Assembly: GCF_013978595.1 (NCBI RefSeq)
Contig: NZ_JACDTZ010000001.1
Coordinates: 372,001-436,000 of the forward strand
DNA from: Corynebacterium haematomassiliense
GTDB lineage: Bacteria; Actinomycetota; Actinomycetes; Mycobacteriales; Mycobacteriaceae
Direction of reading: 5' to 3'
Length of the DNA: 64,000 nucleotides
Shown: piece by piece, positions 1 to 64,000 of the stretch
Position numbering within the stretch: position 1 is the first letter of the stretch
Layout of the letters: each line of letters starts with the position of its first letter
Notes under the pieces: generated by a model
What the model saw: the letters and a program-made list of their open reading frames with translations, nothing else
Told to the model about the DNA's origin: nothing
Database searches by the model: none
Program-made: the position numbers and the translations under genes

Positions 1-1
1 T

Positions 2-1033
2 GGTCTCGCTGCCTTGCTCATCGCAGGTAGTGCGGTCGCCCCGGTGCAGGCTGGGGCCCAAGATATGTCGTCCCAAATCAACGGACAGGTAAACCGCGCG
101 ATCAACGACGCTAACCGCGCCGCCACCGACGCTGTGAACCAGGCCAACGCCGAGTGGAACAAGTTCGTCAAAATGGCCAACGACACCATCCCCGGCAGCT
201 CGGCTCTTCCGCGCAATCCGCTGCCCGCGCCTGCGCCGGTGCCTGCCCCCGCGCCCTGGGCGCCCCAGGCCCCCGCGCCGGTGGCAAACGGCACCAACGG
301 CGAGATCCATGCCGCCGGCCGCAGCTACCTGGTTTGGGTGCCGCGAGGCTACAACCCGGCGAACCCGACGCCGGTGATGGTGGGCTACTCCGCCTACCAA
401 GATTCCACCGAAAACTTCCGCAACTACTCCCGCCTGCGCGAATCCTCTGTCGGGCGCGACGCCATCATCGTCTACCCCCGAGCCATCGGCGCATCCTGGG
501 AAGGCTCGCCGACCGCCTCCACCCGGCCCGGCCAGGACATTGCCTTCGTGCGCGCGATGATCGACGACGTGCAGCGCTACTACAACATCGACCGCCGCCG
601 CATCTACGCCACCGGCATGTCCACCGGCGGCGGCATGGCAGCAGTCTCCGCCTGCCACATGGCGGACCTCTTCGCCGGCGTCGCGGGTGTATCCGGTGCC
701 TACTACGCGCCGGTGAACCGCGGCTGCCAGAACCTGCCCATCGCGTTTATGGCACTGCACGGCATGAACGACACGCTCACTCCGTACTACGGCACCACCC
801 GCCGCGGCGAGCGCGTCCTGCCGGTGCCGGAAATGTTCGGCTCCTACGCCGCCCGCAACGGTTGCGGACCCGGCCTCGACCGCGCCCCGCTGTATAGCGC
901 CACCCGCGTCTCCGCCCGCGGTTGCCGCAAGGGCGTCGAAGTGATCCAGGTGCACGGCTCCAACCATTACTGGTGGTACTCGCCGTCCGCCGCCGACGAA
1001 ATGGGGGCGTTCCTCCCCCGCCACTCCAAATAG
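2..1033 (+). CDS. Secreted PHB-depolymerase-family esterase (5' end outside window)
   Basis: The frame is open from the first bases, where it reads a hydrophobic stretch (GLAALLIAGSAVA) followed by a small-residue region typical of a signal-peptide cleavage site, so the true start lies upstream of the window. A Pro/Ala-rich linker (about nt 220-290) precedes an alpha/beta-hydrolase domain. The nucleophile elbow is GMSTGG, with the Ser codon at 620-622. A later ALHGMNDTLTP segment and a terminal VHGSNHYWW fit the acid and histidine regions of the polyhydroxybutyrate depolymerase / feruloyl-esterase-like family. Family knowledge suggests an extracellular ester hydrolase; the substrate cannot be read from sequence. 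A Cys-rich pattern (SACHM, NRGCQN, NGCG, RGCR) would suit disulfides outside the cell. Confidence 0.85.
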   Translation, partial: GLAALLIAGSAVAPVQAGAQDMSSQINGQVNRAINDANRAATDAVNQANAEWNKFVKMANDTIPGSSALPRNPLPAPAPVPAPAPWAPQAPAPVANGTNGEIHAAGRSYLVWVPRGYNPANPTPVMVGYSAYQDSTENFRNYSRLRESSVGRDAIIVYPRAIGASWEGSPTASTRPGQDIAFVRAMIDDVQRYYNIDRRRIYATGMSTGGGMAAVSACHMADLFAGVAGVSGAYYAPVNRGCQNLPIAFMALHGMNDTLTPYYGTTRRGERVLPVPEMFGSYAARNGCGPGLDRAPLYSATRVSARGCRKGVEVIQVHGSNHYWWYSPSAADEMGAFLPRHSK

Positions 1034-1086
1034 CGCACCACCTCATCGCCTCCCGGGGCGCGACCCGGGGCGCCTGTCAAGGCGCA

Positions 1087-1171
1087 GTTTTGTAAAACTC
1101 GGCCACAGTGGGGTGGAGGGAGCTGGGGGTATTGGGTTTTGGCCTTTGTTCTAGGCCGAGTTTTACAAAAC
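1087..1171. repeat. 18-bp perfect inverted repeat with 49-bp core
   Basis: GTTTTGTAAAACTCGGCC (1087-1104) is the exact reverse complement of GGCCGAGTTTTACAAAAC (1154-1171). It lies 53 bp after the esterase stop and directly before a tandem repeat. It could form a large hairpin or be the ends of a small non-autonomous element; it has no clear U-tract. Confidence 0.85.
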
Positions 1172-1173
1172 CA

Positions 1174-1324
1174 TGTTGTGCCGGTTCTGCGGTCGCAGAA
1201 TGTTGTGCCGGTTCTGCGGTCGCAGAATGTTGTGCCGGTTCTGCGGTCGCAGAATGTTGTGCCGGTTCTGCGGTCGCAGAATGTTGTGCCGGTTCTGCGG
1301 TCGCAGAATGTTGTGCCGGTTCTG
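1174..1324. repeat. 27-bp tandem repeat, five full copies plus 16 bp
   Basis: The unit begins TGTTGTGCCGG and is repeated without change at 1174, 1201, 1228, 1255 and 1282, with a partial copy at 1309-1324. Each unit contains the near-palindrome TTCTGCGGTCGCAGAA (7-bp arms TTCTGCG/CGCAGAA around GT). Identical units argue for recent expansion. The unit is a multiple of three, so several frames stay open, but none has a credible gene start, context or protein-like composition. Confidence 0.9.
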
Positions 1325-1423
1325 TCCCGGGGTGGTGTTTCTGCTTCTTACTTTCGACTCGGTGTAAAGCAGACGCAAAGTCTAGGGTGGCCAGCTTAGC
1401 AAGGTGAATAGGGGTGACTATCC

Positions 1424-1852
1424 CTATTGGTAGATGCACTGCTCAATTTCATGACCGGTTTCGCTGACACGAATACCGCGTGTGCGGCTTGGGAACTTCG
1501 CAGGGATCCCTGACTCGAAATCAATTTCAAGTTTTGCTGATAATAGTCGCACCGCATCATCGACTTCATTGGGATCACAGGGAACATCAGCAACAGTTAC
1601 GAAGAAGAATACTGAGTACTCCGCTTCCTCTTCCGGGCTTAGCTTCTCGCTCGGTGGGATGATCTCTGACAGGAGGAGTTCAAAAGTTGGTTCACTGTGT
1701 CCAGCTTGGTATGCCTGTTCAGACGAGAAGTGCACTCTGTTTTTCTCGCGCACTACATCGACGCATCTTTGGTGCCTTGCTTTTGCTTCATCAAGTTGGT
1801 CGTACCGACACACGAATTTTGTGAAAAAACACCACGTAGATGTCTCATTCAT
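1424..1852 (-). CDS. Hypothetical 142-aa protein
   Basis: A complete 142-residue frame with ATG start, visibly AT-richer than its neighbours. The protein is soluble-looking and acidic in the middle (PPSEKLSPEEEAEYS), followed by a beta-rich VFFFVTVADV and a Glu/Asp-rich VDDAVRLLSAKLEIDFE. No signal peptide, membrane segment or motif I recognise. Base composition and codon use unlike the rest of the window suggest acquisition by transfer. No function is proposed. Confidence 0.55.
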   Translation of the reverse strand: MNETSTWCFFTKFVCRYDQLDEAKARHQRCVDVVREKNRVHFSSEQAYQAGHSEPTFELLLSEIIPPSEKLSPEEEAEYSVFFFVTVADVPCDPNEVDDAVRLLSAKLEIDFESGIPAKFPSRTRGIRVSETGHEIEQCIYQ

Positions 1853-2600
1853 AAAGTTTCCTTATCTGTACGTCGATTTATTTCGTGGCGTGGTCGTCTC
1901 TATCCGGCCACCTGAACTAGAAGCGTGTCCGAGGGTAACGTAGAGGGGGGATAAATAAATGTAGACAATGTATGTTTCATTGCTCGCCACTTTTCCGGAG
2001 GGTCTCCCTCGTTATATCCAATTGCAACTCGTGCTGGCACCATTCCCATCTCAGGTTTGTACAGGAAAGAGATTGACTCCAGCGACAACTATCGGGTCGC
2101 CCGCGCCTATTTCAAGCTGAGCATGTTACGGGACAGGTAGCCGAAACCGTAGATATCGAGCGGGCGTTTTTCGAAACGGTGACCATCTCGTCGAGTTCTT
2201 TCGGCATTCGCAGGGCTTTGGATTCTGACAGGCTGGCCGCCGAATCGGAATCGATTGCGTGCTCTTTGCGCGTGATCGGCGCTCGAGTAGTAAGGGAAGG
2301 ATGGGCCGTGACGGAGTTTCGGCACCGCCACATCGATCGTCCGTGACAGGCTCTTGCGGTTGCGGTGGGGCACGCCCTAGAGAATGAGGCGTCGCCGTAT
2401 TGGGCGTCGTTGGCAGGGTCAGTTTGGACGCAAGAGGATCTAGTTGAGTTGACTTGTCCAATCGGGGGGTCTCGAGCCAGTTGAACTTTCAAATACGTTG
2501 CCGGGAGGATAGGCGGCGCAGCGGTTATTGCCATGCTCCTTTCGGTGGTGCACCGGAGGACGTCGATAGGCGAGGGGCTCTGCGCGCTACGATTGCGCAC
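1853..2600. other. Gene-poor, probably decayed region upstream of gltX
   Basis: No intact gene is supported in these 748 bp. On the minus strand 1900-2088 encodes a protein-like 62-residue frame that has only a TTG start just after an in-frame stop, upstream of the 142-aa gene. On the plus strand a protein-like frame runs from about 2077 to a TGA near 2343 and continues to about 2478. Neither was recognised as a family. They look like remnants of lost genes rather than a regulatory region. Confidence 0.4.
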
Positions 2601-4088
2601 ATGACTGACTCTTCAATGCGCGTACGTTTTTGCCCGTCACCAACCGGAACCCCGCACGTGGGCATGGTGCGCACGGCACTGTTCAACTGGGCGCAGGCGC
2701 GCCACTCCGGCGGCACGTTTGTGTTCCGCATCGAGGACACGGATGCCGCGCGTGACTCGGAGGAGAGCTACCAGGCGATCATCGAGTCGCTGGAGTGGCT
2801 GGGCCTGACCTGGGACGAAGGTATCAACGTGGGTGGCCCGCACGAGCCGTACCGCCAGTCTCAGCGCTCCGAGATCTACACGGACGTGCTGAACAAACTC
2901 ATCGAGGCTGGCGAGGTGTACCCGGCGTACTCCACGAACGAAGAGGTCCAGGAGCGCCACAAGGCTGCTGGCCGCGACCCGCAGCTGGGCTACGACAACT
3001 TCGACCGCGACCTGACGCAGGAGCAGATCGACGCGTTCGAGGCGGAAGGCCGCAAGCCGGTGTGGCGCCTGCGCATGCCGGACCAGGACTGGACCTGGAA
3101 CGACTTGGTGCGTGGCGAGGTGACGTTCAAGTCCGAGACGCAGCCGGACTTCGTGGTCGCCCGCTCCAACGGCGCGCCGCTGTACACGCTGGTCAACCCT
3201 GTCGACGACGCGCTGATGGGCATTACCCACGTCCTGCGCGGCGAGGACCTGCTGTCGTCCACCCCACGCCAGATGGCGCTGTACGAGGCGCTCAAGCGCG
3301 TCGGCGTCGCAGAGTTCACCCCCGAGTTCGGCCACCTGCCGTTCGTGATGGGCCAGGGCAACAAGAAGCTGTCCAAGCGCGACCCGGAGTCCAACCTGTT
3401 CAACCACCGGGACAACGGCATTATCCCGGAGGGCATGATCAACTACCTGGCGCTTTTGGGATGGTCGCTGTCCGCGGACCAGGACATCTTCAGCGTCGAC
3501 GAGTTTGTCAAGGCCTTCGACGTCAACGACGTGCTGGGCAACCCGGCCCGCTTCGACCAGAAGAAGCTTGAGGCCATCAACGCCGACCACATCCGCCTGC
3601 TGGAACCGGAGGACTTCCGCGACCGTCTGCGTGCCTACCTGACCGAGCACACCGACTTTCCGGAGGATTATCCGGCGGACAAGTTCGCCGTCGCTGCGGA
3701 CCTGGTGCAGACGCGCATCAAGGTGCTGTCTGAGGGCTACAACCTGCTGAAGTTCCTCGTCACCGCAGACGAGGACCTGGAACTGGACGAGAAGAGCGCG
3801 AAGAAGAACCTCAAGGACACCGCCATCGAGCCGCTGGACGCCGGCATCGCCGCGCTGGAAGCGGTGGAGGAGTGGACCACCCCGAACATCGAGGCGGCGT
3901 TGAACAAGGCGCTTATCGACGACCTCGGCTTGAAGCCCCGCGTCGCGTTCGGTGCCCTGCGTGTCGGCGCGACCGGCGCAGCAGTGTCCCCGCCACTGTT
4001 CGAGTCTATGGAGTTGCTCGGCCGCGAATCCACGCTGAAGCGTCTGCGCGCGGCACGCGAGGTCACTCCGTACCAGGCAGCAGCGTAG
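2601..4088 (+). CDS. gltX: Glutamate--tRNA ligase
   Basis: Charges tRNA-Glu with glutamate in the cytoplasm; in actinobacteria it normally also supplies Glu-tRNA-Gln to the GatCAB amidotransferase. A 495-residue protein, the usual length for the genus. The class I HIGH-type signature appears as [11 protein letters not shown] near residue 15 and the KMSKS-type loop as KKLSKRDPE near residue 255. The ATG at 2601 is chosen because the conserved domain starts at once ([11 protein letters not shown]); the frame is open further upstream, but those residues are not protein-like. It lies just upstream of the tRNA-Gln and tRNA-Glu genes whose products it aminoacylates. Confidence 0.97.
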
Positions 4089-4117
4089 TTACAACGCTGT
4101 TGTTATAACGCAACAAA

Positions 4118-4142
4118 GGCCGCCGCGATTTGCGCGGTGGCC
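4118..4142 (+). terminator. Hairpin after gltX
   Basis: GGCCGCCGCG (4118-4127) pairs with CGCGGTGGCC (4133-4142) with one G-T pair. It sits 30 bp after the gltX stop. The following T-run is weak, so termination is inferred. Confidence 0.55.
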
Positions 4143-4149
4143 TGCGGAT

Positions 4150-4179
4150 TTGGTTGCTTTAGCTATCCATGGTTATAGT
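4150..4179 (+). promoter_or_regulatory. Candidate promoter for tRNA-Gln/tRNA-Glu
   Basis: TTGGTT (4150-4155) and TATAGT (4174-4179) are separated by 18 bp, a housekeeping-sigma-like arrangement about 65 bp before the tRNA-Gln gene. Assigned by eye only. Confidence 0.4.
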
Positions 4180-4245
4180 AATCCACGTTGTTCAGCAGAC
4201 AGGCGCAACACCGAAAGGGAAAGCGCAGGTCAGACTGGAAAACGA

Positions 4246-4317
4246 TGGCCTATGGTGTAATTGGCAACACTACGGTTTCTGGTACCGTCATTCTAGGTTC
4301 GAGTCCTGGTAGGCCAG
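4246..4317 (+). tRNA. tRNA-Gln (CTG)
   Basis: A 72-nt cloverleaf. Acceptor arms TGGCCTA/TAGGCCA, anticodon stem ACGGT/ACCGT around loop TTCTGGT giving anticodon CTG, and T-loop GTTCGAGTC. No encoded CCA. Confidence 0.93.
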
Positions 4318-4346
4318 CTGCAGAGCTTTAAGTTCTGTGTCCTAAT

Positions 4347-4419
4347 GCCCCGTTCGTCTAGCGGCCTAGGACGTCGCCCTCTCACGGCGGTAACACGGGT
4401 TCAAATCCCGTACGGGGTA
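4347..4419 (+). tRNA. tRNA-Glu (CTC), copy 1
   Basis: A 73-nt cloverleaf. Acceptor GCCCCGT/ACGGGGT with a G-U first pair, anticodon loop CTCTCAC giving CTC, T-loop GTTCAAATC. It follows tRNA-Gln by 29 nt and is probably co-transcribed. An identical copy lies at 9721-9793; the exact repeat spans 76 bp (4347-4422 and 9721-9796). Confidence 0.95.
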
Positions 4420-4425
4420 CAACGC

Positions 4426-4463
4426 AAAACCTCCGGTCCAGTTTTTGGGTCGGAGGTTTTTCG
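4426..4463 (+). terminator. Terminator after tRNA-Glu copy 1
   Basis: AAAACCTCCG (4426-4435) pairs exactly with CGGAGGTTTT (4451-4460), followed by TTTTT within the stem end. A classic Rho-independent structure 7 nt after the tRNA. Confidence 0.85.
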
Positions 4464-4482
4464 CGTCCGGTACTGTGAGCGC

Positions 4483-5715
4483 ATGGTGTGGAAGTTGTCG
4501 TCGCTGTTCAGCGGTGAAATTCGTCAAAGTGGATCCAGTCTCATCGACGCGTTTAGTGTGCCGGCGGCAGCGTCGAGCCTGTCGTCTTCGATTCCACTGC
4601 TCGCAGTGCCGGCGCTGTTCCTCGCGACGCTGGGCGGGGGTGTCTTCGGCGCGCCGCTCTATGAGGAGTCGACGGCAAGCGGGTCGTCGATAGGCGATGG
4701 CTCCAGCAACGTCGCCGAGACGTTCCCGGAACCGGACGCCAAGCCCGCGACCCTGAAATCAGTGACGCACATTGAAAACGACGTCTACGAGGTCGTCGTG
4801 TACTCGCCATCGATGGATAGAGAGGTCAAAAACGAGGTAATCCTGCCCGGCGGGCCGGATAACGACACTCCGCGGCCCACGTTTTACCTGCTGATGGGTG
4901 CGGACGGTGCCGCCAACGGCTGGTCCTGGCGCAACTCGTCCGATTATCAGGAGTTCTTCCAGGACAAACTGGTCAATGTGGTCACTCCGATCGGCTCAGT
5001 CTCCTCAATGCAGGCTGATTGGTACCGCGAGGACGATGCGACGGGGCGCAACAAGTGGCTCACGTACTTCACCAAAGAGCTGCCTCCGCTTATGGACGAG
5101 CAGTTCCACGACACCGGCACCGACGCCATCGCGGGCATTTCCATGTCTGGCGGGCCGGCACTCAATATTGCGTCGTTGGAACCGGAGCGGTTTGCCGCCG
5201 CGGCGTCGTACTCCGGGTGCCCGGCCACCTCCGGTGTTCTCGGCGACACATACGTGCGCCAGGCCTTGAAGCTCAACGGGGCGGATCCCCGCAAGATGTG
5301 GGGCATGTCCTCCAACCCGGCGTGGATGGCGCACTCACCCGTGCTGCACCTCGATGCGCTGGAAAACACGAAGTTGTTCATTTCCGCCGCGCAGGGAGTG
5401 CCCGGTGCGATCGACGACACAAAGACGTCCTCCGAACGCATAGGTCCGCCCGTGGCGATTGAGTCGGCGTCGTACGCGTGCTCTGAATACTTCGTGGAGA
5501 GGGCGCAGCGCGCCGGCTTGGACGTGCAGTGGTACCCGCAGGTGGAAGGCACGCACAGCTGGGGCCTGTTTGAGAAGTCCATGCGCAAAAGTTGGGACGT
5601 GATCGGGCCGGCAATCGACGCGCAACCTTTTGAACGCGGGGCGCCGGTGACGAAGGCGCCGCTTCCGGACGAGGCGCCGCAGCCCGTCGGCGGGTCTGCA
5701 GGGTCGAGCAAGTGA
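4483..5715 (+). CDS. Corynomycolyltransferase / antigen 85-type esterase
   Basis: Family members transfer mycolic acids between trehalose mycolates and arabinogalactan outside the membrane. The ATG at 4483 is chosen because the open frame upstream runs through the tRNA-Glu gene and its terminator. Of 410 residues, the first 85 hold a hydrophobic export segment (IPLLAVPALFLATLGG). The alpha/beta-hydrolase core shows FYLLMGADGAANGWSW (oxyanion region), ADWYRED, the nucleophile elbow GISMSGG and a terminal EGTHSWGLFEKSM histidine region, in the order of the antigen 85 family. It sits alone between tRNA-Glu copy 1 and an iron-type ABC operon. Which acceptor it uses is not visible. Confidence 0.85.
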   Translation: MVWKLSSLFSGEIRQSGSSLIDAFSVPAAASSLSSSIPLLAVPALFLATLGGGVFGAPLYEESTASGSSIGDGSSNVAETFPEPDAKPATLKSVTHIENDVYEVVVYSPSMDREVKNEVILPGGPDNDTPRPTFYLLMGADGAANGWSWRNSSDYQEFFQDKLVNVVTPIGSVSSMQADWYREDDATGRNKWLTYFTKELPPLMDEQFHDTGTDAIAGISMSGGPALNIASLEPERFAAAASYSGCPATSGVLGDTYVRQALKLNGADPRKMWGMSSNPAWMAHSPVLHLDALENTKLFISAAQGVPGAIDDTKTSSERIGPPVAIESASYACSEYFVERAQRAGLDVQWYPQVEGTHSWGLFEKSMRKSWDVIGPAIDAQPFERGAPVTKAPLPDEAPQPVGGSAGSSK

Positions 5716-5875
5716 TGGGTGTTCAGCTACAGTTTCGGATGTGAAAGTTTGATCGCCTCGCGCGGACTGCCGTCAAAGTAGGACGTGCTGGTAGAAGATT
5801 TTGGGCAACGTTGGGCCCGGCGCTGGGCGCAGAATAGAGCAATTTCATCGGCGAGCGGGCACGCAAATCTGGTGT

Positions 5876-5894
5876 TAAGGTGAGCCAGGTTTTT
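5876..5894 (+). promoter_or_regulatory. Weak DtxR-box-like sequence upstream of the ABC operon
   Basis: Against the recalled DtxR consensus TWAGGTTAGSCTAACCTWA, the bases from 5876 match at about 12 of 19 positions. The left half (TAAGGTGAGCC) is good and the right half poor. It lies 22 bp before the start codon of the binding protein. Iron control is an inference from this partial match and the gene content. Confidence 0.25.
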
Positions 5895-5916
5895 ACCTTG
5901 CATAAAGGAGTCGCTC

Positions 5917-6978
5917 ATGAAACTCACAAAGAAGTCCCTTTCAGTTGTTGCAGCAGCAGGCGTTGCAATGCTCGCTCTTGCGGGTTGCTCCGAACCCTCC
6001 GAGAACGCTGGCTCCAACACCGCGTCGTCTGGTGTTAAAGACGGCGCGACGGACTCTGCCGCCGGTTCTCTGACTCTCTACACCTCGGAGCCAGAGGACA
6101 AGGTTGACCAGGTTGTCGCGGCCTTCAACGAGGAACACCCGGATGTCGACGTGGAAGTGTACCGAGCTGGCACCGGCGATCTGAAGGCTCGAATTGAGGC
6201 TGAAAAGACCTCCGGAGCAGTGGAGGCAGACCTGATTTGGGCAGCGGACGCTCCGACGTTTGAGGACTTCAAGTCCGATGATCTCCTGGCGAAACTGGAG
6301 AACGTCGAAACCGGTGATGTGATGGACGGTGCCGTTGATTCTGAGGGCTACTACGTCGGGACCCGAATTATTCCCACTGTCATCGCTTACAACACTTCCG
6401 TGATCGATGAATCTGAAGCACCGAAGTCTTGGACTGACCTGACGGATGCACGCTTCCGCGACAAGATTGTCATGCCGGACCCGGCAGTTTCCGGGGCAGC
6501 CGCATACAACGCGACAGTGTGGATGAACAACGAGCAGCTGGGTGAGGATTGGATGACCGCTCTCGGTGAGAACGCTCCGATGATTGCCGCATCCAATGGC
6601 CCCACCTCGCAGGAAATTGCTGGCGGCGGCCACCCAGTTGGTGTGGTTGTGGATTATCTCGTTCGCGACCTCGCCGCGCAGGGTTCTCCGATTAAGGAGG
6701 TGTACGCCACCGAAGGTTCGCCGTACATTACCGAGCCGATCGCGGTGTTTGGGGATTCCAAGAACCCGACTGCAGCAGAGTTGTTCATTACTTTCCTGTT
6801 GTCCAAGAAGGGGCAAGAGCTCGCCGTGGAACAAAACTACCTGCCCGTCATCGACGGGGTAGGCACCCCTGGCGATGCCCCGGCACTCGATGACATTGCC
6901 CTGATGGATGCAGACCTGAAGACTCTCACCGATGATCGCGCACGTTCCGTAGAGTTCTTCCAGAGCGCGATGAACTAG
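5917..6978 (+). CDS. Iron-type ABC transporter substrate-binding lipoprotein (FbpA-like)
   Basis: A 353-aa extracytoplasmic receptor. The signal peptide MKLTKKSLSVVAAAGVAMLALAG ends in lipobox LAGC, so it is a membrane-anchored lipoprotein. The mature part begins LTLYTSEPEDKVDQVVAAF, characteristic of the Fe(III)-binding / family 1 solute-binding group, and has the hinge-region VMPDPAVSGAAAYN. The RBS AAAGGAG is 6 nt before the ATG. It is the first gene of a three-gene operon (receptor, permease, ATPase). Related receptors bind ferric iron, but 2-aminoethylphosphonate and polyamine receptors share this fold, so the substrate is not settled. Confidence 0.85.
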   Translation: MKLTKKSLSVVAAAGVAMLALAGCSEPSENAGSNTASSGVKDGATDSAAGSLTLYTSEPEDKVDQVVAAFNEEHPDVDVEVYRAGTGDLKARIEAEKTSGAVEADLIWAADAPTFEDFKSDDLLAKLENVETGDVMDGAVDSEGYYVGTRIIPTVIAYNTSVIDESEAPKSWTDLTDARFRDKIVMPDPAVSGAAAYNATVWMNNEQLGEDWMTALGENAPMIAASNGPTSQEIAGGGHPVGVVVDYLVRDLAAQGSPIKEVYATEGSPYITEPIAVFGDSKNPTAAELFITFLLSKKGQELAVEQNYLPVIDGVGTPGDAPALDDIALMDADLKTLTDDRARSVEFFQSAMN

Positions 6979-8595
6979 GTGGCAATGCAACGCGTTTCTT
7001 CGCCGGGGCTCAACCTCGCTCGCCTAGGGGTGTGGTTGGTTGCCGCGGCGATTTTCATTGTTCCTCTCGCGATGGTGGTCTCACTCGCGCTCGGGGGAAA
7101 TCAGTTTCCGGTACTTGTGGAACAAGGCTTGGCGCGCGCCACTTGGAATTCCGTGATTACCACCGTGCTGTCTTCTATGGGCGCGGTACTAATCGGTGGC
7201 ACGATTGCGATTGTTTTGGAGCGCACCGATGTTGGTGGAGCAACGGGATTACGCTTATTTCTGCTCTCGCCGCTGTTAGTCCCACCGTTCGTCGGTGCCA
7301 TTTCCTGGCTGCAGCTGTTTGGCCGAAACCAGGGGCTCAATGCGCTGTTCGACCGGCCGCTGTGGGACCTGTACGGAGCCGACGGCATTGTCTTTCTGAT
7401 GACGTTGCACTCGTACCCGGTTGTGTACGTCATTGTGGCCGCAGCGTTGCGCCAGATCCCCTCTGATCTCGAACTGGCTGCACGCGTTAGTGGCGCGGGC
7501 AGTGGCACGGTGCTGCGCACTGTGACCATCCCGCTGTTGGGGCCCGCATTCTTGAGCGCCTTCACCCTGACGGCAGTGTCGAACCTCGCCGACTTCGGTA
7601 TTCCATCGATTCTGGGGTCGCCGGTGCAGTTCGAGACATTAGCGACAATGTGTTACCGGTTTATGGAATCAGGCACGGTAAGCAACCCGCTGCAGGTCGT
7701 GTCCACAGTTGGAGCAGTGTTGATGCTGCTGGGCATTATCGCCGTGGTGGCAGATTACGCGGTGTCGCGCCGAGCCTCCTCGCAAGTCAGTGGTGCCAGC
7801 ACGATGAAACTTTCACTCGGTGTGGCGAGAGTTCCTGTCACCGTGGTGTCCTGGGTCCTTGCACTCGCGGTTACCCTCGGTCCGATCTTAGGGCTCGCTC
7901 ACCGTGCGTTGCTTCCGGCCCCGGGTGTGCCGTTTACGTTGGAGACCATCTCGCTGTCGAATTTTCAGCGCACCCTGAGTAACCCGCGGGTGGTTGATGG
8001 TTTCACTAACTCGGTCGCTCTCGCAGGCGGTGCCGCACTACTGTGCGGTCTGCTGGGTTGGGCGATCGGCATTTTGGTCACCCGCACCCGCGCGCGTACT
8101 AACACGCCGCTATCTCTGGCTACATTGCTTCCGGCTGCACTCCCTGGGCTGATCATTGGCGTCGGATGGCTCATTGTGGGCAGGTACACGGGGCTCTACA
8201 ACACCCGTTGGGTGATCCTGTTGGCATACGTCTGCGCCTTCACAGCCTTGGTGCTGCAGGCTGTGCGCGCACCGATGAGCAAGATTCCGGTTGCAGTGGA
8301 AGAAGCGGCACGAATTTCTGGCGCGGGTAGGGTGCGCTCAATCGTGGATACCTCGGGGCGAATGGCTGTACCAGCGGCGTTCTCCGGGGCAGTTCTCGTT
8401 GCAGTCACCGCGGTGCGCGAGCTCACCGTGTCAATTCTGCTCGTTGCTCCGGGCACCACAACAATTGGTGTGCAACTATTCAACCTCCAACAGTCCGGAA
8501 ACTACAACCAAGCTTCAGCGCTTGCATTGATGTTTGCAGTAATCGGTATTGCCGCCCTGGCACTGACCGTGCGCACCCCTGACAAGGAGTCCTGA
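6979..8595 (+). CDS. Iron-type ABC transporter permease, two fused membrane domains (FbpB-like)
   Basis: A 538-aa integral membrane protein with about 12 hydrophobic helices. It contains two binding-protein-dependent permease units, each with an EAA loop that docks the ATPase: ELAARVSGAGSGTVLR around residue 170 and EEAARISGAGRVRSIV around 440. A single polypeptide carrying both units is the FbpB layout. It starts with GTG immediately after the receptor stop, or with the ATG two codons later; no strong RBS is seen, so coupling to the receptor gene is likely. Its TGA overlaps the ATG of the ATPase gene by one base. Confidence 0.88.
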   Translation: MAMQRVSSPGLNLARLGVWLVAAAIFIVPLAMVVSLALGGNQFPVLVEQGLARATWNSVITTVLSSMGAVLIGGTIAIVLERTDVGGATGLRLFLLSPLLVPPFVGAISWLQLFGRNQGLNALFDRPLWDLYGADGIVFLMTLHSYPVVYVIVAAALRQIPSDLELAARVSGAGSGTVLRTVTIPLLGPAFLSAFTLTAVSNLADFGIPSILGSPVQFETLATMCYRFMESGTVSNPLQVVSTVGAVLMLLGIIAVVADYAVSRRASSQVSGASTMKLSLGVARVPVTVVSWVLALAVTLGPILGLAHRALLPAPGVPFTLETISLSNFQRTLSNPRVVDGFTNSVALAGGAALLCGLLGWAIGILVTRTRARTNTPLSLATLLPAALPGLIIGVGWLIVGRYTGLYNTRWVILLAYVCAFTALVLQAVRAPMSKIPVAVEEAARISGAGRVRSIVDTSGRMAVPAAFSGAVLVAVTAVRELTVSILLVAPGTTTIGVQLFNLQQSGNYNQASALALMFAVIGIAALALTVRTPDKES

Positions 8596-9644
8596 TGAGT
8601 GACATTGCGATTGACGGCCTCAGCGTCGTATTCCCAGACGGTGCCGTTGGGTTGGACGACATCAACCTACGCGTTGGTAGCGGCGAGTTCGTAGCGCTAG
8701 TCGGCCCGTCCGGCTCGGGCAAAACCACGCTGCTGCGCACTCTCGCCGGGTTTGTGCAGCCCTCCACAGGCACGGTCTCCCTCGACGGCACAAACGTGAC
8801 TCGCACACCGCCAGAAAAGCGGCGGATGGGCATGGTGTTTCAGCAGCACGCAGTCTGGCCGCACATGAGTGTTGCGGATAATGTCGCCTACCCGCTCAAA
8901 CGCGCAGGTACGAGCAAGAAGCAACAACAACAGCTCGTCGAATCGACGTTGCGCACCGTTGGGTTGGAGAGCTACGGAGACCGGAAACCTTCAACGTTGT
9001 CTGGCGGTCAGCGGCAGCGAGTCGCACTCGCGCGCGCGATTGTGGCCAAGCCTCAAGTGCTGCTTCTCGACGAAGCTTTGTCGGCTCTCGACGAACCACT
9101 GCGAGACAGTCTTCGCCGAGAGCTTGTTGCACTGACTAAGCGGTCTTCCCTAACTACAGTGCACGTGACCCACGACCGCAAGGAAGCGATTGCCATCGCC
9201 GATCGCATCGCATTGCTGCGAGACGGAAAGCTCGAGCAGTTTGCCTCGCCGAGGGATATCGTCGCTCAACCAGCTTCGCCGTGGGTGGCCTCCTTTATCG
9301 CTGACGCGACGCTGTTAGAGGGACAAATTGTCGACGGCCGCGTGGTCGTCACAGCGCCTGCCATGGAATGGCCGGCTGCGCATGTGGAGATGGTTGGCGC
9401 ATCAGGCCATAGAGGTGCTGTCACCGTTGCGGTGTTGCCTGAGGCGGTAGAAGTGGCAGCGCCAGGGGAGCGGGACGTACTAAACGGCCGGGTCACCTCC
9501 TCGCTTTTTGAGGTGTCCGGCTACTCGCTCACCATCGATGTGGACGGTGTGGAGTTTCGCGCACGCACTTCGGCCCGCACCACCCCAGAAGTTGGCGAAA
9601 CGGTCGGCGTCAACGTCCACGCCCCGTTGGTCTACACCACATAA
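8595..9644 (+). CDS. Iron-type ABC transporter ATPase (FbpC-like)
   Basis: A 349-aa cytoplasmic ATPase energising the importer. Walker A GPSGSGKTT (near residue 37), signature LSGGQRQRVALARAI (near 134) and Walker B VLLLDEALSALDE are intact, and the H-loop reads VTHDRKEA. The C-terminal 110 residues form an OB-like regulatory domain (TOBE) as in FbpC/PotA proteins. Its start overlaps the permease stop (TGATG), indicating translational coupling. It is the last gene before tRNA-Glu copy 2; no clear terminator separates them. Confidence 0.92.
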   Translation: MSDIAIDGLSVVFPDGAVGLDDINLRVGSGEFVALVGPSGSGKTTLLRTLAGFVQPSTGTVSLDGTNVTRTPPEKRRMGMVFQQHAVWPHMSVADNVAYPLKRAGTSKKQQQQLVESTLRTVGLESYGDRKPSTLSGGQRQRVALARAIVAKPQVLLLDEALSALDEPLRDSLRRELVALTKRSSLTTVHVTHDRKEAIAIADRIALLRDGKLEQFASPRDIVAQPASPWVASFIADATLLEGQIVDGRVVVTAPAMEWPAAHVEMVGASGHRGAVTVAVLPEAVEVAAPGERDVLNGRVTSSLFEVSGYSLTIDVDGVEFRARTSARTTPEVGETVGVNVHAPLVYTT

Positions 9645-9665
9645 AAACGACCCTAACCTGCCGAT

Positions 9666-9695
9666 TTGTTGGTGGACAATAGCGTCCTTTATTGT
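9666..9695 (+). promoter_or_regulatory. Candidate promoter for tRNA-Glu copy 2
   Basis: TTGTTG (9666-9671) and TATTGT (9690-9695) with an 18-bp spacer, 25 bp before the tRNA. It would let the second copy be expressed independently. Assigned by eye. Confidence 0.35.
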
Positions 9696-9720
9696 TAACA
9701 AGTCGCAAACAAGCGAGCGC

Positions 9721-9793
9721 GCCCCGTTCGTCTAGCGGCCTAGGACGTCGCCCTCTCACGGCGGTAACACGGGTTCAAATCCCGTACGGGGTA
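9721..9793 (+). tRNA. tRNA-Glu (CTC), copy 2
   Basis: Identical over 73 nt to the copy at 4347-4419, including anticodon CTC, and followed by the same three bases. Sequences beyond the 76-bp repeat differ. A separate terminator follows. Confidence 0.95.
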
Positions 9794-9801
9794 CAAAGTA
9801 C

Positions 9802-9834
9802 AACTCCCGATCCGGACTCCGGGTCGGGAGTTTT
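9802..9834 (+). terminator. Terminator after tRNA-Glu copy 2
   Basis: AACTCCCGA (9802-9810) pairs with TCGGGAGTT (9824-9832), ending in TTTT. Confidence 0.85.
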
Positions 9835-9855
9835 CGCATTGGTAGCCTTGGCCGG

Positions 9856-10677
9856 GTGACTACCCTGGAATACTTTGAAATCGACGTCTTCGCCACCGGC
9901 GCGTTCACCGGCAACCCACTCGCCGTTGTTTGCGGCGCCGACAACCTCAGCGACGAGCAGATGCAGCAGATTGCGTCCTGGACCAACTTCTCGGAAACCA
10001 CGTTTCTGCTCGAGCCGACCAGCGAAGAGGCGGACTACCGCGTGCGCATCTTCACGCCGGTGGAGGAATACGCCTTCGCCGGGCACCCCACCCTCGGCAC
10101 GGCGCGTGCGTGGCTGGAGCTCGGCAACACGCCGCGCAACCAGGGCTGCGTGGTTCAGGAGTGCGGGGTTGGCAACGTCGAAGTGCGTATCCAGGGCGAC
10201 TCGCTCGCGTTCGCCACCCCGCCACTCAAGCGCGACGGCCAGCTCTCGCCGGAGGAAAAGGATGAGGTGTGCGAGACCTTTGGCGTCGAGAAGCAATTGC
10301 TTGTCAGCGCCGCCTTCGGTGACAACGGCCCCGGCTGGAAGCTGGCGCTCCTGGATGGCCTGGATGCGTTGTGGGCGCTTAAGAAGCCGGCGGGCAGCGG
10401 CCTGAAGGTGGCGTTTGCAGCGCTGACAGGTGGGTCCGATCCGGCCTATGAGCTGCGCGCATTCACACCGACGTTCGAGGACCCGGTGACCGGCAGCGCG
10501 AACGGCGCGATGGCGCAGTGGCTGCGAGGGAGGGGAGATGTACCTGCGCAGTACACGGTCTCGCAGGGCACGGCGCTCGGGCGCGACGGACGGGTGGAGA
10601 TCACCGACGACGGGGAGAACATCTGGGTCGGTGGTCGCGCGCGGGTGCGGGTGCGGGGGACGCTGGACATGGGATAG
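9856..10677 (+). CDS. PhzF-family isomerase-like protein
   Basis: A 273-aa cytoplasmic protein with the two-lobed diaminopimelate-epimerase-like fold of the PhzF family. Visible motifs are the N-terminal VFATGAFTGNPLAVV, the NFSETTFL segment carrying the conserved catalytic Glu, AGHPTLGTA, and a C-terminal DPVTGSANGAMAQWL. It ends in IWVGGRARVRVRGTLD, a hallmark strand pair of this family. The start is GTG; no good upstream alternative is seen. Most PhzF paralogues have no known substrate, so none is claimed. A leftover of a second PhzF C-terminus occurs at 16682-16759. Confidence 0.88.
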   Translation: MTTLEYFEIDVFATGAFTGNPLAVVCGADNLSDEQMQQIASWTNFSETTFLLEPTSEEADYRVRIFTPVEEYAFAGHPTLGTARAWLELGNTPRNQGCVVQECGVGNVEVRIQGDSLAFATPPLKRDGQLSPEEKDEVCETFGVEKQLLVSAAFGDNGPGWKLALLDGLDALWALKKPAGSGLKVAFAALTGGSDPAYELRAFTPTFEDPVTGSANGAMAQWLRGRGDVPAQYTVSQGTALGRDGRVEITDDGENIWVGGRARVRVRGTLDMG

Positions 10678-10756
10678 AATAGGTGTGCGAATAGCGGGAT
10701 GGTGATGTCGGCGGCGCTCGTATCGTGTGAAGCGTTCCCGACAGAAAGGGGCTGGC

Positions 10757-11332
10757 ATGACCAATGCTCCCGTCGCGTCCCCGCGACTTATCCAAGCAAT
10801 CAACACCGCAGCGTGGGCGCACCGCGACCACGTCCGTAAAGGCACCGACATCCCGTACGTTTCCCACGTATTCGGCGTGATGCACCTCGTCTCCCAGGTC
10901 ACCGATGATGAAGATGTGCTCGTCGCGGCGCTATTCCACGACATTTTGGAGGACGTGCCCGAGGAATACAGCCCCGAGCGTATGGCCGAGGAGTTCGGCG
11001 ACCGGGTGGTGGAGCTGGTGCGCGGGGTGACCAAGGACAGCACGCTTTCCAGCTGGCAGGACCGCTCGGACGCCTACCTGGCGCATCTGCGGGAGGCGGA
11101 CGACGGCAGCGTGCTCATCTCCGCGGCCGACAAGCTGCACAACCTGTTGTCCATCCACGCGGACCTGGACCAGTTGGGCGATGAGCTGTGGGGCCGCTTC
11201 AACTCCGGCAAGGAGCGCCAGCTGTGGTGGTACCGCTCCGTGGCGGACCTGGTGCAGGAACGGCTACCGGGAAATCCGCTGGGTGAGGAGCTGGCCCGCC
11301 AGGTTGAGCGGCTGGAGGCACGCGGCGCATAA
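10757..11332 (+). CDS. HD-domain protein, probable small alarmone hydrolase
   Basis: A 191-residue single-domain protein. It resembles the (p)ppGpp hydrolase part of RelA/SpoT without synthetase or regulatory domains. Metal-binding motifs are HRDHVRKGTDIPYVSH (first His, near residue 22), LFHDILEDV (HD pair near 57) and SAADKLHNL (second Asp near 115). The ATG at 10757 is chosen because GAAAGGGG lies 6 nt upstream; an upstream in-frame start lacks an RBS. Related stand-alone enzymes hydrolyse ppGpp or NADPH. Role here is inferred from motifs only. Confidence 0.8.
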   Translation: MTNAPVASPRLIQAINTAAWAHRDHVRKGTDIPYVSHVFGVMHLVSQVTDDEDVLVAALFHDILEDVPEEYSPERMAEEFGDRVVELVRGVTKDSTLSSWQDRSDAYLAHLREADDGSVLISAADKLHNLLSIHADLDQLGDELWGRFNSGKERQLWWYRSVADLVQERLPGNPLGEELARQVERLEARGA

Positions 11333-11342
11333 GCTGGAGCGC

Positions 11343-12785
11343 ATGCAAAATTCGGTGATGAAGGTAGCGATTATCGGCGCCGGCCCGCGCGGCCTGTGGG
11401 CGTCAGAAGAGCTCATGGAACAAGCACGGGAGCGCGGCGCGGCTATCGACGTGACGGTGTTCGACGCCAAACCGTTGGAGGAGTCCTCCGCACCCGGGGC
11501 GTTTCGAGCTTCGGTGCCGGAAGAGTTCATCCTCAACGCACCCAAGTCCATCGTGGAGACGAAACTCGGGCCGCTCGACCCGGACGATGAGCTTCCGGAC
11601 GATTTTCCCAGCCGCCGGCACGTCGGCGAGCACCTGGATAAGTCGTGGCGCGCGCTCGAGGAGAACCTGCCGGAGCGCTGCAGCCTCACCCACCGGGTGG
11701 AAAACATTGAGATGGTCGAGCCCACCGACAGCGGGGTGGACGTGCTCGGCGAGCACTTCGACGAGGTGCTCATGGTCACCGGGCATGCGCATGACTGGCC
11801 CGGCTCGCTCGCGCACGCGGACCTCGGCGACCTCAAGGTGGTCGCCCCCGCCTATCCGGCGTCGAACCTGGACGCAGTGAGCCCGGACGATGTGGCGTTG
11901 GTCCGCGGCGCCGCGTTGACCTTCATTGACGTGGTGAAGTACGCGGACGCGAAAGTGTTCTACCCCGTGACCCGGTCGGGGCGGTTCATGGAGGTCAAGG
12001 CGTACTTCGAAGGCAAGGCGAAGGAGGCGGCGCAGCCGCACATCGAGGAGGCCTCGCAGAAGATCCTCGACTGCGAAGGCCTCGAGGAGTTGGAAGACAT
12101 CCTTGCGGACTGCGCCACGGAGATCCTCCGCATCGCCGGCGGCGACGGCGGGGAAGACGACATCCGGAAGGTGTTGCGCGGCGAGGACTTCACCGGCGAT
12201 CCGGTAGCGGAGCTCCGCGCTTCCGTTGCGGCGGCGCGCGGGGAGCGCCCCTGGACGCCGGCGCTCGCCGTGGCGCTTGCATTCCGCGACACCTACGACG
12301 CGGTGATCGACCGCGCCTCCTACGGCGGCCGCCACACCTTGGGTGGGAAGGACTTCGACGCTTTCGTGTCCACGCTGGAGCGCGTCGGCTTCGGCCCTCC
12401 GGTGGAGTCCGCGCAGACCATGCTCGAGCTTATCGACGAAGGCCGGATCCGCATCGAGCTCATCGCCCGCGGCGAGGAGGACCTCCGCGACTTGGCCGAG
12501 GAGGTCAGCGCGACCGTCGTCATCGACGCGGTGCAGGCGCCGCCCGGGATTGTCGAAGGCACGCTGGTGGGCAACTTGGTGGACGCCGGAATCGGCCTGC
12601 GCTACGCCGACACGAATGCGCTGCACGTGAAGCCGGACGCCACGCTCGTGGGGCAGGAGCACCTCGCCGCGGCCGGCCGCATGAACGAAGGGCTGGTGCT
12701 CGGCCACGACACGCTGAAGCGCACCAAGCAGCACGGCATCGAACGCTGGGCTGACCGCGTGACCGCAGCTGCGGCAGAGCGCTAG
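11343..12785 (+). CDS. FAD/NAD(P)-binding protein
   Basis: A 480-aa protein with an N-terminal dinucleotide-binding motif KVAIIGAGPRGLWASEEL and an early APGAFRASVPEEFILN segment, typical of the FAD-NAD(P)-binding family (pfam NAD_binding_9). A second nucleotide-binding-like stretch, VLMVTGHAHDWPGS, lies near residue 145. The C-terminus ends in GLRYADTNALHVKPDA and GRMNEGLVLGHDTLKR. Two candidate ATG starts (11343 and 11358) are in frame; the first is given. It follows the HD gene by 10 bp and may be co-transcribed. Reaction unknown. Confidence 0.75.
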   Translation: MQNSVMKVAIIGAGPRGLWASEELMEQARERGAAIDVTVFDAKPLEESSAPGAFRASVPEEFILNAPKSIVETKLGPLDPDDELPDDFPSRRHVGEHLDKSWRALEENLPERCSLTHRVENIEMVEPTDSGVDVLGEHFDEVLMVTGHAHDWPGSLAHADLGDLKVVAPAYPASNLDAVSPDDVALVRGAALTFIDVVKYADAKVFYPVTRSGRFMEVKAYFEGKAKEAAQPHIEEASQKILDCEGLEELEDILADCATEILRIAGGDGGEDDIRKVLRGEDFTGDPVAELRASVAAARGERPWTPALAVALAFRDTYDAVIDRASYGGRHTLGGKDFDAFVSTLERVGFGPPVESAQTMLELIDEGRIRIELIARGEEDLRDLAEEVSATVVIDAVQAPPGIVEGTLVGNLVDAGIGLRYADTNALHVKPDATLVGQEHLAAAGRMNEGLVLGHDTLKRTKQHGIERWADRVTAAAAER

Positions 12786-12806
12786 AAACGGCTGCTTAAA
12801 ACACAG

Positions 12807-12845
12807 AACCCGCCACTGCGACCTGGGGGATCGCGGTGGCGGGTT
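12807..12845. terminator. Bidirectional terminator between convergent genes
   Basis: AACCCGCCAC (12807-12816) pairs with GTGGCGGGTT (12836-12845). It lies between the stops of the FAD protein (plus) and the metallophosphoesterase (minus), with T-rich flanks on both sides. Confidence 0.75.
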
Positions 12846-12857
12846 GTGCGTTTGGCG

Positions 12858-14849
12858 CTAGATGTTGAACTGCTTGCGGATGTCCTGAATCCACTGCGGG
12901 TGGACGTACGACAGTGCCGCGAAGATCGCGCCCAGCACCGCGATCAGGATTGCCAGGACCGTGAGGATGATGCCGCCGGTGCTGCTGCCGGACACGCTGC
13001 CCGCGGCGTCCTTGCCTGCGTCCTGATCCTCAGCCGGCTCCTGCGGCTCGGCGTTCTTGGTGATGGTCTCCTTGATCGTGGTCGGCACCGTCTTGGTCTT
13101 TTCCACGATCTTGGTTTCCGGCGAGGTCTGCGTGGACGTCTCGGTCACCGTGGCGGTGGCGACGGAAGTCTTGGTGGTGACCTCCGGCTCAGCGCCCTTG
13201 GTGATGGTGGTCGGCACCTCAACCGTCTCGGTCTTCGTCACGGTTTCCTTCACCGTGGTCGGCACCGCCTTGGTCTTCTCCACGACCTTGGTTTCCGGCG
13301 AAGTCTGCGTGGACGTCTCCGTCACGGTCGCGGTGCCAACAGAGGTATTCGTGGTGGTGACCAGCTTCTCGGAGGTCTGCGTCGTCGTGATTGTCTCCGG
13401 AGCAGGCTTCTGCTCGGTGATTGCCTGTTCAGAGGTCGGCTTCTGCTCGGTCGTCGGCTTCTGCTCGGTGGTCGGTTTCTGCTCGGTCGTCGGCTTCTCC
13501 GCGTCCTTCTTCTGCAGCGTGACCTGGTCCACCACGTACGGGGTGTTGATGTTGTAGGTGGTGAGCTTCAGCTCGGTCGGGGAGACGCTGATGTTGGTGT
13601 AGTCCGGGTTGTAGTCCTGACGCCAGCGGGCGGTGGAGTCGTGCGCCAGGTCGCGGGCACGCTCTTCGCGAATGTTGGGGTGCGTGTCGCCGAACTTGTC
13701 ATGGAAGTCGTAGTACTTGCCGCCGGTTGCGGTGGTGGAGGTGAGGTAGAGCACCTCGCCATCCTCCGGGATGAGCACGTCGCCGGACTTGGCCGCGCCT
13801 TCGGGGATGACCGGGTCGAAGCCGTTCATCAGGTGGGAGCGGGTGTAGATGTGGTCGTGGCCGCTTAAGACCAGATCCACGCCAGCCTCGGACAGCTTCG
13901 GGGTGAGCTGCTCGCGCAGGCGCACCACATCCGAGTCGGTGTAGTGGGTGCCCTGAGAGAACGGTGCCTGGTGGATGCCAACGATGACCCAGTCCGCGTC
14001 CGCGCCGTTGGTGGCGATGGCGTCGTTAACAAACTGCGCGTGCGTCTCAATATCGGCCGCGTCCGAGCGGTTGCCGTCGAGGCCGATGAACAACACGTTG
14101 TTGTAGTTGAAGAAGTAGTTCGCGGTTGTGCCAACCTCGTTGGGCAGGAAGTAGGTGTCCTGGAAGTGGCGGTCCGGCGCGTAGGTCTCGTGGTTGCCCT
14201 TCAGCACAGCGAGGCGGTAGTTCTGCAGTTTCTCGGGCGCGGTAAACGCCTCGAGCTGCGCCACCGGTGCACCCCATCCCTCGGCTTGGTCGCCGAGGAG
14301 CATGAGGAATGCGGAATCCGGGTGCTCGCCGGTGGCGACGTCGACGGCCTTGTTCCATGCTGCGGACTGCTCGGCGATCTTGGCGCCCACGCCGATCTGC
14401 GCGTCGGCCATGGCCAGGAAGTTCCAGGTGTCGGAATCGGTGCCGGTGGTGAAGGTGCGCTGCTCGCTCCAGCCGCGGTCGTCGTTGCCGACGCGGTAGA
14501 CGTACTCGGTGTCCGGCTCCAGGCCCGTCATCGTGGCCTCGTGCGGGTAGAAGATCGCGGCGTTATAAGGGCCGCGCGGGGATTCGACGCTGGTGACGTC
14601 GCCCGGGTTGTCCGCCGGCCAGTACTCCAGGTACTGCAGCTCGTTGGTCTTGGACTGCCACGCCAGGTTGGCCTCGGTGGCGTCCGAACCGATGCCGAGC
14701 ACGATGCGGCTGATCTTAGAGTTGACGGCCTCTTCCTGAGCGGAGGCGTCAACGGCGACGGTAAACGGTGCAAACAAAGAAACAACCACCGCGGCGGCAA
14801 CAGCGCTGCGGCGGTGGGAACGGTGGGGCTGGGATCGCAGAACAGTCAT
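12858..14849 (-). CDS. Surface-anchored metallophosphoesterase, purple acid phosphatase-like
   Basis: A 663-aa exported phosphatase. It has an N-terminal signal peptide (VAAAVVVSLFAPFTVAVDASA), then a fibronectin-like purple-acid-phosphatase N domain (SKISRIVLGIGSDATEANLAW to about residue 140). The metal-binding motifs follow: MADAQIGV, LLGDQAEGW, LKGNHETY, VIVGIHQAP and LVLSGHDHIY. The C-terminal 200 residues are low complexity: KPTTEQ repeats, then two copies of a TKTSVATATVTETSTQTSPETK-type block. A final hydrophobic helix (IILTVLAILIAVLGAIFAALSYV) with a basic tail anchors it. Divergent from phoD with a shared upstream region, consistent with phosphate-starvation control. Confidence 0.85.
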   Translation of the reverse strand: MTVLRSQPHRSHRRSAVAAAVVVSLFAPFTVAVDASAQEEAVNSKISRIVLGIGSDATEANLAWQSKTNELQYLEYWPADNPGDVTSVESPRGPYNAAIFYPHEATMTGLEPDTEYVYRVGNDDRGWSEQRTFTTGTDSDTWNFLAMADAQIGVGAKIAEQSAAWNKAVDVATGEHPDSAFLMLLGDQAEGWGAPVAQLEAFTAPEKLQNYRLAVLKGNHETYAPDRHFQDTYFLPNEVGTTANYFFNYNNVLFIGLDGNRSDAADIETHAQFVNDAIATNGADADWVIVGIHQAPFSQGTHYTDSDVVRLREQLTPKLSEAGVDLVLSGHDHIYTRSHLMNGFDPVIPEGAAKSGDVLIPEDGEVLYLTSTTATGGKYYDFHDKFGDTHPNIREERARDLAHDSTARWRQDYNPDYTNISVSPTELKLTTYNINTPYVVDQVTLQKKDAEKPTTEQKPTTEQKPTTEQKPTSEQAITEQKPAPETITTTQTSEKLVTTTNTSVGTATVTETSTQTSPETKVVEKTKAVPTTVKETVTKTETVEVPTTITKGAEPEVTTKTSVATATVTETSTQTSPETKIVEKTKTVPTTIKETITKNAEPQEPAEDQDAGKDAAGSVSGSSTGGIILTVLAILIAVLGAIFAALSYVHPQWIQDIRKQFNI

Positions 14850-14907
14850 GTGCCCCTACATAAGTCACGCGGTTTTAACAGCCGGTTACAAGAATCTCGT
14901 CACCTCG

Positions 14908-14926
14908 GTGAATTTGAAGTGAACAT
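14908..14926 (+). promoter_or_regulatory. PHO-box-like tandem repeat between two divergent phosphatase genes
   Basis: GTGAATTT (14908-14915) and GTGAACAT (14919-14926) form an 8-bp direct repeat with a 3-bp spacer. This matches the loose tandem layout reported for PhoR sites in C. glutamicum. It lies between the two secreted-phosphatase genes. Binding is inferred. Confidence 0.4.
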
Positions 14927-14985
14927 TAGGCAACTCCGCGCAGTTGTAATGGCGCGGCACTGATAGCTCGTTGAAAGTAAGCTGC

Positions 14986-16680
14986 ATGAGCTCAAAGTTC
15001 CGTGTGAATCGTCGTGTGTTCCTGCAAACTGTCGCAGCGACCGCTGCCGCAACCGCTATCGGCACCGGCGGCGCTTACGCCGCGCGGCGCGGCACGGTGT
15101 CCACCCCGGAAGAACCGGCCCCGGCAAGCGAGTGGGACCTGCCGTTCCTCCACGGCGTCGCATCCGGCGACCCGCTGCCGGACCGCGTGGTGCTGTGGAC
15201 CCGCGTGACCCCGTCGCGTGAGGCGCTGCCGGGCTCCGGCCTGGGTGAGGGCGTGGAGCTGGAGTGGCAGATCGACACCTCGGAGGACTTTGGTAACCCG
15301 CAGACGGGCACCGTGACCACCTCGGCGGACTCGGACCACACTGTCCACGTCGACCCGGACGGCCTGGAACCGGCGACGGAGTACTTCTACCGTTTCATCG
15401 TAAAAAGCGGAGAGTTCGAGGGCGCGACCTCCCCGGTCGGCCGAGCGCTTACGGCGCCGGAGGCTGACGCGAGCGTGGACAACCTCAACCTGGCCATCGC
15501 CTCTTGCGCGAACTGGGAGTCCGGCTTTTTCGCCGCGTACGGCGACATGGCGCAGCGCGCCCGCGCAGGCGAGATCGACCACGTGGTCTTCCTCGGCGAT
15601 TACATCTACGAGTACCCGACCGGCGAGTACGCAGGTAAGAGCGGTGTCGCGCGAATGCACCACCCGGAGTGGGAGATCACCACGCTGGAGGATTACCGCC
15701 AGCGCCACGGCCGCTACCGCACGGACCTCAACCTGCAGGCCGCGCACGCGGCGTGCCCGTGGATTGTCGTCTGGGACGACCACGAAACGGCAAACAACAG
15801 CTGGCTCAACGGTGCGGAGAACCACACCGACGGCCGCGTGGAGGGCGAGTGGCCGGAACGCTTGAGCGCTGCGAAGCAGGCCTACTTTGAGTGGCTGCCG
15901 GTGCGCGCGCAGTCCGCGGGTGAGGAGCAGCTGCTCTACCGCAGCTTCAAGTTCGGCGACCTGGCGCAGCTGACCATGATGGATCTTCGCACCTACCGCG
16001 ACGCGGAGACCTCCGGCGCGAACTTCGCCAACGACGACCGCACGATGCTGGGCAAGGCTCAGTTCGATTGGGTGGCACAGCAGCTGCAGGAGTCCACGGC
16101 CCGCTGGGATGTGCTGGGCAACTCGGTGATGGTCTCGCCGATGCGATTTGTCACCATCCCGGACGACGAGAAGGCCAACATCGCTGCAGGTTATATGAAG
16201 GAGCGCGCAACGGGCATCGCGGTGAACTCGGATCAGTGGGACGGCTACGCCGCGGAGCGCGACCGCCTGCTCACCATGTTGGATGAGCAGGAGTCGAACG
16301 CACTGTTCCTCACCGGCGATATTCACTCGGAGTGGGCGAACTCGATCGCCTCGCCGTCCGGCTTCGGCGAGATCGGCTGCGAGATGGTCACCACTTCCAT
16401 CTCTGCGCCGAATGTGGACGAGATCCTGACCACCGCGTTCGGCACTTACCACAAGGAAGACAACTCCACCTCGCTGCTGGTGGAGAAGGTTATCCGGGAC
16501 TACAACCCGTGGGTCAACCACATCGACTTTGACGCGCACGGCTACGGCATCGCCAGCATCCACTACGACTACGTGGACATGCTGTACTACCGCGTCTCGG
16601 ACGTGGAGGACCCGGACGCCGCGGTCAGCCTCGGCACGAAGCGCCAGTGGCGCATCGGCGAGGGGTTCGTCGAAGCATAA
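14986..16680 (+). CDS. phoD: Tat-exported alkaline phosphatase, PhoD family
   Basis: Releases phosphate from phosphoesters outside the membrane, usually with Ca/Fe cofactors. The N-terminus has a twin-arginine signal (NRRVFLQTVAATAAATA). A PhoD N-terminal domain follows (FLHGVASGDPLPDRVVLWTRVTP). Core motifs are ASCANWESGFFAAY, FLGDYIYEYP, WDDHETANNSW and LFLTGDIHSEWANS. The ATG at 14986 (564 aa) is preferred over an in-frame TTG five codons earlier because it places the twin arginines at residues 8-9, as in other Tat signals. Divergent from the metallophosphoesterase gene. Immediately downstream is a PhzF fragment unrelated to this protein. Confidence 0.93.
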   Translation: MSSKFRVNRRVFLQTVAATAAATAIGTGGAYAARRGTVSTPEEPAPASEWDLPFLHGVASGDPLPDRVVLWTRVTPSREALPGSGLGEGVELEWQIDTSEDFGNPQTGTVTTSADSDHTVHVDPDGLEPATEYFYRFIVKSGEFEGATSPVGRALTAPEADASVDNLNLAIASCANWESGFFAAYGDMAQRARAGEIDHVVFLGDYIYEYPTGEYAGKSGVARMHHPEWEITTLEDYRQRHGRYRTDLNLQAAHAACPWIVVWDDHETANNSWLNGAENHTDGRVEGEWPERLSAAKQAYFEWLPVRAQSAGEEQLLYRSFKFGDLAQLTMMDLRTYRDAETSGANFANDDRTMLGKAQFDWVAQQLQESTARWDVLGNSVMVSPMRFVTIPDDEKANIAAGYMKERATGIAVNSDQWDGYAAERDRLLTMLDEQESNALFLTGDIHSEWANSIASPSGFGEIGCEMVTTSISAPNVDEILTTAFGTYHKEDNSTSLLVEKVIRDYNPWVNHIDFDAHGYGIASIHYDYVDMLYYRVSDVEDPDAAVSLGTKRQWRIGEGFVEA

Positions 16681-16681
16681 G

Positions 16682-16759
16682 CTGCTTATCGACGACGGTC
16701 GCGAAATCTGGGTGGGCGGGCTGGTCACCGCGCGCGTGCGTGGCACCATCGAGCTGTAG
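16682..16759 (+). pseudogene. C-terminal remnant of a PhzF-family gene
   Basis: The 25 codons ending at the TAG 16757-16759 read LLIDDGREIWVGGLVTARV then RGTIEL. This matches the last residues of the intact PhzF protein at 9856-10677 (DDGENIWVGGRARVRVRGTLD). No start or upstream domain exists, because the segment begins right at the phoD stop. It is a truncated relic, left either by a deletion that placed phoD next to it or by a partial duplication. Confidence 0.75.
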
Positions 16760-16768
16760 GCGGGCGGC

Positions 16769-18958
16769 CTACGTCATCATCACCTTGGTCTGGGCGACCG
16801 CCTCGTCCATGCGGCCGATCGCGTGGTGCAGCCGGTGACGCAGCCAGAGGCCGAGGAAGAGGAAAGGCAGCACGAAGAGGACGAGGCAACCGAGGGCTCG
16901 CCAGAAGTCCCAGCCGTAGGTGCCGAAGACCGCGGCGCGCATAGCGCGGATCGAGTAGGTCGCGGGCAGCCAGGGGCTGATCGCCTGCGTCCAGCCCGGC
17001 AGCAGCTGCAGCGGGTAGGCTCCGCCCGCAGCCGAGACCTGGAGCACCAGGATGAGCACGCCCACGGCTTTGCCGGCGTTGCTCAGGGAGAGCACCAGCG
17101 TGTAGCAGATCAGGTGGAAGACCAGGCTCGAGACCCACCCCGCCATGTAGAGGAGGAAGGGGTGCGCGGGCTCGATGCCCACGTAGACGATGAGCCCCGC
17201 CATGAGGAGCGTGGATTGGGCCAGGCCGGTGGTCACGAACGTCAGGTAGCGGCCAAAGTACTTCTGGCCCGCGGTGAGGCGGTCGGGATCGACCACGTTC
17301 TGTTCGATGGAGCGATCGTCCGTGCGCACGGCCACCGACGTCAACAGGGCGCCCACCCACAGGGCGAGCACCGTGTAGAGCGGGGCCATGCCGGCGCCGA
17401 AGCTGACGCGGGGGAAGACCTCCTTGCGCTCCACCTTGACTGGGTCGACGAGGGCGTCGGCGAGCACTTCCGGGTGGCTGGAGACGAGGTCGGCCAGCTT
17501 CGTCAGGTCCCCGCTCGAGCGCGCCTGCGCGATCGACTGCTTCGCCTCCTGCATCCTCGCCGCGTTGGCGCGCAGAGATTCCGCCGTGTCGCGCAGGTCC
17601 GCGCCGGAGGCTGCGAGGGTGTCGCGAAGCGAGCCGGGCCGGTTGGCCAGGGCAGAGGAGACGCCGTCCATGTCCGAGCGGGCCTTGTCGACGTTCGCGC
17701 GGACGTTGTCCAGCGAGCCCGACAGCGCCTCGAGGCGCGGGCGGATCCCGGTGTCGTAGGAATTCTTGGCCGAGTCCATCGCCTCGCGGGCCCGGGCGAT
17801 CGAGTCCTCGATCTCCTGCCGGTCTGCGTTCTTCCCGTCCCGGCCGCCCTGCCCGGCGGTGAGGTGCGCGGCGGCGTCGTTGAGTCGGTCGCGCACGGCC
17901 GTCTGGCGGGCGATGGCGTCGTTGAGGTGGCCGACCACCGCGCGCACCCCCGGCTGGGCGTCGGGGGGAAGCGCCGGGGCGACTTGGCCGTTGATGGTGT
18001 CGCGCAGGGCCGTGTACTGCTTCACCTGGACATCGATGCGCGCGGCGATGTCCGTCAGGCTCGCGGCGGTGGCCTGGGAGGTGGCGGAGGAGTCCGCCAG
18101 CAGCTGGTCGACACGTTCGCTCACGGCGGCGAAGCTTACCGACGTCGCCCCCAGCGCCGCCGCAAGCGCCGCGCCGTCTCCGCCGAGGCTCGCCCCGGTG
18201 ACCCCGAGGTCGACGGGGTGGACCTGCCCGAGAGAGTCGCCCAGCGCCCCGGAGATCCGCTCGGCGCTGTCGACGAGCGGCACGCTCGACTCTGTGAGCG
18301 AGGCGAGCGCGTCGACGGTGTTGGCGCTGGAGAGCAGCTGGTCGCGGGCGTTGGCGGTGCGGGTCGCGATGGAGTCGAGCGCCTGCTTGGTCTCCGCCTC
18401 GTTGAAGTAGTCCGAGGTCGTCTCGATCAACCCGAATGACACCTCGGAGAGGGCCCTGGTGAACGACGCGCTGATCTGGGCGCTGACGCCCTGCGTGCCG
18501 CTGGAGATGAGCAGCGGGGAGATGGGGTTCTTCTTCTCGTTGATGTAGAGGTCGATCCGGCTGGGTTCGGCGTCGTCGGCGTAGAAGGTGAACATGTCGT
18601 CGCTCAGCGTGGGAGGCAGGACGATGGCGGCGTAGTACTCGCCGGATTTCGCGCCCTCGATGGCGTCGTCGACGTCGGTGATGACCCAGTCCATCGAGTC
18701 GTCGCGGTAGAGCTGGGAGAGCACCATGTCGCCGACGTTGACGGCCAGCGGGGTGAGGTCGCTCGTGTGGCCGCGGTCGGTGTTGGCCACCGCGACCTCG
18801 AGGCGATCGGTGTTGCCGAATGGGTCCCACGCGGCCAGCACGTTGAACCAGGCGAAGAGGCAGGGGATGGCGATGAGGCCGACCATGACGATGCCCGCCA
18901 TGACGTTGGTGTAGAGCCGGCGCAGGTCGTTGTAGGCGATGGAGAAGACGGTTCTCAC
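16769..18958 (-). CDS. YhgE/Pip-family membrane protein (downstream of pair)
   Basis: A 729-aa protein. One N-terminal membrane helix (VMAGIVMVGLIAIPCLFAWFNV) is followed by the conserved WDPFGNTDRLEVAVANTDRG. A large extracellular, mostly helical Ala/Asp/Ser-rich region (about residues 150-500) comes next, then a C-terminal ABC-2-type block of five or six helices. This is the layout of YhgE/Pip proteins (phage infection protein of lactococci, EsaA-like). Their biochemical role is poorly known; transport or cell-surface assembly is usually suggested. The GTG start overlaps the stop of the upstream gene by 4 bp (GTGA), so the two are translationally coupled and may form a heteromer. Confidence 0.87.
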   Translation of the reverse strand: MRTVFSIAYNDLRRLYTNVMAGIVMVGLIAIPCLFAWFNVLAAWDPFGNTDRLEVAVANTDRGHTSDLTPLAVNVGDMVLSQLYRDDSMDWVITDVDDAIEGAKSGEYYAAIVLPPTLSDDMFTFYADDAEPSRIDLYINEKKNPISPLLISSGTQGVSAQISASFTRALSEVSFGLIETTSDYFNEAETKQALDSIATRTANARDQLLSSANTVDALASLTESSVPLVDSAERISGALGDSLGQVHPVDLGVTGASLGGDGAALAAALGATSVSFAAVSERVDQLLADSSATSQATAASLTDIAARIDVQVKQYTALRDTINGQVAPALPPDAQPGVRAVVGHLNDAIARQTAVRDRLNDAAAHLTAGQGGRDGKNADRQEIEDSIARAREAMDSAKNSYDTGIRPRLEALSGSLDNVRANVDKARSDMDGVSSALANRPGSLRDTLAASGADLRDTAESLRANAARMQEAKQSIAQARSSGDLTKLADLVSSHPEVLADALVDPVKVERKEVFPRVSFGAGMAPLYTVLALWVGALLTSVAVRTDDRSIEQNVVDPDRLTAGQKYFGRYLTFVTTGLAQSTLLMAGLIVYVGIEPAHPFLLYMAGWVSSLVFHLICYTLVLSLSNAGKAVGVLILVLQVSAAGGAYPLQLLPGWTQAISPWLPATYSIRAMRAAVFGTYGWDFWRALGCLVLFVLPFLFLGLWLRHRLHHAIGRMDEAVAQTKVMMT

Positions 18959-21546
18959 TTGGTGTCCTCGCTTTCGGCGTCCGCGGGCCCGATGGTGACG
19001 CTGGTGCCGGCGGAGTCGTGGCGGTGGATCACGGCGTCGCGCAGCTCGGCCTCGCCGAGGCGTGAGACCTGTTCGGCGTCGACGAGGCTCTGCGTGAAGT
19101 ACTCCACCGCGCCGAGGTAGAGGGTGACCAGCAGCGACCAGGCGACGACGATGGCCAGCATGATCGTCTTGTCGGTGGGCAGGAGCATGGTGAGCAGGGT
19201 GATGATGGCGATGCCGACAACGCCCACGACGATCCCGCCGAAGATGAGGGTGCGGTAGTTCTCCCGCAGCATCCGCGCCCGCTTCTCGACGCCACCGCGG
19301 AACTCATCCCGGTCCGACAGGGCGGCCATGATGTCGGACGCGCGGTAGGGCGAGCCCATGACCTCCACCTTCTCGTTGGTGATCAGGTTCGTGCGCGCGA
19401 GCTGGCGGTTGAACAGGAGGTTGGCGTGCGAGGAGGTGAGTCGGAACAGCCACCCCAGGGCGAAGGCCGCGGCGGACATGGCGAGAAGCGCCGCCATGAA
19501 GCGGAGGTAGTGGTGGTCGTAGAACCCGGCGATGGTCTCGCGCATCGCGTCGATGCCGTAGCGGAAGGGGAGGAAGGGGTAGATGTGGCGGAAGAAGTCG
19601 GGCATGAGCTCGATGGGGTAGAGGCCCGACGCGCCCGGGATCTGGATGACGACGAGGAAGACGGCGATGCCGCGGCCAATGTGGCCGAGCGCGGAGACGA
19701 TGGAGTAGATGATCGCCGTGTAGGCGACCCCGATGGCGATTGCGGTGGCGAGAAAGGCCGTGACGGACTGCATCTGCACCCCGAAGGCCACGTTGCCGAG
19801 CGTCACCACGACGGCCTGGAGCACCGAGAGCGTGGCGAAGAGGAGGAAGCGGCCGAGGTAGGCCTGGCCGACGGTGAGGCGGCGGAAGCCCTCGGTGTCG
19901 ACCTCGACGCGGAAGATGATCGTCAGCACGAACGCGCCGATCCACAGGGCCAGGTTGGTGAAGAAGGAGGCCATGGAGCTGCCGTAGTTCTCCGTGGGGA
20001 AGACGGCCTGCTGCTCGACGGTGACGGGCGAGGAGATGTACTCGCCGATCTTCGCGGAGTTGAGGTTCGTGACAGTGTTGAGGGCCTTCGAGTCGGAGGT
20101 GGCCAGGAGGGCGTTGATGTCGGACTGGGCGGAGCGGGCGCCGTCGGCAAGCGTGCCGAGGTTGCCCGAGACCTCGTCGAGGATGCCGAGGCTGGCCGCG
20201 AGCTGGTTGTCCACCCCGGCGAGCAGGGAGGTCGTTTCCTCGCGCAGGGCACGCTGGCTGCTCAGCGCGCCGCGCACGGAGGCGACGCTGCCGGAGGCCT
20301 GCGCGAGCGAGGCGTTGATCGCGGGCACGGACTCGCCGAGCTGCTTGCTCGCGTCGCGCGCTGCGGCGTTGGAGTCGGCGGTCGCGGCCTCGAGGGAGTC
20401 GCCGAGCTCGCCTATCGACGCCAGCGCGGCGCCCGCGCTGCGGTCCACGTTGTTCAGGCCGTCGAGGACGGCGCGGGAGGCGGCGGTACGCTCCTCCAGC
20501 GCGCTGGCCGCGGCGTCGAGCTGAGCGCGGACCTCGGGCGATAGGGCCGCCCCGGCCGACATGGCACGCAGCTGCGCGGCGGCGGATTCGCCCTGCTTGA
20601 CCACGCCGTTGACTTCGCCGACGGCCGAGCGCACCCGCCCCTGGGCGGTGCCGAGCTGGCCCGTCGCCTCCGCGATGGAGGCGCTGGCGGAGGCGGCGCC
20701 GAGGCTGAGTGCGTTGGTGGACTCGACGAGCGCGGCCGACGTGTCGGCGCTGAAACCGGCGGAGGACTTCTGCAGCTCGGCGATGATCCCCTCGGCCTCG
20801 CCGAGGGAGGAGTCCACGGACCGGAGGGTGTCGTCGACGGAGCCGACGAGGGTGTTCAGCTCGGCGACGACCGGGCGCGCCCCGATGATGCTCTGCTTCA
20901 TCGTGGCCACCCGCCCCTGGGAGGCGTCGAGGTCGGCGGCGATCTGGCCGAAGCTCCCGGAGGCCTTGCCTCGGGCCTCCTCGGCGTTAGCGCGCGTCGC
21001 GAATCCTTTGTTGCGCAGCTCGGTCGCCGCGGCCTCGCCGACCTTCTTCTTGAAGGCCTCGGACACGGCCGTGTCGACGGCGGAGGCGCCGGCGTCGGTG
21101 ATCGAGGGGGCGACGCCGTTGCTCTTCTCGTTGACGTAGTACTCCAGCACCGGCTGCGTGTAGGTGCCGCTGACCAGGCTCAGCAGGTCCTCGCTGAACT
21201 CCGGCGGGATGAGGAACATGGCGTAGTAGTCGCCGCGCATGAGCCCGTCGCGGGCCTCGTCCTCGGGGAGGAACACCCACCCGATCTTGTCGTTGCCCTT
21301 GAGCTGCTCGGTGATCTGCTCGCCGACGTCGACCTCGCCGACGCGTTCGGCGGAGGCGCCACGGTCGTTGTTGACCACCGCGATGCGGATGTTCTGGGTG
21401 TGGTTGTAGGGGTCCCAGAAGGCGTTGATGTTGAACCACGCGTAGAGCGCGGGGATGATGAGCACGCCGACGATGATGATGAAGGCCCGGGGAACGCGCA
21501 GTAGACGACGAATGTCCCGTACAAGAATCTGCCCGCTCTTTCTCAC
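18955..21546 (-). CDS. YhgE/Pip-family membrane protein (first of pair)
   Basis: An 863-aa protein with the same plan as its neighbour: N-terminal helix (AFIIIVGVLIIPALYAWFNINAFWDPY), the conserved IAVVNNDRG, a long helical extracellular domain rich in Ala/Ser with coiled-coil-like heptads (about 180-560), and C-terminal ABC-2-like helices. It has an extra C-terminal extension of two helices ending in a charged tail (HRHDSAGTSVTIGPADAESEDTK). The start is GTG at 21546. It is followed with 4-bp overlap by the second YhgE gene. Confidence 0.87.
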   Translation of the reverse strand: MRKSGQILVRDIRRLLRVPRAFIIIVGVLIIPALYAWFNINAFWDPYNHTQNIRIAVVNNDRGASAERVGEVDVGEQITEQLKGNDKIGWVFLPEDEARDGLMRGDYYAMFLIPPEFSEDLLSLVSGTYTQPVLEYYVNEKSNGVAPSITDAGASAVDTAVSEAFKKKVGEAAATELRNKGFATRANAEEARGKASGSFGQIAADLDASQGRVATMKQSIIGARPVVAELNTLVGSVDDTLRSVDSSLGEAEGIIAELQKSSAGFSADTSAALVESTNALSLGAASASASIAEATGQLGTAQGRVRSAVGEVNGVVKQGESAAAQLRAMSAGAALSPEVRAQLDAAASALEERTAASRAVLDGLNNVDRSAGAALASIGELGDSLEAATADSNAAARDASKQLGESVPAINASLAQASGSVASVRGALSSQRALREETTSLLAGVDNQLAASLGILDEVSGNLGTLADGARSAQSDINALLATSDSKALNTVTNLNSAKIGEYISSPVTVEQQAVFPTENYGSSMASFFTNLALWIGAFVLTIIFRVEVDTEGFRRLTVGQAYLGRFLLFATLSVLQAVVVTLGNVAFGVQMQSVTAFLATAIAIGVAYTAIIYSIVSALGHIGRGIAVFLVVIQIPGASGLYPIELMPDFFRHIYPFLPFRYGIDAMRETIAGFYDHHYLRFMAALLAMSAAAFALGWLFRLTSSHANLLFNRQLARTNLITNEKVEVMGSPYRASDIMAALSDRDEFRGGVEKRARMLRENYRTLIFGGIVVGVVGIAIITLLTMLLPTDKTIMLAIVVAWSLLVTLYLGAVEYFTQSLVDAEQVSRLGEAELRDAVIHRHDSAGTSVTIGPADAESEDTK

Positions 21547-21701
21547 GTGGCGAGCGTACCCTCAAATAGAGCGTTAGGGGAAACGCCCCGGGTCTGGGCC
21601 AAACTCGAGTCCTTCAACCCCGGCGGCAGCGCCAAGGACCGCAGAGCCCGCGCCCTCGTCGCCGACGCCCTCGAGCGCGGCGTGCTCGGCCCGGGACTGG
21701 C
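21547..21701 (+). pseudogene. N-terminal remnant of a cysteine-synthase-family gene
   Basis: The frame starting at 21547 reads GETPRVWAKLESFNPGGSAK then DR, the PLP-lysine region of O-acetylserine sulfhydrylase-like enzymes (NPGGS-x-KDR). The residues before it lack the normal substrate-binding strand, so there is an internal deletion as well. Homology ends near 21700 (ALERGVLGPG), where the sequence switches in another frame to the C-terminus of a different PLP enzyme. Not a functional gene. Confidence 0.75.
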
Positions 21702-22192
21702 AGGAGCCGACGCGCGGCGCGTGGCTCACCGAGGTACTCTCCGGTGGCGTCGCAGAGGCGCTGCGCGAGCGCGGGTTGCGTCTGTATCTTGAGCCGGGGC
21801 GCTCGCTTGTCGACGGCTGCGGGCTAACCCTTGCCGAAGTCGCCTTCACCAAGACCCGTTCCGACGGCGTGCCCCTGGTGGGCCTAACCATGAACCGCAT
21901 CCAGTGCCGCACGGCCTCGGATAGCTTCCTCATCGACCCCTACCTGGTCAAGCGGACCCCGCCGAGTGAGGAGATCGAGGTGTTCTTGGTCGGCGCCTAC
22001 TGCATCGAGGACGAACTGATCCTGCGGCGGAAGATCCGCTTCCCCCGCGGTGTGGCGGCGGGGGACCTCGTCGCGATCCCGAACACCGCTGGTTACTTCA
22101 TGCGCATCCTGGCGAGCGCGTCGCACCAGATCCCGCTGGCGAAGAACGTGGTGTGGCCCGCGGGGCGCTTGGACGACATCGACGTTCGCTGA
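21702..22192 (+). pseudogene. C-terminal remnant of a PLP-dependent decarboxylase-like gene
   Basis: From about 21702 the plus-strand frame reads DWQEPTRGAWLTEVLSGGVA, then YLEPGRSLVDGCG, then an ornithine/diaminopimelate-decarboxylase-type C-terminal beta domain to the TGA at 22190-22192. EPGRSLVDGCG is the phosphate-binding motif of the alanine-racemase-like barrel in the Y4yA-type group. The N-terminal two thirds, including the PLP lysine, are missing. The residues left are well preserved, so the deletion looks recent. A downstream start could in principle still yield a 138-aa fragment, but without a catalytic lysine. Confidence 0.75.
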
Positions 22193-22229
22193 GGCCCGTT
22201 GGCGCCCCCAGTACCAGGCCGGAGCTCGG

Positions 22230-22916
22230 CTAGAGCTCGGCGCTCAGCCGAGCGGTGGCGTCCTTGAGCGCGGCGCCCCACTTGGCTGTGGGGCTCGGTC
22301 CGAGCCGCTCGGCCGGGCCGGAAATAGACAGCACGGCCACCAGCGCACCGTCCGGTTGGAACACCGGCGTGGACACCGATGCGAGCCCGACTTCGCGCTC
22401 GGCCACGGATTCAGCGAAGCCGTCGTCACGGACTTGCTGCAGGTCAGCGGCGTCGAAAGGCGCGTCGACGGGGGCAAAAGCCGCGAACACGCGGGCGGCG
22501 GAGCCGGCGGATAAGGTCAGGTGGGAGCCGACCGGGACCACGTTGTGCAGTCCGCTTTCGGGTTCCGCGGCGGCGATGCAGGTGCGCGTGGTGCCGGTGA
22601 GCTGGTAGAGCTGGGCGGACTCGCCAGTGGTCTCGACGAGATCTCGAAGCACCGGGGCCGCGGCCGCGAGCAGTCTCGGCGACGGCCCACCGGTGTAGCT
22701 GGGCAACGCGGGCCCAAGCGACCATTCGCCGCGTTCGTTGCGGGCGAGCACATGGTGCACCTCGAGTGCCGTGGCGATGCGGTGTGCGGTGGCCCGGGGC
22801 AGCTCGGTGGCGTCGCTGAGCTCTGCGAGCGATTTGTCGCCGCTGGCTACGGCCGCCACGATGGCGACTGCGCGGTCGAGCACTTTGATGCCTGATCCTT
22901 CGTTATACTGTCTCAC
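22230..22916 (-). CDS. ltbR: IclR-family regulator of leucine biosynthesis
   Basis: A 228-aa DNA-binding regulator. The winged helix (residues 10-70: [40 protein letters not shown]) is followed by an IclR effector domain. It is divergent from leuCD with a 61-bp gap. In C. glutamicum the gene in this position, LtbR, represses leuB and leuCD; identity here rests on family plus position. The start is GTG at 22916, overlapping a short palindrome (22907-22919). Confidence 0.88.
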
Positions 22917-22919
22917 AGT
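22907..22919. promoter_or_regulatory. Short palindrome in the ltbR-leuC intergenic region
   Basis: ACTGT-CTC-ACAGT overlaps the ltbR start codon, next to TATCAT (about 22928), a possible leuC -10 element. It may be an operator; no binding consensus was matched. Confidence 0.25.
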
Positions 22920-22977
22920 TCGAATCCTATCATCTCATTATGTGGGAAGGTGGGGAGGAAACGCGAAGGAGTTTGCT

Positions 22978-24399
22978 ATGGCGGATACACCGTTGACGTT
23001 GGCGGAGAAGGTGTGGCGCGACCACGTGGTCAAGCAGGGCGAAAACGGCGAGCCCGACCTCATCTTCATCGATTTCCAGCTTCTGCACGAGGTCACCTCG
23101 CCGCAGGCGTTCGAGGGGCTGCGCTTGGCCGGGCGCACGATGCGCCACCCGGAGCTGCACCTGGCCACCGAGGACCACAACGTGCCCACCGAGGGGATCG
23201 TCTCCGGCCAACTGCTCGAGATCGCGGAGCCGACCTCGCGCACCCAGGTTGCCACGCTGCGCGAGAACTGCGAGGAGTTCGGCGTAACCCTGCACCCGAT
23301 GGGCGACGTCAAGCAGGGCATCGTGCACACCGTCGGCCCGCAGCTGGGCATCACCCAGCCGGGCATGACCATCGTCTGCGGCGACTCGCACACCTCCACC
23401 CACGGCGCGTTCGGCTCGATTGCCATGGGCATCGGCACCTCCGAGGTGGAGCACGTCATGGCCACCCAGACCCTGCCGCTGAAACCCTTCAAGACCATGG
23501 CCATCGAGGTCACCGGCGAGCTGCAGGAGGGCGTGACCGCGAAGGATCTGATCCTGGCGATTATCGCCAAGATCGGCACCGGCGGCGGCCAGGGCCACAT
23601 CATCGAGTACCGCGGCGAGGCCATCGAGAAGATGTCCATGGAAGCGCGCATGACCATCTGCAACATGTCCATCGAGGCAGGCGCGCGCGCCGGCATGGTC
23701 GCACCCGACCAGAAGACCTTCGATTACGTCGAAGGCCGCGAGTACGCACCAAAGGGCGCGGACTGGGACGCCGCGGTGGAGTACTGGAAGACACTGCCCA
23801 CCGACGCGGGTGCCACATTCGACACCGTGGTGGAGATCGACGGCGCGTCGCTTACCCCGTTTGTCACCTGGGGCACCAACCCCGGCCAGGGCCTGCCGTT
23901 GGGCGAAAACGTGCCGGACCCGGAGGACTTCACCGACGAGACCTCCAAGCAGGCCGCCGCCAAGGCCCTGAACTACATGGACCTCACCCCAGGCACGCCG
24001 CTGCGCGACATCGCCATCGACACCGTATTCCTGGGCTCGTGCACCAACGCCCGCATAGAGGACCTGCGCGCCGCCGCCGAGGTGGTCAAGGGCCGCACTA
24101 TCGCGGGCAACACCCGCATGCTGGTCGTGCCCAGCTCCACGTTGGTCAAGCAGCAGGCGGAGGAGGAAGGCCTGGACAAGATCTTCACGGACTTCGGCGC
24201 CGAGTGGCGCACTGCCGGGTGCTCGATGTGCCTGGGCATGAACCCGGATCAACTGAAACCGGGGGAGCGGAGTGCGTCGACAAGCAACCGCAACTTCGAG
24301 GGACGGCAAGGCCCCGGCGGGCGCACCCACCTTGTCTCCCCGCTGGTCGCTGCGGCGACCGCTGTCACCGGCCACCTCGCAAGCCCCACAGACCTGTAA
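22978..24399 (+). CDS. leuC: 3-isopropylmalate dehydratase large subunit
   Basis: With LeuD it isomerises 2-isopropylmalate to 3-isopropylmalate in leucine synthesis. The 473-aa aconitase-type protein keeps its [4Fe-4S] ligands: Cys in FLGSCTNAR (near residue 355) and the [10 protein letters not shown] pair (near 415). It also has [13 protein letters not shown]. The ATG at 22978 follows GAAGGAG by 6 nt and gives the normal [16 protein letters not shown] start; frame upstream of this is noise. It is followed by leuD after 12 bp. Confidence 0.97.
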
Positions 24400-24411
24400 A
24401 GGAGCACCCCG

Positions 24412-25002
24412 ATGGAGAAATTCACCACCCACACCGGTGTCGCCGTGCCGCTGACGCGCTCGAACGTGGACACCGACCAGATCATTCCGGCGCGCTACCT
24501 CAAGCGCGTCTCCCGCACCGGCTTCGAGGACGGCCTGTTTTCCAACTGGCGCGAAAGCGAACCCGGGTTCGTGCTCAACCAGGACGCTTACGCCAACGGC
24601 TCCGTGTTGTTCGCAGGGCCCGATTTCGGCACCGGCTCCTCGCGCGAGCACGCCGTGTGGGCGCTGATGGACTACGGCTTCCGCGTCGTGTTCAGCCCGC
24701 GCTTCGCCGACATCTTCCGCGGCAACTCCGGCAAGGCCGGGCTGTTGGCCGCGAACCTGCCGGAAAGCGACATCGAGCTGATCTGGAAGCACTTGGAACA
24801 GCACCCGGGTGAGACCGCCACCGTGTCGCTGGAAGACCGCACGGTCACCGTCGGCGACAACACGTTCGTCTTCGAGGTGGACGACTACACCCGTTGGCGC
24901 CTCATGGAAGGCCTCGATGACATCGGGCTGACGCTTCGCGACGAAGACGCGATCGAGGCCTTCGAAGCGAAACGGCCGGCGTTCAAGCCGGCCGTGCGGT
25001 AA
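24412..25002 (+). CDS. leuD: 3-isopropylmalate dehydratase small subunit
   Basis: The 196-aa swivel-domain partner of LeuC. Visible family motifs are [15 protein letters not shown] near residue 20 and the [13 protein letters not shown] substrate loop near 68. The RBS AAAGGAG lies 7 nt before the ATG. It is in an operon with leuC. The last codons contain a GGCCGGC/GCCGGCC stem (24974-24993) that might also act as terminator against the convergent YbjN gene. Confidence 0.97.
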
Positions 25003-25005
25003 GCG

Positions 25006-25467
25006 CTAGTCCTGCGCCGCTTCCTCGTCGAGGCGCTGGGTGACCTCCGGCGCGAACTCGGTGAGGAAGTCGCGCGAGGCGGCCACCACGCCCTGGATGC
25101 CGGTGAGGATGTGGGACTCGAACTGGTTGTCCGTGTACTCCCAGTGGCCGGGCAGGCTGTAGGCCACGCCTAGGGCAGTCACCCCGCGCTCCTCGTCTTT
25201 GAGCGCGGTGACGGTGGGGTAGGCCTTGGTGTAGTTGTACTGCTCGGCCCAGTTGCGGATGTCCTCGTAGCGATCCGCGCCGATGGAATCCACCGCGACC
25301 GAAGAAATCACGTTGATGTTCGGGGCGATGTGCGCGATTTCCAGGCCGATGCGCGCGAAGCCGGTGCGGATGGCAAACTCGCTCGCCTCGTCGTACTGCC
25401 AGCCCTGCTTGGCAAAGACGTCCTTGACGCGCTGGATGGACAGGGGCTTCAGGGTGTCGTTGCTCAT
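25006..25467 (-). CDS. YbjN-domain protein
   Basis: A 153-aa soluble protein with the YbjN/type III secretion chaperone-like fold: N-terminal LKPLSIQRVKDVFAKQGWQY, a central two-stranded part and a C-terminal helix rich in Asp/Glu. No catalytic motif. It lies 5 bp after another YbjN-type gene on the same strand, so the two form an operon. Function not known; the family has been linked to stress and motility phenotypes in enterobacteria. Confidence 0.75.
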   Translation of the reverse strand: MSNDTLKPLSIQRVKDVFAKQGWQYDEASEFAIRTGFARIGLEIAHIAPNINVISSVAVDSIGADRYEDIRNWAEQYNYTKAYPTVTALKDEERGVTALGVAYSLPGHWEYTDNQFESHILTGIQGVVAASRDFLTEFAPEVTQRLDEEAAQD

Positions 25468-25472
25468 GGGTG

Positions 25473-25937
25473 TTACGCCTCCTTAGCGCCGTCGTTGAAG
25501 GATTCTTCGCGGCCCGGGAAGGTCGCGCGCAGCTCGCCGGCCACGTGGTGGATGGCGGAGAAGAAGTACTCGCACATCTCGCGCAGCTGGGAGTCGGCGA
25601 AGCCGTCGCCGGAGAAGAACGGCGCCTCCATGATCGCGATGGCGGTGCCGTCCTCGCGCTGCACCGGGTGCACGCGCACCAGCGGCAGGGTGCGGTTCAT
25701 CACGTTCGCGAACTCGCGAAGCTTCTCGACGTCCTCCGGTTGATCCACAACCGCCATCCACCTAGACGTTGCCTTGAATCCCTCGCGTTCGACCTCGAAG
25801 AAGACCACCAGGCCGGGAAACGCGGTGCGGACCTCGCCGCCGTCTTCGCGGAAGTACTTCAGGTCCATGCCTTCCAGCGTGGAGGCGATGCGTTCCTGCG
25901 TCACCGGCGGGAATGCGGTGGGGGTGGGGGAAGTCAT
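25473..25937 (-). CDS. YbjN-domain protein
   Basis: A 154-aa paralogue of the next gene. It starts with a Pro-rich tail (MTSPTPTAFPPVTQERIAST), then LEGMDLKYFREDGGEVRTAF, and the YbjN-like segment VHPVQREDGTAIAIMEAPFF. It is the first gene of the pair; the A-rich purine run AAGAAAGGAACGG precedes its ATG. Convergent neighbours are absent; the MutT1-like gene upstream is on the same strand 28 bp away, so a three-gene transcript is possible. Confidence 0.72.
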   Translation of the reverse strand: MTSPTPTAFPPVTQERIASTLEGMDLKYFREDGGEVRTAFPGLVVFFEVEREGFKATSRWMAVVDQPEDVEKLREFANVMNRTLPLVRVHPVQREDGTAIAIMEAPFFSGDGFADSQLREMCEYFFSAIHHVAGELRATFPGREESFNDGAKEA

Positions 25938-25965
25938 AAGTAGAATCCGTTCCTTTCTTTTTCAG

Positions 25966-26985
25966 CTACAGCACCGGCAGTGCGGACGGGACGTAGTCGG
26001 CTCCGGTGAGCTGGCCGCCGTGGAAGCTCAACACCCACACGGAGCCCTTCTTCGCGTGGATCTCCGTGTCGATGGGCAGAGTGCCCTGCGCAGACAGCCA
26101 GGCGATCATGCCGGGGATGACATCGCCCTGGGCGCAGACCACGGAGGTGCCGCCCTGCTCGATCACCTCGGTGAAGGCACGCTGCGCGCCGACCATGTCG
26201 GACAGCCACGCCCCGTCGCCGAAGCGCTCGTCTACGGCCACGTCGATGCCTAGCTCGTCCGCAAGCGGGGCGACGGTGGTCTGGCAGCGCTCCGGTGCGG
26301 CGGAGTAGATCCGCTCAGGAGAAAACGCGCTGAGCAGCGGGACCAGCATCTCGGACTGGCGGCGGCCCTTCTTGTCCAGCGGGCGCAAGTTGTCGTCGCC
26401 GGACCACTTCTCGCGCTCGTGCGCGTGGGCGTGGCGCACGTACAAAACGCGCGCGTCCGCCGGGGTGCCGAAGCGCTTCTGTGCCTTGCGCAGCACCTGG
26501 CGGTCCAGGTCGTAGGTCATCAGCGCGCAGGCGTCGTCGATAGACAGCCAGCGGATCTCGTCCACCTCGTCGTTGGGCTCGAACTCGCCTTCGGTGACCT
26601 CACCGGTCCAGTAGTAGACCACCTTGGTGGTCTTCTTCACCGGGTAGACGGTCTTGCCCAAAAGCTTGCCCAGGCGCACGTCGAAGCCGGTTTCTTCCTT
26701 GATCTCGCGCACCGCGGTCTGCACCAGGGACTCGTCCGGGTCCAGCTTGCCCTTGGCCAAAGACCAGTCGTCGTAGTGCGGGCGGTGGATGCACGCCACC
26801 TCCAGCGAGTCGGGGTTGTTCAGGTCGCCGCGCCACAGCACCGCTCCGGCGGCAAGCGTGGTGCGCTTGAACTCGCTTTGCGGGTGGTTGGGGATTTGCT
26901 GCAGGCGCCCGGTGAGGAACATTTCACCGCGCGTGTCCTTGTCCTGCTCGTGCAGTTGGCGGTCGTCATTTGGCATACGTTCCAT
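25966..26985 (-). CDS. Two-domain NUDIX hydrolase / histidine phosphatase (MutT1-like)
   Basis: A nucleotide-pool sanitising enzyme of the mycobacterial MutT1 type, which acts on 8-oxo-GTP/dGTP and dinucleoside polyphosphates. The NUDIX box is complete: [20 protein letters not shown] then TGF (near residue 83). The C-terminal half is a histidine-phosphatase domain with catalytic [12 protein letters not shown] near residue 182. The second His expected in the VVxHG motif is Gln here ([10 protein letters not shown]). The protein has 339 residues; a second ATG three codons in is possible. Divergent from gpsA. Confidence 0.87.
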
Positions 26986-27078
26986 TGTGTCGCAGACTCG
27001 GCGGGCGCGCTAGGTCCGGTCAGGGTCCGGGAGGGGTGGTACGTTGAAGCGGTTGAAAAACGCTGGGAGGACGCACTG

Positions 27079-28077
27079 ATGGTCAACGTGGCAGTACTGG
27101 GCGCCGGTTCCTGGGGGACCACCCTCGCCAAGGTGTTCGCGGACGGGGGCAACCCCGTGAGCCTGTGGGCGCGGCGCGAAGAGCTCGCCCGCACAATCCA
27201 AAACACGCGGGAAAACCCCGAGTACCTGCCCGGAATCGAGCTGCCGGCGGCCATCCAGGCCACCTCGAACGCCGCCGAAGCCCTAGAGAACGCGGCGATC
27301 GCCGTCTTCGGCGTGCCCAGCCAGACCATGCGCGACAACCTCACCCGCTGGGCGCCGGACTTGCCCGGCGACGCCACCTTGGTCTCCATCTCCAAAGGCG
27401 TGGAATCCGGCACGCACATGCGCATGAGCGAGATCATCGCGGAAGTCACCGGGGCGGAAAGCGAACGCATCGCGGTGCTGTCCGGGCCGAACCTCTCGCG
27501 CGAGGTCGCCGAGGAACAGCCGGCCGCCACCGTGATCGCCTGCGCCGACGAAAACCGCGCCAAGCTCGTCCAAGCCGCGTGCGCCACCACCTACCTGCGG
27601 CCGTACACCAACACCGACGTGGTGGGCTGCGAGATCGGCGGCGCGACCAAAAACGTCATCGCACTCGCCTGCGGCATGGCGGCCGGGCAAGGCCTGGGGG
27701 ACAACACCTTGGCCACCCTGATCACCCGCGGCCTGGCGGAAATCACCCGATTGGGCGCGGCGCTTGGCGCGGACGCGCGCACCTTCGCCGGCCTTGCGGG
27801 CATGGGCGATTTGGTGGCCACCTGCGCCTCGCCGCTGTCGCGCAACCGCACCTTCGGCGCCGCGCTCGGGGAAGGTGCGAGCATGGACGAGGCCCGCGCC
27901 GCCACCAAGGGCCAGGTCGCGGAGGGGGTGGTGTCCTCGCGCAGCATCTTCCAGCTCGCGGAGAAGCACTCCGTGGAGATGCCGATCACCCAGGGCGTGT
28001 ACTCGGTATGCCACGAAGGCATGAAAGTCGCCGACGTCATCGCCGCGCTGATGGGTCGCAGCAAGAAAGCGGAGTAG
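27079..28077 (+). CDS. gpsA: Glycerol-3-phosphate dehydrogenase [NAD(P)+]
   Basis: Reduces dihydroxyacetone phosphate to sn-glycerol-3-phosphate for phospholipid synthesis. A 332-aa protein with the N-terminal Rossmann motif [17 protein letters not shown], the [10 protein letters not shown] region, [13 protein letters not shown] with the catalytic Lys, and [16 protein letters not shown]. The ATG at 27079 gives the standard start; a long open frame upstream is antisense to the MutT1 gene and non-coding. It is followed by ddl after 21 bp, as in related genomes. Confidence 0.96.
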
Positions 28078-28098
28078 CGCCCGGTAGGCTAGCTCCCC

Positions 28099-29139
28099 GT
28101 GATCCGCATAGCTGTTTTGTACGGTGGCATGTCCACCGAGCACTCGATTTCCTGCATCTCCGCCGACTCGGTCATGTCCCACATGCCCGCAGACTACGAG
28201 GTGTTTCCCATCGGCATCACGCAGGAAGGCGTGTGGGTTGAGGGTGTGACGAATCCGGCGGAGGGGGCGGAGCTTCCCGTCGTCAAGCATGGGCGCGAAG
28301 TTGCGCTCTCCTTGAACCCGCAGCGCAAGGGATTGCTTTACGATGTCACCTCCGGCGAGCCCATCACCACCGTCGATGCCGTCTTCCCGGTGCTCCACGG
28401 CAAGTATGGCGAGGACGGCACAGTCCAAGGCCTGCTCGAGCTGGCCGGGGTGCCGTACGTCGGCCCGGGCGTGCTGGCGTCCGCGTGCGGGATGGACAAG
28501 GAGTACACCAAAAAGTTGGTGGTGGCTGCCGGGATCCCGGTCACGCGCGAGGTGATCTTGGACGGCGCGCGCGAGCTCACCGAGGCAGAGCGTTCGCACC
28601 TGGGGTTGCCGGTGTTTGTGAAGCCGGCCAACGGCGGGTCCTCCATCGGCGTGTCCAAGGTGACCAGCTGGGAGGCGCTGCCGGCGGCGGTGTCGCTGGC
28701 GCTGGAGTCCGACGGCAAGGTCATCGTCGAGGCTGAGCTGGTCGGCGACGAGGTGGAAGTCGGGGTGCTGGAGCGCCCCGACGGCACCGTCGCCGCGTCC
28801 GTGCCTGCCAAGCTCAACGGCACCGAGGACTCCGCGGAGGGCTTCTACGGCTTTGAGACCAAGTACCTCGAAGAAGGTGTGACTGCCACCATCCCGGCGC
28901 CGTACTCGGACGAGCTGATCGCCCAGCTGCAGGACATGGCGGTGACCTGCTTTCGGGCGTTGGACTGCAAGTCGCTGGCGCGCGTGGACTTCTTCGTCAC
29001 CGACAACGGGCCGGTGCTCAACGAGATCAACACCATGCCCGGCTTCACCGCCATCTCCATGTACCCGCAGGTGTGGGCCGCCACGGGCGTGGACTACCCG
29101 GAGCTGCTGAGCACGCTGATCCGCACCGCGCTGCGGTAG
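28099..29139 (+). CDS. ddl: D-alanine--D-alanine ligase
   Basis: Makes the D-Ala-D-Ala dipeptide of peptidoglycan precursors in the cytoplasm. The 346-aa ATP-grasp protein starts with GTG and IRIAVLYGGMSTEHSIS. It shows VFPVLHGKYGEDGTVQGLLE, the ATP-binding VFVKPANGGSSIGVSKV, and the metal-binding end RVDFFVTDNGPVLNEINTMP. It probably shares a transcript with gpsA. No resistance-type substitution was identified by eye. Confidence 0.96.
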   Translation: MIRIAVLYGGMSTEHSISCISADSVMSHMPADYEVFPIGITQEGVWVEGVTNPAEGAELPVVKHGREVALSLNPQRKGLLYDVTSGEPITTVDAVFPVLHGKYGEDGTVQGLLELAGVPYVGPGVLASACGMDKEYTKKLVVAAGIPVTREVILDGARELTEAERSHLGLPVFVKPANGGSSIGVSKVTSWEALPAAVSLALESDGKVIVEAELVGDEVEVGVLERPDGTVAASVPAKLNGTEDSAEGFYGFETKYLEEGVTATIPAPYSDELIAQLQDMAVTCFRALDCKSLARVDFFVTDNGPVLNEINTMPGFTAISMYPQVWAATGVDYPELLSTLIRTALR

Positions 29140-29150
29140 GGGGTGCGGGC

Positions 29151-30086
29151 CTAGGCCTGCCCGGTGTGCTCGGCGACGAGGTTGGTCAGGTTCGTGATCG
29201 CCTCGTTGCTCTCCGCCTGCGGCAGCGACGCGGCCACCTGGACGTCGCGGCCCATCGCGTACCAGGTGGAAGCGGTGGTGCCGTTGGCCAGCTTCACGTC
29301 CTCGAACCACGGCACGCCGTTGACCTGGTCCAGGCGCGCGCCCGGGCCGTAGTTCTCCGGGGCGGCGACGCCGCAGCGCAGCACGATCGCGTCTTGGCCT
29401 TCGGCGGACCAGGCCACGGTCTGCTCGCTCACGGCGTCGACGCGGGTGTAGCCGTCGGCGATGGAGTCGGGGGCCGCGGCGAGCAGGCTGTTGCAGGAAG
29501 CAGCGCCAGCGCCGCCACCAGCGGCGAGGTCCGCGAGCGGCGCGGGGTGCTGCTCAGGGGCTGGGCCGGTCAACGCGGAGGTGTCGATGCCGGCGACGGG
29601 GGCGGTGCCGTCGCGAAGCTGCTGCGTGTCGGCGGTGACGGCGAGGACGGGGGAGCGGTCCACCGTGAACCAGGTGGCAAGGGTGGATCCCGGGGTGGCG
29701 TCGTTGACGCGCAGCCAGCGCGCGCCGTCGACGTCCTCGGGCTGCGAATACGGGGTGTACTGCGCGGGCGCGTCCACGCCGCAGCGCAGGGTGATGCGCT
29801 CGGTGGAGGAGGCCTGCCACGCGGCGGCGCCTTCGGGGGCGGGCTCGGCCAGTTCGGCGCGTTTGAGGTCGGCGAGGGTGGACGGGAGGGCGTCGATAAG
29901 CGATGTGCACTCTGAGGAAGACGCCTCGGGCGCGGGAAGCTGCGTCATCGCCACCGGCTGCAACGCCACGCGGTTGAAGAACACGCGCGCGCCGACGAGC
30001 ACGCCGAGCACCAGCGCCACCGCCAGCCCAAGACTGACGTAGATGGTGGTGCGGTTAAATTGAGCATCATGCGCCGTGGAACCCAT
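29151..30086 (-). CDS. Membrane-anchored protein with two DUF3515 domains
   Basis: A 311-aa protein with one N-terminal membrane helix (TIYVSLGLAVALVLGVLVGARVFF, about 13-36) and an extracytoplasmic part. Two successive units share the same pattern: CTSLIDALPSTLADLKR to ITLRCGVDAPAQYTP to WLRVND to STLATWFTVDRSPVLAV, and CNSLLAAAPDSIADGYTR to IVLRCGVAAPENYGP to WFEDVK to STASTWYAMGRDVQVAA. Each unit has a Cys pair. DUF3515 proteins usually carry one unit, so this is a tandem duplication. The ATG at 30086 is chosen; the frame upstream is antisense to thiL. Function unknown. Confidence 0.8.
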   Translation of the reverse strand: MGSTAHDAQFNRTTIYVSLGLAVALVLGVLVGARVFFNRVALQPVAMTQLPAPEASSSECTSLIDALPSTLADLKRAELAEPAPEGAAAWQASSTERITLRCGVDAPAQYTPYSQPEDVDGARWLRVNDATPGSTLATWFTVDRSPVLAVTADTQQLRDGTAPVAGIDTSALTGPAPEQHPAPLADLAAGGGAGAASCNSLLAAAPDSIADGYTRVDAVSEQTVAWSAEGQDAIVLRCGVAAPENYGPGARLDQVNGVPWFEDVKLANGTTASTWYAMGRDVQVAASLPQAESNEAITNLTNLVAEHTGQA

Positions 30087-30120
30087 GGCGGCTGAGTCTA
30101 GTGAAAGGGTGCGCGCAGAC

Positions 30121-31083
30121 GTGATCGAGACAGACTTTCCCACCGATGGGCCGACACTGGGCGAGCTCGGCGAGCGCGAAGTCATCGCGCTGATCCGCGC
30201 CCAGGCGCCGTCCGCGCTCAACGGCGACGACGCCGCGGTGCTCACCCAAGCGGCGCCGAACTCCCGCGTGGTGGCCAGCACCGACATGCTCGTGCAGGGC
30301 CGCCACTTTACCGCCAAGACCACCACGCCCTACCTGCTGGGGCGCAAAGCGGCGCTGCAGAACTTCGCGGACATCGAGGCAATGGGCGCGCGTCCGATCG
30401 CGGCGTTGATGGCGGTCTCCGCGCACCCGGATACCCCGGCGAAAGTGCTGGAGGAGCTCGCGCGCGGGGTGGGCGACATGGCGTCGGACTACGCCTGCGA
30501 GCTCGTCGGCGGCGATGTCACGGGCGGCGACTACCTGGTCGTGTCCGTCACCGCCATGGGAGCGCTCGGCGGCAACCGCCCGCCGCTGACGCTGGACGGA
30601 GCTCGCCCGGGTCACCGCGTGATCGCGCACGGGCGCATCGGGTACTCCGCGGCGGGTCTGGCGCTGCTGCAGGCGGGCGTGGACGTCCCGGCGCAGCTCG
30701 AGCCACTGGTCGCCGCGCACCAGGTGCCGGAGCTGACCCCGGGCCGCGGCGTGGTGGCGCGCGCTGCGGGGGCGTGCTCGATGACGGATAACTCGGATGG
30801 GCTGATCCGGGACATCACCCAGCTTGCGGAGGCATCCGGAGTGGGTATCGACTTTGCGTCCAACGCTCTCGCCCCCGACCGGCTGCTGGTGGAGGCGGGC
30901 GAGCTGCTCGGCGTGGACCCGTGGGAGTGGGTGCTCGGCGGCGGCGAGGACCACACGCTCATCGGCACCATCGAAGGCTCCGCGCCGGTGGGCTTCCGCT
31001 CCATCGGTGCGGTATCCAGGAAACAAGGCGTGCGTATCGACGGCTCCGCGCCCGCCACCGACACAGGATGGGAGAGCTTCTGA
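30121..31083 (+). CDS. thiL: Thiamine-monophosphate kinase
   Basis: Phosphorylates thiamine monophosphate to thiamine diphosphate. Motifs include [12 protein letters not shown] at the N-terminus, NGDDAAVLT (metal and ATP binding), [12 protein letters not shown], and [19 protein letters not shown]. The start is uncertain: GTG 30121 with GAAAGGG upstream gives a normal N-terminus and is used here. In-frame ATG 30085 would overlap the start codon of the divergent DUF3515 gene. The stop overlaps the ung ATG (TGATG), so thiL and ung are coupled. Confidence 0.93.
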
Positions 31084-31724
31084 TGTTGCCCGTGCACGAA
31101 TCCTGGCAAGCGCCGCTGGCGCCTGTGGAAGACCAGATCCACGCCATGGGCGACTTCCTGCGCGCAGAAGGCGAGTACCTGCCGCGCGGCAACGACATCC
31201 TGCGCGCGTTCGCGGACCCGTTTGAGGACGTGCGCGTGCTCATCCTGGGCCAGGATCCGTACCCGACGCCGGGGCACCCGATGGGTCTGGCGTTTTCCAC
31301 CCAGCCCGGTGTCGCGGCGCCGCGTTCGCTGGTGAACATCTACAAGGAGCTTGAGGCCGATCTTGGCGTCCCGCCGCGCAAGGACGGGGACTTGAGCTCC
31401 TGGTCGAAGCAGGGGATTTTGCTGCTGAACAGGGTGCTCACCGTGCGCCCGGGCGCCCCGGCGTCGCACCGCGGCAAGGGCTGGGAGGCCGTGACGCAGG
31501 CGGCGGTTGAGGCGCTGGTGGCCCGCGGCACGCCGCTGGTGGCCATCCTGTGGGGCCGCGACGCGCAGACGGCCGCGAAGTGTCTGGGCGGCACCCCGCG
31601 CATCGAGTCGCCGCACCCCTCGCCGCTGTCCGCCTCCCGCGGTTTCTTCGGCTCCCGGCCGTTCTCGCGGGCGAATCAGGAGCTGGAGAAAATGGGTGCC
31701 CAGCCGGTCAACTGGGCACTCTAA
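31083..31724 (+). CDS. ung: Uracil-DNA glycosylase
   Basis: Excises uracil from DNA in base-excision repair. The 213-aa family 1 enzyme has motif [18 protein letters not shown] with the catalytic Asp near residue 58, and motif [14 protein letters not shown] with the catalytic His near 180. The ATG overlaps the thiL stop by one base. It is followed by the DAK2-domain gene after 24 bp in the same direction. Confidence 0.96.
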
Positions 31725-31748
31725 GCAGAACCTGTAAACTCTCTCAGC

Positions 31749-33281
31749 ATGTCTGCATCTCCGCTTTCTAACGGCGCACGCCTGCTCGCATGGTCCCGCC
31801 GCGCCTTAAGCGAGCTGGAGCGCAAGCGCGCGGAGATCAACGAGCTCAACGTGTTCCCGGTTCCGGACGGGGACACCGGCTCCAACATGGCGCACACGAT
31901 GGCTGCTGCGGTCGAGGCCGCCTCGGAGCTGGAAGACGGCGCGGGCTTGACCGAGGTCGCCGAGGCGCTGGCCGTCGGCGCGGTGCGCGGTGCGCGCGGG
32001 AACTCCGGGGTCGTGCTCTCCCAGATCCTGCGTGGCCTCGCCCAGGCTGCCAGCTACGGGGCGACGGAAGGCGAGATGCTTGCCGTCGCGCTCACCAACG
32101 CCGTCGGGTTCGTGGACCGCGCTATCGCGGAGCCGGTCGAGGGCACCATCATCACGGTGCTGAGCGCCGCGGCCGACGCCGCACGACCCAACGCGCACCT
32201 CCCGCTTGCCGACGTCGCTGCCGCCGCCACCGCCGCCGCCGAAGACGCCCTGCAGCTCACGCAGAACCAGCTGCCGGCGCTGCGCGAGGCCGGAGTCGTC
32301 GACGCCGGTGGGGCGGGCCTGGTGGCGGTGCTGAACACGCTGACGGTTGAGGGGGAAGGTGAGCGGGAACCGGAGGACGTCGATAGGCAAAAGCCCGAAA
32401 CCCACGGCACCCAGGGCGAGCTGGAAGTGATGTTCAGCTTCCGCGGGGACTTGGAGGCGCTGAAAGGCGAGCTGGCGGGGCTGGGCGACAGCCTGATTGT
32501 CGCGCCGCTGAACGACGGCGAGGCCACGGTGCACATCCACTCCCGCGACGCCGGCACGGTTATCGAGGCTGCATTTGCGTTAGGCGAGGTAGCTGACCTG
32601 CGCCTGGAGGTGCTCACGAGCGCCGTGGCGGCCGGCGCGCCGGAACGCCTGATCATCGCGGTGACCCCGCCGGGGTCTGTGACCAGCCTGTACGCCGCAT
32701 CCGGCGCGGTGACGGTGGTGCCGGGGCCGAACGTGGCGGCGGACATGCTCGACGCAATCACCCGCTCCGGCAGCAACGAGGTGATCGTGCTGCCGAACGG
32801 GCAGCTGAGCAACAGCGAGCTCGCGGAAGTGGAGAACGCGGCGCGCGCGGTGGAGCAGTCCATCACCATCCTGCCCACGGTGCGGCTGGTCTCCGGTATC
32901 GCGGCGCTGTCCGTGCACGACCCGGCGCAGCCGTTGGCCACCGCCGCCTTCGCCATGTCCGAGGCGGCCGGCGAGATGCGCACGGCGCTCGCGTTCCGCG
33001 CCGAGAAGGGTGCGCTGACCTTGGGCGGGGCTGTTGCGAGGGGCGACGTGGTGGTCACCTCACGCGGCGAGCACATGCTCATTGCCGACGAGCCGATGGA
33101 GGCCGTGGAGCGCGCCTGCCGCCGCCTGCTCGAGCACGGCGGGGAACAGGTGAGCATCCTGTTCGACCCGAACGAGTTGCGCGCGGACGCGTTGGAGGAG
33201 CTCGCGGGCAAACTTGGTGTCGACGTGATGGTCTATCCTGCGGACGGACTGCAAGCCTGCGCGGAGATTGGGGTGGAGTAG
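31749..33281 (+). CDS. DAK2-domain protein (FakA-like)
   Basis: A 510-aa protein whose N-terminal 190 residues form a dihydroxyacetone-kinase L domain. The metal and nucleotide motifs are NVFPVPDGDTGSNM and GARGNSGVVLSQILRG. A middle domain and a DegV-like-partner C-terminal domain (VSILFDPNELRADALEELAG) follow. In firmicutes such proteins phosphorylate fatty acids with a FakB carrier. No FakB/DegV gene is seen here, so the substrate is uncertain. The stop is immediately followed by the recG ATG, a conserved pairing. Confidence 0.87.
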   Translation: MSASPLSNGARLLAWSRRALSELERKRAEINELNVFPVPDGDTGSNMAHTMAAAVEAASELEDGAGLTEVAEALAVGAVRGARGNSGVVLSQILRGLAQAASYGATEGEMLAVALTNAVGFVDRAIAEPVEGTIITVLSAAADAARPNAHLPLADVAAAATAAAEDALQLTQNQLPALREAGVVDAGGAGLVAVLNTLTVEGEGEREPEDVDRQKPETHGTQGELEVMFSFRGDLEALKGELAGLGDSLIVAPLNDGEATVHIHSRDAGTVIEAAFALGEVADLRLEVLTSAVAAGAPERLIIAVTPPGSVTSLYAASGAVTVVPGPNVAADMLDAITRSGSNEVIVLPNGQLSNSELAEVENAARAVEQSITILPTVRLVSGIAALSVHDPAQPLATAAFAMSEAAGEMRTALAFRAEKGALTLGGAVARGDVVVTSRGEHMLIADEPMEAVERACRRLLEHGGEQVSILFDPNELRADALEELAGKLGVDVMVYPADGLQACAEIGVE

Positions 33282-35384
33282 ATGCTGGGTTTCGAGGACA
33301 CGCGCCCGCTCAACCTGGTCATTCCGCTGAAACAGGCCAAGGCGATAGGCAAGCACCTCGACATCCACACCTGCGGCGAGCTGCTGCGCTACTACCCGCG
33401 GCGCTACCTGCACTACGGCACCGGCGCCGACCTCGCCGGGGTGAAACCGGGCGACACGCTCAACGTCATCGGCACGGTCGTGGGCACCGAGCAGTTCACG
33501 TCCAAGAAACAGCCGAAGCGGCCCATTTACAAGGTGCACGTGGACGACGGGCGCCAGGTGTTTTTGGCCGCCTTCTTCGGCTCCCACTACGCCCAGCGCG
33601 TGCTCAAAGAAGGCCGGCGGGTGATGCTGACCGGCAAGTACGACGTGTTCCGCAACCAGCCGCAGCTGTCGCACCCGGACTTCGTGCTTCTGGACGGCCC
33701 CACGCAGGCCACCGGCGCGCTGAAACAGCTCGGCCACTTCGGCGACATCGAGCAAATCATGAGCGGGCGTGAGTGGCTGCCCATCTACCCGGCGGTGAAA
33801 AACGTCAGCACCTGGACCATCATGGGCGCGGTGCATGCGGTGCTCAAAGAACTTCCGCCTATCGACGAGCCTCTCGGCTTCACCCCAATAGGATTCTTGC
33901 CCCTGAACTCGGCTGTCCACCAGATCCACGAGCCGGGCCCGCCGGGACCCGCCCGTGCGCTGGAGCGGCTGAAGTACGACGAGGCGCTGTCCGTTGCCCT
34001 GGCCATGGGCGTGCGGCGCGCCGACGCGGAGGCCCGCAGCGCCGAAGCGCTGCCGCGGGTCGTGGGCCGCGATGAGGACCTGCTGGTGCAGCGCTTGCCG
34101 TTCCCGCTGACCTCCGGCCAGGACGAGGTGGTCGCGGAGATCACCCGCGATATGGCGCGCACCGTGCCCATGAGCCGGCTGCTGCAGGGAGAGGTCGGTT
34201 CCGGCAAGACCATTGTGGCGCTGATTGCCATGCTCCAGGCCGTGGACAACGGCGCGCAGTGCGCCTTCCTCGCGCCCACCGAAGTGCTGGTGCTGCAGCA
34301 CGCCCGCTCCATGACGAAGGTGCTGATGAATGCGGGTCTGCCCACCCGCGTGGTGGCGCTGACCGGGTCCATGACGGCGGCGCAGAAGCAGGACGCGCTG
34401 CTGAAGATCGTCACCGGCGAGGCCGACATCGTGGTGGGCACCCACGCGCTGATCCAGGATGGGGTGGAGTTTTTCCGCCTCGGGCTTGTGGTGGTGGACG
34501 AGCAGCACCGCTTCGGGGTGGAGCAGCGCGACGCGTTGCGCGCCAAGGCGGGGGATGAAACCCCGCACCTGCTGGTGATGACGGCGACGCCGATCCCGCG
34601 CACCATCGCCATGACCGTCTTCGGCGACTTGACCGTGTCCACCCTGCGCGAGCTGCCCGGCGGGCGAAAACCCATCCAGTCCGCGGTGGTGCCACAGTTC
34701 AAGCCGCGCTGGGTGGCGCGCGCCTGGGAGAAGATCCGCGAGGAGGTCGCCGCCGGCCACCAGGCGTACGTGGTCTGCCCGCGCATCGACGGCGAAGGCG
34801 GCGTGCTCGAGGTCTTCGCCGAACTCGCGTCCACGGAGTTCGAGGGCTTGAACGTCGCGTTTTTGCACGGCCGGATGAAGGGCGAGGAGAAAGACACCGT
34901 CATGGCGGACTTCGCCGCCGGCGGGGTGGACGTGCTGGTGGCCACCACGGTAATCGAGGTCGGCGTGGACGTGCCCAACGCGACGGTGATGATGGTGCGC
35001 GAGTCCGAGCACTTCGGCGTCTCCCAGCTGCACCAGCTGCGCGGCCGCGTTGGCCGCGGCGGCAACCAGTCGCTGTGCCTGTTCCACACGCTGGCGAAGG
35101 AGGGGACCCCGTCGTTTGAGCGCGTGAGCCAGGTCGCGTCCACCACGGACGGCTTCGCGCTGGCGGAGCTGGACCTGCTCAACCGCCGCGAGGGCGACGT
35201 ACTGGGCACCCAGCAGTCCGGCATGCACCGCACGCTGAAGCTGCTCAACCTGGTGGAGGACTTCGAGCTGGTGCGCCGCGCATACGACGACGCCGCGCGC
35301 CTGGTGGCGGACAACCTCGAGTTCGCCCGTGCCGCCACCGCGGATTTCATTCCGGAGGACTTCGAATACTTGGACAAGAGCTAG
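33282..35384 (+). CDS. recG: ATP-dependent DNA helicase RecG
   Basis: A fork-reversal and branch-migration helicase in DNA repair. The 700-aa protein has an N-terminal OB wedge domain (about 45-170) and superfamily 2 motor motifs: GEVGSGKT (near 307), FLAPTEVL, VVDEQHRFG (near 405), MTATPIPRT, TTVIEVGVDVPNA and QLRGRVGRG. It abuts the DAK2 gene with no gap and precedes rsmD by 18 bp. Confidence 0.97.
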   Translation: MLGFEDTRPLNLVIPLKQAKAIGKHLDIHTCGELLRYYPRRYLHYGTGADLAGVKPGDTLNVIGTVVGTEQFTSKKQPKRPIYKVHVDDGRQVFLAAFFGSHYAQRVLKEGRRVMLTGKYDVFRNQPQLSHPDFVLLDGPTQATGALKQLGHFGDIEQIMSGREWLPIYPAVKNVSTWTIMGAVHAVLKELPPIDEPLGFTPIGFLPLNSAVHQIHEPGPPGPARALERLKYDEALSVALAMGVRRADAEARSAEALPRVVGRDEDLLVQRLPFPLTSGQDEVVAEITRDMARTVPMSRLLQGEVGSGKTIVALIAMLQAVDNGAQCAFLAPTEVLVLQHARSMTKVLMNAGLPTRVVALTGSMTAAQKQDALLKIVTGEADIVVGTHALIQDGVEFFRLGLVVVDEQHRFGVEQRDALRAKAGDETPHLLVMTATPIPRTIAMTVFGDLTVSTLRELPGGRKPIQSAVVPQFKPRWVARAWEKIREEVAAGHQAYVVCPRIDGEGGVLEVFAELASTEFEGLNVAFLHGRMKGEEKDTVMADFAAGGVDVLVATTVIEVGVDVPNATVMMVRESEHFGVSQLHQLRGRVGRGGNQSLCLFHTLAKEGTPSFERVSQVASTTDGFALAELDLLNRREGDVLGTQQSGMHRTLKLLNLVEDFELVRRAYDDAARLVADNLEFARAATADFIPEDFEYLDKS

Positions 35385-35402
35385 GGCGTTAGAGTTGTGG
35401 CC

Positions 35403-35987
35403 ATGAACCGCATCATTTCCGGCGAGGCCCGCGGCCGCAAGATCAAGGTGCCGCCAGAGGGCACACGTCCCACCTCGGACCGGGCTCGCGAGGGCCTGTT
35501 TTCCTCCCTGCAGGTCCGCTTCGGGTTCGTGGACATGAACGTTCTCGACCTGTTCGCCGGCTCCGGCGCGCTGGGGTTGGAGGCTGCCTCGCGCGGCGCC
35601 GCCGAGGTGGTGCTGGTGGAAAACAACCCGGAGGCCGTGCGCGTCATCGAGTACAACGCCGGTGTGGTCGGCCACCCCAACGTGACCATCGAGCCGGTGA
35701 AAGCGTCGACCTACCTCGCCCGCGCGCCGCGCAACCACTTCGACATCGTGCTCGCGGACCCGCCGTACGAGCTCGCGGATGAAGCCGTCGCGGAGATGGT
35801 GGAGGCGCTGAAGCCAACGCTTCACGACGGCGCCGTGGTCGTCGTCGAGCGCCACCGCGAAAGCCCCGAAACGGCCTGGCCACAGGAGTTCACCCCGACC
35901 GGCCAGAAGCTGAAGAAGCGCCTGTACGGCATCGCGCGCATGGACATGGCCGTGTACACGGACCCGGAAGCAGAGGTGGAGGAATAA
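35403..35987 (+). CDS. rsmD: 16S rRNA (guanine-N2)-methyltransferase RsmD
   Basis: Methylates G966 of 16S rRNA (E. coli numbering) with S-adenosylmethionine. The 194-aa protein shows MNRIISGEARGRKIKVP and RPTSDRAREGLFSSL at the start, SAM motif I DLFAGSGALGLEAASRGA, and catalytic ADPPYEL. The ATG at 35403 is used; GTG two codons before is possible. coaD begins right after the stop. Confidence 0.94.
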   Translation: MNRIISGEARGRKIKVPPEGTRPTSDRAREGLFSSLQVRFGFVDMNVLDLFAGSGALGLEAASRGAAEVVLVENNPEAVRVIEYNAGVVGHPNVTIEPVKASTYLARAPRNHFDIVLADPPYELADEAVAEMVEALKPTLHDGAVVVVERHRESPETAWPQEFTPTGQKLKKRLYGIARMDMAVYTDPEAEVEE

Positions 35988-36464
35988 ATGACTACCGCAG
36001 TGTGCCCAGGCTCGTTCGATCCGATCACGAACGGCCATCTGGACATTGTCACCCGCGCTTCGCGGCACTTCGACGAGGTGGTGGTCCTGGTCACCGGCAA
36101 CCCGACAAAGACCTCGGGGCTGTTTTCCATCGACGAGCGCGTCGAGCTGATCCGCGAGGTGATCGCGCACCTGCCCAACGTCCGCGTGGACAGCTGGGGC
36201 GGGCTGCTTGTGGACTACACCTCCGCCCACCACATCACCGCCCTGGTTAAGGGCTTGCGTTCTTCGTTGGACTACGAGTACGAGCTGCCCATGGCGCAGA
36301 TGAATCGCCGCCTGACCGGGGTGGACACTTACTTCCTGCTCACGGACGAAAAATACGGCTACATTTCGTCCTCGCTGACCAAGGAAGTAGCCAAGTACGG
36401 CGGCGACGTCACCGGCTTGGTGCCGGATTCTGTGCGCGAGGCGATGGCGGAGAAGTACCGCTAG
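35988..36464 (+). CDS. coaD: Phosphopantetheine adenylyltransferase
   Basis: Fourth step of coenzyme A synthesis. The 158-aa protein has the nucleotidyltransferase signature PGSFDPITNGHLDIV at residues 6-20, VKGLRSSLDYEYELPMAQMN, and the C-terminal ISSSLTKEVAKYGGDV. It starts immediately after rsmD. The final TAG overlaps the GTG of the TSUP gene. Confidence 0.97.
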   Translation: MTTAVCPGSFDPITNGHLDIVTRASRHFDEVVVLVTGNPTKTSGLFSIDERVELIREVIAHLPNVRVDSWGGLLVDYTSAHHITALVKGLRSSLDYEYELPMAQMNRRLTGVDTYFLLTDEKYGYISSSLTKEVAKYGGDVTGLVPDSVREAMAEKYR

Positions 36465-37201
36465 TGCTTGTCGCTTTGGGCGTCGGCGTTGCCGTCGCGG
36501 TGGGCGCGTGCCTGCAGCGCATCTCCGGCATGGGCGTGGGGCTGATCGCCGCCCCTGTACTGTCGCTGTTGCTCGGGCCTGTCGACGGCATCCTGCTGGT
36601 CAACCTCCTCGCCGTCATCAACGCGGCGACCAACACCTGGGGCATGCGCGCAGACGTGGACTGGAAAAAGTTCGCCCCGATCGCGCTCGCGCTCGTCTTC
36701 GGCGTGGTCCCGGGGACTTGGGTGGTGGCGAACGCGCCGACCAACGTGCTGCTCGTGCTGGTCGGGGCGCTGCTGCTGCTCGCGCTCTCGGTGGTCACGC
36801 TGGGCAAGCGCTACGTGCCCCGGGTCGAAGGGGTGGTGCCAGCGGCCGCGTCCGGTGTGATCGGCGGGTTCATGAACACCCTGGCCGGGGTGGCAGGGCC
36901 TGCGATCACGGTGTACGCGGAAGCTGCCCGTTGGCCGCAGCGGGTCTACGCCGCCACGCTGCAGCCGATCTTTTTGGTTGCCGGCACGCTGTCCTTCACG
37001 GTGAAGGTGGTCGCCGGTGCCGCCGACGTGACGGGCATCGAGCCTGCGCTGTGGGTCGCCACGCTGGCCGCTTTGGCGGTAGGCATTGGCGCGGGCAAGC
37101 GGCTGGCGCCCCGGGTGCCGTCTACAACCGCGCACAAAATAGCGCTGGGTTTAGCTTTCGCCGGCGGGGTGACGGCCCTCGTGCGCGGGCTTTTGACCTA
37201 A
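36464..37201 (+). CDS. TSUP-family membrane permease
   Basis: A 245-aa protein with about seven or eight hydrophobic helices and the duplicated TSUP/TauE-SafE layout: GACLQRISGMGVGLIAAPVL near the N-terminus and a related GVVPAAASGVIGGFMNTLAG in the second half. Family members export sulfite, organosulfonates or related anions; the substrate is unknown here. The GTG start overlaps the coaD stop, so it is the last gene of the thiL-coaD run. Its stop is 2 bp from a large nested inverted repeat. Confidence 0.85.
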   Translation: MLVALGVGVAVAVGACLQRISGMGVGLIAAPVLSLLLGPVDGILLVNLLAVINAATNTWGMRADVDWKKFAPIALALVFGVVPGTWVVANAPTNVLLVLVGALLLLALSVVTLGKRYVPRVEGVVPAAASGVIGGFMNTLAGVAGPAITVYAEAARWPQRVYAATLQPIFLVAGTLSFTVKVVAGAADVTGIEPALWVATLAALAVGIGAGKRLAPRVPSTTAHKIALGLAFAGGVTALVRGLLT

Positions 37202-37202
37202 G

Positions 37203-37284
37203 TTTTTGTACGAATCGACAGCTGATTTGCGTTTGCCCAGGTCAGTTTCCGACCAAATGGGCAAAATGTCGATTCGTACAAAAA
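37203..37284. terminator. Nested inverted repeat between convergent genes
   Basis: TTTTTGTACGAATCGACA (37203-37220) pairs exactly with 37267-37284. Inside are TTTGCCCA (37232-37239) with TGGGCAAA (37258-37265) and GGTC/GACC (37240-37243, 37251-37254). The whole can fold as one long stem ending in AAAAA/TTTTT on both strands. It fills the gap between the TSUP stop and the ABC-ATPase stop, so a bidirectional terminator is the simplest reading. Confidence 0.7.
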
Positions 37285-37291
37285 TGCGCGC

Positions 37292-38065
37292 CTAGAACAG
37301 GGTGGACACGAACGCCTTGGTGCGCTCGTGCTGCGGGTTGTCCAGCACCTGCTCCGGGGTGCCGTACTCGATGATCTGGCCGCCGTCCATGAACGCGACC
37401 TTGTCGGCCACCTCGCGGGCGAACGCCAGCTCGTGGGTCACCACCAGCATGGTCATGCCCTGCTCCGCCAGCTCGCGCATCACGCGCAGCACTTCGCCGA
37501 CGAGTTCGGGGTCGAGGGCGGACGTGGGTTCGTCGAAAAGCATGAGCTTCGGATCCATGGCCACCGCGCGCGCGATGGCCACGCGCTGCTGCTGGCCGCC
37601 GGAGAGCTGGATGGGGTAGGCGTCGGCCTTGGTGCCCAGGCCGACCATCTCCAGCAGCTCCATCGCGCGGGCCTTTGCCTGGTCCGCCGGCTGGCCCTTG
37701 ACGTGCACGGGGGCCTCGATGATGTTGTCCAGGACCGTGCGGTGACCGAAGAGGTTGAAGTTCTGGAACACCATGCCGATGTCGCGGCGCTGCTTGGCGG
37801 CGTCCTTCTCGCTCATCTCGTGCAGCACGCCGTCGCGATCGTGATAGCCGATCAGCTCGCCGTCGACGTAGAGGCGGCCGGCGTTTACCTTCTCCAGGTG
37901 GTTCACGCAGCGCAGCAGGGTGGACTTGCCGGAGCCGGACGGGCCGATCAGGCAGGCAACCTCACCGGGGTAGACCTCCAGGTCGATGCCCTTGAGCACG
38001 TCGAGGTTGCCGAAGGACTTCCACACGTCCACGGCCTGAATCATTGGCTTCTGTTTGACGGTCAT
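37292..38065 (-). CDS. Polar amino-acid ABC transporter ATPase
   Basis: A 257-aa ATPase of the GlnQ/HisP group powering uptake of a polar amino acid. Walker [10 protein letters not shown] near residue 40, Q-loop [13 protein letters not shown], signature [15 protein letters not shown] and Walker [15 protein letters not shown] are intact. It is the last gene of the operon (receptor, permease, ATPase) on the minus strand; its start overlaps the permease stop by one base. Confidence 0.95.
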
Positions 38066-39036
38066 TAGCGCTGCCCCTTCTTTTGCGGTTCTTCCACGAT
38101 TTCAACGTTGTTGGGGATGGTGCCCTCGGCGTCGGCCAGGCTGGCCAGCTGGCGGGCGGTGAGCTGGCGGGTGGCACCCCGGTCGAAGTAGCGCTCCAGG
38201 TAGTGCTGCGCCACCATGAGCAGCGAGGTGATCACCAGGTACCAGGTGGCGGCGACCAAGAGCATCGGCACCGGCTCGAACAGGGCGGCGGCGATGTCCA
38301 TGGAACGGCCGTAGAGCTCCAGCGAGTAGGGGATGGCCACCACGAGCGAGGAGGTCTTCAACAGTGAGATGAACTCGTTGCCGGTGGGCGGGATGATGAT
38401 GCGCATGGCCTGCGGCAGCACCGTGCGTCGCATGGTCTGGCCCCAGCTCATGCCCAGCGCCTTGGAGGCCTCCACCTGGCCCTCCGGGACAGCGGAGATT
38501 CCGGAGCGGACGATCTCGGCCATGTACGCGGCCTCGTTCAGACCCAGGCCGACAACGGCGAGCGCGAAGGCCGACGAGGTGAACGGGTCCAGCGGGATCT
38601 CGGTGAAACCGAGGTTGATCGTGTCGTAGATCGCGCCGATCAGACCCCAGAACATCAGCTGGACGTAGACCGGGGTGCCGCGGAAGATCCAGAGGAAGAT
38701 CCAGCCGACGGTCTTGAACACCGGGTTCGGGCTCATGCGCATCACGGCGAGCAGCACGCCGCCGACCACGCCGAGGAGCATGGCCAGCACCGTAATCGCG
38801 ATGGTGTGCAGTGCCGCGGTGGCGATGCGGGTGTCCAGCAGGTAGGCGAAGTACGTGTCCCAGCCGTAGGCGTCGTTACGCGCGGCGCCGATGACGAACC
38901 AGAGCACCAGGACCACGAGTAGGGCGGCCAGCGCCCAGCGGCCCGGGTGGCGCAGCGGCTTGGCCTGGATGCGCTCGGGGCGGGTGCGCTCTTTCTGGCT
39001 CGCCGCGTACTTGGAATAGGGGGTGCTCATGCTCAC
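38065..39036 (-). CDS. Polar amino-acid ABC transporter permease
   Basis: A 323-aa membrane protein with a basic cytoplasmic N-terminus ([19 protein letters not shown]), about five or six helices and the His/Glu/Gln/Arg permease signature. This includes the EAA loop [20 protein letters not shown] then [13 protein letters not shown] hydrophilic C-terminal tail follows ([15 protein letters not shown]). It overlaps the receptor gene by 4 bp and the ATPase gene by 1 bp. Confidence 0.93.
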
Positions 39037-39932
39037 TGTCCTCCCAGAGGTTGTTCGTTAATCAGGGCCTGGTCCAAAAGGCCGGTGTCGATGTTCCACT
39101 GCTTCAGAATCCGCTCGTAGTCGCCGGTGTCGATGAGGTGCTGCATCGCCGCCGCCATCGCGTCGGCCAGCGGCGAGCCCTTCGGCACCGCGAAGCCGTA
39201 GGGGGCTGCGTCGAACATCTCGCCGACCATCTCCAGCACGCCGTCGGAGCGCTCCACGGCCCAGGCAGTGACAGGGGAGTCCGCGCTGTACGCGTCGGCG
39301 CGACCCACCAGCGCCGCGAGGGCGGCGTTGTCTGCGGTGTCGAAGGCCAGCACCGTGATCGGGTCCTTGCCGGCGGCCACGCAGGCCTCGGACTTCGGGC
39401 GCACGTCGTCGGTGTCTGAAACAGTGGTGCGCTGCACCGAGACCGTCAGCCCGCAGGCGTTGCCCGGGTCCACGTCGTCGCCTGGTTGGGCGGCCCACTG
39501 CACGCCCGCGTAGAGGAAATTGACAAAGTCGAAAGACTGGCGGCGTTCCTCGTTGTCCGTGAAGCCCGACGCGCCAACGTCGAGGCTGCCCGAGGACACG
39601 GCGGGCAGGATCATGGCGAAGTCCATGTCGTCGGCCTGGAAATCCATGCCCATGACCGCTGCTGCGGCGCGGGCGAGGTCGAGTTCCACGCCGATGAGCT
39701 CGCCTTGCGAGTCTTTGAACTCGAAGGGGGCGAACGGCGGGTTCGTGCCCACGTTGAGCACGCCGTCAGCGGCGACCTCCGGCGGCACCATTGCCGCGAT
39801 TTCGGGCACAGCGTCCGGGACAATCGGTTCCCAGCCGTCGGGGGTGCCGCCCTCCTCATTGGTCACGCAACCCGCGAGCAGCATCGTCGCGCTCAGACAC
39901 GCGGCGACGCGCAGGGAGGTGGTGTGTTGCAT
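39033..39932 (-). CDS. Polar amino-acid ABC transporter binding lipoprotein
   Basis: A 299-aa family 3 solute-binding protein. The start at 39932 (MQHTTSLRVAACLSATMLLAGC) gives a clean lipoprotein signal with lipobox LLAGC and a GGAG RBS 5 nt upstream; twelve in-frame codons before it are not protein-like. The ligand-binding core has VGTNPPFAPFEFKDSQGELI and GVELDLARAAAAVMGMDFQA. It is the first gene of the operon. The exact amino acid is unknown. Confidence 0.92.
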   Translation of the reverse strand: MQHTTSLRVAACLSATMLLAGCVTNEEGGTPDGWEPIVPDAVPEIAAMVPPEVAADGVLNVGTNPPFAPFEFKDSQGELIGVELDLARAAAAVMGMDFQADDMDFAMILPAVSSGSLDVGASGFTDNEERRQSFDFVNFLYAGVQWAAQPGDDVDPGNACGLTVSVQRTTVSDTDDVRPKSEACVAAGKDPITVLAFDTADNAALAALVGRADAYSADSPVTAWAVERSDGVLEMVGEMFDAAPYGFAVPKGSPLADAMAAAMQHLIDTGDYERILKQWNIDTGLLDQALINEQPLGGQ

Positions 39933-39995
39933 ACCGGCTCCAATACATGATGAATAATTACAATCCATCGTATATTACACCGGGCCGCAAATGCG

Positions 39996-40032
39996 TATCG
40001 ACGGCCCCAGGTCACCCCTGTGGCCGTCGATA
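39996..40032 (-). terminator. Hairpin downstream of the secreted-protein gene
   Basis: TATCGACGGCC (39996-40006) and GGCCGTCGATA (40022-40032) are perfect 11-bp arms with a 15-nt loop. It lies 16 bp after the stop of the minus-strand gene 40048-40683. The right arm overlaps a copy of the GCYTATCGACG motif. Confidence 0.6.
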
Positions 40033-40047
40033 AGCAAATGCTTTTGG

Positions 40048-40683
40048 CTACTGCTGCGCCATGCGAATACCGCGCATAACCAGCTCAATCAGCGAGCCGA
40101 TCACCAGCATCCCCAAGAACACGGGGATCAGCACCGAGGTGGCCTGGCTGGAACCTGCCGATGACTGCGCGAAATCGCCGGTGAAGAAACCGGAGGACAT
40201 CATCGCGGAGCCTTGGGCCTCCTGCTTCCACAGCTCGACCGGGTTAGCGGTGTCCGGGACGGAGGAGTTGCGGGCCCACGCCTGGACGAATTCTTTGCCT
40301 TCGCCCTCTTCCATGCCGTCGGTCCACTCCAAGAACATGTCGGAAGAGGAGACCTCTTTGAGCGGGTTCTTCTCCGGGTCGATGTAGAGCGGATCGTTCT
40401 CCGGGTCCTGGTCCAGCCACTCCAGGTCCGGCGACGGGTCGCCCGGCTTCCGCGGGCCCTTCTTCTTATTGTCGGTCTTGCTGGAGGAGCCTTCCTCGCT
40501 GCTGGATGAGGTGCCCTCAGCCGAAAGTTTTTCAAACGCGTCCGCGGTGTTGCGGAGAACCTCGGCATCTTCTGCGGTGATGCCGGTGCCTTCCGGCTTG
40601 GTCTGCGAGGTGGCGGAAGGTGCGTTCAGGCCTGCAAGGACGAGTGCTCCGGCGGTGACGCCGGCGATGAGAGACTTGCGCAT
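40048..40683 (-). CDS. Hypothetical exported protein with C-terminal membrane helix
   Basis: A 211-aa protein. It has an N-terminal signal peptide (MRKSLIAGVTAGALVLAGLNAPSATS), a Ser/Lys/Glu-rich low-complexity linker (SSSSEEGSSSKTDNKKKGP, about 60-80), an acidic globular part (PEKNPLKEVSSSDMFLEWTD) and a C-terminal helix (VLIPVFLGMLVIGSLIELVM) with a basic tail. This suggests a surface protein tethered at its C-terminus. No family recognised. The ATG at 40683 is chosen over one six codons earlier because it starts the signal peptide. It lies 22 bp after the MFS gene. Confidence 0.75.
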   Translation of the reverse strand: MRKSLIAGVTAGALVLAGLNAPSATSQTKPEGTGITAEDAEVLRNTADAFEKLSAEGTSSSSEEGSSSKTDNKKKGPRKPGDPSPDLEWLDQDPENDPLYIDPEKNPLKEVSSSDMFLEWTDGMEEGEGKEFVQAWARNSSVPDTANPVELWKQEAQGSAMMSSGFFTGDFAQSSAGSSQATSVLIPVFLGMLVIGSLIELVMRGIRMAQQ

Positions 40684-40705
40684 GGGGCGTATCTTAACCA
40701 ATCCG

Positions 40706-41914
40706 TTAGAGAATGCGATGCAGAGTCTTTCGACCTGCGAAGAGGATCACCAGCGAGACCACGAGTGAAGCGGCGCCGAACCAGTACGGCACGCCAGCGC
40801 CCAGCGACGCGGCCAGCGGGCCGGATACAGCTGGCGCCACAGCGCCGCCGAGGAAGCGCATCCCCGAATAGCTCGACGACGCCACGTTGCGCGGCATCTC
40901 CGTCGCCTCCATGACGGCTTCAGTGAGCACGGTGTTGAAAACGCCACTGAAGAAACCCGCGAGAATGACCAGGACCACTACGACGCCCAACCGGTGAGCG
41001 CCAAAGCCGAGGCCGGCGAGAACTGCACTGAAACCGAGGAGCACGGTCACCACCACCGGAATCAGGCCGAAGGCGCGGGTCAGGCGAGGCGCGATGAACA
41101 CCGAAGAGACAGCCAGCGCCAGGCCCCAGCCGAAGAAGACGTAGCCCAGCTCAGTCGCGCCGAAGTTGCGCCCGCTCAGCGCTGCAGCTTCCTCAATGGG
41201 GTAGGGCGAGTAGGCGAGCAGGGTGAAAAAACCGAAGTTGTAGAAAAACGCCACCAAACCGAGAGTGAGTAGGGCTGGGTCCTTGGCTGCTGCGAGCCCC
41301 GCCGTCAGCGCGACGGGCTCTGGTTTGCGCTGTGCCTTGGCCAGCAGCGTCGCAATCGCGATAAAGCCGGCCGCCATGAGCACTGCAGTGCCGTAGAAGG
41401 GTGCGCGCCAGCTGATCTCACCCAGCACGCCGCCGGCGAGGGGGCCGATGGCCATACCGACGCCGATCGCGGCCTCATACAGGATCACCGCCTGGCCCGC
41501 GTGCCCGGCCGCCGCGCCGACGATGGCCGCCAGCGCCGTAGAGATAAACAGTGCATTTCCTAGACCCCAGCCGGCGCGGAAGCCGATGATTGCGTCGACG
41601 GAGCCTGCGGCGCCAGAGAGCGCCGCGAACACGACGATCAGCGCTAGGCCAATCAGGAGCGTGGTCTTGACACCGATACGCGATGAGATGAACGCGCTGA
41701 AGAACATCGCCAGCGCCGTGATCAGGAGGTAGCTGGTAAACAGCAGCATCGTTTGCGTTGGCGAGGCATCCAGTTCGCGGCTGATGGCGGGAAGGATCGG
41801 GTCCACCAGCCCGATGCCCATGAACGAGACGGCGCAAGCGAAGGCTAGGGCCCATACCGCTACGGGCTGTTTCAAAATGGAATGGTTTTCCGGTGTGTGC
41901 GGCGAGTCTGTCAC
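40706..41914 (-). CDS. MFS drug-exporter-like transporter
   Basis: A 402-aa protein with about 12 membrane helices of the drug:H+ antiporter type. The helix-1 region ALAFACAVSFMGIGLVDPIL, the loop SSRIGVKTTLLIGL, and the motif-C-like AIGVGMAIGPLAGGVLGE are seen. It overlaps the MarR gene stop by 4 bp, so it is co-expressed with and probably controlled by that regulator. Substrate unknown. Confidence 0.9.
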   Translation of the reverse strand: MTDSPHTPENHSILKQPVAVWALAFACAVSFMGIGLVDPILPAISRELDASPTQTMLLFTSYLLITALAMFFSAFISSRIGVKTTLLIGLALIVVFAALSGAAGSVDAIIGFRAGWGLGNALFISTALAAIVGAAAGHAGQAVILYEAAIGVGMAIGPLAGGVLGEISWRAPFYGTAVLMAAGFIAIATLLAKAQRKPEPVALTAGLAAAKDPALLTLGLVAFFYNFGFFTLLAYSPYPIEEAAALSGRNFGATELGYVFFGWGLALAVSSVFIAPRLTRAFGLIPVVVTVLLGFSAVLAGLGFGAHRLGVVVVLVILAGFFSGVFNTVLTEAVMEATEMPRNVASSSYSGMRFLGGAVAPAVSGPLAASLGAGVPYWFGAASLVVSLVILFAGRKTLHRIL

Positions 41915-42366
41915 TCGCGACCTCCTTTACGTTGTTTCAACTCTGCGGTCAGCTCCGGCAGAAGCTCCGCCGCGCGCTTGAGCGTCGCGACGTCCTCCGG
42001 CTTCAACGGCTCGAACACAGGGGCCACCGCCTCGGCTGCTGCTGCCCTGTAGCTGCGTAGCACCTCGCGGCCGGCATCGGTGATGGTCAGCGCTGTTGCG
42101 CGGGCATCGTCGTCGGCGGTGTGTCTGGCGGCGTAACCGTCGTTCACAAGCCGCTTCATGGCCTGGCTCATGGAGGGCTGGCGGATGCCTTCCCGTGCTG
42201 CAAGCTCTCCAATCCGGAGCCCCGGCTCGCGCTCGAGTGCTGCAAGCGCGCGCATGGAGACGTTTGAAAGCTCCATGCCGGATGCCTGGTACGCGGCGCG
42301 TGTGAAATGGCTTCCGGCCGCGATGAGTTCTACAGCGAGCGCGGGGAGGTCCTCGTTGGAGTGCAT
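41911..42366 (-). CDS. MarR-family transcriptional regulator
   Basis: A 151-aa winged-helix dimer. The start at 42366 (MHSNEDLPALAVEL) is chosen; codons upstream run through the promoter palindrome. The wHTH spans about residues 35-100 with LRIGELAAREGIRQPSMSQA then MKRLVNDGYAARHTADDDAR (wing). It is the first gene of a two-gene operon with the MFS exporter and likely autoregulates through the palindrome just upstream. Confidence 0.92.
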   Translation of the reverse strand: MHSNEDLPALAVELIAAGSHFTRAAYQASGMELSNVSMRALAALEREPGLRIGELAAREGIRQPSMSQAMKRLVNDGYAARHTADDDARATALTITDAGREVLRSYRAAAAEAVAPVFEPLKPEDVATLKRAAELLPELTAELKQRKGGRE

Positions 42367-42374
42367 AGGAGAAC

Positions 42375-42393
42375 TATATAGGTTGCCTATGTA
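42375..42393. promoter_or_regulatory. Candidate MarR operator
   Basis: TATATAGG-TTG-CCTATGTA is an inverted repeat with 8-bp arms and one mismatch, 9 bp before the marR start and overlapping a plausible -10. Position and symmetry fit an autoregulatory site. Confidence 0.5.
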
Positions 42394-42396
42394 TAG

Positions 42397-42429
42397 CAAA
42401 ACCCCGCAGGTCAACAAGGCGTGCGGGGT
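42397..42429 (-). terminator. Terminator of the small membrane-protein gene
   Basis: Read on the minus strand, ACCCCGCA (42429-42422 side) pairs with TGCGGGGT and runs into TTTT (complement of 42397-42400). It lies 22 bp after the stop at 42451. Confidence 0.7.
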
Positions 42430-42450
42430 GTGCTCGTGGCGGGGGAGGGG

Positions 42451-42723
42451 CTAGTCCTCGGCCTCTGCGTCGAGGCGGGCCTGGTCGCGCTGGCGGCGCT
42501 TCTTGCTGAATTCATGGCTGGTCACTCCGGCCACCACAGCGCCCACGACGGCACCGACGATTGCGCCGGTAGCGCCCGCGCTGTCAAAGCTGCCCGAGGG
42601 GTCGAAGCCGCCAGTGGCGATGAGTCCCACCAGCCAGACTGCACACAATGCGAAGTAGGTGATGAGTACGCCACGGGGAGTATCACGCAGGCGGATGACT
42701 GGTGTGGCGACGTAGTTGCGCAT
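42451..42723 (-). CDS. Small membrane protein, hypothetical
   Basis: A 90-aa protein with two hydrophobic helices (GVLITYFALCAVWLVGLIA and GAIVGAVVGAVVAGV), a Gly/Ser-rich hairpin between them and a highly charged C-terminal tail (KKRRQRDQARLDAEAED). No family recognised. The ATG follows a TAG immediately upstream, which may end a short membrane-peptide frame. Confidence 0.65.
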   Translation of the reverse strand: MRNYVATPVIRLRDTPRGVLITYFALCAVWLVGLIATGGFDPSGSFDSAGATGAIVGAVVGAVVAGVTSHEFSKKRRQRDQARLDAEAED

Positions 42724-42840
42724 CTACTGCGAGCTCGCCGCACTGCTAATGAGCGGGATTAAAAGCACGATGGCCGACCACAGTGCCTGACGGCTAGGCA
42801 GCACCCACGCGAGGATCGCGCCGACAAGATGAGGCACCGG
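42724..42840 (-). CDS. Possible small membrane peptide
   Basis: A frame ending at the TAG 42724-42726, directly before the next ATG, encodes a hydrophobic segment (HLVGAILAWVLPSRQALWSAI then VLLIPLI). Only GTG/TTG starts without clear RBS are available. A longer frame on paper begins inside a terminator hairpin (42943-42971), so it is not a real N-terminus. It may be a genuine short partner of the 90-aa membrane protein or a relic. Confidence 0.25.
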   Translation of the reverse strand, partial: PVPHLVGAILAWVLPSRQALWSAIVLLIPLISSAASSQ

Positions 42841-42942
42841 TTTTATTACCAAGTCGATTTCATGATCTGGCGCAGGACAGTCGTGTGGGGCTGCCACCGC
42901 AGCATTCGTGGAATAAGAGGTTGCCCTGGTGGTGATGAGAAA

Positions 42943-42971
42943 ACGAGGCAACGCGCGCGACGGTGCCTCGT
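42943..42971 (-). terminator. Orphan terminator hairpin
   Basis: ACGAGGCA (42943-42950) and TGCCTCGT (42964-42971) with, on the minus strand, TTTT following. No intact gene lies upstream of it on that strand before the IS element, so it may belong to a gene lost from this site. Confidence 0.45.
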
Positions 42972-43260
42972 GAAAATCTAGTGGGACTCAGAGGGGCTTC
43001 GAAATTGAAAACTCGCTGTCACCGCGGGAACCAGTCGCGCCACCAAAATGCCCCGCCAACAGCATTTATGTCGGTCACGGGGTGTTACAGGGGGTTTCGG
43101 AAAACTCCTTGACCACCACTGATGTGGCCCGGTTCCATCCTTAGTTCCACGGGCTTGCGTATTCAGTTCCAAATTCATCCTAGCCAGCGCCCGAAAGTAG
43201 CCTATACGCAGCGGGAACCGAAGCGGCTCCCGCTTTGAAAAACCGCCCTGTTTAGACCAC
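42972..43260. other. Non-coding remnant left of the IS21 element
   Basis: No gene is supported. An AGCGGGA/TCCCGCT hairpin lies at 43210-43234. Nothing recognisable otherwise. Confidence 0.4.
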
Positions 43261-43344
43261 GTGTTTAGTAACGGTGTGGTGAGTATCGGGTAACGCCCGG
43301 GTGAGTATCGAGTAACACCCGGGCGTTTAGGTTGGTAGCGGGGG

Positions 43345-44112
43345 TTATTGGGTCAGTCGCATGTTGGTGCCTTCGAGTGTGATGATTTCGGCGCCGGCGA
43401 CGAGTCGGTTGAGGATGGATTCGGCGATGACGGCATCGGGGATGGATTTGTACCACTCGTCGGGTGTGAACTGGGATGTCACGATGGTGGATCCGCGGGG
43501 TTCGCGCTCTGCGAGGATGTTGAGCAGTTGGTGTGCGGTGACGGCATCGATTGGGGTGGTCAGGAAGTCGTCGAGGACTAACACGTCTGTGTGGTGGAGG
43601 TCTTCGAGGAATGTGATGCGGGCTGGGTCGTCGTGTTTGAGCACGGCGAGGTGGTTGGCAAGTGTGTCGGTGCGGAAGAAGCGTGCGGAGTAGTCGTTTC
43701 GGCACGCCGCGGTGAGTAGTGCTTGGGCGAGGTAGGTTTTGCCGACGGAGGATTTGCCCAGGATGACAATGTTTTGTGCGCTTTGGCACCATTGGCAGTG
43801 AGCGAGTCGGGTGATTTGCTCTTTGTTGATGGTGCGGCCGGGCGTGTAGGTGATGTCTTCGATACAAGCATCGGGATTTGGCGATCGGGATGCTTTGAGC
43901 AGTTTGTTGACTCGCCTCTCACGCTTGGCCGCTACCTCTTTATCGAGTGCGTAGAGCACTTTGTCGGAGAAGCTCCAGTCGTCGAATGCGGGATCGGCGG
44001 CGATGTCGATGACGCTTTGTCCGAAGGCGGTCATGCGTAGATCGGTAAAGATCGGCAGGACTGATTCGTCGAGGAAGCGGGCGGATGATGATGCTGGTTG
44101 CGGGTGGGGCAT
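43345..44112 (-). CDS. istB: IS21-family transposition helper ATPase IstB
   Basis: A 255-aa AAA+ ATPase that loads the transposase on target DNA. Walker A is GKSSVGKTYLA (near residue 120), Walker B VLVLDDFLTTP (near 177), sensor VTSQFTPDEW. Full-length for the family. It starts 3 bp after the istA stop, the usual tight coupling. Confidence 0.92.
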   Translation of the reverse strand: MPHPQPASSSARFLDESVLPIFTDLRMTAFGQSVIDIAADPAFDDWSFSDKVLYALDKEVAAKRERRVNKLLKASRSPNPDACIEDITYTPGRTINKEQITRLAHCQWCQSAQNIVILGKSSVGKTYLAQALLTAACRNDYSARFFRTDTLANHLAVLKHDDPARITFLEDLHHTDVLVLDDFLTTPIDAVTAHQLLNILAEREPRGSTIVTSQFTPDEWYKSIPDAVIAESILNRLVAGAEIITLEGTNMRLTQ

Positions 44113-44115
44113 GGG

Positions 44116-45756
44116 TTATGCAGATCCTTTCTTGGTGAGGTTTTCGAGGCTGAACTGGGCAGCACCACCGAGGTAGGCGCCGCGGGTGTCACGCGCTGAC
44201 GGGGCAGGCGCACCGTCAGCGGGTCTGCCGGTTAATTGATCGGTTGGCAGGTCAGTGCCTGTAGGTCGTGTGGAGGTGTCTTTGCGCACGGCGGCCATCA
44301 TGTTTTTCACCGCGGTATACGACACAGCACGCCTGGCGCCGTCGGTGGACACCAACCGCCTGCAGGCTTCTTCGAGGATTGGCTTGTTGGTGTGTTTGCC
44401 CATGCTGAGCACGTTGCGGCACGCTTGGTACGCCTGGGCAGGGATCGCTTTGGCTTCGATGATCTCGGCAATCACCTGGCGGGTGGCCGGCCCGATCTTG
44501 GCGGCTTCGCGCAGGAAGTACTCGCTTGTCCATAACCCACGGGTGTCACCTATGTTCGCCGGGATGTGGTCGGTGTCGGTGACATACACCCCGCGGGCAC
44601 GCGCGAGTTGGTGTCTGGCCACACGCTGCCCGGCGTCGAAGACGGCGAGACTGTCACCGGTGATACGCACATCCACGGTGCGGCCCACCAGCTGGTTGGG
44701 CACCGAGTAATGCGCGTTGTGCACTCTGATGTGGAAATTAGGCGCGACTTTGGCGCGTTTCCATTCGGTACGCTGCCACGGTGTTTCAGGCAGCGCGGTG
44801 AGCACGTCGCGTTCGAACTGATCAAACAATGCGCGCCTGCTCGTCGCATTGCCGCGAAACGGCGTGGCAGCGTTGATCCCATCGACTAGGACGGTAATTT
44901 TTGCGTTGAGCTCGTCTATTCCGGCGCACTGGTGGCCATCGAGTGCGTGGATAACGTTCTGGGTGACAATCTTGACTGCAGCTTCAACGCTGGCCTTATC
45001 CTTGGGACGTTTCGCCCGAGCCGGCAACGCGGCGGTGTTGTAGTGCTCCAAAAACTCCTCGTAGGTGGAGTTGACCCGGCGATTCCTGTCCGCGGCACTG
45101 ATCACATTCGAAGCCGTTGAGGCATTATCCGGCACGATGACCTCGGCAACCCCGCCGAAGTACTCGAACGCGCGGATATGGGCTGCAAGCCACGCGTCCT
45201 GGCGCTCATCCGCGCACGCGCAGGCGAACACCATGCCCGAATACGGCAGCGAGGCGACAAAGATGCTGACCTTCGAGCCTTGCCCGCCGGTGGGGTCAAA
45301 CAACCGCATCTTCGTGCCTGCCCAGTCCACCTGCATCGTATGGCCTGGGGCATGGGTGATCCTGGCGGTCAGCCCGGCTGCATCAACGTGTTGAGCCACA
45401 AGTTGGCGAAACCGCTCGTAGCTGTAGTACCGCTGGCCTGTGCCCGCAGGCTGTGCGGTGTAGCGGCCCCACAGCACCTGCAGGGTCACTTTGTTGCGCC
45501 CGGTGCGCGCTTTGGCGACAGCGTCGAAATCGATCGGGACGAAATCGCCCTGAGCATGGCTGCGCCCGTCGACGAACCAGTCCGCCAGCTCATGATCCGC
45601 AACCCCACGAAGTTGCTCACGGGTTGTGATGTTGTGTTCCACCAGCGCATCGCGTGCTTTTTGCACCGTGGTGTGCGAGCACCGCAGACTCGAACAGATT
45701 TGGCGGACAGACCAGCCTTTGAGCACTTGATCCATTACCGCCCGGTAGTCAGTCAC
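44116..45756 (-). CDS. istA: IS21-family transposase IstA
   Basis: A 546-aa DDE transposase. An N-terminal helix-turn-helix (MDQVLKGWSVRQICSSLRCS) is followed by an rve integrase core with Asp in MQVDWAGTKM (near 145), VPDNASTAS (near 215) and a downstream Glu in KDKASVEAAV. A C-terminal beta-barrel-like region follows. No frameshift or internal stop seen, so it appears functional. Confidence 0.92.
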   Translation of the reverse strand: MTDYRAVMDQVLKGWSVRQICSSLRCSHTTVQKARDALVEHNITTREQLRGVADHELADWFVDGRSHAQGDFVPIDFDAVAKARTGRNKVTLQVLWGRYTAQPAGTGQRYYSYERFRQLVAQHVDAAGLTARITHAPGHTMQVDWAGTKMRLFDPTGGQGSKVSIFVASLPYSGMVFACACADERQDAWLAAHIRAFEYFGGVAEVIVPDNASTASNVISAADRNRRVNSTYEEFLEHYNTAALPARAKRPKDKASVEAAVKIVTQNVIHALDGHQCAGIDELNAKITVLVDGINAATPFRGNATSRRALFDQFERDVLTALPETPWQRTEWKRAKVAPNFHIRVHNAHYSVPNQLVGRTVDVRITGDSLAVFDAGQRVARHQLARARGVYVTDTDHIPANIGDTRGLWTSEYFLREAAKIGPATRQVIAEIIEAKAIPAQAYQACRNVLSMGKHTNKPILEEACRRLVSTDGARRAVSYTAVKNMMAAVRKDTSTRPTGTDLPTDQLTGRPADGAPAPSARDTRGAYLGGAAQFSLENLTKKGSA

Positions 45757-45879
45757 AATCAGACTCCTCTGGTAACGCCGCGTGCCCTGAAGTCACGCGG
45801 TCACCAGAATCCTCCCCCGGACTGTTACTGGATGCTCACCAATGCGTTACTCGATACTCACCACGGTGTTACTAGATAC

Positions 45880-46075
45880 GACCGCGCAACAAACCGCCCC
45901 TCCCACTGTTGCGAAAACCAGAGTGAGACACTGCGCCGGAGCGATTTAGCGAACCGTCTTGCGACCCGCTTGCTCTGACGGAGCAACACGCCTAGTCGCA
46001 GACCTCGATCCGCCCACCCCCTGCCACTCAACCCAGAGCTTTGACCCGCTTTCTGAGTGGGTAACGTTTGTTGGC
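45880..46075. other. Intergenic region between IS21 and the lipoprotein gene
   Basis: No gene seen. TTGACC near 46042 and TAACGT near 46062 could be promoter elements for the lipoprotein gene, with a short spacer. Confidence 0.3.
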
Positions 46076-46561
46076 ATGAAGAAGACTATTTCCGCTCTCG
46101 CCGCGGTCTCCGCAATGTTTCTCGCGTCGTGCTCCGGTACGGAAACAGACTCGTCCCAGTCACAGGAGACAGCGCAAGCCGGTTACGAGGTCGGCGACTT
46201 TTTGCTTAACGTCGTAGACGTCGCCGACCCGTCAAGCGTCACGGAAGTCGAAATGCCGGACTACGAAGGTCGCAAGCAGGTTTCCGTTACGGCAGACGTG
46301 ACGAACAACTCCGAGGAAGGGGTTGACCTGGCATGCAGTACAGACCTTGAGGTCCAGATCGCGTCCAACGGCTCCGCGTGGGGCAACGTCGGCTACCTGG
46401 AGCGCGTACCCGACAACCCGCAGTGCGGTGACTTAATCGCCCCCGGCGAGACGAAGCAGATGACTTGGGTGTCGCTCATGCCTGAAGAAGCTCAGCCGAC
46501 GGACTTGTTTGTCCAACTCGCTTCCGACCCAAATTTCTTCGAGGAAGTTCCGCTTCGGTAG
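46076..46561 (+). CDS. Hypothetical lipoprotein
   Basis: A 161-aa protein with lipoprotein signal MKKTISALAAVSAMFLASCS (lipobox LASC). The mature part is acidic and beta-rich with a DUF4352-like feel: KQVSVTADVTNNSEEGVDLAC, two later Cys (LAC, PQCGD), and a LIAPGETKQMTWVSLMPEEA segment. DUF4352-type domains are extracellular immunoglobulin-like folds of unknown role. The ATG at 46076 is the only start giving the signal peptide. It is the sole plus-strand gene of the accessory region. Confidence 0.75.
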   Translation: MKKTISALAAVSAMFLASCSGTETDSSQSQETAQAGYEVGDFLLNVVDVADPSSVTEVEMPDYEGRKQVSVTADVTNNSEEGVDLACSTDLEVQIASNGSAWGNVGYLERVPDNPQCGDLIAPGETKQMTWVSLMPEEAQPTDLFVQLASDPNFFEEVPLR

Positions 46562-46679
46562 CCGGGTCAGCGGGCGCTGCGGGGTTCCGAGTAATTCTGG
46601 ACCTAGCTCACAATCAGCCAATTCCTGGCCAGATCTCGTGATCCTTACTTTCTAGTTCAACCGGATCTTTGTCTAGTAG

Positions 46680-47921
46680 TCACCTGGTCCGTTTGGCGAG
46701 CGCGCGCTGTGTGTCAGCAAGGTAGACGAGTTGATTGTTTTGTACCATCTCGTGGCGACTTTTTGAAGCGTTCTTCCACCCTGCATAAGCGCCAGTTATC
46801 GCCGCCACCGAGGCGGTAACTGCTGCTGCGAGGGGATTCGATAAGTCAGGCAAGCCCGCTTTTACCGCTAGATTGACAACTCTCTCGACATCTTCCGGCT
46901 GGACACCAGGAACGTAATCACCGGTTTGAGTCGCGACAAAGGTGACTCCGGGAATCGAGCCCCTTAACAGCCCGGACTTTGTTGCACGCCACGCACCTGA
47001 GAGCGAAGTGTCATCTAGCGCCTCGATAACCGTGCTTACGCGGGGTTCCACGTAGTCGTGCCAAAGATCGTCAAGTGCTTCATCGTCAACGTCTGAGCCA
47101 CATCTCGGATGAAGCATCGCTTCCAATTCGACTACCGCAAGCCTGTATTCCTCCAGAGGAGCTCGAATAATCTTGCGGGCATCCAAAACATTTTCGATAC
47201 TTGCGTTAGGAAATGCAGGCAGGAAAGAAATCATGGCGGTTCCGGTTTTCGTCCTTCGGATTCCCACCTGCTGGCGATTCGCTATCGGAAGGAACCGCTC
47301 TCTTTCAGCCGCAGATACTAGATTCCCCATGAGCGAGTCGAACATGATCGCACCGCCAGTCGCAACGAGTTGGCCTTGGACAACGCCAAGCATTTTGTCC
47401 ACGTCGACTTCGTCTGGCCTAGTGATGACATCGGTCGCCCAGTCAGAATGAATCGTCAACGCACCGGCCGAGACGGCTTGTTCAAGTTGGTCACCACCGT
47501 GGTCCTTCCACATCTTTTCTTGCTGTTTTAAGAGCCTGTGGGCGTCCTCTCGGATGAACTTGTGGTGCCTCTCCGCTTCTCGCCTCTGTTTCCGATTCCC
47601 ATTCTTACTCGCGTTTACGAAGTTTCTGAGCCAGTCGCGCTTTGCAACTCCCGTTTCGTCTAGCGTCATCTCCCGGTTATTACGCTCTGTCCAGAGAATG
47701 AACTCAGCGAGCTCGACTGGCGGCAAGCGTGTGGCATTGGCGTACCACTGAAGTTCACCTGCCGTCATCGAGTAGAGGTGAACATGGTCGCTGTATAGCA
47801 GTGCGCTTGAGGTGAGAGACACGTCTTCGGTTACGCCACCCGGTTCAAGCAAGTAGGCTTCCTGCGGGCCGGAAAGGATTGTGAGCTCGCTTCTCTTCGA
47901 ATTGGTTCGACTCCCTCTCAT
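46680..47921 (-). CDS. Unrecognised 413-aa protein linked to a type III R-M operon
   Basis: It lies 104 bp downstream of the type III restriction subunit on the same strand and shares its lower GC. The N-terminus reads SSALLYSDHVHLYSMTAGEL. A charged helical stretch follows (GNRKQRREAERHHKFIREDA, about 105-140), then a Gly-rich GVVQGQLVATGGAIMFDSLM, FPNASIENVLDARKIIRAPL then EEYRLAVVELEAML, and near the C-terminus a hydrophobic Ala-rich segment (LAAAVTASVAAITGAYAGW) with a charged tail. The LLYSDHV and ENVLDARK patterns loosely recall DUF6236-type proteins, but this is not a firm match. No nuclease or NTPase motif was seen. It may be an accessory defence protein; function unknown. Confidence 0.7.
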   Translation of the reverse strand: MRGSRTNSKRSELTILSGPQEAYLLEPGGVTEDVSLTSSALLYSDHVHLYSMTAGELQWYANATRLPPVELAEFILWTERNNREMTLDETGVAKRDWLRNFVNASKNGNRKQRREAERHHKFIREDAHRLLKQQEKMWKDHGGDQLEQAVSAGALTIHSDWATDVITRPDEVDVDKMLGVVQGQLVATGGAIMFDSLMGNLVSAAERERFLPIANRQQVGIRRTKTGTAMISFLPAFPNASIENVLDARKIIRAPLEEYRLAVVELEAMLHPRCGSDVDDEALDDLWHDYVEPRVSTVIEALDDTSLSGAWRATKSGLLRGSIPGVTFVATQTGDYVPGVQPEDVERVVNLAVKAGLPDLSNPLAAAVTASVAAITGAYAGWKNASKSRHEMVQNNQLVYLADTQRALAKRTR

Positions 47922-48025
47922 TAATTCGTTTCCCTTCGTCGTGGCTATTCAGATTCACCTGATGTGGATAGGCAGATGCAATCTCGGCAATCTCACCCAG
48001 TTACCGACCCGAACCCCGCGCTGTC

Positions 48026-50614
48026 TCACGCCCCGGGATTCGACTTCCGCTTCAGGTCTTCCCACGACTCAGACGCTCGAATATCGGACTCGTAGGCAAT
48101 GACGTAGCCCCACTTCTGACCGACGAAGTCCTCTTCGCCGAGCAGTTCCCGGACGAGCACTCGGGCCGCGGCTCGTTTCGCTTGTACCGTTTCGTCGTCT
48201 CGGCCCTTGTCGGACTTGCCCTCGATAATCCACATCGTGCCGTCGGAGTCCTGGGCGACGAAGTCGGGGTAGTAGGTGTCTCGAGTGGTGTACATGATCG
48301 ACGCACCGTCAGTGGAGTAAAGGCGTTTCCACCATACGATGTCCGAGGTGTAGTTCAGTAGCAGCGCGAGCAGGTACTCTCCGCCCCACGAGTCGAAACT
48401 CGCTGCGGGGAACAGTCCGCGGTTCCAGCCGTCGTAGAACTCGCGGGGCTTGAACTTCGCCTGCTGGTCTTTAGAGAGTTGCTGGAGCACCTCTTTGCCA
48501 AACGGCAAGGTCACGACCTCGTCAATTGGCAGTTCGACCGGAACGATGGTCGTTTCGGTTTGCAGGCTGCTGGCGTGCTGTCGTGCCTTGTCGTTTACAA
48601 GTGCGACGAGCTCGTCTACTGCGGACTGCTTCGCTTTCTCCGTCCAGTGGTCGATACCGGCGTTCGCCATGAAGGTCGGAAGGACGTATTGCACAAGTGT
48701 GATCGCGTTCTTTTTGTCCTGGGTAACAACCCCAAGACCGAATACTCGGCGGGTAAGTTCGCCAATGACGGCGTCTTCCGCTACGGGAGCCGATTCGACT
48801 TCCGCGTCGGTGGTGCGTTTCGTGTCGAGCTTGGACTTTCGCACCACGATTTCTTCGCGCGTGAGTGCTTCTTTGGAGTCGGCGACGCGGCGGGCTGCCC
48901 GGATAATGTTCTCCTCGTCGATGTGGGTGAGAAGGAACGGCGTGGTTGATTTCGCCATGACCGTGGACGGAAACAGGAAGGTCTTTCCTGCGAAGTGTTC
49001 GTTGACCCTGATTTCCGTTGCCGGGATGTAGCCGGCGCGCTGCATGGTCTCGTTGTCACCGACTCGTCGGAATGAGACCCCTCCGGCATTACCACCAGTG
49101 ACCTGGGTAGTTTCGCCGGTCTTGGTGCCGATGTCGCTCGGGCCGTCCGTCGCTTCGGCTGTCGGAGTGTCAGGCCACGCGGTTGAGCCTGAGCCCGAAC
49201 TCGTTTCAGCCTCGGATGAAAGACCGTTCGGGTTTGGCTGTACCTGTCCTTCGCCCTGGCGGAAGCTTTCTTCAACGTCCATGCCGGAGATAGCGCCCTG
49301 GGCGGCATCTCCGAGACCGAAAGAACGGAGCACGTCCTCGTCCTTGAGGAGGGACTTGAACGACTTGTGGCTCAAAATGTCGAGTTGGTCCAGCTCGGCT
49401 ACGCCAGTACGCGCCCCGAAGGGAAGGCGCAGGCCGCGGCCCATGGTCTGCTGGGTGAGAATGTCCGACGACATAGCGCGCAGCGCACACATCACCGCGA
49501 CTCGTTTGGTGTCCCAGCCTTCTTTGAGACGGTCAACGGAAACAATGGCTCGCACCGTCGAGGCAGGGCTATCGAGTTCGTCTAATCGGCGCAGCGTGAC
49601 CGCGTCATTGTGTTTGTTGTCGAACTGGAGCACCGCGTCAGGGTCGCCGAAATAGCCTGGCCCCTGGAGGATCTTGGTGACTTCTCCGGCATGCGCGACG
49701 CTTTCGCAAACGACGAACAGCAGAGGCTTCGTCCGCTTTTTCTCGCCTGCTTCTCCGGGGAAGTTCGCTTGGCCGTACGCCTCGTAGGCAGCCTCTTTGT
49801 TCCGCAACAGTGAGACCGCGTCGAGCAGTTGCCTTTCCTCGGCTGAGTCCTTGGGGTAGCCGTTCTCGCGGTAGATCAGCATCGGCGACTTCACGTAGCC
49901 GTCTTCAATCGCGCTATACAGCGGGTAGTGGAAGATGACGTGGTCCGTATCGGATGCCGAAGCGGTAAGCCCAATCGTGGCAGCGGGACGGAGATCCTTC
50001 AGCGCCTGGTTAAACGCCTTAGCCGAGGTGCCAAACAGGTGAGACTCGTCTGCGATAACCACGAGGTCGTCGAGGTTGACCAGGTAATCGTAGAGCGAGC
50101 CGGACTCTTCCTGGTGGTCGCGAATCTTGCGGCGCATACCGTCTTTGGTGTCTGCGCCTGCGTTTGCGATTTTCGGCTCGATAAGTTGCGACACGTTAAA
50201 GACGTAGACCATCGGACCGTCTGCGGCATTGCGGAAAAGCTCAGACTGGCCGGCACGCCACGCGCCGTAATTGCCAGGCGAAACCACCTGGGGAGCAGAG
50301 GAGAAGCCGTCAACGTAGCGACGCGACCCCTGGGTGAAGTTTTGGACAGTCTTGTTTTCCAATACCGTCGAGGGTGGGACGACCACCATGACGTTTTTCA
50401 CCCCGAAGCGCGAGAGGTACTCAATGAGCGCGGCCATGAGGTAGGTCTTGCCCGCACCTGTGGCCATGTGCAAGACCATCGGCTCTAGCGGGTTAAAGTC
50501 GCCCGTGAGGTGGTAGATGAGCTTGCGCAGCGCACGCTTATTGGGGTCTCGTAGCTGGAACTCTGTCGCAATGCTGTCGATGAGTCCTTGGTCAAGTGCG
50601 ATTGGAAGTGCCAT
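48026..50614 (-). CDS. res: Type III restriction enzyme, Res (helicase-nuclease) subunit
   Basis: An 862-aa motor-nuclease. Superfamily 2 motifs are ATGAGKTYLMAAL (Walker A near residue 55), VVIADESHLFGTS (DExH near 180), ATIGLTASASD, and QQTMGRGLRLPFG (motif VI). The C-terminus has a PD-(D/E)xK nuclease: YYPDFVAQDSDGTMWIIEGK then SDKG. The start at 50614 (MALPIALDQG) is chosen, 2 bp after the mod stop; the frame upstream runs back into mod. With Mod it cleaves unmodified DNA after ATP-driven translocation. No inactivating lesion seen. Confidence 0.9.
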   Translation of the reverse strand: MALPIALDQGLIDSIATEFQLRDPNKRALRKLIYHLTGDFNPLEPMVLHMATGAGKTYLMAALIEYLSRFGVKNVMVVVPPSTVLENKTVQNFTQGSRRYVDGFSSAPQVVSPGNYGAWRAGQSELFRNAADGPMVYVFNVSQLIEPKIANAGADTKDGMRRKIRDHQEESGSLYDYLVNLDDLVVIADESHLFGTSAKAFNQALKDLRPAATIGLTASASDTDHVIFHYPLYSAIEDGYVKSPMLIYRENGYPKDSAEERQLLDAVSLLRNKEAAYEAYGQANFPGEAGEKKRTKPLLFVVCESVAHAGEVTKILQGPGYFGDPDAVLQFDNKHNDAVTLRRLDELDSPASTVRAIVSVDRLKEGWDTKRVAVMCALRAMSSDILTQQTMGRGLRLPFGARTGVAELDQLDILSHKSFKSLLKDEDVLRSFGLGDAAQGAISGMDVEESFRQGEGQVQPNPNGLSSEAETSSGSGSTAWPDTPTAEATDGPSDIGTKTGETTQVTGGNAGGVSFRRVGDNETMQRAGYIPATEIRVNEHFAGKTFLFPSTVMAKSTTPFLLTHIDEENIIRAARRVADSKEALTREEIVVRKSKLDTKRTTDAEVESAPVAEDAVIGELTRRVFGLGVVTQDKKNAITLVQYVLPTFMANAGIDHWTEKAKQSAVDELVALVNDKARQHASSLQTETTIVPVELPIDEVVTLPFGKEVLQQLSKDQQAKFKPREFYDGWNRGLFPAASFDSWGGEYLLALLLNYTSDIVWWKRLYSTDGASIMYTTRDTYYPDFVAQDSDGTMWIIEGKSDKGRDDETVQAKRAAARVLVRELLGEEDFVGQKWGYVIAYESDIRASESWEDLKRKSNPGA

Positions 50615-50616
50615 GT

Positions 50617-52632
50617 CTACTTGCCCTCCTGCGTTGCCGTTGCCGAGTAGGTGAAGATGTCGTTCGGAATGTGGACAATCTGGCACGGCTTGCCCGTTGT
50701 CCTCGCGAACTGCCTGATTCCCGGTTCGAGCTCCGTTGCGGCGAGCGTGACACCTTCGCCCTCATTCAGATGGGCGAGAAGATCTTCGGCCTTGTCTTGA
50801 TCGAGTCGGCCTTCGACTACTTTGAGAAACATCGAGCCTCGTTTGCCGTTGAAATGACGGTTGTCCGGGGTGAGCGAGAAGTTGAGGTTCGCTGCGACAG
50901 AGTTGACGAGCGCCGCACCGGTTGCCGCTTCGGTAAGCGTGACGAGACCCAATTCGGGGACGTAGTCGAAACACTGCGGTGCAAGGTGGGCGACAGCAAA
51001 ACCGCCACCGCCGCGCCAGTTGACGACGCCTTTCTGGTTTTTAGTCTTCGTTGCAGTTTTGAGCGCCTTGACTACCGATTCGGTTTTCAATTCGGGATTC
51101 GCTGCGAGCACCTTGTTAAGAGCACTGTTGAACTTCTGGGCGTCTTCTGGCGAAAGACCGTCGGGAAGGCCTTCCTCGGTCGCGTCGACGCGCTCTGGCT
51201 TCTGAATGCTGATTCCGCCCTGGTCTTCGTTATTGATGACCTTCTCAAGGCGGGGGCGAGTGAAGCGGTTGAAGGTGTCCTCCACGAGTTCGCATGTCAC
51301 CCAGCGGCGACCCATCTTCTGGGCTACCGCAGCGGTGGTTCCCGAACCGGCGAACACGTCGAGGACGACGTCTCCGGGATCGGTTGCGATGTGGATGATG
51401 CGCTCTAGGAGCCGCTCTGGTTTGGGGGTGGAGAACGCCGAAGTTCCCGGGAAGAGTGCTCGAATTTCCTTAGCCGCGGTGTCTGTATGCCCGACTTCAC
51501 TGTAGGGCAGTAAGTTCGTAGCAAGCCGTCCTGAGTCTACGTCGGTTAGGTAGGTCTTCCGGCCAAACCCACCAGTACCACCTCTGGTTGGGTAAAACTG
51601 GGGCCAGTTCCCCTCCTCGTAACGTTTCTGAGCATGAACTTTGTTTCTGCTCCAATCTCGCATAACTAGTGGTGGGACGTCGGTTCTCGCCTCGACGCTA
51701 GAACCTGCGACGCGTTGCTGATTTTCGAGTTCTTTGTCAGTGATTTCTCCGCGTTCGTAGGGACCCCAACCAGAGAAGATTTCAAGCATTTTCTCTTGCG
51801 AGAATGGCCAGCATCGACCTGTGGAGGGGTAGGTCATTTCGCCTGTGATGGGGTGCTGGATGCCGTAAATCATTCCGAGATGGGTTACCGCACCCGGAGC
51901 CGATGAGTCCGCGTTCTTCCATGCCCCTCGGGTATCATTGTCCGGGTTCTTATATCGGGCGTCCATCTCCTCCGTCCGCGGCAAACGGTTCGGAAAAAAC
52001 CCACCCGACTTGGAATAAACCAGGATGGTGTCAGTGACTGCGGGAATGCCCTTCGAATCGTTTCTGGGCGAGTAGGTCTTTTCCCAAACCACCTCTGCCA
52101 CAAAGTTTCCACTTCCAAACACTTCGTCCATAAGCACCCGCATCCGGTGGTTTTCCACGTCATCGAGGTGGACCCAAATCGACCCGTCATCGCTAAGAAG
52201 CTTGCGTAGGTGAACCAGACGGTCACGCATCATGGTGAGCCAGACAGAGTGTTCGAGGTTGTCCTCGTAATTGGCGAAGGTTTGTGCGGTGTTAAAAGGA
52301 GGGTCGATGTAAATGCACTTCACCTTGCCGAGGTACTTCTCTCGCAACTCCGGCACGTGAGCAAGAGCTTCAAGCACGTCGCCGGACTCACCGAGGACCA
52401 GCAAATTGTCCTCGGTCGGCTCTAGGTCTGCCCGCTCCGAGTATCGAGTGTCCTCGTCCTTCGGCGACTGCTTGCCGGTGACCACTTCGTCAACAACGAG
52501 TGCCCGAGTCTCGCAGTACCGCGGGTCTTTCGGGTCAACCCACTCGTATGCGTAGCGTCCCTCTTCGCTGGGGATGAGCGCCTTGTCCTTGTTGAACCAG
52601 GTCAATTCGAGTAATTGCTTCGCGCCGGCCAC
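50617..52632 (-). CDS. mod: Type III DNA adenine methyltransferase, Mod subunit
   Basis: A 671-aa beta-class N6-adenine methyltransferase that protects and recognises the target site. Catalytic motif IV is IYIDPPFNTAQTF (near residue 92) and SAM motif I VLDVFAGSGTTAAVAQKMGR lies after it (near 420), the beta-class order. The target-recognition region is between them. The start is GTG at 52632. It is the first gene of the mod-res operon. No simple-sequence tract suggesting phase variation was noticed. Confidence 0.92.
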   Translation of the reverse strand: MAGAKQLLELTWFNKDKALIPSEEGRYAYEWVDPKDPRYCETRALVVDEVVTGKQSPKDEDTRYSERADLEPTEDNLLVLGESGDVLEALAHVPELREKYLGKVKCIYIDPPFNTAQTFANYEDNLEHSVWLTMMRDRLVHLRKLLSDDGSIWVHLDDVENHRMRVLMDEVFGSGNFVAEVVWEKTYSPRNDSKGIPAVTDTILVYSKSGGFFPNRLPRTEEMDARYKNPDNDTRGAWKNADSSAPGAVTHLGMIYGIQHPITGEMTYPSTGRCWPFSQEKMLEIFSGWGPYERGEITDKELENQQRVAGSSVEARTDVPPLVMRDWSRNKVHAQKRYEEGNWPQFYPTRGGTGGFGRKTYLTDVDSGRLATNLLPYSEVGHTDTAAKEIRALFPGTSAFSTPKPERLLERIIHIATDPGDVVLDVFAGSGTTAAVAQKMGRRWVTCELVEDTFNRFTRPRLEKVINNEDQGGISIQKPERVDATEEGLPDGLSPEDAQKFNSALNKVLAANPELKTESVVKALKTATKTKNQKGVVNWRGGGGFAVAHLAPQCFDYVPELGLVTLTEAATGAALVNSVAANLNFSLTPDNRHFNGKRGSMFLKVVEGRLDQDKAEDLLAHLNEGEGVTLAATELEPGIRQFARTTGKPCQIVHIPNDIFTYSATATQEGK

Positions 52633-52841
52633 CGTTTCGCTGCCTCGTTTCGTTTGTCGGGGCGTTCAAATAATTCGCACTTTATGGTAGCCGGGGCGGC
52701 GACAGGCACGGAAGAAAATACGTCCCGAGACGAACATATTTTTGGATCGCGAGTGGGGTGGGTGCGTCACCGATCGAAACGGTGTACCGGATTATTTCGG
52801 CTAAGCGGTCCAAGGCGACTCGTCGCCCCGTTAATTTTGAG
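52633..52841. other. Non-coding gap between mod and the tRNA-Leu terminator
   Basis: No gene seen. It should contain the mod-res promoter. TTCGTTTGTCGG and AATAATTCG are AT-rich stretches, but no confident -10/-35 pair was picked. Confidence 0.4.
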
Positions 52842-52875
52842 CGAGGGCTCCGGAAAAAGTTTCCGAAACCCTCGA
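52842..52875 (-). terminator. Terminator of tRNA-Leu
   Basis: An imperfect hairpin, CGAGGGCTCCGGAAA with TTTCCGAAACCCTCG, immediately beyond the tRNA 3' end on the minus strand. Confidence 0.55.
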
Positions 52876-52883
52876 GAAAAGCG

Positions 52884-52957
52884 TGCCCCAGGTGAGACTC
52901 GAACTCACACTGGACGGGTTTTGAATCCGTTGCCTCTGCCAATTGGGCTACTGGGGC
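52884..52957 (-). tRNA. tRNA-Leu (CAA), short variable arm
   Basis: A 74-nt minus-strand cloverleaf. Acceptor GCCCCAG/CTGGGGC with A73, anticodon loop TTCAAAA giving CAA, T-loop GTTCGAGTC. The variable region is only 5 nt (CCAGT), whereas leucine tRNAs normally have a long variable arm; the last anticodon-stem pair is A-C. The amino acid is assigned from the anticodon only. Confidence 0.8.
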
Positions 52958-53055
52958 ATCGGGCGAAAGTTTATCCCAGTGCAGCCTCCGCCACGAAATC
53001 ACCTCGCTAGTGGGCGAGCCGGGCCATGTCGGGCTGCCCGCTAGACTGGCCAACC

Positions 53056-55713
53056 GTGAGCGATACACCCGAGAACACGAAGCGACTGTTGCTTATTGAC
53101 GGCCACTCGATGGCCTTCCGCGCTTTCTACGCGCTGCCCGCGGAGAACTTCTCCACGTCGGGTGGCCAGCACACGAATGCGGTCTACGGGTTTTTATCCA
53201 TGTTCGCCAACATCCTGGCGGACGAGAAGCCGACGCACGCCGCCGTCGCCTTCGACGTGGGCCGGAAGACCTTCCGCACGGAGCGTTTCCCGGAGTACAA
53301 GGCGCAGCGTGAGGCCGCGCCGCCGGAGTTCAAAGGCCAGGTGCCGATCATCGAGGACGTGCTGGGCGACCTCGGCATCACCACCTTGAGTAAGGAGAAC
53401 TTCGAAGCGGACGACATCGTCGCCACGCTGGTCACCCAGGCGCGCGCTGAAGGCGACTTCGAGGTTGTGCTGGTCAGCGGCGACCGCGACTACATCCAGC
53501 TTGTGGACGGCACAACGACCCTGATGTATCCCACCCGCGGAGTGTCCACCATGACCCGGTTTACGCCCGAGGAAGTGGAGAACAAGTACGGGCTCACCCC
53601 TGCGCAGTACCCGGACTTCGCGGCGCTGCGCGGCGACCCGTCGGACAACCTGCCCAGCGTGCCGAAAGTGGGGGAGAAGACCGCCACGAAGTGGATCTCG
53701 CAGTACGGCAGTCTCGAGGGACTCATCGACAACGCCGACGAGCTCAAGGGCGTGGCCGCGAACAACTTCCGCGAGCGCATCGACCAGGTCCGGCTCAACC
53801 GCGAGCTCACGCAGATGGTCACCGACGTCGAGCTGCCGGTCGCCCCGAACGATCTGGAGCTCAAGCCGGCGGACGTCACCCAGGTTGCGGCGCGCTTCGA
53901 CGACCTCGAGTTCGGCGTGAACCTGCGCGAGCGCGTCCTCGCTGCCGTGCCTACCGACGGCGCGGCGCCCGTACAAGAAACCGTCGAACTCGAAGACGTC
54001 ACCATCGACGACGAGCCGCTGGACACCTGGCTTAAGCCTCGTCACGCCGACGGCCTTGCCGTCTACGTCTCGGGCAACGCTACTCCCGGGCAGGGTGATG
54101 TGGTGGCGCTGGCGATCGTCGATAAGCAAAGGCATGGCATATCCAAGCTCGCCGCTGATTTGAGCGCCGAGGAGGACGCTGCGCTCAAGCAGTGGTTGGA
54201 GTCGGACGCGCCGAAGTTCATGCACGAGGCGAAGGCGGCGTACCACATGCTGCGCGGCCGGGGCATCGAACTTGCCGGCATCGCGCACGACACCGCGATT
54301 GCCGCGTACCTGCTGCGCCCGGGCCAGCGCACGTATGCGTTGGAGGATATTTACCAGCGCCATCTGCAGCGCCAGCTCAACGTCGGCTCGGACCAGATGA
54401 GTCTGCTCGGCGACACCGCGGACGTCGACGCCGCCGCGGCGATCCTGGAGCTGTCCGCGGAGCTGACCAAGGAGCTGCGCGAGATAGATTCCTACGAGCT
54501 CTACGCAGACCTGGAGTTGCCGCTGGTCACCGTGCTCGCGGAGATGGAGCACACCGGCATCGCGGTGGACCTGGACGTGCTGGAAAACCAGCGCAAGGAG
54601 CTCACGCTCAAAGTGGAGCAGGTTGAGGAGGAGGCGCGTGCGCTTGTGGACGAGCCTTCGCTGAACCTGTCTTCCCCCAAGCAGCTGTCCGCAGTGCTCT
54701 TCGACAAACTCGAGCTGCCGAAGACGAAGAAGACCAAGACCGGGTACTCGACGGCCGCGGGCGAAATCGAAGCGCTGGCGGAGAAGAATCCGCACCCGTT
54801 CTTGGATTGCCTGCTTGCGCACCGCGAGCACCAGAAGCTCAAGTCCACCATCGAGGGGCTGATTAAGACGGTGCAGCCGGACGGTCGCATCCACACCACG
54901 TTCAACCAGACCGTGGCGTCGACAGGCCGCTTAAGCTCCGCGGAGCCGAACCTGCAGAACATCCCGGTGCGCACCGAAGCCGGCCGTGCGATCCGCTCCG
55001 CGTTCGTGGTGGGCGAGGGCTACGAGTGCCTGCTCACCGCTGACTACTCGCAGATTGAGATGCGCGTGATGGCGCACCTGAGCCAGGACGAGGGCCTGAT
55101 CGAGGCGTATAGGGCAGGGGAGGACCTGCACAACTTCGTCGGCTCGCGCGTGTTCGATGTGCCCATCGACCAGGTCACACCGGAGCTGCGCCGCCGCGTC
55201 AAGGCGATGTCTTACGGCCTGGTCTACGGGCTCTCTGCGTACGGGTTGTCCAACCAGCTGTCCATCTCCGCCGGCGAGGCGAAAGACATCATGGCCAGCT
55301 ACTTCGAGCGCTTCGGCGGCGTGAAGCGCTACCTGGATGAGGTGGTGGAGCAGGCGCGTCGCGACGGCTACACGTCCACCGTTTTCGGCCGCCGTCGCTA
55401 CCTGCCGGAGCTCAACAGCGACAACCGCGTGGCGCGAGAGAACGCCGAGCGCGCCGCGTTGAACGCGCCGATCCAGGGCACGGCCGCCGACATCATCAAG
55501 GTGGCCATGCTGCGCGTGGACGCCGCGCTGGAAGGCAAAAAGTCCCGCGTGCTGCTCCAAGTCCACGACGAGCTCGTTGTGGAGATCGCCCCGGGCGAGC
55601 TGGACGAGGTGCGCGAGATTGTGGAGCGCGAGATGGACGGCGCCATCGAGCTGCTCGTCCCGCTGGAGGTCTCCGCCGGCACCGGCGCCAACTGGGACGC
55701 CGCCGCGCACTAG
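53056..55713 (+). CDS. polA: DNA polymerase I
   Basis: An 885-aa repair and Okazaki-maturation polymerase. The N-terminal 5'-3' exonuclease domain (about 1-290) has LLLIDGHSMAFRAFYAL, NFEADDIVATL and VSGDRDYIQLV. The middle 3'-5' exonuclease-like domain looks degenerate, lacking an obvious DxE pair. The polymerase domain has motif A ADYSQIEMRVMAHLS, motif B RRRVKAMSYGLVYGLSAYG and motif C VHDELVVE. GTG 53056 gives SDTPENTKRLLLIDGHS; an upstream ATG adds non-conserved residues. Divergent from tRNA-Leu. Confidence 0.97.
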   Translation: MSDTPENTKRLLLIDGHSMAFRAFYALPAENFSTSGGQHTNAVYGFLSMFANILADEKPTHAAVAFDVGRKTFRTERFPEYKAQREAAPPEFKGQVPIIEDVLGDLGITTLSKENFEADDIVATLVTQARAEGDFEVVLVSGDRDYIQLVDGTTTLMYPTRGVSTMTRFTPEEVENKYGLTPAQYPDFAALRGDPSDNLPSVPKVGEKTATKWISQYGSLEGLIDNADELKGVAANNFRERIDQVRLNRELTQMVTDVELPVAPNDLELKPADVTQVAARFDDLEFGVNLRERVLAAVPTDGAAPVQETVELEDVTIDDEPLDTWLKPRHADGLAVYVSGNATPGQGDVVALAIVDKQRHGISKLAADLSAEEDAALKQWLESDAPKFMHEAKAAYHMLRGRGIELAGIAHDTAIAAYLLRPGQRTYALEDIYQRHLQRQLNVGSDQMSLLGDTADVDAAAAILELSAELTKELREIDSYELYADLELPLVTVLAEMEHTGIAVDLDVLENQRKELTLKVEQVEEEARALVDEPSLNLSSPKQLSAVLFDKLELPKTKKTKTGYSTAAGEIEALAEKNPHPFLDCLLAHREHQKLKSTIEGLIKTVQPDGRIHTTFNQTVASTGRLSSAEPNLQNIPVRTEAGRAIRSAFVVGEGYECLLTADYSQIEMRVMAHLSQDEGLIEAYRAGEDLHNFVGSRVFDVPIDQVTPELRRRVKAMSYGLVYGLSAYGLSNQLSISAGEAKDIMASYFERFGGVKRYLDEVVEQARRDGYTSTVFGRRRYLPELNSDNRVARENAERAALNAPIQGTAADIIKVAMLRVDAALEGKKSRVLLQVHDELVVEIAPGELDEVREIVEREMDGAIELLVPLEVSAGTGANWDAAAH

Positions 55714-55733
55714 GAATCTGGCTGGAGCAACGC

Positions 55734-55772
55734 CGAGGCGGGTAGGAACGATATCGATTCCTACCCGCCTCG
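55734..55772. terminator. Perfect 15-bp hairpin after polA
   Basis: CGAGGCGGGTAGGAA (55734-55748) pairs exactly with 55758-55772. It is 20 bp past the polA stop. No U-tract follows; it may act in both directions. Confidence 0.6.
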
Positions 55773-56065
55773 CGCACGGCACCCCGCCCACGGCCGTGAC
55801 CCCTCCCGCGGAGCCTCCCCCAGCAGCTCCGAGTGCGTATTCAGTTGTGGACCTCCCCTTGGGGGAAGGGGCCGCCGGGGATGGCCTTGACCGGGCTGGG
55901 GCTTAGATTTCACCCCTGGCCAGGTCGTCCCCCGAAAGCCAAGTGCGACCTTACCGACGGGTAAGGAAACACTCAACGGTCCCACAGGAGAACTTCAGGA
56001 TCGAACACTGCGTTAACTGGATCACACGGATACTTGGACGGCTGGCCAGCAATTAAAGGTGGTGG
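55773..56065. other. Non-coding region between polA and the YkvI-like gene
   Basis: No gene seen. It holds a CCTTACC-GACG-GGTAAGG hairpin (55949-55966) and a CCCCTT/AAGGGG-containing stretch near 55855-55872. It could encode a small structured RNA, but no known family was recognised. Confidence 0.35.
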
Positions 56066-56092
56066 GTTACGCGCAGTTCACTTGCGCGTAAC
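56066..56092 (-). terminator. Hairpin downstream of the YkvI-like gene
   Basis: GTTACGCGCA (56066-56075) and TGCGCGTAAC (56083-56092) are perfect 10-bp arms, 36 bp beyond the minus-strand stop at 56128. Confidence 0.5.
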
Positions 56093-56127
56093 GGAGTGTT
56101 TCGCCCCCGATTTGTACCCCCGGTGTG

Positions 56128-57360
56128 CTAGAGCAGGTCGTTGAGGGACCGGCGCTTGTTGTCGTCCTCGGACGACTCAACTTCTTCTTGGACCGCGTCC
56201 TTGAACTCGTCCTCCTCCAGGTTCGATTCGGCGGCGAGATCCTCGACTTCCTGGCCGTCTCCGGCCTCAACTGCGTCCGCGCGGCGCTCGCCCTCGTCTT
56301 TCAGCTCGTCGCGGTGGCGCAGGTAGGTCACCGTCATCACCGCCATGACGAACAGGCCGAGGTAGCCCAGAATCGGGTACAGGCTGTTCACCAACGGCTG
56401 GAAACCGGCGAAGGAGAGCCCGAAACCGACAACGCAGGCGATGGCGTAGGTGGGGTAGAAGCGCTCCGGGTGCTTGCTGGTCAGGCGCTTCGCCAACGCG
56501 TAGAACATGCCTAGGCAGGTGTTGAAGACCATGAGGAAGATGACCCAGGTCATGATGAAGCCGAGCACCGGGTCGACGTTGTCGATCACGGCGAGCAGCG
56601 GCATGTCCGCTCCGTTGACAGACTCCACTTGAATCAGCAACGACGCCACCAGCAGCGCGAGCATGACCGCGTAGATCGCGCCGCCGAGGATCCCGCCATA
56701 CCGGGTGCTCTTTGTGTCGAACTCGTCGCCGGCCATCACCAACGCCATAGACACGCCGCACAACGCGTTTAAGCCGGTGTGGTTAAGCGCGCCCAGCCAC
56801 CAGAACGGGGTGCCGTCGGCGCGGGCAACCTCCTGCTGGGCGTAGTCGCCCACCTCATTCCAATTCACGTCCACCTGCGTGAACGAGTAGATGCTTCCAA
56901 TCAGCACGAACACCACCAACAGTGGGGTGGCCCAGCCGATCACCGAAGACACCTTGTCTACGTCGAACCGGCCGACAATGAGCATGAGCGCGAGCATGGC
57001 CACAGCGCCGACCCAAATCGGCCATCCGAAGGATTGCTGCAGATTCGACCCGGCGCCGGCGAACATGACGAACCCGACGGAGAACATGCAGGCCACCGCG
57101 GACCAGTCCATGATGAAGGCCGCGGGCTTCGAGGCGACGTTGTAGAAGACCTCGTTATGCTCGCGCGCCAGGAAATATGAGCCGAAGGTCATGAACGCTG
57201 TCGCGGCGAACAGCATGGTCACACTGGCGAGAATGACGCCGTAGAACCCGTTGGTGCCGTAGGCGACAAAGTACTGCAGCGCCTCCATGCCGGAGGCGAA
57301 GCCGGCACCGACGACAATGCCGACAAATGATGCAGCGACTGCGAGGCTGCGTTTCCACAT
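56128..57360 (-). CDS. YkvI-like LeuT-fold membrane transporter
   Basis: A 410-aa integral membrane protein with about ten helices. It begins AASFVGIVVGAGFASGMEALQYF, the glycine-rich first helix of the YkvI/BrnQ-related group (LeuT-type fold). The loops carry GDEFDTKSTRYGG. A soluble acidic C-terminal tail of about 55 residues ends in SEDDNKRRSLNDLL. Substrate unknown; relatives are presumed amino-acid or small-solute transporters. Divergent from rpsA. It occupies the polA-rpsA gap where related genomes also carry a membrane-protein gene. Confidence 0.82.
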   Translation of the reverse strand: MWKRSLAVAASFVGIVVGAGFASGMEALQYFVAYGTNGFYGVILASVTMLFAATAFMTFGSYFLAREHNEVFYNVASKPAAFIMDWSAVACMFSVGFVMFAGAGSNLQQSFGWPIWVGAVAMLALMLIVGRFDVDKVSSVIGWATPLLVVFVLIGSIYSFTQVDVNWNEVGDYAQQEVARADGTPFWWLGALNHTGLNALCGVSMALVMAGDEFDTKSTRYGGILGGAIYAVMLALLVASLLIQVESVNGADMPLLAVIDNVDPVLGFIMTWVIFLMVFNTCLGMFYALAKRLTSKHPERFYPTYAIACVVGFGLSFAGFQPLVNSLYPILGYLGLFVMAVMTVTYLRHRDELKDEGERRADAVEAGDGQEVEDLAAESNLEEDEFKDAVQEEVESSEDDNKRRSLNDLL

Positions 57361-57457
57361 AAACGATTGCTCCCAAAACCGGTGGTATCTATCAGACTCC
57401 GCTTATGCTAGCGGTCGGGGCAAACCGGATGGACATCGGAAAGCGCCTGCGAATCAT

Positions 57458-57486
57458 TTGCTCTAGCTGGGCAAAGTGTCTACACT
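57458..57486 (+). promoter_or_regulatory. Candidate rpsA promoter
   Basis: TTGCTC (57458-57463), 17-bp spacer, TACACT (57481-57486). Transcription would start near 57493, giving an rpsA leader of about 170 nt. Confidence 0.5.
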
Positions 57487-57662
57487 CGTGCGGGCGTGTC
57501 TACGCGCGAGCACGGGGCCCACCGTAATAGGAGGGTGAGGCGGCCGTCGCAGCGTGAGATCGGCGCACGCGAGCCTATAGCACTCTAGCTGCAGGTTTAC
57601 GTGGCTGAGAGAGACGCTTCTGTCCAAACACGATCTCCTATTTTTCGGAGCACATAGAACTT

Positions 57663-59126
57663 ATGCGCACTTCCAACGCACCCCAGGTAGCCATCAACGA
57701 CATCGGTGGCCCTGAGGAATTCCTCGCCGCAGTCGACGCGACCATCAAGTACTTCAACGATGGCGACATCGTCACCGGCACCGTGGTCAAGGTCGACCAC
57801 GACGAGGTCCTGCTCGACATCGGCTACAAGACCGAGGGCATCATCCTCACCCGCGAGCTGTCCATCAAGCACGACGTCGACCCGGAAGACGTGGTCGAGG
57901 TCGGCGATGAGATCGACGCACTTGTCCTGACCAAGGAGGACAAGGAAGGTCGCCTGATGCTGTCCAAGAAGCGTGCTCAGTACGAGCGCGCTTGGGGCAC
58001 CATCGAGGAGCTGCAGGCCAACGACCAGCCGGTTACCGGTACCGTCATCGAGGTCGTCAAGGGTGGCCTCATCCTCGACATCGGGCTGCGCGGCTTCCTG
58101 CCGGCATCGCTGGTCGAGATGCGCCGCGTCCGCGACCTGGATCCGTACATCGGCCAGGAGCTCGAGGCCAAGATCATCGAGCTGGACAAGCACCGCAACA
58201 ACGTGGTCCTGTCCCGCCGCGCTTACCTGGAGGAGACCCAGTCCGCGGTCCGCTCTGACTTCCTGCACCAGCTGCAGAAGGGCCAGGTCCGCAAGGGCGT
58301 CGTGTCCTCCATCGTCAACTTCGGTGCGTTCGTCGATCTCGGCGGCGTCGACGGCCTGGTGCACGTCTCCGAGCTGTCCTGGAAGCACATCGACCACCCG
58401 TCCGAGGTTGTCGCAGTGGGTGACGAGGTCACCGTCGAGGTGCTCGACGTCGATCTCGACCGCGAGCGTGTCTCCCTGTCGCTGAAGGCGACCCAGGAGG
58501 ATCCGTGGCGCGTCTTCGCCCGCACCCACGCTGTGGGTCAGATCGTCCCAGGCAAGGTCACCAAGCTTGTCCCGTTCGGTGCGTTCGTCCGCGTCGAGGA
58601 GGGCATCGAGGGCCTCGTCCACATCTCCGAGCTGGCTCAGCGCCACGTGGAGGTCCCGGACCAGGTTGTCAACGTCGGCGAAGAGGTCATGGTCAAGGTC
58701 ATCGACATCGACCTGGACCGTCGCCGCATCTCCCTGTCCCTCAAGCAGGCTGACGAGGACTACGTCGAGGAGTTCGATCCGTCCCGCTACGGCATGGCCG
58801 ACTCCTACGACGAGCAGGGCAACTACATCTTCCCGGAGGGCTTCGACCCGGAGACCAACGAGTGGATGGAAGGCTACGACGAGGCTCGTCAGGCATGGGA
58901 GGCACGCTACGCCGAGGCAGAGCGTCGCCACCAGGCCCACACCGCTCAGATCGAGCGTCACCGCGCCGCTGCCGCCGAGGCCGCGGAGCAGGAGGGCGAT
59001 CAGGCCAACTACTCCTCCGAGTCTGCAGCTGCAGCTCCGGCAGCTGACCAGGCTGAGGAGAACATCGGCTCCCTGGCTTCCGACGAGCAGCTCGCGGCTC
59101 TGCGCGACAAGCTCGCTGGCAACTAA
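57663..59126 (+). CDS. rpsA: 30S ribosomal protein S1
   Basis: A 487-aa RNA-binding protein that helps mRNAs dock on the small subunit. Four S1 (OB) domains at about 35-105, 120-188, 207-277 and 292-364 are marked by repeats such as GDIVTGTVVKVDHDEVLLDI, GTVIEVVKGGLILDIGLRGF, GVVSSIVNFGAFVDLGGVDG and GKVTKLVPFGAFVRVEEGIE. Four rather than six domains is the usual actinobacterial form. An acidic, Ala/Glu-rich C-terminal tail follows. GGAG lies 13 nt before the ATG, an unusually long spacing. Confidence 0.97.
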   Translation: MRTSNAPQVAINDIGGPEEFLAAVDATIKYFNDGDIVTGTVVKVDHDEVLLDIGYKTEGIILTRELSIKHDVDPEDVVEVGDEIDALVLTKEDKEGRLMLSKKRAQYERAWGTIEELQANDQPVTGTVIEVVKGGLILDIGLRGFLPASLVEMRRVRDLDPYIGQELEAKIIELDKHRNNVVLSRRAYLEETQSAVRSDFLHQLQKGQVRKGVVSSIVNFGAFVDLGGVDGLVHVSELSWKHIDHPSEVVAVGDEVTVEVLDVDLDRERVSLSLKATQEDPWRVFARTHAVGQIVPGKVTKLVPFGAFVRVEEGIEGLVHISELAQRHVEVPDQVVNVGEEVMVKVIDIDLDRRRISLSLKQADEDYVEEFDPSRYGMADSYDEQGNYIFPEGFDPETNEWMEGYDEARQAWEARYAEAERRHQAHTAQIERHRAAAAEAAEQEGDQANYSSESAAAAPAADQAEENIGSLASDEQLAALRDKLAGN

Positions 59127-59180
59127 GCACTCGCAAGCTCGTGCTTAGGAAAAACTCGTAAGCACGCTGCTTAGCGACGG

Positions 59181-59220
59181 CGCCCCGTCCCCGACCAATC
59201 TGTCGAGGGCGGGGCGTTTT
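59181..59220 (+). terminator. Terminator between rpsA and coaE
   Basis: CGCCCCG (59181-59187) pairs with CGGGGCG (59210-59216) followed by TTTT. A further CTAAGCAC/GTGCTTAG stem (59123-59148) overlaps the rpsA stop. Confidence 0.8.
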
Positions 59221-59235
59221 GCTATCTTCGGCCCC

Positions 59236-59829
59236 ATGAAGAAAGTGGGCCTGACAGGCGGCATCGGCAGCGGAAAATCCACGGTGGCGCGGATGCTTGG
59301 CAGCGCTGGCTTCGCCGTGGTCGACGCCGACCAAATCGCACGCGAGATCATGGAACCCGGCTCGCCGGTGCTGAACGAGGTAGCGCGGGAGTTCGGCGCG
59401 GACCTCATCGGCGACGACGGGGCGCTCAACCGCGGGGAGCTTGCGCGCCGCGCGTTCGCCACGACGGAAGACACGCAGCGCCTCAACGCCATCACGCACC
59501 CCGCCATCCAGGCCGAGTCCGAACGCCGCTTCGCCGCCGCGGAAGAGGCGGGGGAGCAGGCCGTCATCTACGACATGCCGTTGCTCGTGGACCTCGGGCT
59601 GCACAAGGACATGGACCTCACCGTTGTCGTGGATGTGGACAAGGAGGAGAGGATCCGGAGGCTCGTCGCAAAGCGAGGGCTCGATGAGGCCGATGCGAGG
59701 GCGCGCATGGCGCAACAGATCGACGACGCCGCGCGGCTTTCGGCGGCAGACGTCGTGATCGACAACAACGGTCCCCTCGAGGCGCTGGAACCGCAGGTGG
59801 CGGCGCTTGCCGAGAGAATCAAAGGTTAG
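59236..59829 (+). CDS. coaE: Dephospho-CoA kinase
   Basis: Last step of coenzyme A synthesis, adding the 3'-phosphate. A 197-aa P-loop kinase: VGLTGGIGSGKSTVARML at the N-terminus, VVDADQIAREIMEPGSP, the LID-region KEERIRRLVAKRGLDEADAR and the C-terminal ADVVIDNNG. Its length is normal; some actinobacteria have a C-terminal GrpB fusion, which is absent here. Confidence 0.96.
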   Translation: MKKVGLTGGIGSGKSTVARMLGSAGFAVVDADQIAREIMEPGSPVLNEVAREFGADLIGDDGALNRGELARRAFATTEDTQRLNAITHPAIQAESERRFAAAEEAGEQAVIYDMPLLVDLGLHKDMDLTVVVDVDKEERIRRLVAKRGLDEADARARMAQQIDDAARLSAADVVIDNNGPLEALEPQVAALAERIKG

Positions 59830-59897
59830 TGAACTGTACTGGCGAAATTTACCGGTGTGACACGTTTCATTTACCTTGCTGCCTTAACTTTCGGTGC

Positions 59898-60248
59898 ATG
59901 GGAACGTGGAACACGGGGCCGTTCGACAACGACTCCGCAAATGATGCCGTGACAGCGCTGGTCAACGGCACGTTCCGCATGGACCAGTTCCGCTTCGAAT
60001 GCGGTTTGGGCTCACTGGGAACGGGGGAAGCGGAATCCGTGATCGCGCTCGCCGCAGTGATCAACGGCCATCTGCCAGAGGGGCTCGAGGGCAGGATCGA
60101 CTACCCGTTCACCATGGACGACAGGCAGTGGATCCGCCGCCGCGCTCAGGCGGTGATGCGCCCGGGCGGTTCCGCGCTGTATTCCATGTGGGAGGAAGCC
60201 GGCGAGCTGCAGGAGTGGCTGGAAACCTCCCGCAAGTACGCCGCTTAA
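59898..60248 (+). CDS. DUF4259-type small protein
   Basis: A 116-aa soluble protein beginning [18 protein letters not shown], the hallmark start of the DUF4259 family, with an all-helical remainder ([17 protein letters not shown]). The ATG at 59898 is chosen for this motif. Function unknown. It lies between coaE and uvrB, 66 bp before the latter, whose upstream gap holds a GCYTATCGACG motif copy. Confidence 0.8.
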
Positions 60249-60313
60249 CGTTCGCGACTTTGCTTATCGACGAGCAATGCCTCGCCGACGCTCTTGGCGA
60301 TACACTGGCCACT

Positions 60314-62413
60314 ATGGCTTTTGCTGCTGAACATCCCGTCCTCGCGCAGTCTGGATTTCGCCCAGTGGGGGAGATTGAGCGACGCGAGAAACCCTTCGAG
60401 GTCGTCTCCGAGTTCGAACCCTCCGGCGACCAGCCCACGGCGATTGCGCAGCTGGACGAGCGTTTGAACCGAGGCGAGCGCGACGTCGTGCTCATGGGTG
60501 CCACCGGTACCGGCAAGTCCGCCACCGCCGCGTGGCTGATTGAAAAGCAGCAGCGCCCCACGCTGGTGATGGCGCCGAACAAGACGCTGGCAGCGCAGCT
60601 GGCCAACGAGCTGCGCCAGCTGCTGCCCAACAACGCGGTGGAGTACTTCGTGTCGTACTACGACTACTACCAACCGGAGGCCTACATCGCGCAGACCGAC
60701 ACCTACATTGAGAAGGACTCGTCCATCAACGACGACGTGGAGCGCTTGCGCCACTCCGCCACCTCCGCGCTTTTGAGCCGCCGCGACGTGGTCGTGGTGT
60801 CTTCGGTGTCCTGCATCTACGGCTTGGGCACCCCGCAGTCCTACCTGGACCGATCGATTGTGCTGCGCGTGGGCGAGGAAGTGGAGCGCGACCGTTTCCT
60901 GCGCCTTTTGGTGGACGTGCAGTACGAGCGCAACGACATCGACTTCAAGCGCGGCACCTTCCGCGTCAAGGGCGACACCGTGGACATCATCCCGGCCTAC
61001 GAAGAGGTGGCCGTGCGCGTGGAGTTCTTCGGCGACGAGGTGGACTCGTTGTACTACATCCACCCGCTCACCGGCGACGTGATCAGTCAGGAAGACGAGG
61101 TGCGCATCTTCCCGGCCACCCACTACGTGGCCACGGACGAGCGCATGGAAAAGGCCATCGAGGCGATCAAGGAGGAGCTTGCGGACAGGCTCGAGGAGCT
61201 GGAGAACAAGGGCAAGCTGCTCGAGGCGCAGCGTCTGCGCATGCGCACCGAGTACGACCTGGAGATGATCCAGCAGGTCGGGTTCTGCTCCGGCATCGAG
61301 AACTACTCGCGTCACATGGACGGCCGCCCGGCGGGGTCTGCGCCGGCGACGCTGATCGACTACTTCCCGGAGGACTTCCTCACCATCATCGACGAGTCCC
61401 ACGTCACCGTGCCCCAGATCGGCGGCATGTTCGAGGGCGACATGTCGCGCAAGCGCAACCTGGTGGAGTTCGGCTTCCGCCTGCCGTCCGCGGTGGACAA
61501 CCGACCGCTGACCTTCGACGAGTTCGAGGCCCGCGTGGGCCAGACCGTCTACATGTCCGCCACCCCCGGCGACTACGAGCTCGAGGCCGCCCAGGGCGAG
61601 TTTGTGGAGCAGGTGATCCGCCCGACCGGTCTGGTGGACCCGAAGGTCACCGTCAAGCCCACCAAGGGCCAGATCGACGACCTGATCGACGAAATCCGCA
61701 CCCGCACCGCCAAGGACGAGCGCGTCCTTGTGACAACCCTGACCAAGCGCATGGCCGAGGACCTCACGGATTACCTGCTGGACAACGGCGTCAAGGTGCG
61801 CTACCTGCACTCCGACATCGACACCCTGCAGCGCGTGGAGCTGCTGCGCCAGCTGCGCCTGGGCGAGTACGACGTGCTCGTAGGCATCAACCTGCTGCGC
61901 GAGGGACTGGACCTGCCGGAAGTCTCCCTCGTTGCGATCCTGGACGCGGACAAGGAGGGCTTCTTGCGCTCGACCAAGTCGCTGATCCAAACGATCGGCC
62001 GCGCGGCACGAAACGTCTCCGGCGAGGTGATCATGTACGCCGACCAGGTCACCGAATCCATGCAGGAGGCCATCGACGAAACCGAGCGCCGCCGCGAGAA
62101 GCAGATCGCCTACAACGAAAAACACGGCATCGACCCGCAGCCGCTGCGCAAAGCGATCGCGGACATTTTGGACCAGGTGTATGAAGACGCGGACGCGGAT
62201 GCGTCGGCAAGCTTGAGCTCCGATGCGGCCGTCGCCGAACGCGCGGATGTGTCCAACATGGCCTCGGATGAGGTGCAGAAGCTTATCGACGACCTGACGG
62301 TCCAAATGCGCGACGCCGCCGGCGAACTGAAGTTTGAGCTTGCCGGAAGACTCAGAGACGAGATTGCGGATCTCAAACGAGAGCTGCGTGGTATTAAAGA
62401 CACAGGGAATTAG
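60314..62413 (+). CDS. uvrB: UvrABC system protein B
   Basis: The damage-verifying helicase of nucleotide excision repair, 699 aa. Motifs include [14 protein letters not shown] (Walker A near residue 60), the beta-hairpin [36 protein letters not shown], and [21 protein letters not shown]-terminal UVR motif (about 655-690, [20 protein letters not shown]) contacts UvrC. ATG 60314 starts [10 protein letters not shown]; the frame is open upstream but overlaps DUF4259. Confidence 0.97.
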
Positions 62414-62428
62414 CGAAAGGAACCTGCT

Positions 62429-62887
62429 TTGCACACCTACAAGTCGATCGCTGTCGGCACCGACGGCTCCGCCACCTCCATGGTCGCAGTGCGTGCCGCA
62501 GCCAGCCTCGCCCGCGTCTACGGCGCCGAGCTGACCATCATCTGCGCCCACTACACCGCGTCCGGCTCGATGCTGAACTCCACCAACGCGGAGCTGTCCC
62601 GCGTGGACATCGTCACCGCCACCAACGCGCGCGAGATTCTGCGCAAGGCGGACGAGATTGCCAAGGAGGAGCAGGCCGGCAAGGTCAACCTGGTGTCCAA
62701 GGGAGGACAGCCCGCAAACGTGCTGGTGGAGGCCGTCGGCGAGTACGGCGTTGACCTGCTCGTGGTGGGCAACAAGGGCATGCGCTCGATGGCCGGCCGC
62801 ATCTTCGGCAACATCCCCGGCAACGTGGCCAAGAAGGCCCCGGTGGACGTCATGCTCGTGGATACCCGGGCAGAGGGACACGACTAA
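62429..62887 (+). CDS. Universal stress protein
   Basis: A 152-aa UspA-fold protein with TTG start (HTYKSIAVGTDGSATSMVAV). The nucleotide-binding signature near the C-terminus is VVGNKGMRSMAGRIFGNIPG, with GN where GS/GT is usual, so ATP binding may be altered. It follows uvrB by 15 bp with AAAGGAACC upstream. Paired with a second Usp gene. Confidence 0.85.
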   Translation: MHTYKSIAVGTDGSATSMVAVRAAASLARVYGAELTIICAHYTASGSMLNSTNAELSRVDIVTATNAREILRKADEIAKEEQAGKVNLVSKGGQPANVLVEAVGEYGVDLLVVGNKGMRSMAGRIFGNIPGNVAKKAPVDVMLVDTRAEGHD

Positions 62888-62946
62888 ACCGCCAAGGGGT
62901 ACACTAAGCACGCTAACCGCGTCGCATTTTTGAAAGGTGATTTCAC

Positions 62947-63390
62947 ATGGCCGATAACTACAAGACCATCGTCGTCGGCTCCGACGGTTCCAAGTCCTCT
63001 CTGCTGGCCGTTGAGCGCGCCGCGAAGATTGCAGCTGCGTTCGGTTCAACCCTCGTCATCGGTACCGCGTACTACGAGAACGAGGAAGAGGCCGCGAAGA
63101 CGCTGCGTCAGGATTCCGTGACCATCCTGGGTGACCAGAAGGCGCTGGAGAACCTCGAGGGCGCAGCTGAGCACGCCCGCGCCGCAGGCGCACCGGACGT
63201 GCAGACCGCAACCCGCCCGGGCACCCCGGTGCAGGCGCTGATGGCCATCGTCAACGACAACAAGGCGGACCTGCTCGTGGTGGGCAACCGCGGCATCAAC
63301 TCCCTGACCGGCCGCCTGCTGGGCTCCGTGCCGGCGGACGTCGCGCGTCAGTCCGACTGCGACGTCATGATCGTTCACACGGTCAACTAA
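62947..63390 (+). CDS. Universal stress protein
   Basis: A 147-aa UspA-fold protein: NYKTIVVGSDGSKSSLLAVE at the start and the canonical ATP-binding signature VVGNRGINSLTGRLLGSVPA at the end. The RBS GAAAGGTG is 7 nt before the ATG. It is paralogous to the gene 59 bp upstream. Both probably bind nucleotide in the cytoplasm and act in stress persistence, by family analogy. Confidence 0.9.
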   Translation: MADNYKTIVVGSDGSKSSLLAVERAAKIAAAFGSTLVIGTAYYENEEEAAKTLRQDSVTILGDQKALENLEGAAEHARAAGAPDVQTATRPGTPVQALMAIVNDNKADLLVVGNRGINSLTGRLLGSVPADVARQSDCDVMIVHTVN

Positions 63391-63394
63391 GGCA

Positions 63395-64000
63395 CTATTC
63401 GCCGACCACCGTCAGCGTCTGCGTGGCGCGGGTGACGGCGACGTAGAGGTCTTGCCACCCCTGTGGCGAGGCCTCTTTAATTTTGCTCGGCTCCACCACC
63501 ACGACGTTGTCGAACTCCAGGCCCTTCATCTCGCCGACGTTGTCGGCGTCAATAACGGCGGTTAAGCCGTCGCGCTTCTCGACGAGGCTAAAGTCCTCCA
63601 CGAACTGCACCGGCACGCCGGATTCGCGGATCGCCTCCGGGACGGTGGCCTCCGGGTCAATCTCGGCCAGGATCTCGGCAGCGTAGTCCGCGATCTCCTT
63701 CGGCGTGCGGTAGTTCACCGTCAGCTCGTGCAGGCGGAAACGGTTGCCCACAAAAGGCTCCAGCGCGTTGGTCCAGTCGTCGACGCCGGCGGGGGAGGAC
63801 GTCTGGGCAGTGTCGCCCACGAGCGTCATCCACCGCGACGGGCAGCGGCGGAACACCATGCGCCACTCCATGGGGGACAGCTCCTGCGCTTCGTCGACAA
63901 TGACGTGACCGTACGCCCACGTCTGGTCCGCGCGTGCGCGCTGCGCGGTGGAGCGGGTGTCCGTCTCCCGTTGGCGGCTGGCGAGCGTCTCCGCGTCGAT
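63395..64000 (-). CDS. HelD/HelR-like superfamily 1 ATPase, C-terminal part (runs off window)
   Basis: The minus-strand frame is open to the window edge, 201 codons plus stop. It contains motif II HVIVDEAQELSPMEWRMVF, TLVGDTAQTSSPAG (motif III), LTVNYRTPKEIADYAAEI (motif IV), VVVEPSKI and LYVAVTRATQTLTVVGE (motif VI). The DEAQELS and MEWRMVFRR wording fits HelR/HelD proteins, which recycle stalled RNA polymerase, better than UvrD or RecB. The N-terminal part lies outside. Confidence 0.8.
   Translation of the reverse strand: MDAETLASRQRETDTRSTAQRARADQTWAYGHVIVDEAQELSPMEWRMVFRRCPSRWMTLVGDTAQTSSPAGVDDWTNALEPFVGNRFRLHELTVNYRTPKEIADYAAEILAEIDPEATVPEAIRESGVPVQFVEDFSLVEKRDGLTAVIDADNVGEMKGLEFDNVVVVEPSKIKEASPQGWQDLYVAVTRATQTLTVVGE

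Follow-up and report, generated by a model that had tools for sequence, protein, structure and literature searches.

The gene behind a type III restriction-modification operon of Corynebacterium haematomassiliense, here called X, encodes a 413-amino-acid protein that probably represents an undescribed anti-phage protein, as its position in the operon suggests. The slot in which X resides holds other cargo, including CBASS genes, in near relatives of the operon; cargo is swapped in this slot, and the lineages of X do not track the lineage of Res. We lean towards the reading that X is an autonomous, interchangeable anti-phage cargo carried behind a mobile type III operon in the vicinity of a tRNA gene. 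The earlier suggestion of an independent, undescribed defence protein thus stands as a well supported hypothesis with regard to the slot, which holds CBASS, ThsB-TIR/HIT and DUF3800 genes in relatives, and to the exchange of X and CBASS, while the activity itself is what we infer.

The type III operon and its surroundings

The window, i.e. the whole stretch of 64,000 nucleotides that was analysed, contains X as an ATG-started ORF on the minus strand (46680..47921). It is the third gene behind mod (50617..52632) and res (48026..50686), which lie on the same strand, in agreement with the earlier note. X starts 107 bp past the last sense codon of res, and no terminator-like site is listed on that strand between the two genes. 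Since relatives were recovered in other genomes and on plasmids, with a best E-value of 1.9e-32 in the search with the single X protein, X is regarded as a real gene and not as a chance ORF. The assignment of the operon to type III was confirmed by both PADLOC and Pfam: mod encodes a type III DNA methyltransferase (N6_N4_Mtase, 2.8e-42; MTase_III, 3e-156) and res a restriction subunit with a ResIII/DEAD-like helicase (ResIII, 1.4e-16; REase_III, 1.3e-49). Within the segment 51511-51826 of mod, the DNA no longer resembles that of the nearest relative, G514, while both flanks stay alike; this segment is probably an exchanged target-recognition part.

The lower GC content attributed to the three genes was evident, with 54.4% for X, 56.8% for mod and 59.2% for res in comparison to 64.1% for the window and 65.4% for polA. 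At third codon positions the values were 58.0% for X, 66.5% for mod, 71.9% for res and 88.4% for polA. A GC content of X below that of res, mod and polA fits a foreign origin.

A tRNA-Leu(CAA) gene is located about 250 bp upstream of mod (52883..52957, minus strand; ARAGORN; Rfam tRNA, 54.5 bits). Beyond X follow a convergent gene for a predicted lipoprotein (45959..46561, plus strand; Pfam DUF5067 below the cut-off) and an IS21 element on the minus strand (43345..45756; Pfam IstB_IS21, 7.7e-46; NCBIfam IS21 transposase, 9.9e-63) comprising istB (43345-44112) and istA (44116-45756). Visual inspection of the 85 N-terminal residues of all ORFs of 150 amino acids or more suggested core or metabolic genes for the rest of the window, so that the term defence-rich region, as used in the earlier note, was too strong. 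The accessory block is confined to mod-res-X, the lipoprotein gene and the IS21 element by tRNA-Leu. Genomic islands often sit near tRNA genes, and the same appears to apply to this operon, since seven of the 12 regions L089-L100 contained a tRNA gene, either Leu(CAA) (G514, G516, G060 and G009) or Arg(CCT) (G073, G529 and G568), at about 0.25-2.2 kb upstream of mod according to the coordinates. It is possible that tRNA-Leu(CAA) anchors the island in the window.

A variable cargo slot behind res

A search with Res yielded 12 loci at 85-100% identity, our own included. The other 11 loci were fetched for a survey of the region behind res, together with the locus of G561, whose Res is 57% identical. 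Alignments with the 11 other loci lost DNA identity on the res side at positions 48007-48035 and regained it on the far side at 46584 (G529) or 46580 (G110). These breaks delimit a variable cargo slot (46585..48025) which extends from the end of res to the conserved lipoprotein gene; at the far side of the CBASS cargo the latter shares 91% DNA identity with the window in G529 and 79% in G110.

In each of the 12 loci with Res identities of at least 85%, same-strand cargo was present within about 210 bp of res, and it belonged to five unrelated kinds. X was found in our own genome (G000) and in G073, the SLATT and CD-NTase genes of a CBASS system in three genomes (G529, G110 and G021), a ThsB-TIR protein with a HIT protein and a transmembrane protein in two (G060 and G589), a DUF3800 gene in three (G067, G516 and G009) and a small unclassified protein of 190-211 amino acids in two (G514 and G568). 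One representative of each kind other than X was typed (CD-NTase, 6.6e-157; SLATT_4, 3.5e-46; ThsB, 1e-56; HIT/ThsC, 4.4e-19; DUF3800, 3.9e-15), and the remaining ones were classified by eye on account of clearly similar translations. The L089 copy of the small protein (L089:5729-6361, minus strand; also behind res in L096) had no match in Pfam or PADLOC. It carries a hydrophobic-looking C-terminus and an N-V-H-G-D-V-x-G-G-Q-V-G-I-N-N stretch, which presumably recalls bacterial amyloid signalling motifs. In G561 the cargo was a GajA-like gene (5.6e-186).

On the DNA tree of res (12 rows), the cargo changed nine times, the maximum for kinds represented 3, 3, 2, 2 and 2 times, and no resolved sister pair shared its cargo. 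The exchange is apparent between G073 and G529, whose DNA is 97.0% identical along 3,865 bp beside the cargo and 94.9-99.0% identical in the surroundings of the mod start and further on. What separates res from the flank on the cargo side is X in G073, and the CBASS genes plus a lipoprotein gene in G529. The window and G529, in turn, share the lipoprotein gene that bounds the slot opposite res (91% DNA identity), with X as cargo in the one and CBASS in the other. In G514, Res is 97.5% identical to that of the window and the polA and IS21 flanks are shared, and the slot contains the small protein.

The earlier note had proposed to check whether X co-occurs with type III genes. This co-occurrence is partial, as the slot holds X in two of the 12 loci and something else in ten. 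Such inconstancy bears on the reading of X as an accessory subunit through which the type III restriction enzyme would change its specificity or activity. The common strand, the short distance to res and the lack of a listed terminator-like site between the genes would agree with a subunit, but a subunit would be expected to accompany its mod-res lineage, whereas X gives way to other cargo in 10 of 12 close Res relatives and elsewhere stands beside an unrelated type III system as well as type I and type IIG-like systems. We therefore consider this reading highly improbable.

More distant type III loci (n=20, Res identities of 45-49%) were inspected by eye. A same-strand gene within 60 bp of res was present at six of them, a count that omits a peptidase-like ORF overlapping the res stop in L135, and none of these genes was obviously CBASS, Thoeris or another known system. 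The slot thus appears to be a habit of this operon lineage and not a general trait of type III systems. Other same-strand genes seen by eye behind res in distant loci were a 369-amino-acid HNH-like gene (L137 and L138) and a 289-amino-acid gene (L143 and L149). Our own genome harbours a second type III res (G000:C1:272659-275238, L134; 47% identical) with a gene for 165 amino acids 8 bp behind it, and a similar gene is located behind the res of G055.

An exchange of toxin-like genes among restriction loci is already in print: type I and type III systems are proposed to swap such partners repeatedly (Makarova et al. 2012, PMC3506569). What the present analysis contributes is one particular slot, a swap with CBASS that has been measured, and X as a new occupant. 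A literature search, which covered few subscription journals, revealed no title on this cargo slot.

Relatives of X and their neighbourhoods

Searched with the single X protein, 8 of 201 genomes contained a match. A profile built from 14 rows matched 12 of 242 Corynebacterium genomes, one of them (G110) by a fragment, as well as 5 of 397 genomes of the order and 6 of 394 of the class, our own being included in each of these counts. Matches were also obtained for 7 of 72,556 plasmid records. Relatives of X, as recognised by sequence similarity, thus occur spread across the Actinomycetota. A phage origin was considered and rejected: none of 50,697 phage records matched the X of the window, and none of the viral contigs matched the five-row subgroup A2, a scan that applies to A2 and lies outside the branch of the window X.

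X appears to move independently of the operon. The X proteins of the window and of G073 are only 26.6-27% identical, whereas their Res proteins are 94.5% identical; most simply, X entered the slot twice. The G073 protein is 75% identical to the X of G071, and neither mod nor res was found in the 20-kb region around the latter. In G079, X follows 17 bp after the res stop of a different type III pair, whose Mod matches PDLC03645 at 1.4e-229 and whose Res matches the REase_III models weakly (2.3e-5); this X falls within the same supported clade (99/97) as those of the window and G073. The simplest reading of these sequences is that X reached the 3' ends of type III operons at least three times. 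A single entry followed by faster evolution of X would be compatible with them as well, and the exact place of the window X in the tree is unsure due to its long branch (1.9).

The neighbourhoods of 22 other X loci were compared, a set that excludes the window, G073 and the truncated, fragmentary or duplicate entries G021, G625, G110, G748 and DN22. A strong defence neighbour was present at six loci: type III genes in G079, type I methyltransferase and specificity genes in G094, type IIG-like genes in G098, GajA/GajB (Gabija) with a DUF262-type gene in Arthrobacter (L044), a CBASS cyclase with a 4TM effector in L046 and, by annotation alone, a type ISP enzyme in Dermacoccus (L011). Another five loci had intermediate neighbours, namely a SIR2-like protein recognised by eye in G203 (L051:10982-12802), which had no PADLOC match at 1e-6, PD-T4-5 in Nocardioides (L042; 3.3e-14), a methyltransferase in R. 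opacus (3.9e-7), a DUF262-like protein recognised by eye in Yimella/G905 and an annotated TIR protein in Paenarthrobacter. At the remaining 11 loci, no recognised defence gene was seen by annotation or eye within about 4 kb. These were G071, G003, G289, G863, G773, C. callunae, Rhodococcus RDE2 and CERE8, Pseudarthrobacter L045, Tessaracoccus L048 and G508; the latter has a neighbour that by eye resembles DUF4062 and has no PADLOC match. Homologues consistently located away from defence genes had been named as evidence against a defence role. Such a pattern was not observed, given 6 of 22 loci with strong and 5 of 22 with intermediate neighbours. Defence genes beside X are recurrent, not universal.

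In a tally at 1e-15, 211 PADLOC families were matched by 128 ORFs of the 22 X loci and 35 by 117 ORFs of 17 random regions from nine genomes; as families were counted and not proteins or loci, these figures give no rate per locus. ORF L010:14273-18355 was left out of the X set and three of the 20 random regions (L127-L129) out of the control. The random regions, which carried PADLOC matches of their own in the form of a Jet/Wadjet-type locus, are unmatched controls, because they stem from chromosomes of the own genus, while plasmids and other genera are represented among the X loci.

The earlier alternative of a protein accessory to type III restriction-modification retains the fact that X follows mod-res, but it has become less likely, with relatives located beside type I, type IIG, Gabija, CBASS or no defence gene. 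Coupling could also be physical, in the form of a PrrC-like guard which Mod/Res would keep inactive until a phage blocks restriction. A precedent exists in PrrC and its type Ic partner PrrI, and X does lie in tight linkage with the mod-res genes of two unrelated type III systems, as well as in the vicinity of type I and type IIG genes. Like the toxin genes coupled to restriction-modification in PMC3506569, X would be a candidate for cell arrest whose gene is linked to those of restriction. In contrast to PrrC, it has neither an ABC NTPase nor an ACNase (HEPN) domain according to Pfam and PADLOC, and its coupling to restriction is putative. The partners of X differ in enzyme kind (two type III families, type I and type IIG), several loci have no recognised restriction-modification neighbour, and the slot also accepts CBASS or ThsB modules, which are autonomous. 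Altogether, we regard a PrrC-like guard as quite doubtful.

The loci lacking a recognised defence neighbour may instead point to a mobile passenger with another role, such as plasmid or island maintenance or competition, which happens to occupy the same tRNA islands and plasmids as defence genes. Several relatives of this kind are found on plasmids or near recombinases or transposases, and proteins of the related family DUF6236 are likewise present on Streptomyces and Kitasatospora plasmids. The slot in the window, however, otherwise receives mostly defence-type modules, and X replaces CBASS there between near-identical flanks, which makes a mere passenger unlikely, if still worth considering.

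Anatomy of X and its proposed role

The absence of a recognisable domain, as stated before, was corroborated by searches against Pfam, NCBIfam and PADLOC, in which X had no match at E<=1; the PHROGs database provided only a chance-level match (E 0.18). The profile and structure-prediction searches recommended in the earlier note were performed and gave no reliable fold match, yet disclosed a kinship of the C-terminal half with DUF6236. In the AlphaFold2 domain model of residues 9-308 (pLDDT 80.5, pTM 0.75), a long helical hairpin comes after an alpha/beta core that contains a helical insertion. The model of full-length X reached a pLDDT of 64.7, with values below 50 for the last 97 residues (317-413). 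Neither the full nor the domain model had a Foldseek match in the PDB at E<=0.001, nor did the domain model among viral models at the same threshold; VIA-align returned no Z>=8 for the X models, and the matches of X profiles to PDB sequences were at chance level (best E 0.25). The weak VIA-align rows of the alpha/beta part (a DsrE/F-like protein, Z 6.3; arginyl-tRNA synthetases, about 5; a nicotinate nucleotide adenylyltransferase, 4.8) belonged to several folds and were rejected as indications of function.

The predicted anatomy of X comprises two parts. Residues 10-231 (47229..47894, minus strand) are modelled as an alpha/beta core of four strands with a helical insertion and bear, as conserved alignment columns, an L-L-Y-x-D motif (Y43, D45) and the invariant D195. 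M1, Y43, A149, D195, L234 and P235 are invariant in the alignment of 19 X rows; a catalytic motif was not identifiable in X. Residues 232-413 (46683..47228, minus strand) contain an L-P motif, a long helical hairpin, an Ala-rich stretch and a C-terminal Y-L motif, all of which are shared with the C-terminal half of DUF6236.

For the comparison with DUF6236 (Pfam PF19749), eight proteins of this family were collected, aligned and compared as a profile with that of X. In hhalign, the whole profiles aligned with a probability of 93.7 (E 2e-7, score 62), and the controls, one reversed and 20 column-shuffled, gave scores of 10-19 at probabilities under 1. With the C-terminal halves alone, the probability was 96.0 (E 4.1e-9, 141 columns; reversed control 0.17), in contrast to 0.11 for the N-terminal halves. 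By profile comparison, the C-terminal half of X is distantly related to that of DUF6236. Both groups occur in Actinomycetota, on plasmid records among others. As the Pfam DUF6236 model itself (gathering score 26.2 bits) had no match at E<=1 in the window X, X was not filed as a member of the family; none of the 14 X members (A1) matches that model, and DUF6236 is absent from all 10 families that they do match. A joint C-terminal profile of X and DUF6236 matched 9 of 326 genomes across the phylum, our own included. Three of the proteins obtained with it (L156-L158) have a DUF6236-like N-terminus or none that was recognised, and their L-Y-W/F-D motif resembles by eye the L-L-Y-x-D of X and seems intermediate. 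DUF6236 carries no function in its Pfam name, and no paper mentioning it by name was found, few subscription journals being covered.

The C-terminal hydrophobic helix claimed previously did not withstand comparison with shuffled sequences. Its best 19-residue hydropathy of 1.36 was matched by 25% of shuffles of the same stretch and 54% of whole-protein shuffles; the usual threshold is 1.6. A membrane-active effector with an Ala-rich C-terminus inserting into the membrane would be consistent with the richness of this stretch in small and aliphatic residues across the X family and DUF6236, but the hydropathy peaks are mostly below 1.6 and the region is modelled at a pLDDT below 50. Because the hydropathy does not exceed that of shuffles, this reading, very unlikely in our view, was not adopted.

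With respect to known systems, X holds the same slot behind the same res as the CBASS pair of SLATT effector and CD-NTase in G529, G110 and G021, but it is one gene instead of two and lacks both the cyclase and the SLATT domain. The cyclase models of PADLOC and the Pfam family SMODS did not match X, and in Pfam none of six surrounding proteins had a CD-NTase match. Similarly, X shares the slot with the Thoeris-like ThsB/HIT/TM cargo of G060 and G589 and differs from it by the lack of TIR or HIT similarity in Pfam and PADLOC.

CBASS and ThsB modules work on their own. The slot position argues for X as a defence protein, as does the exchange with autonomous systems for its autonomy, and the two parts predicted for X point to a sensor combined with an acting or assembling part. 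The most likely mode would be that of an autonomous single-gene protein of the abortive-infection type. Its N-terminal alpha/beta domain may sense a ligand made by the phage or arising from stress, upon which the DUF6236-like helical module at the C-terminus would assemble or act on a host target. The infected cell would stop before the phage is released, with restriction as a first layer and X as a putative backup when restriction fails.

A far more speculative extension, to which we attach little credence, is that X founds an undescribed actinobacterial family of single-gene abortive-infection proteins with a DUF6236-like C-terminus and a variable N-terminal sensor, which plugs into a dedicated type III cargo slot and becomes active once restriction has been disabled by a phage. 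The operon would then be a mobile chassis that swaps its backup module as it swaps its specificity. The slot offers natural allele swaps, in which the same operon, between near-identical flanks, carries either X or CBASS depending on the genome. A single-gene exchange could therefore reveal whether X defends the cell and whether such backups are tied to restriction, and X would provide the first functional lead for DUF6236.
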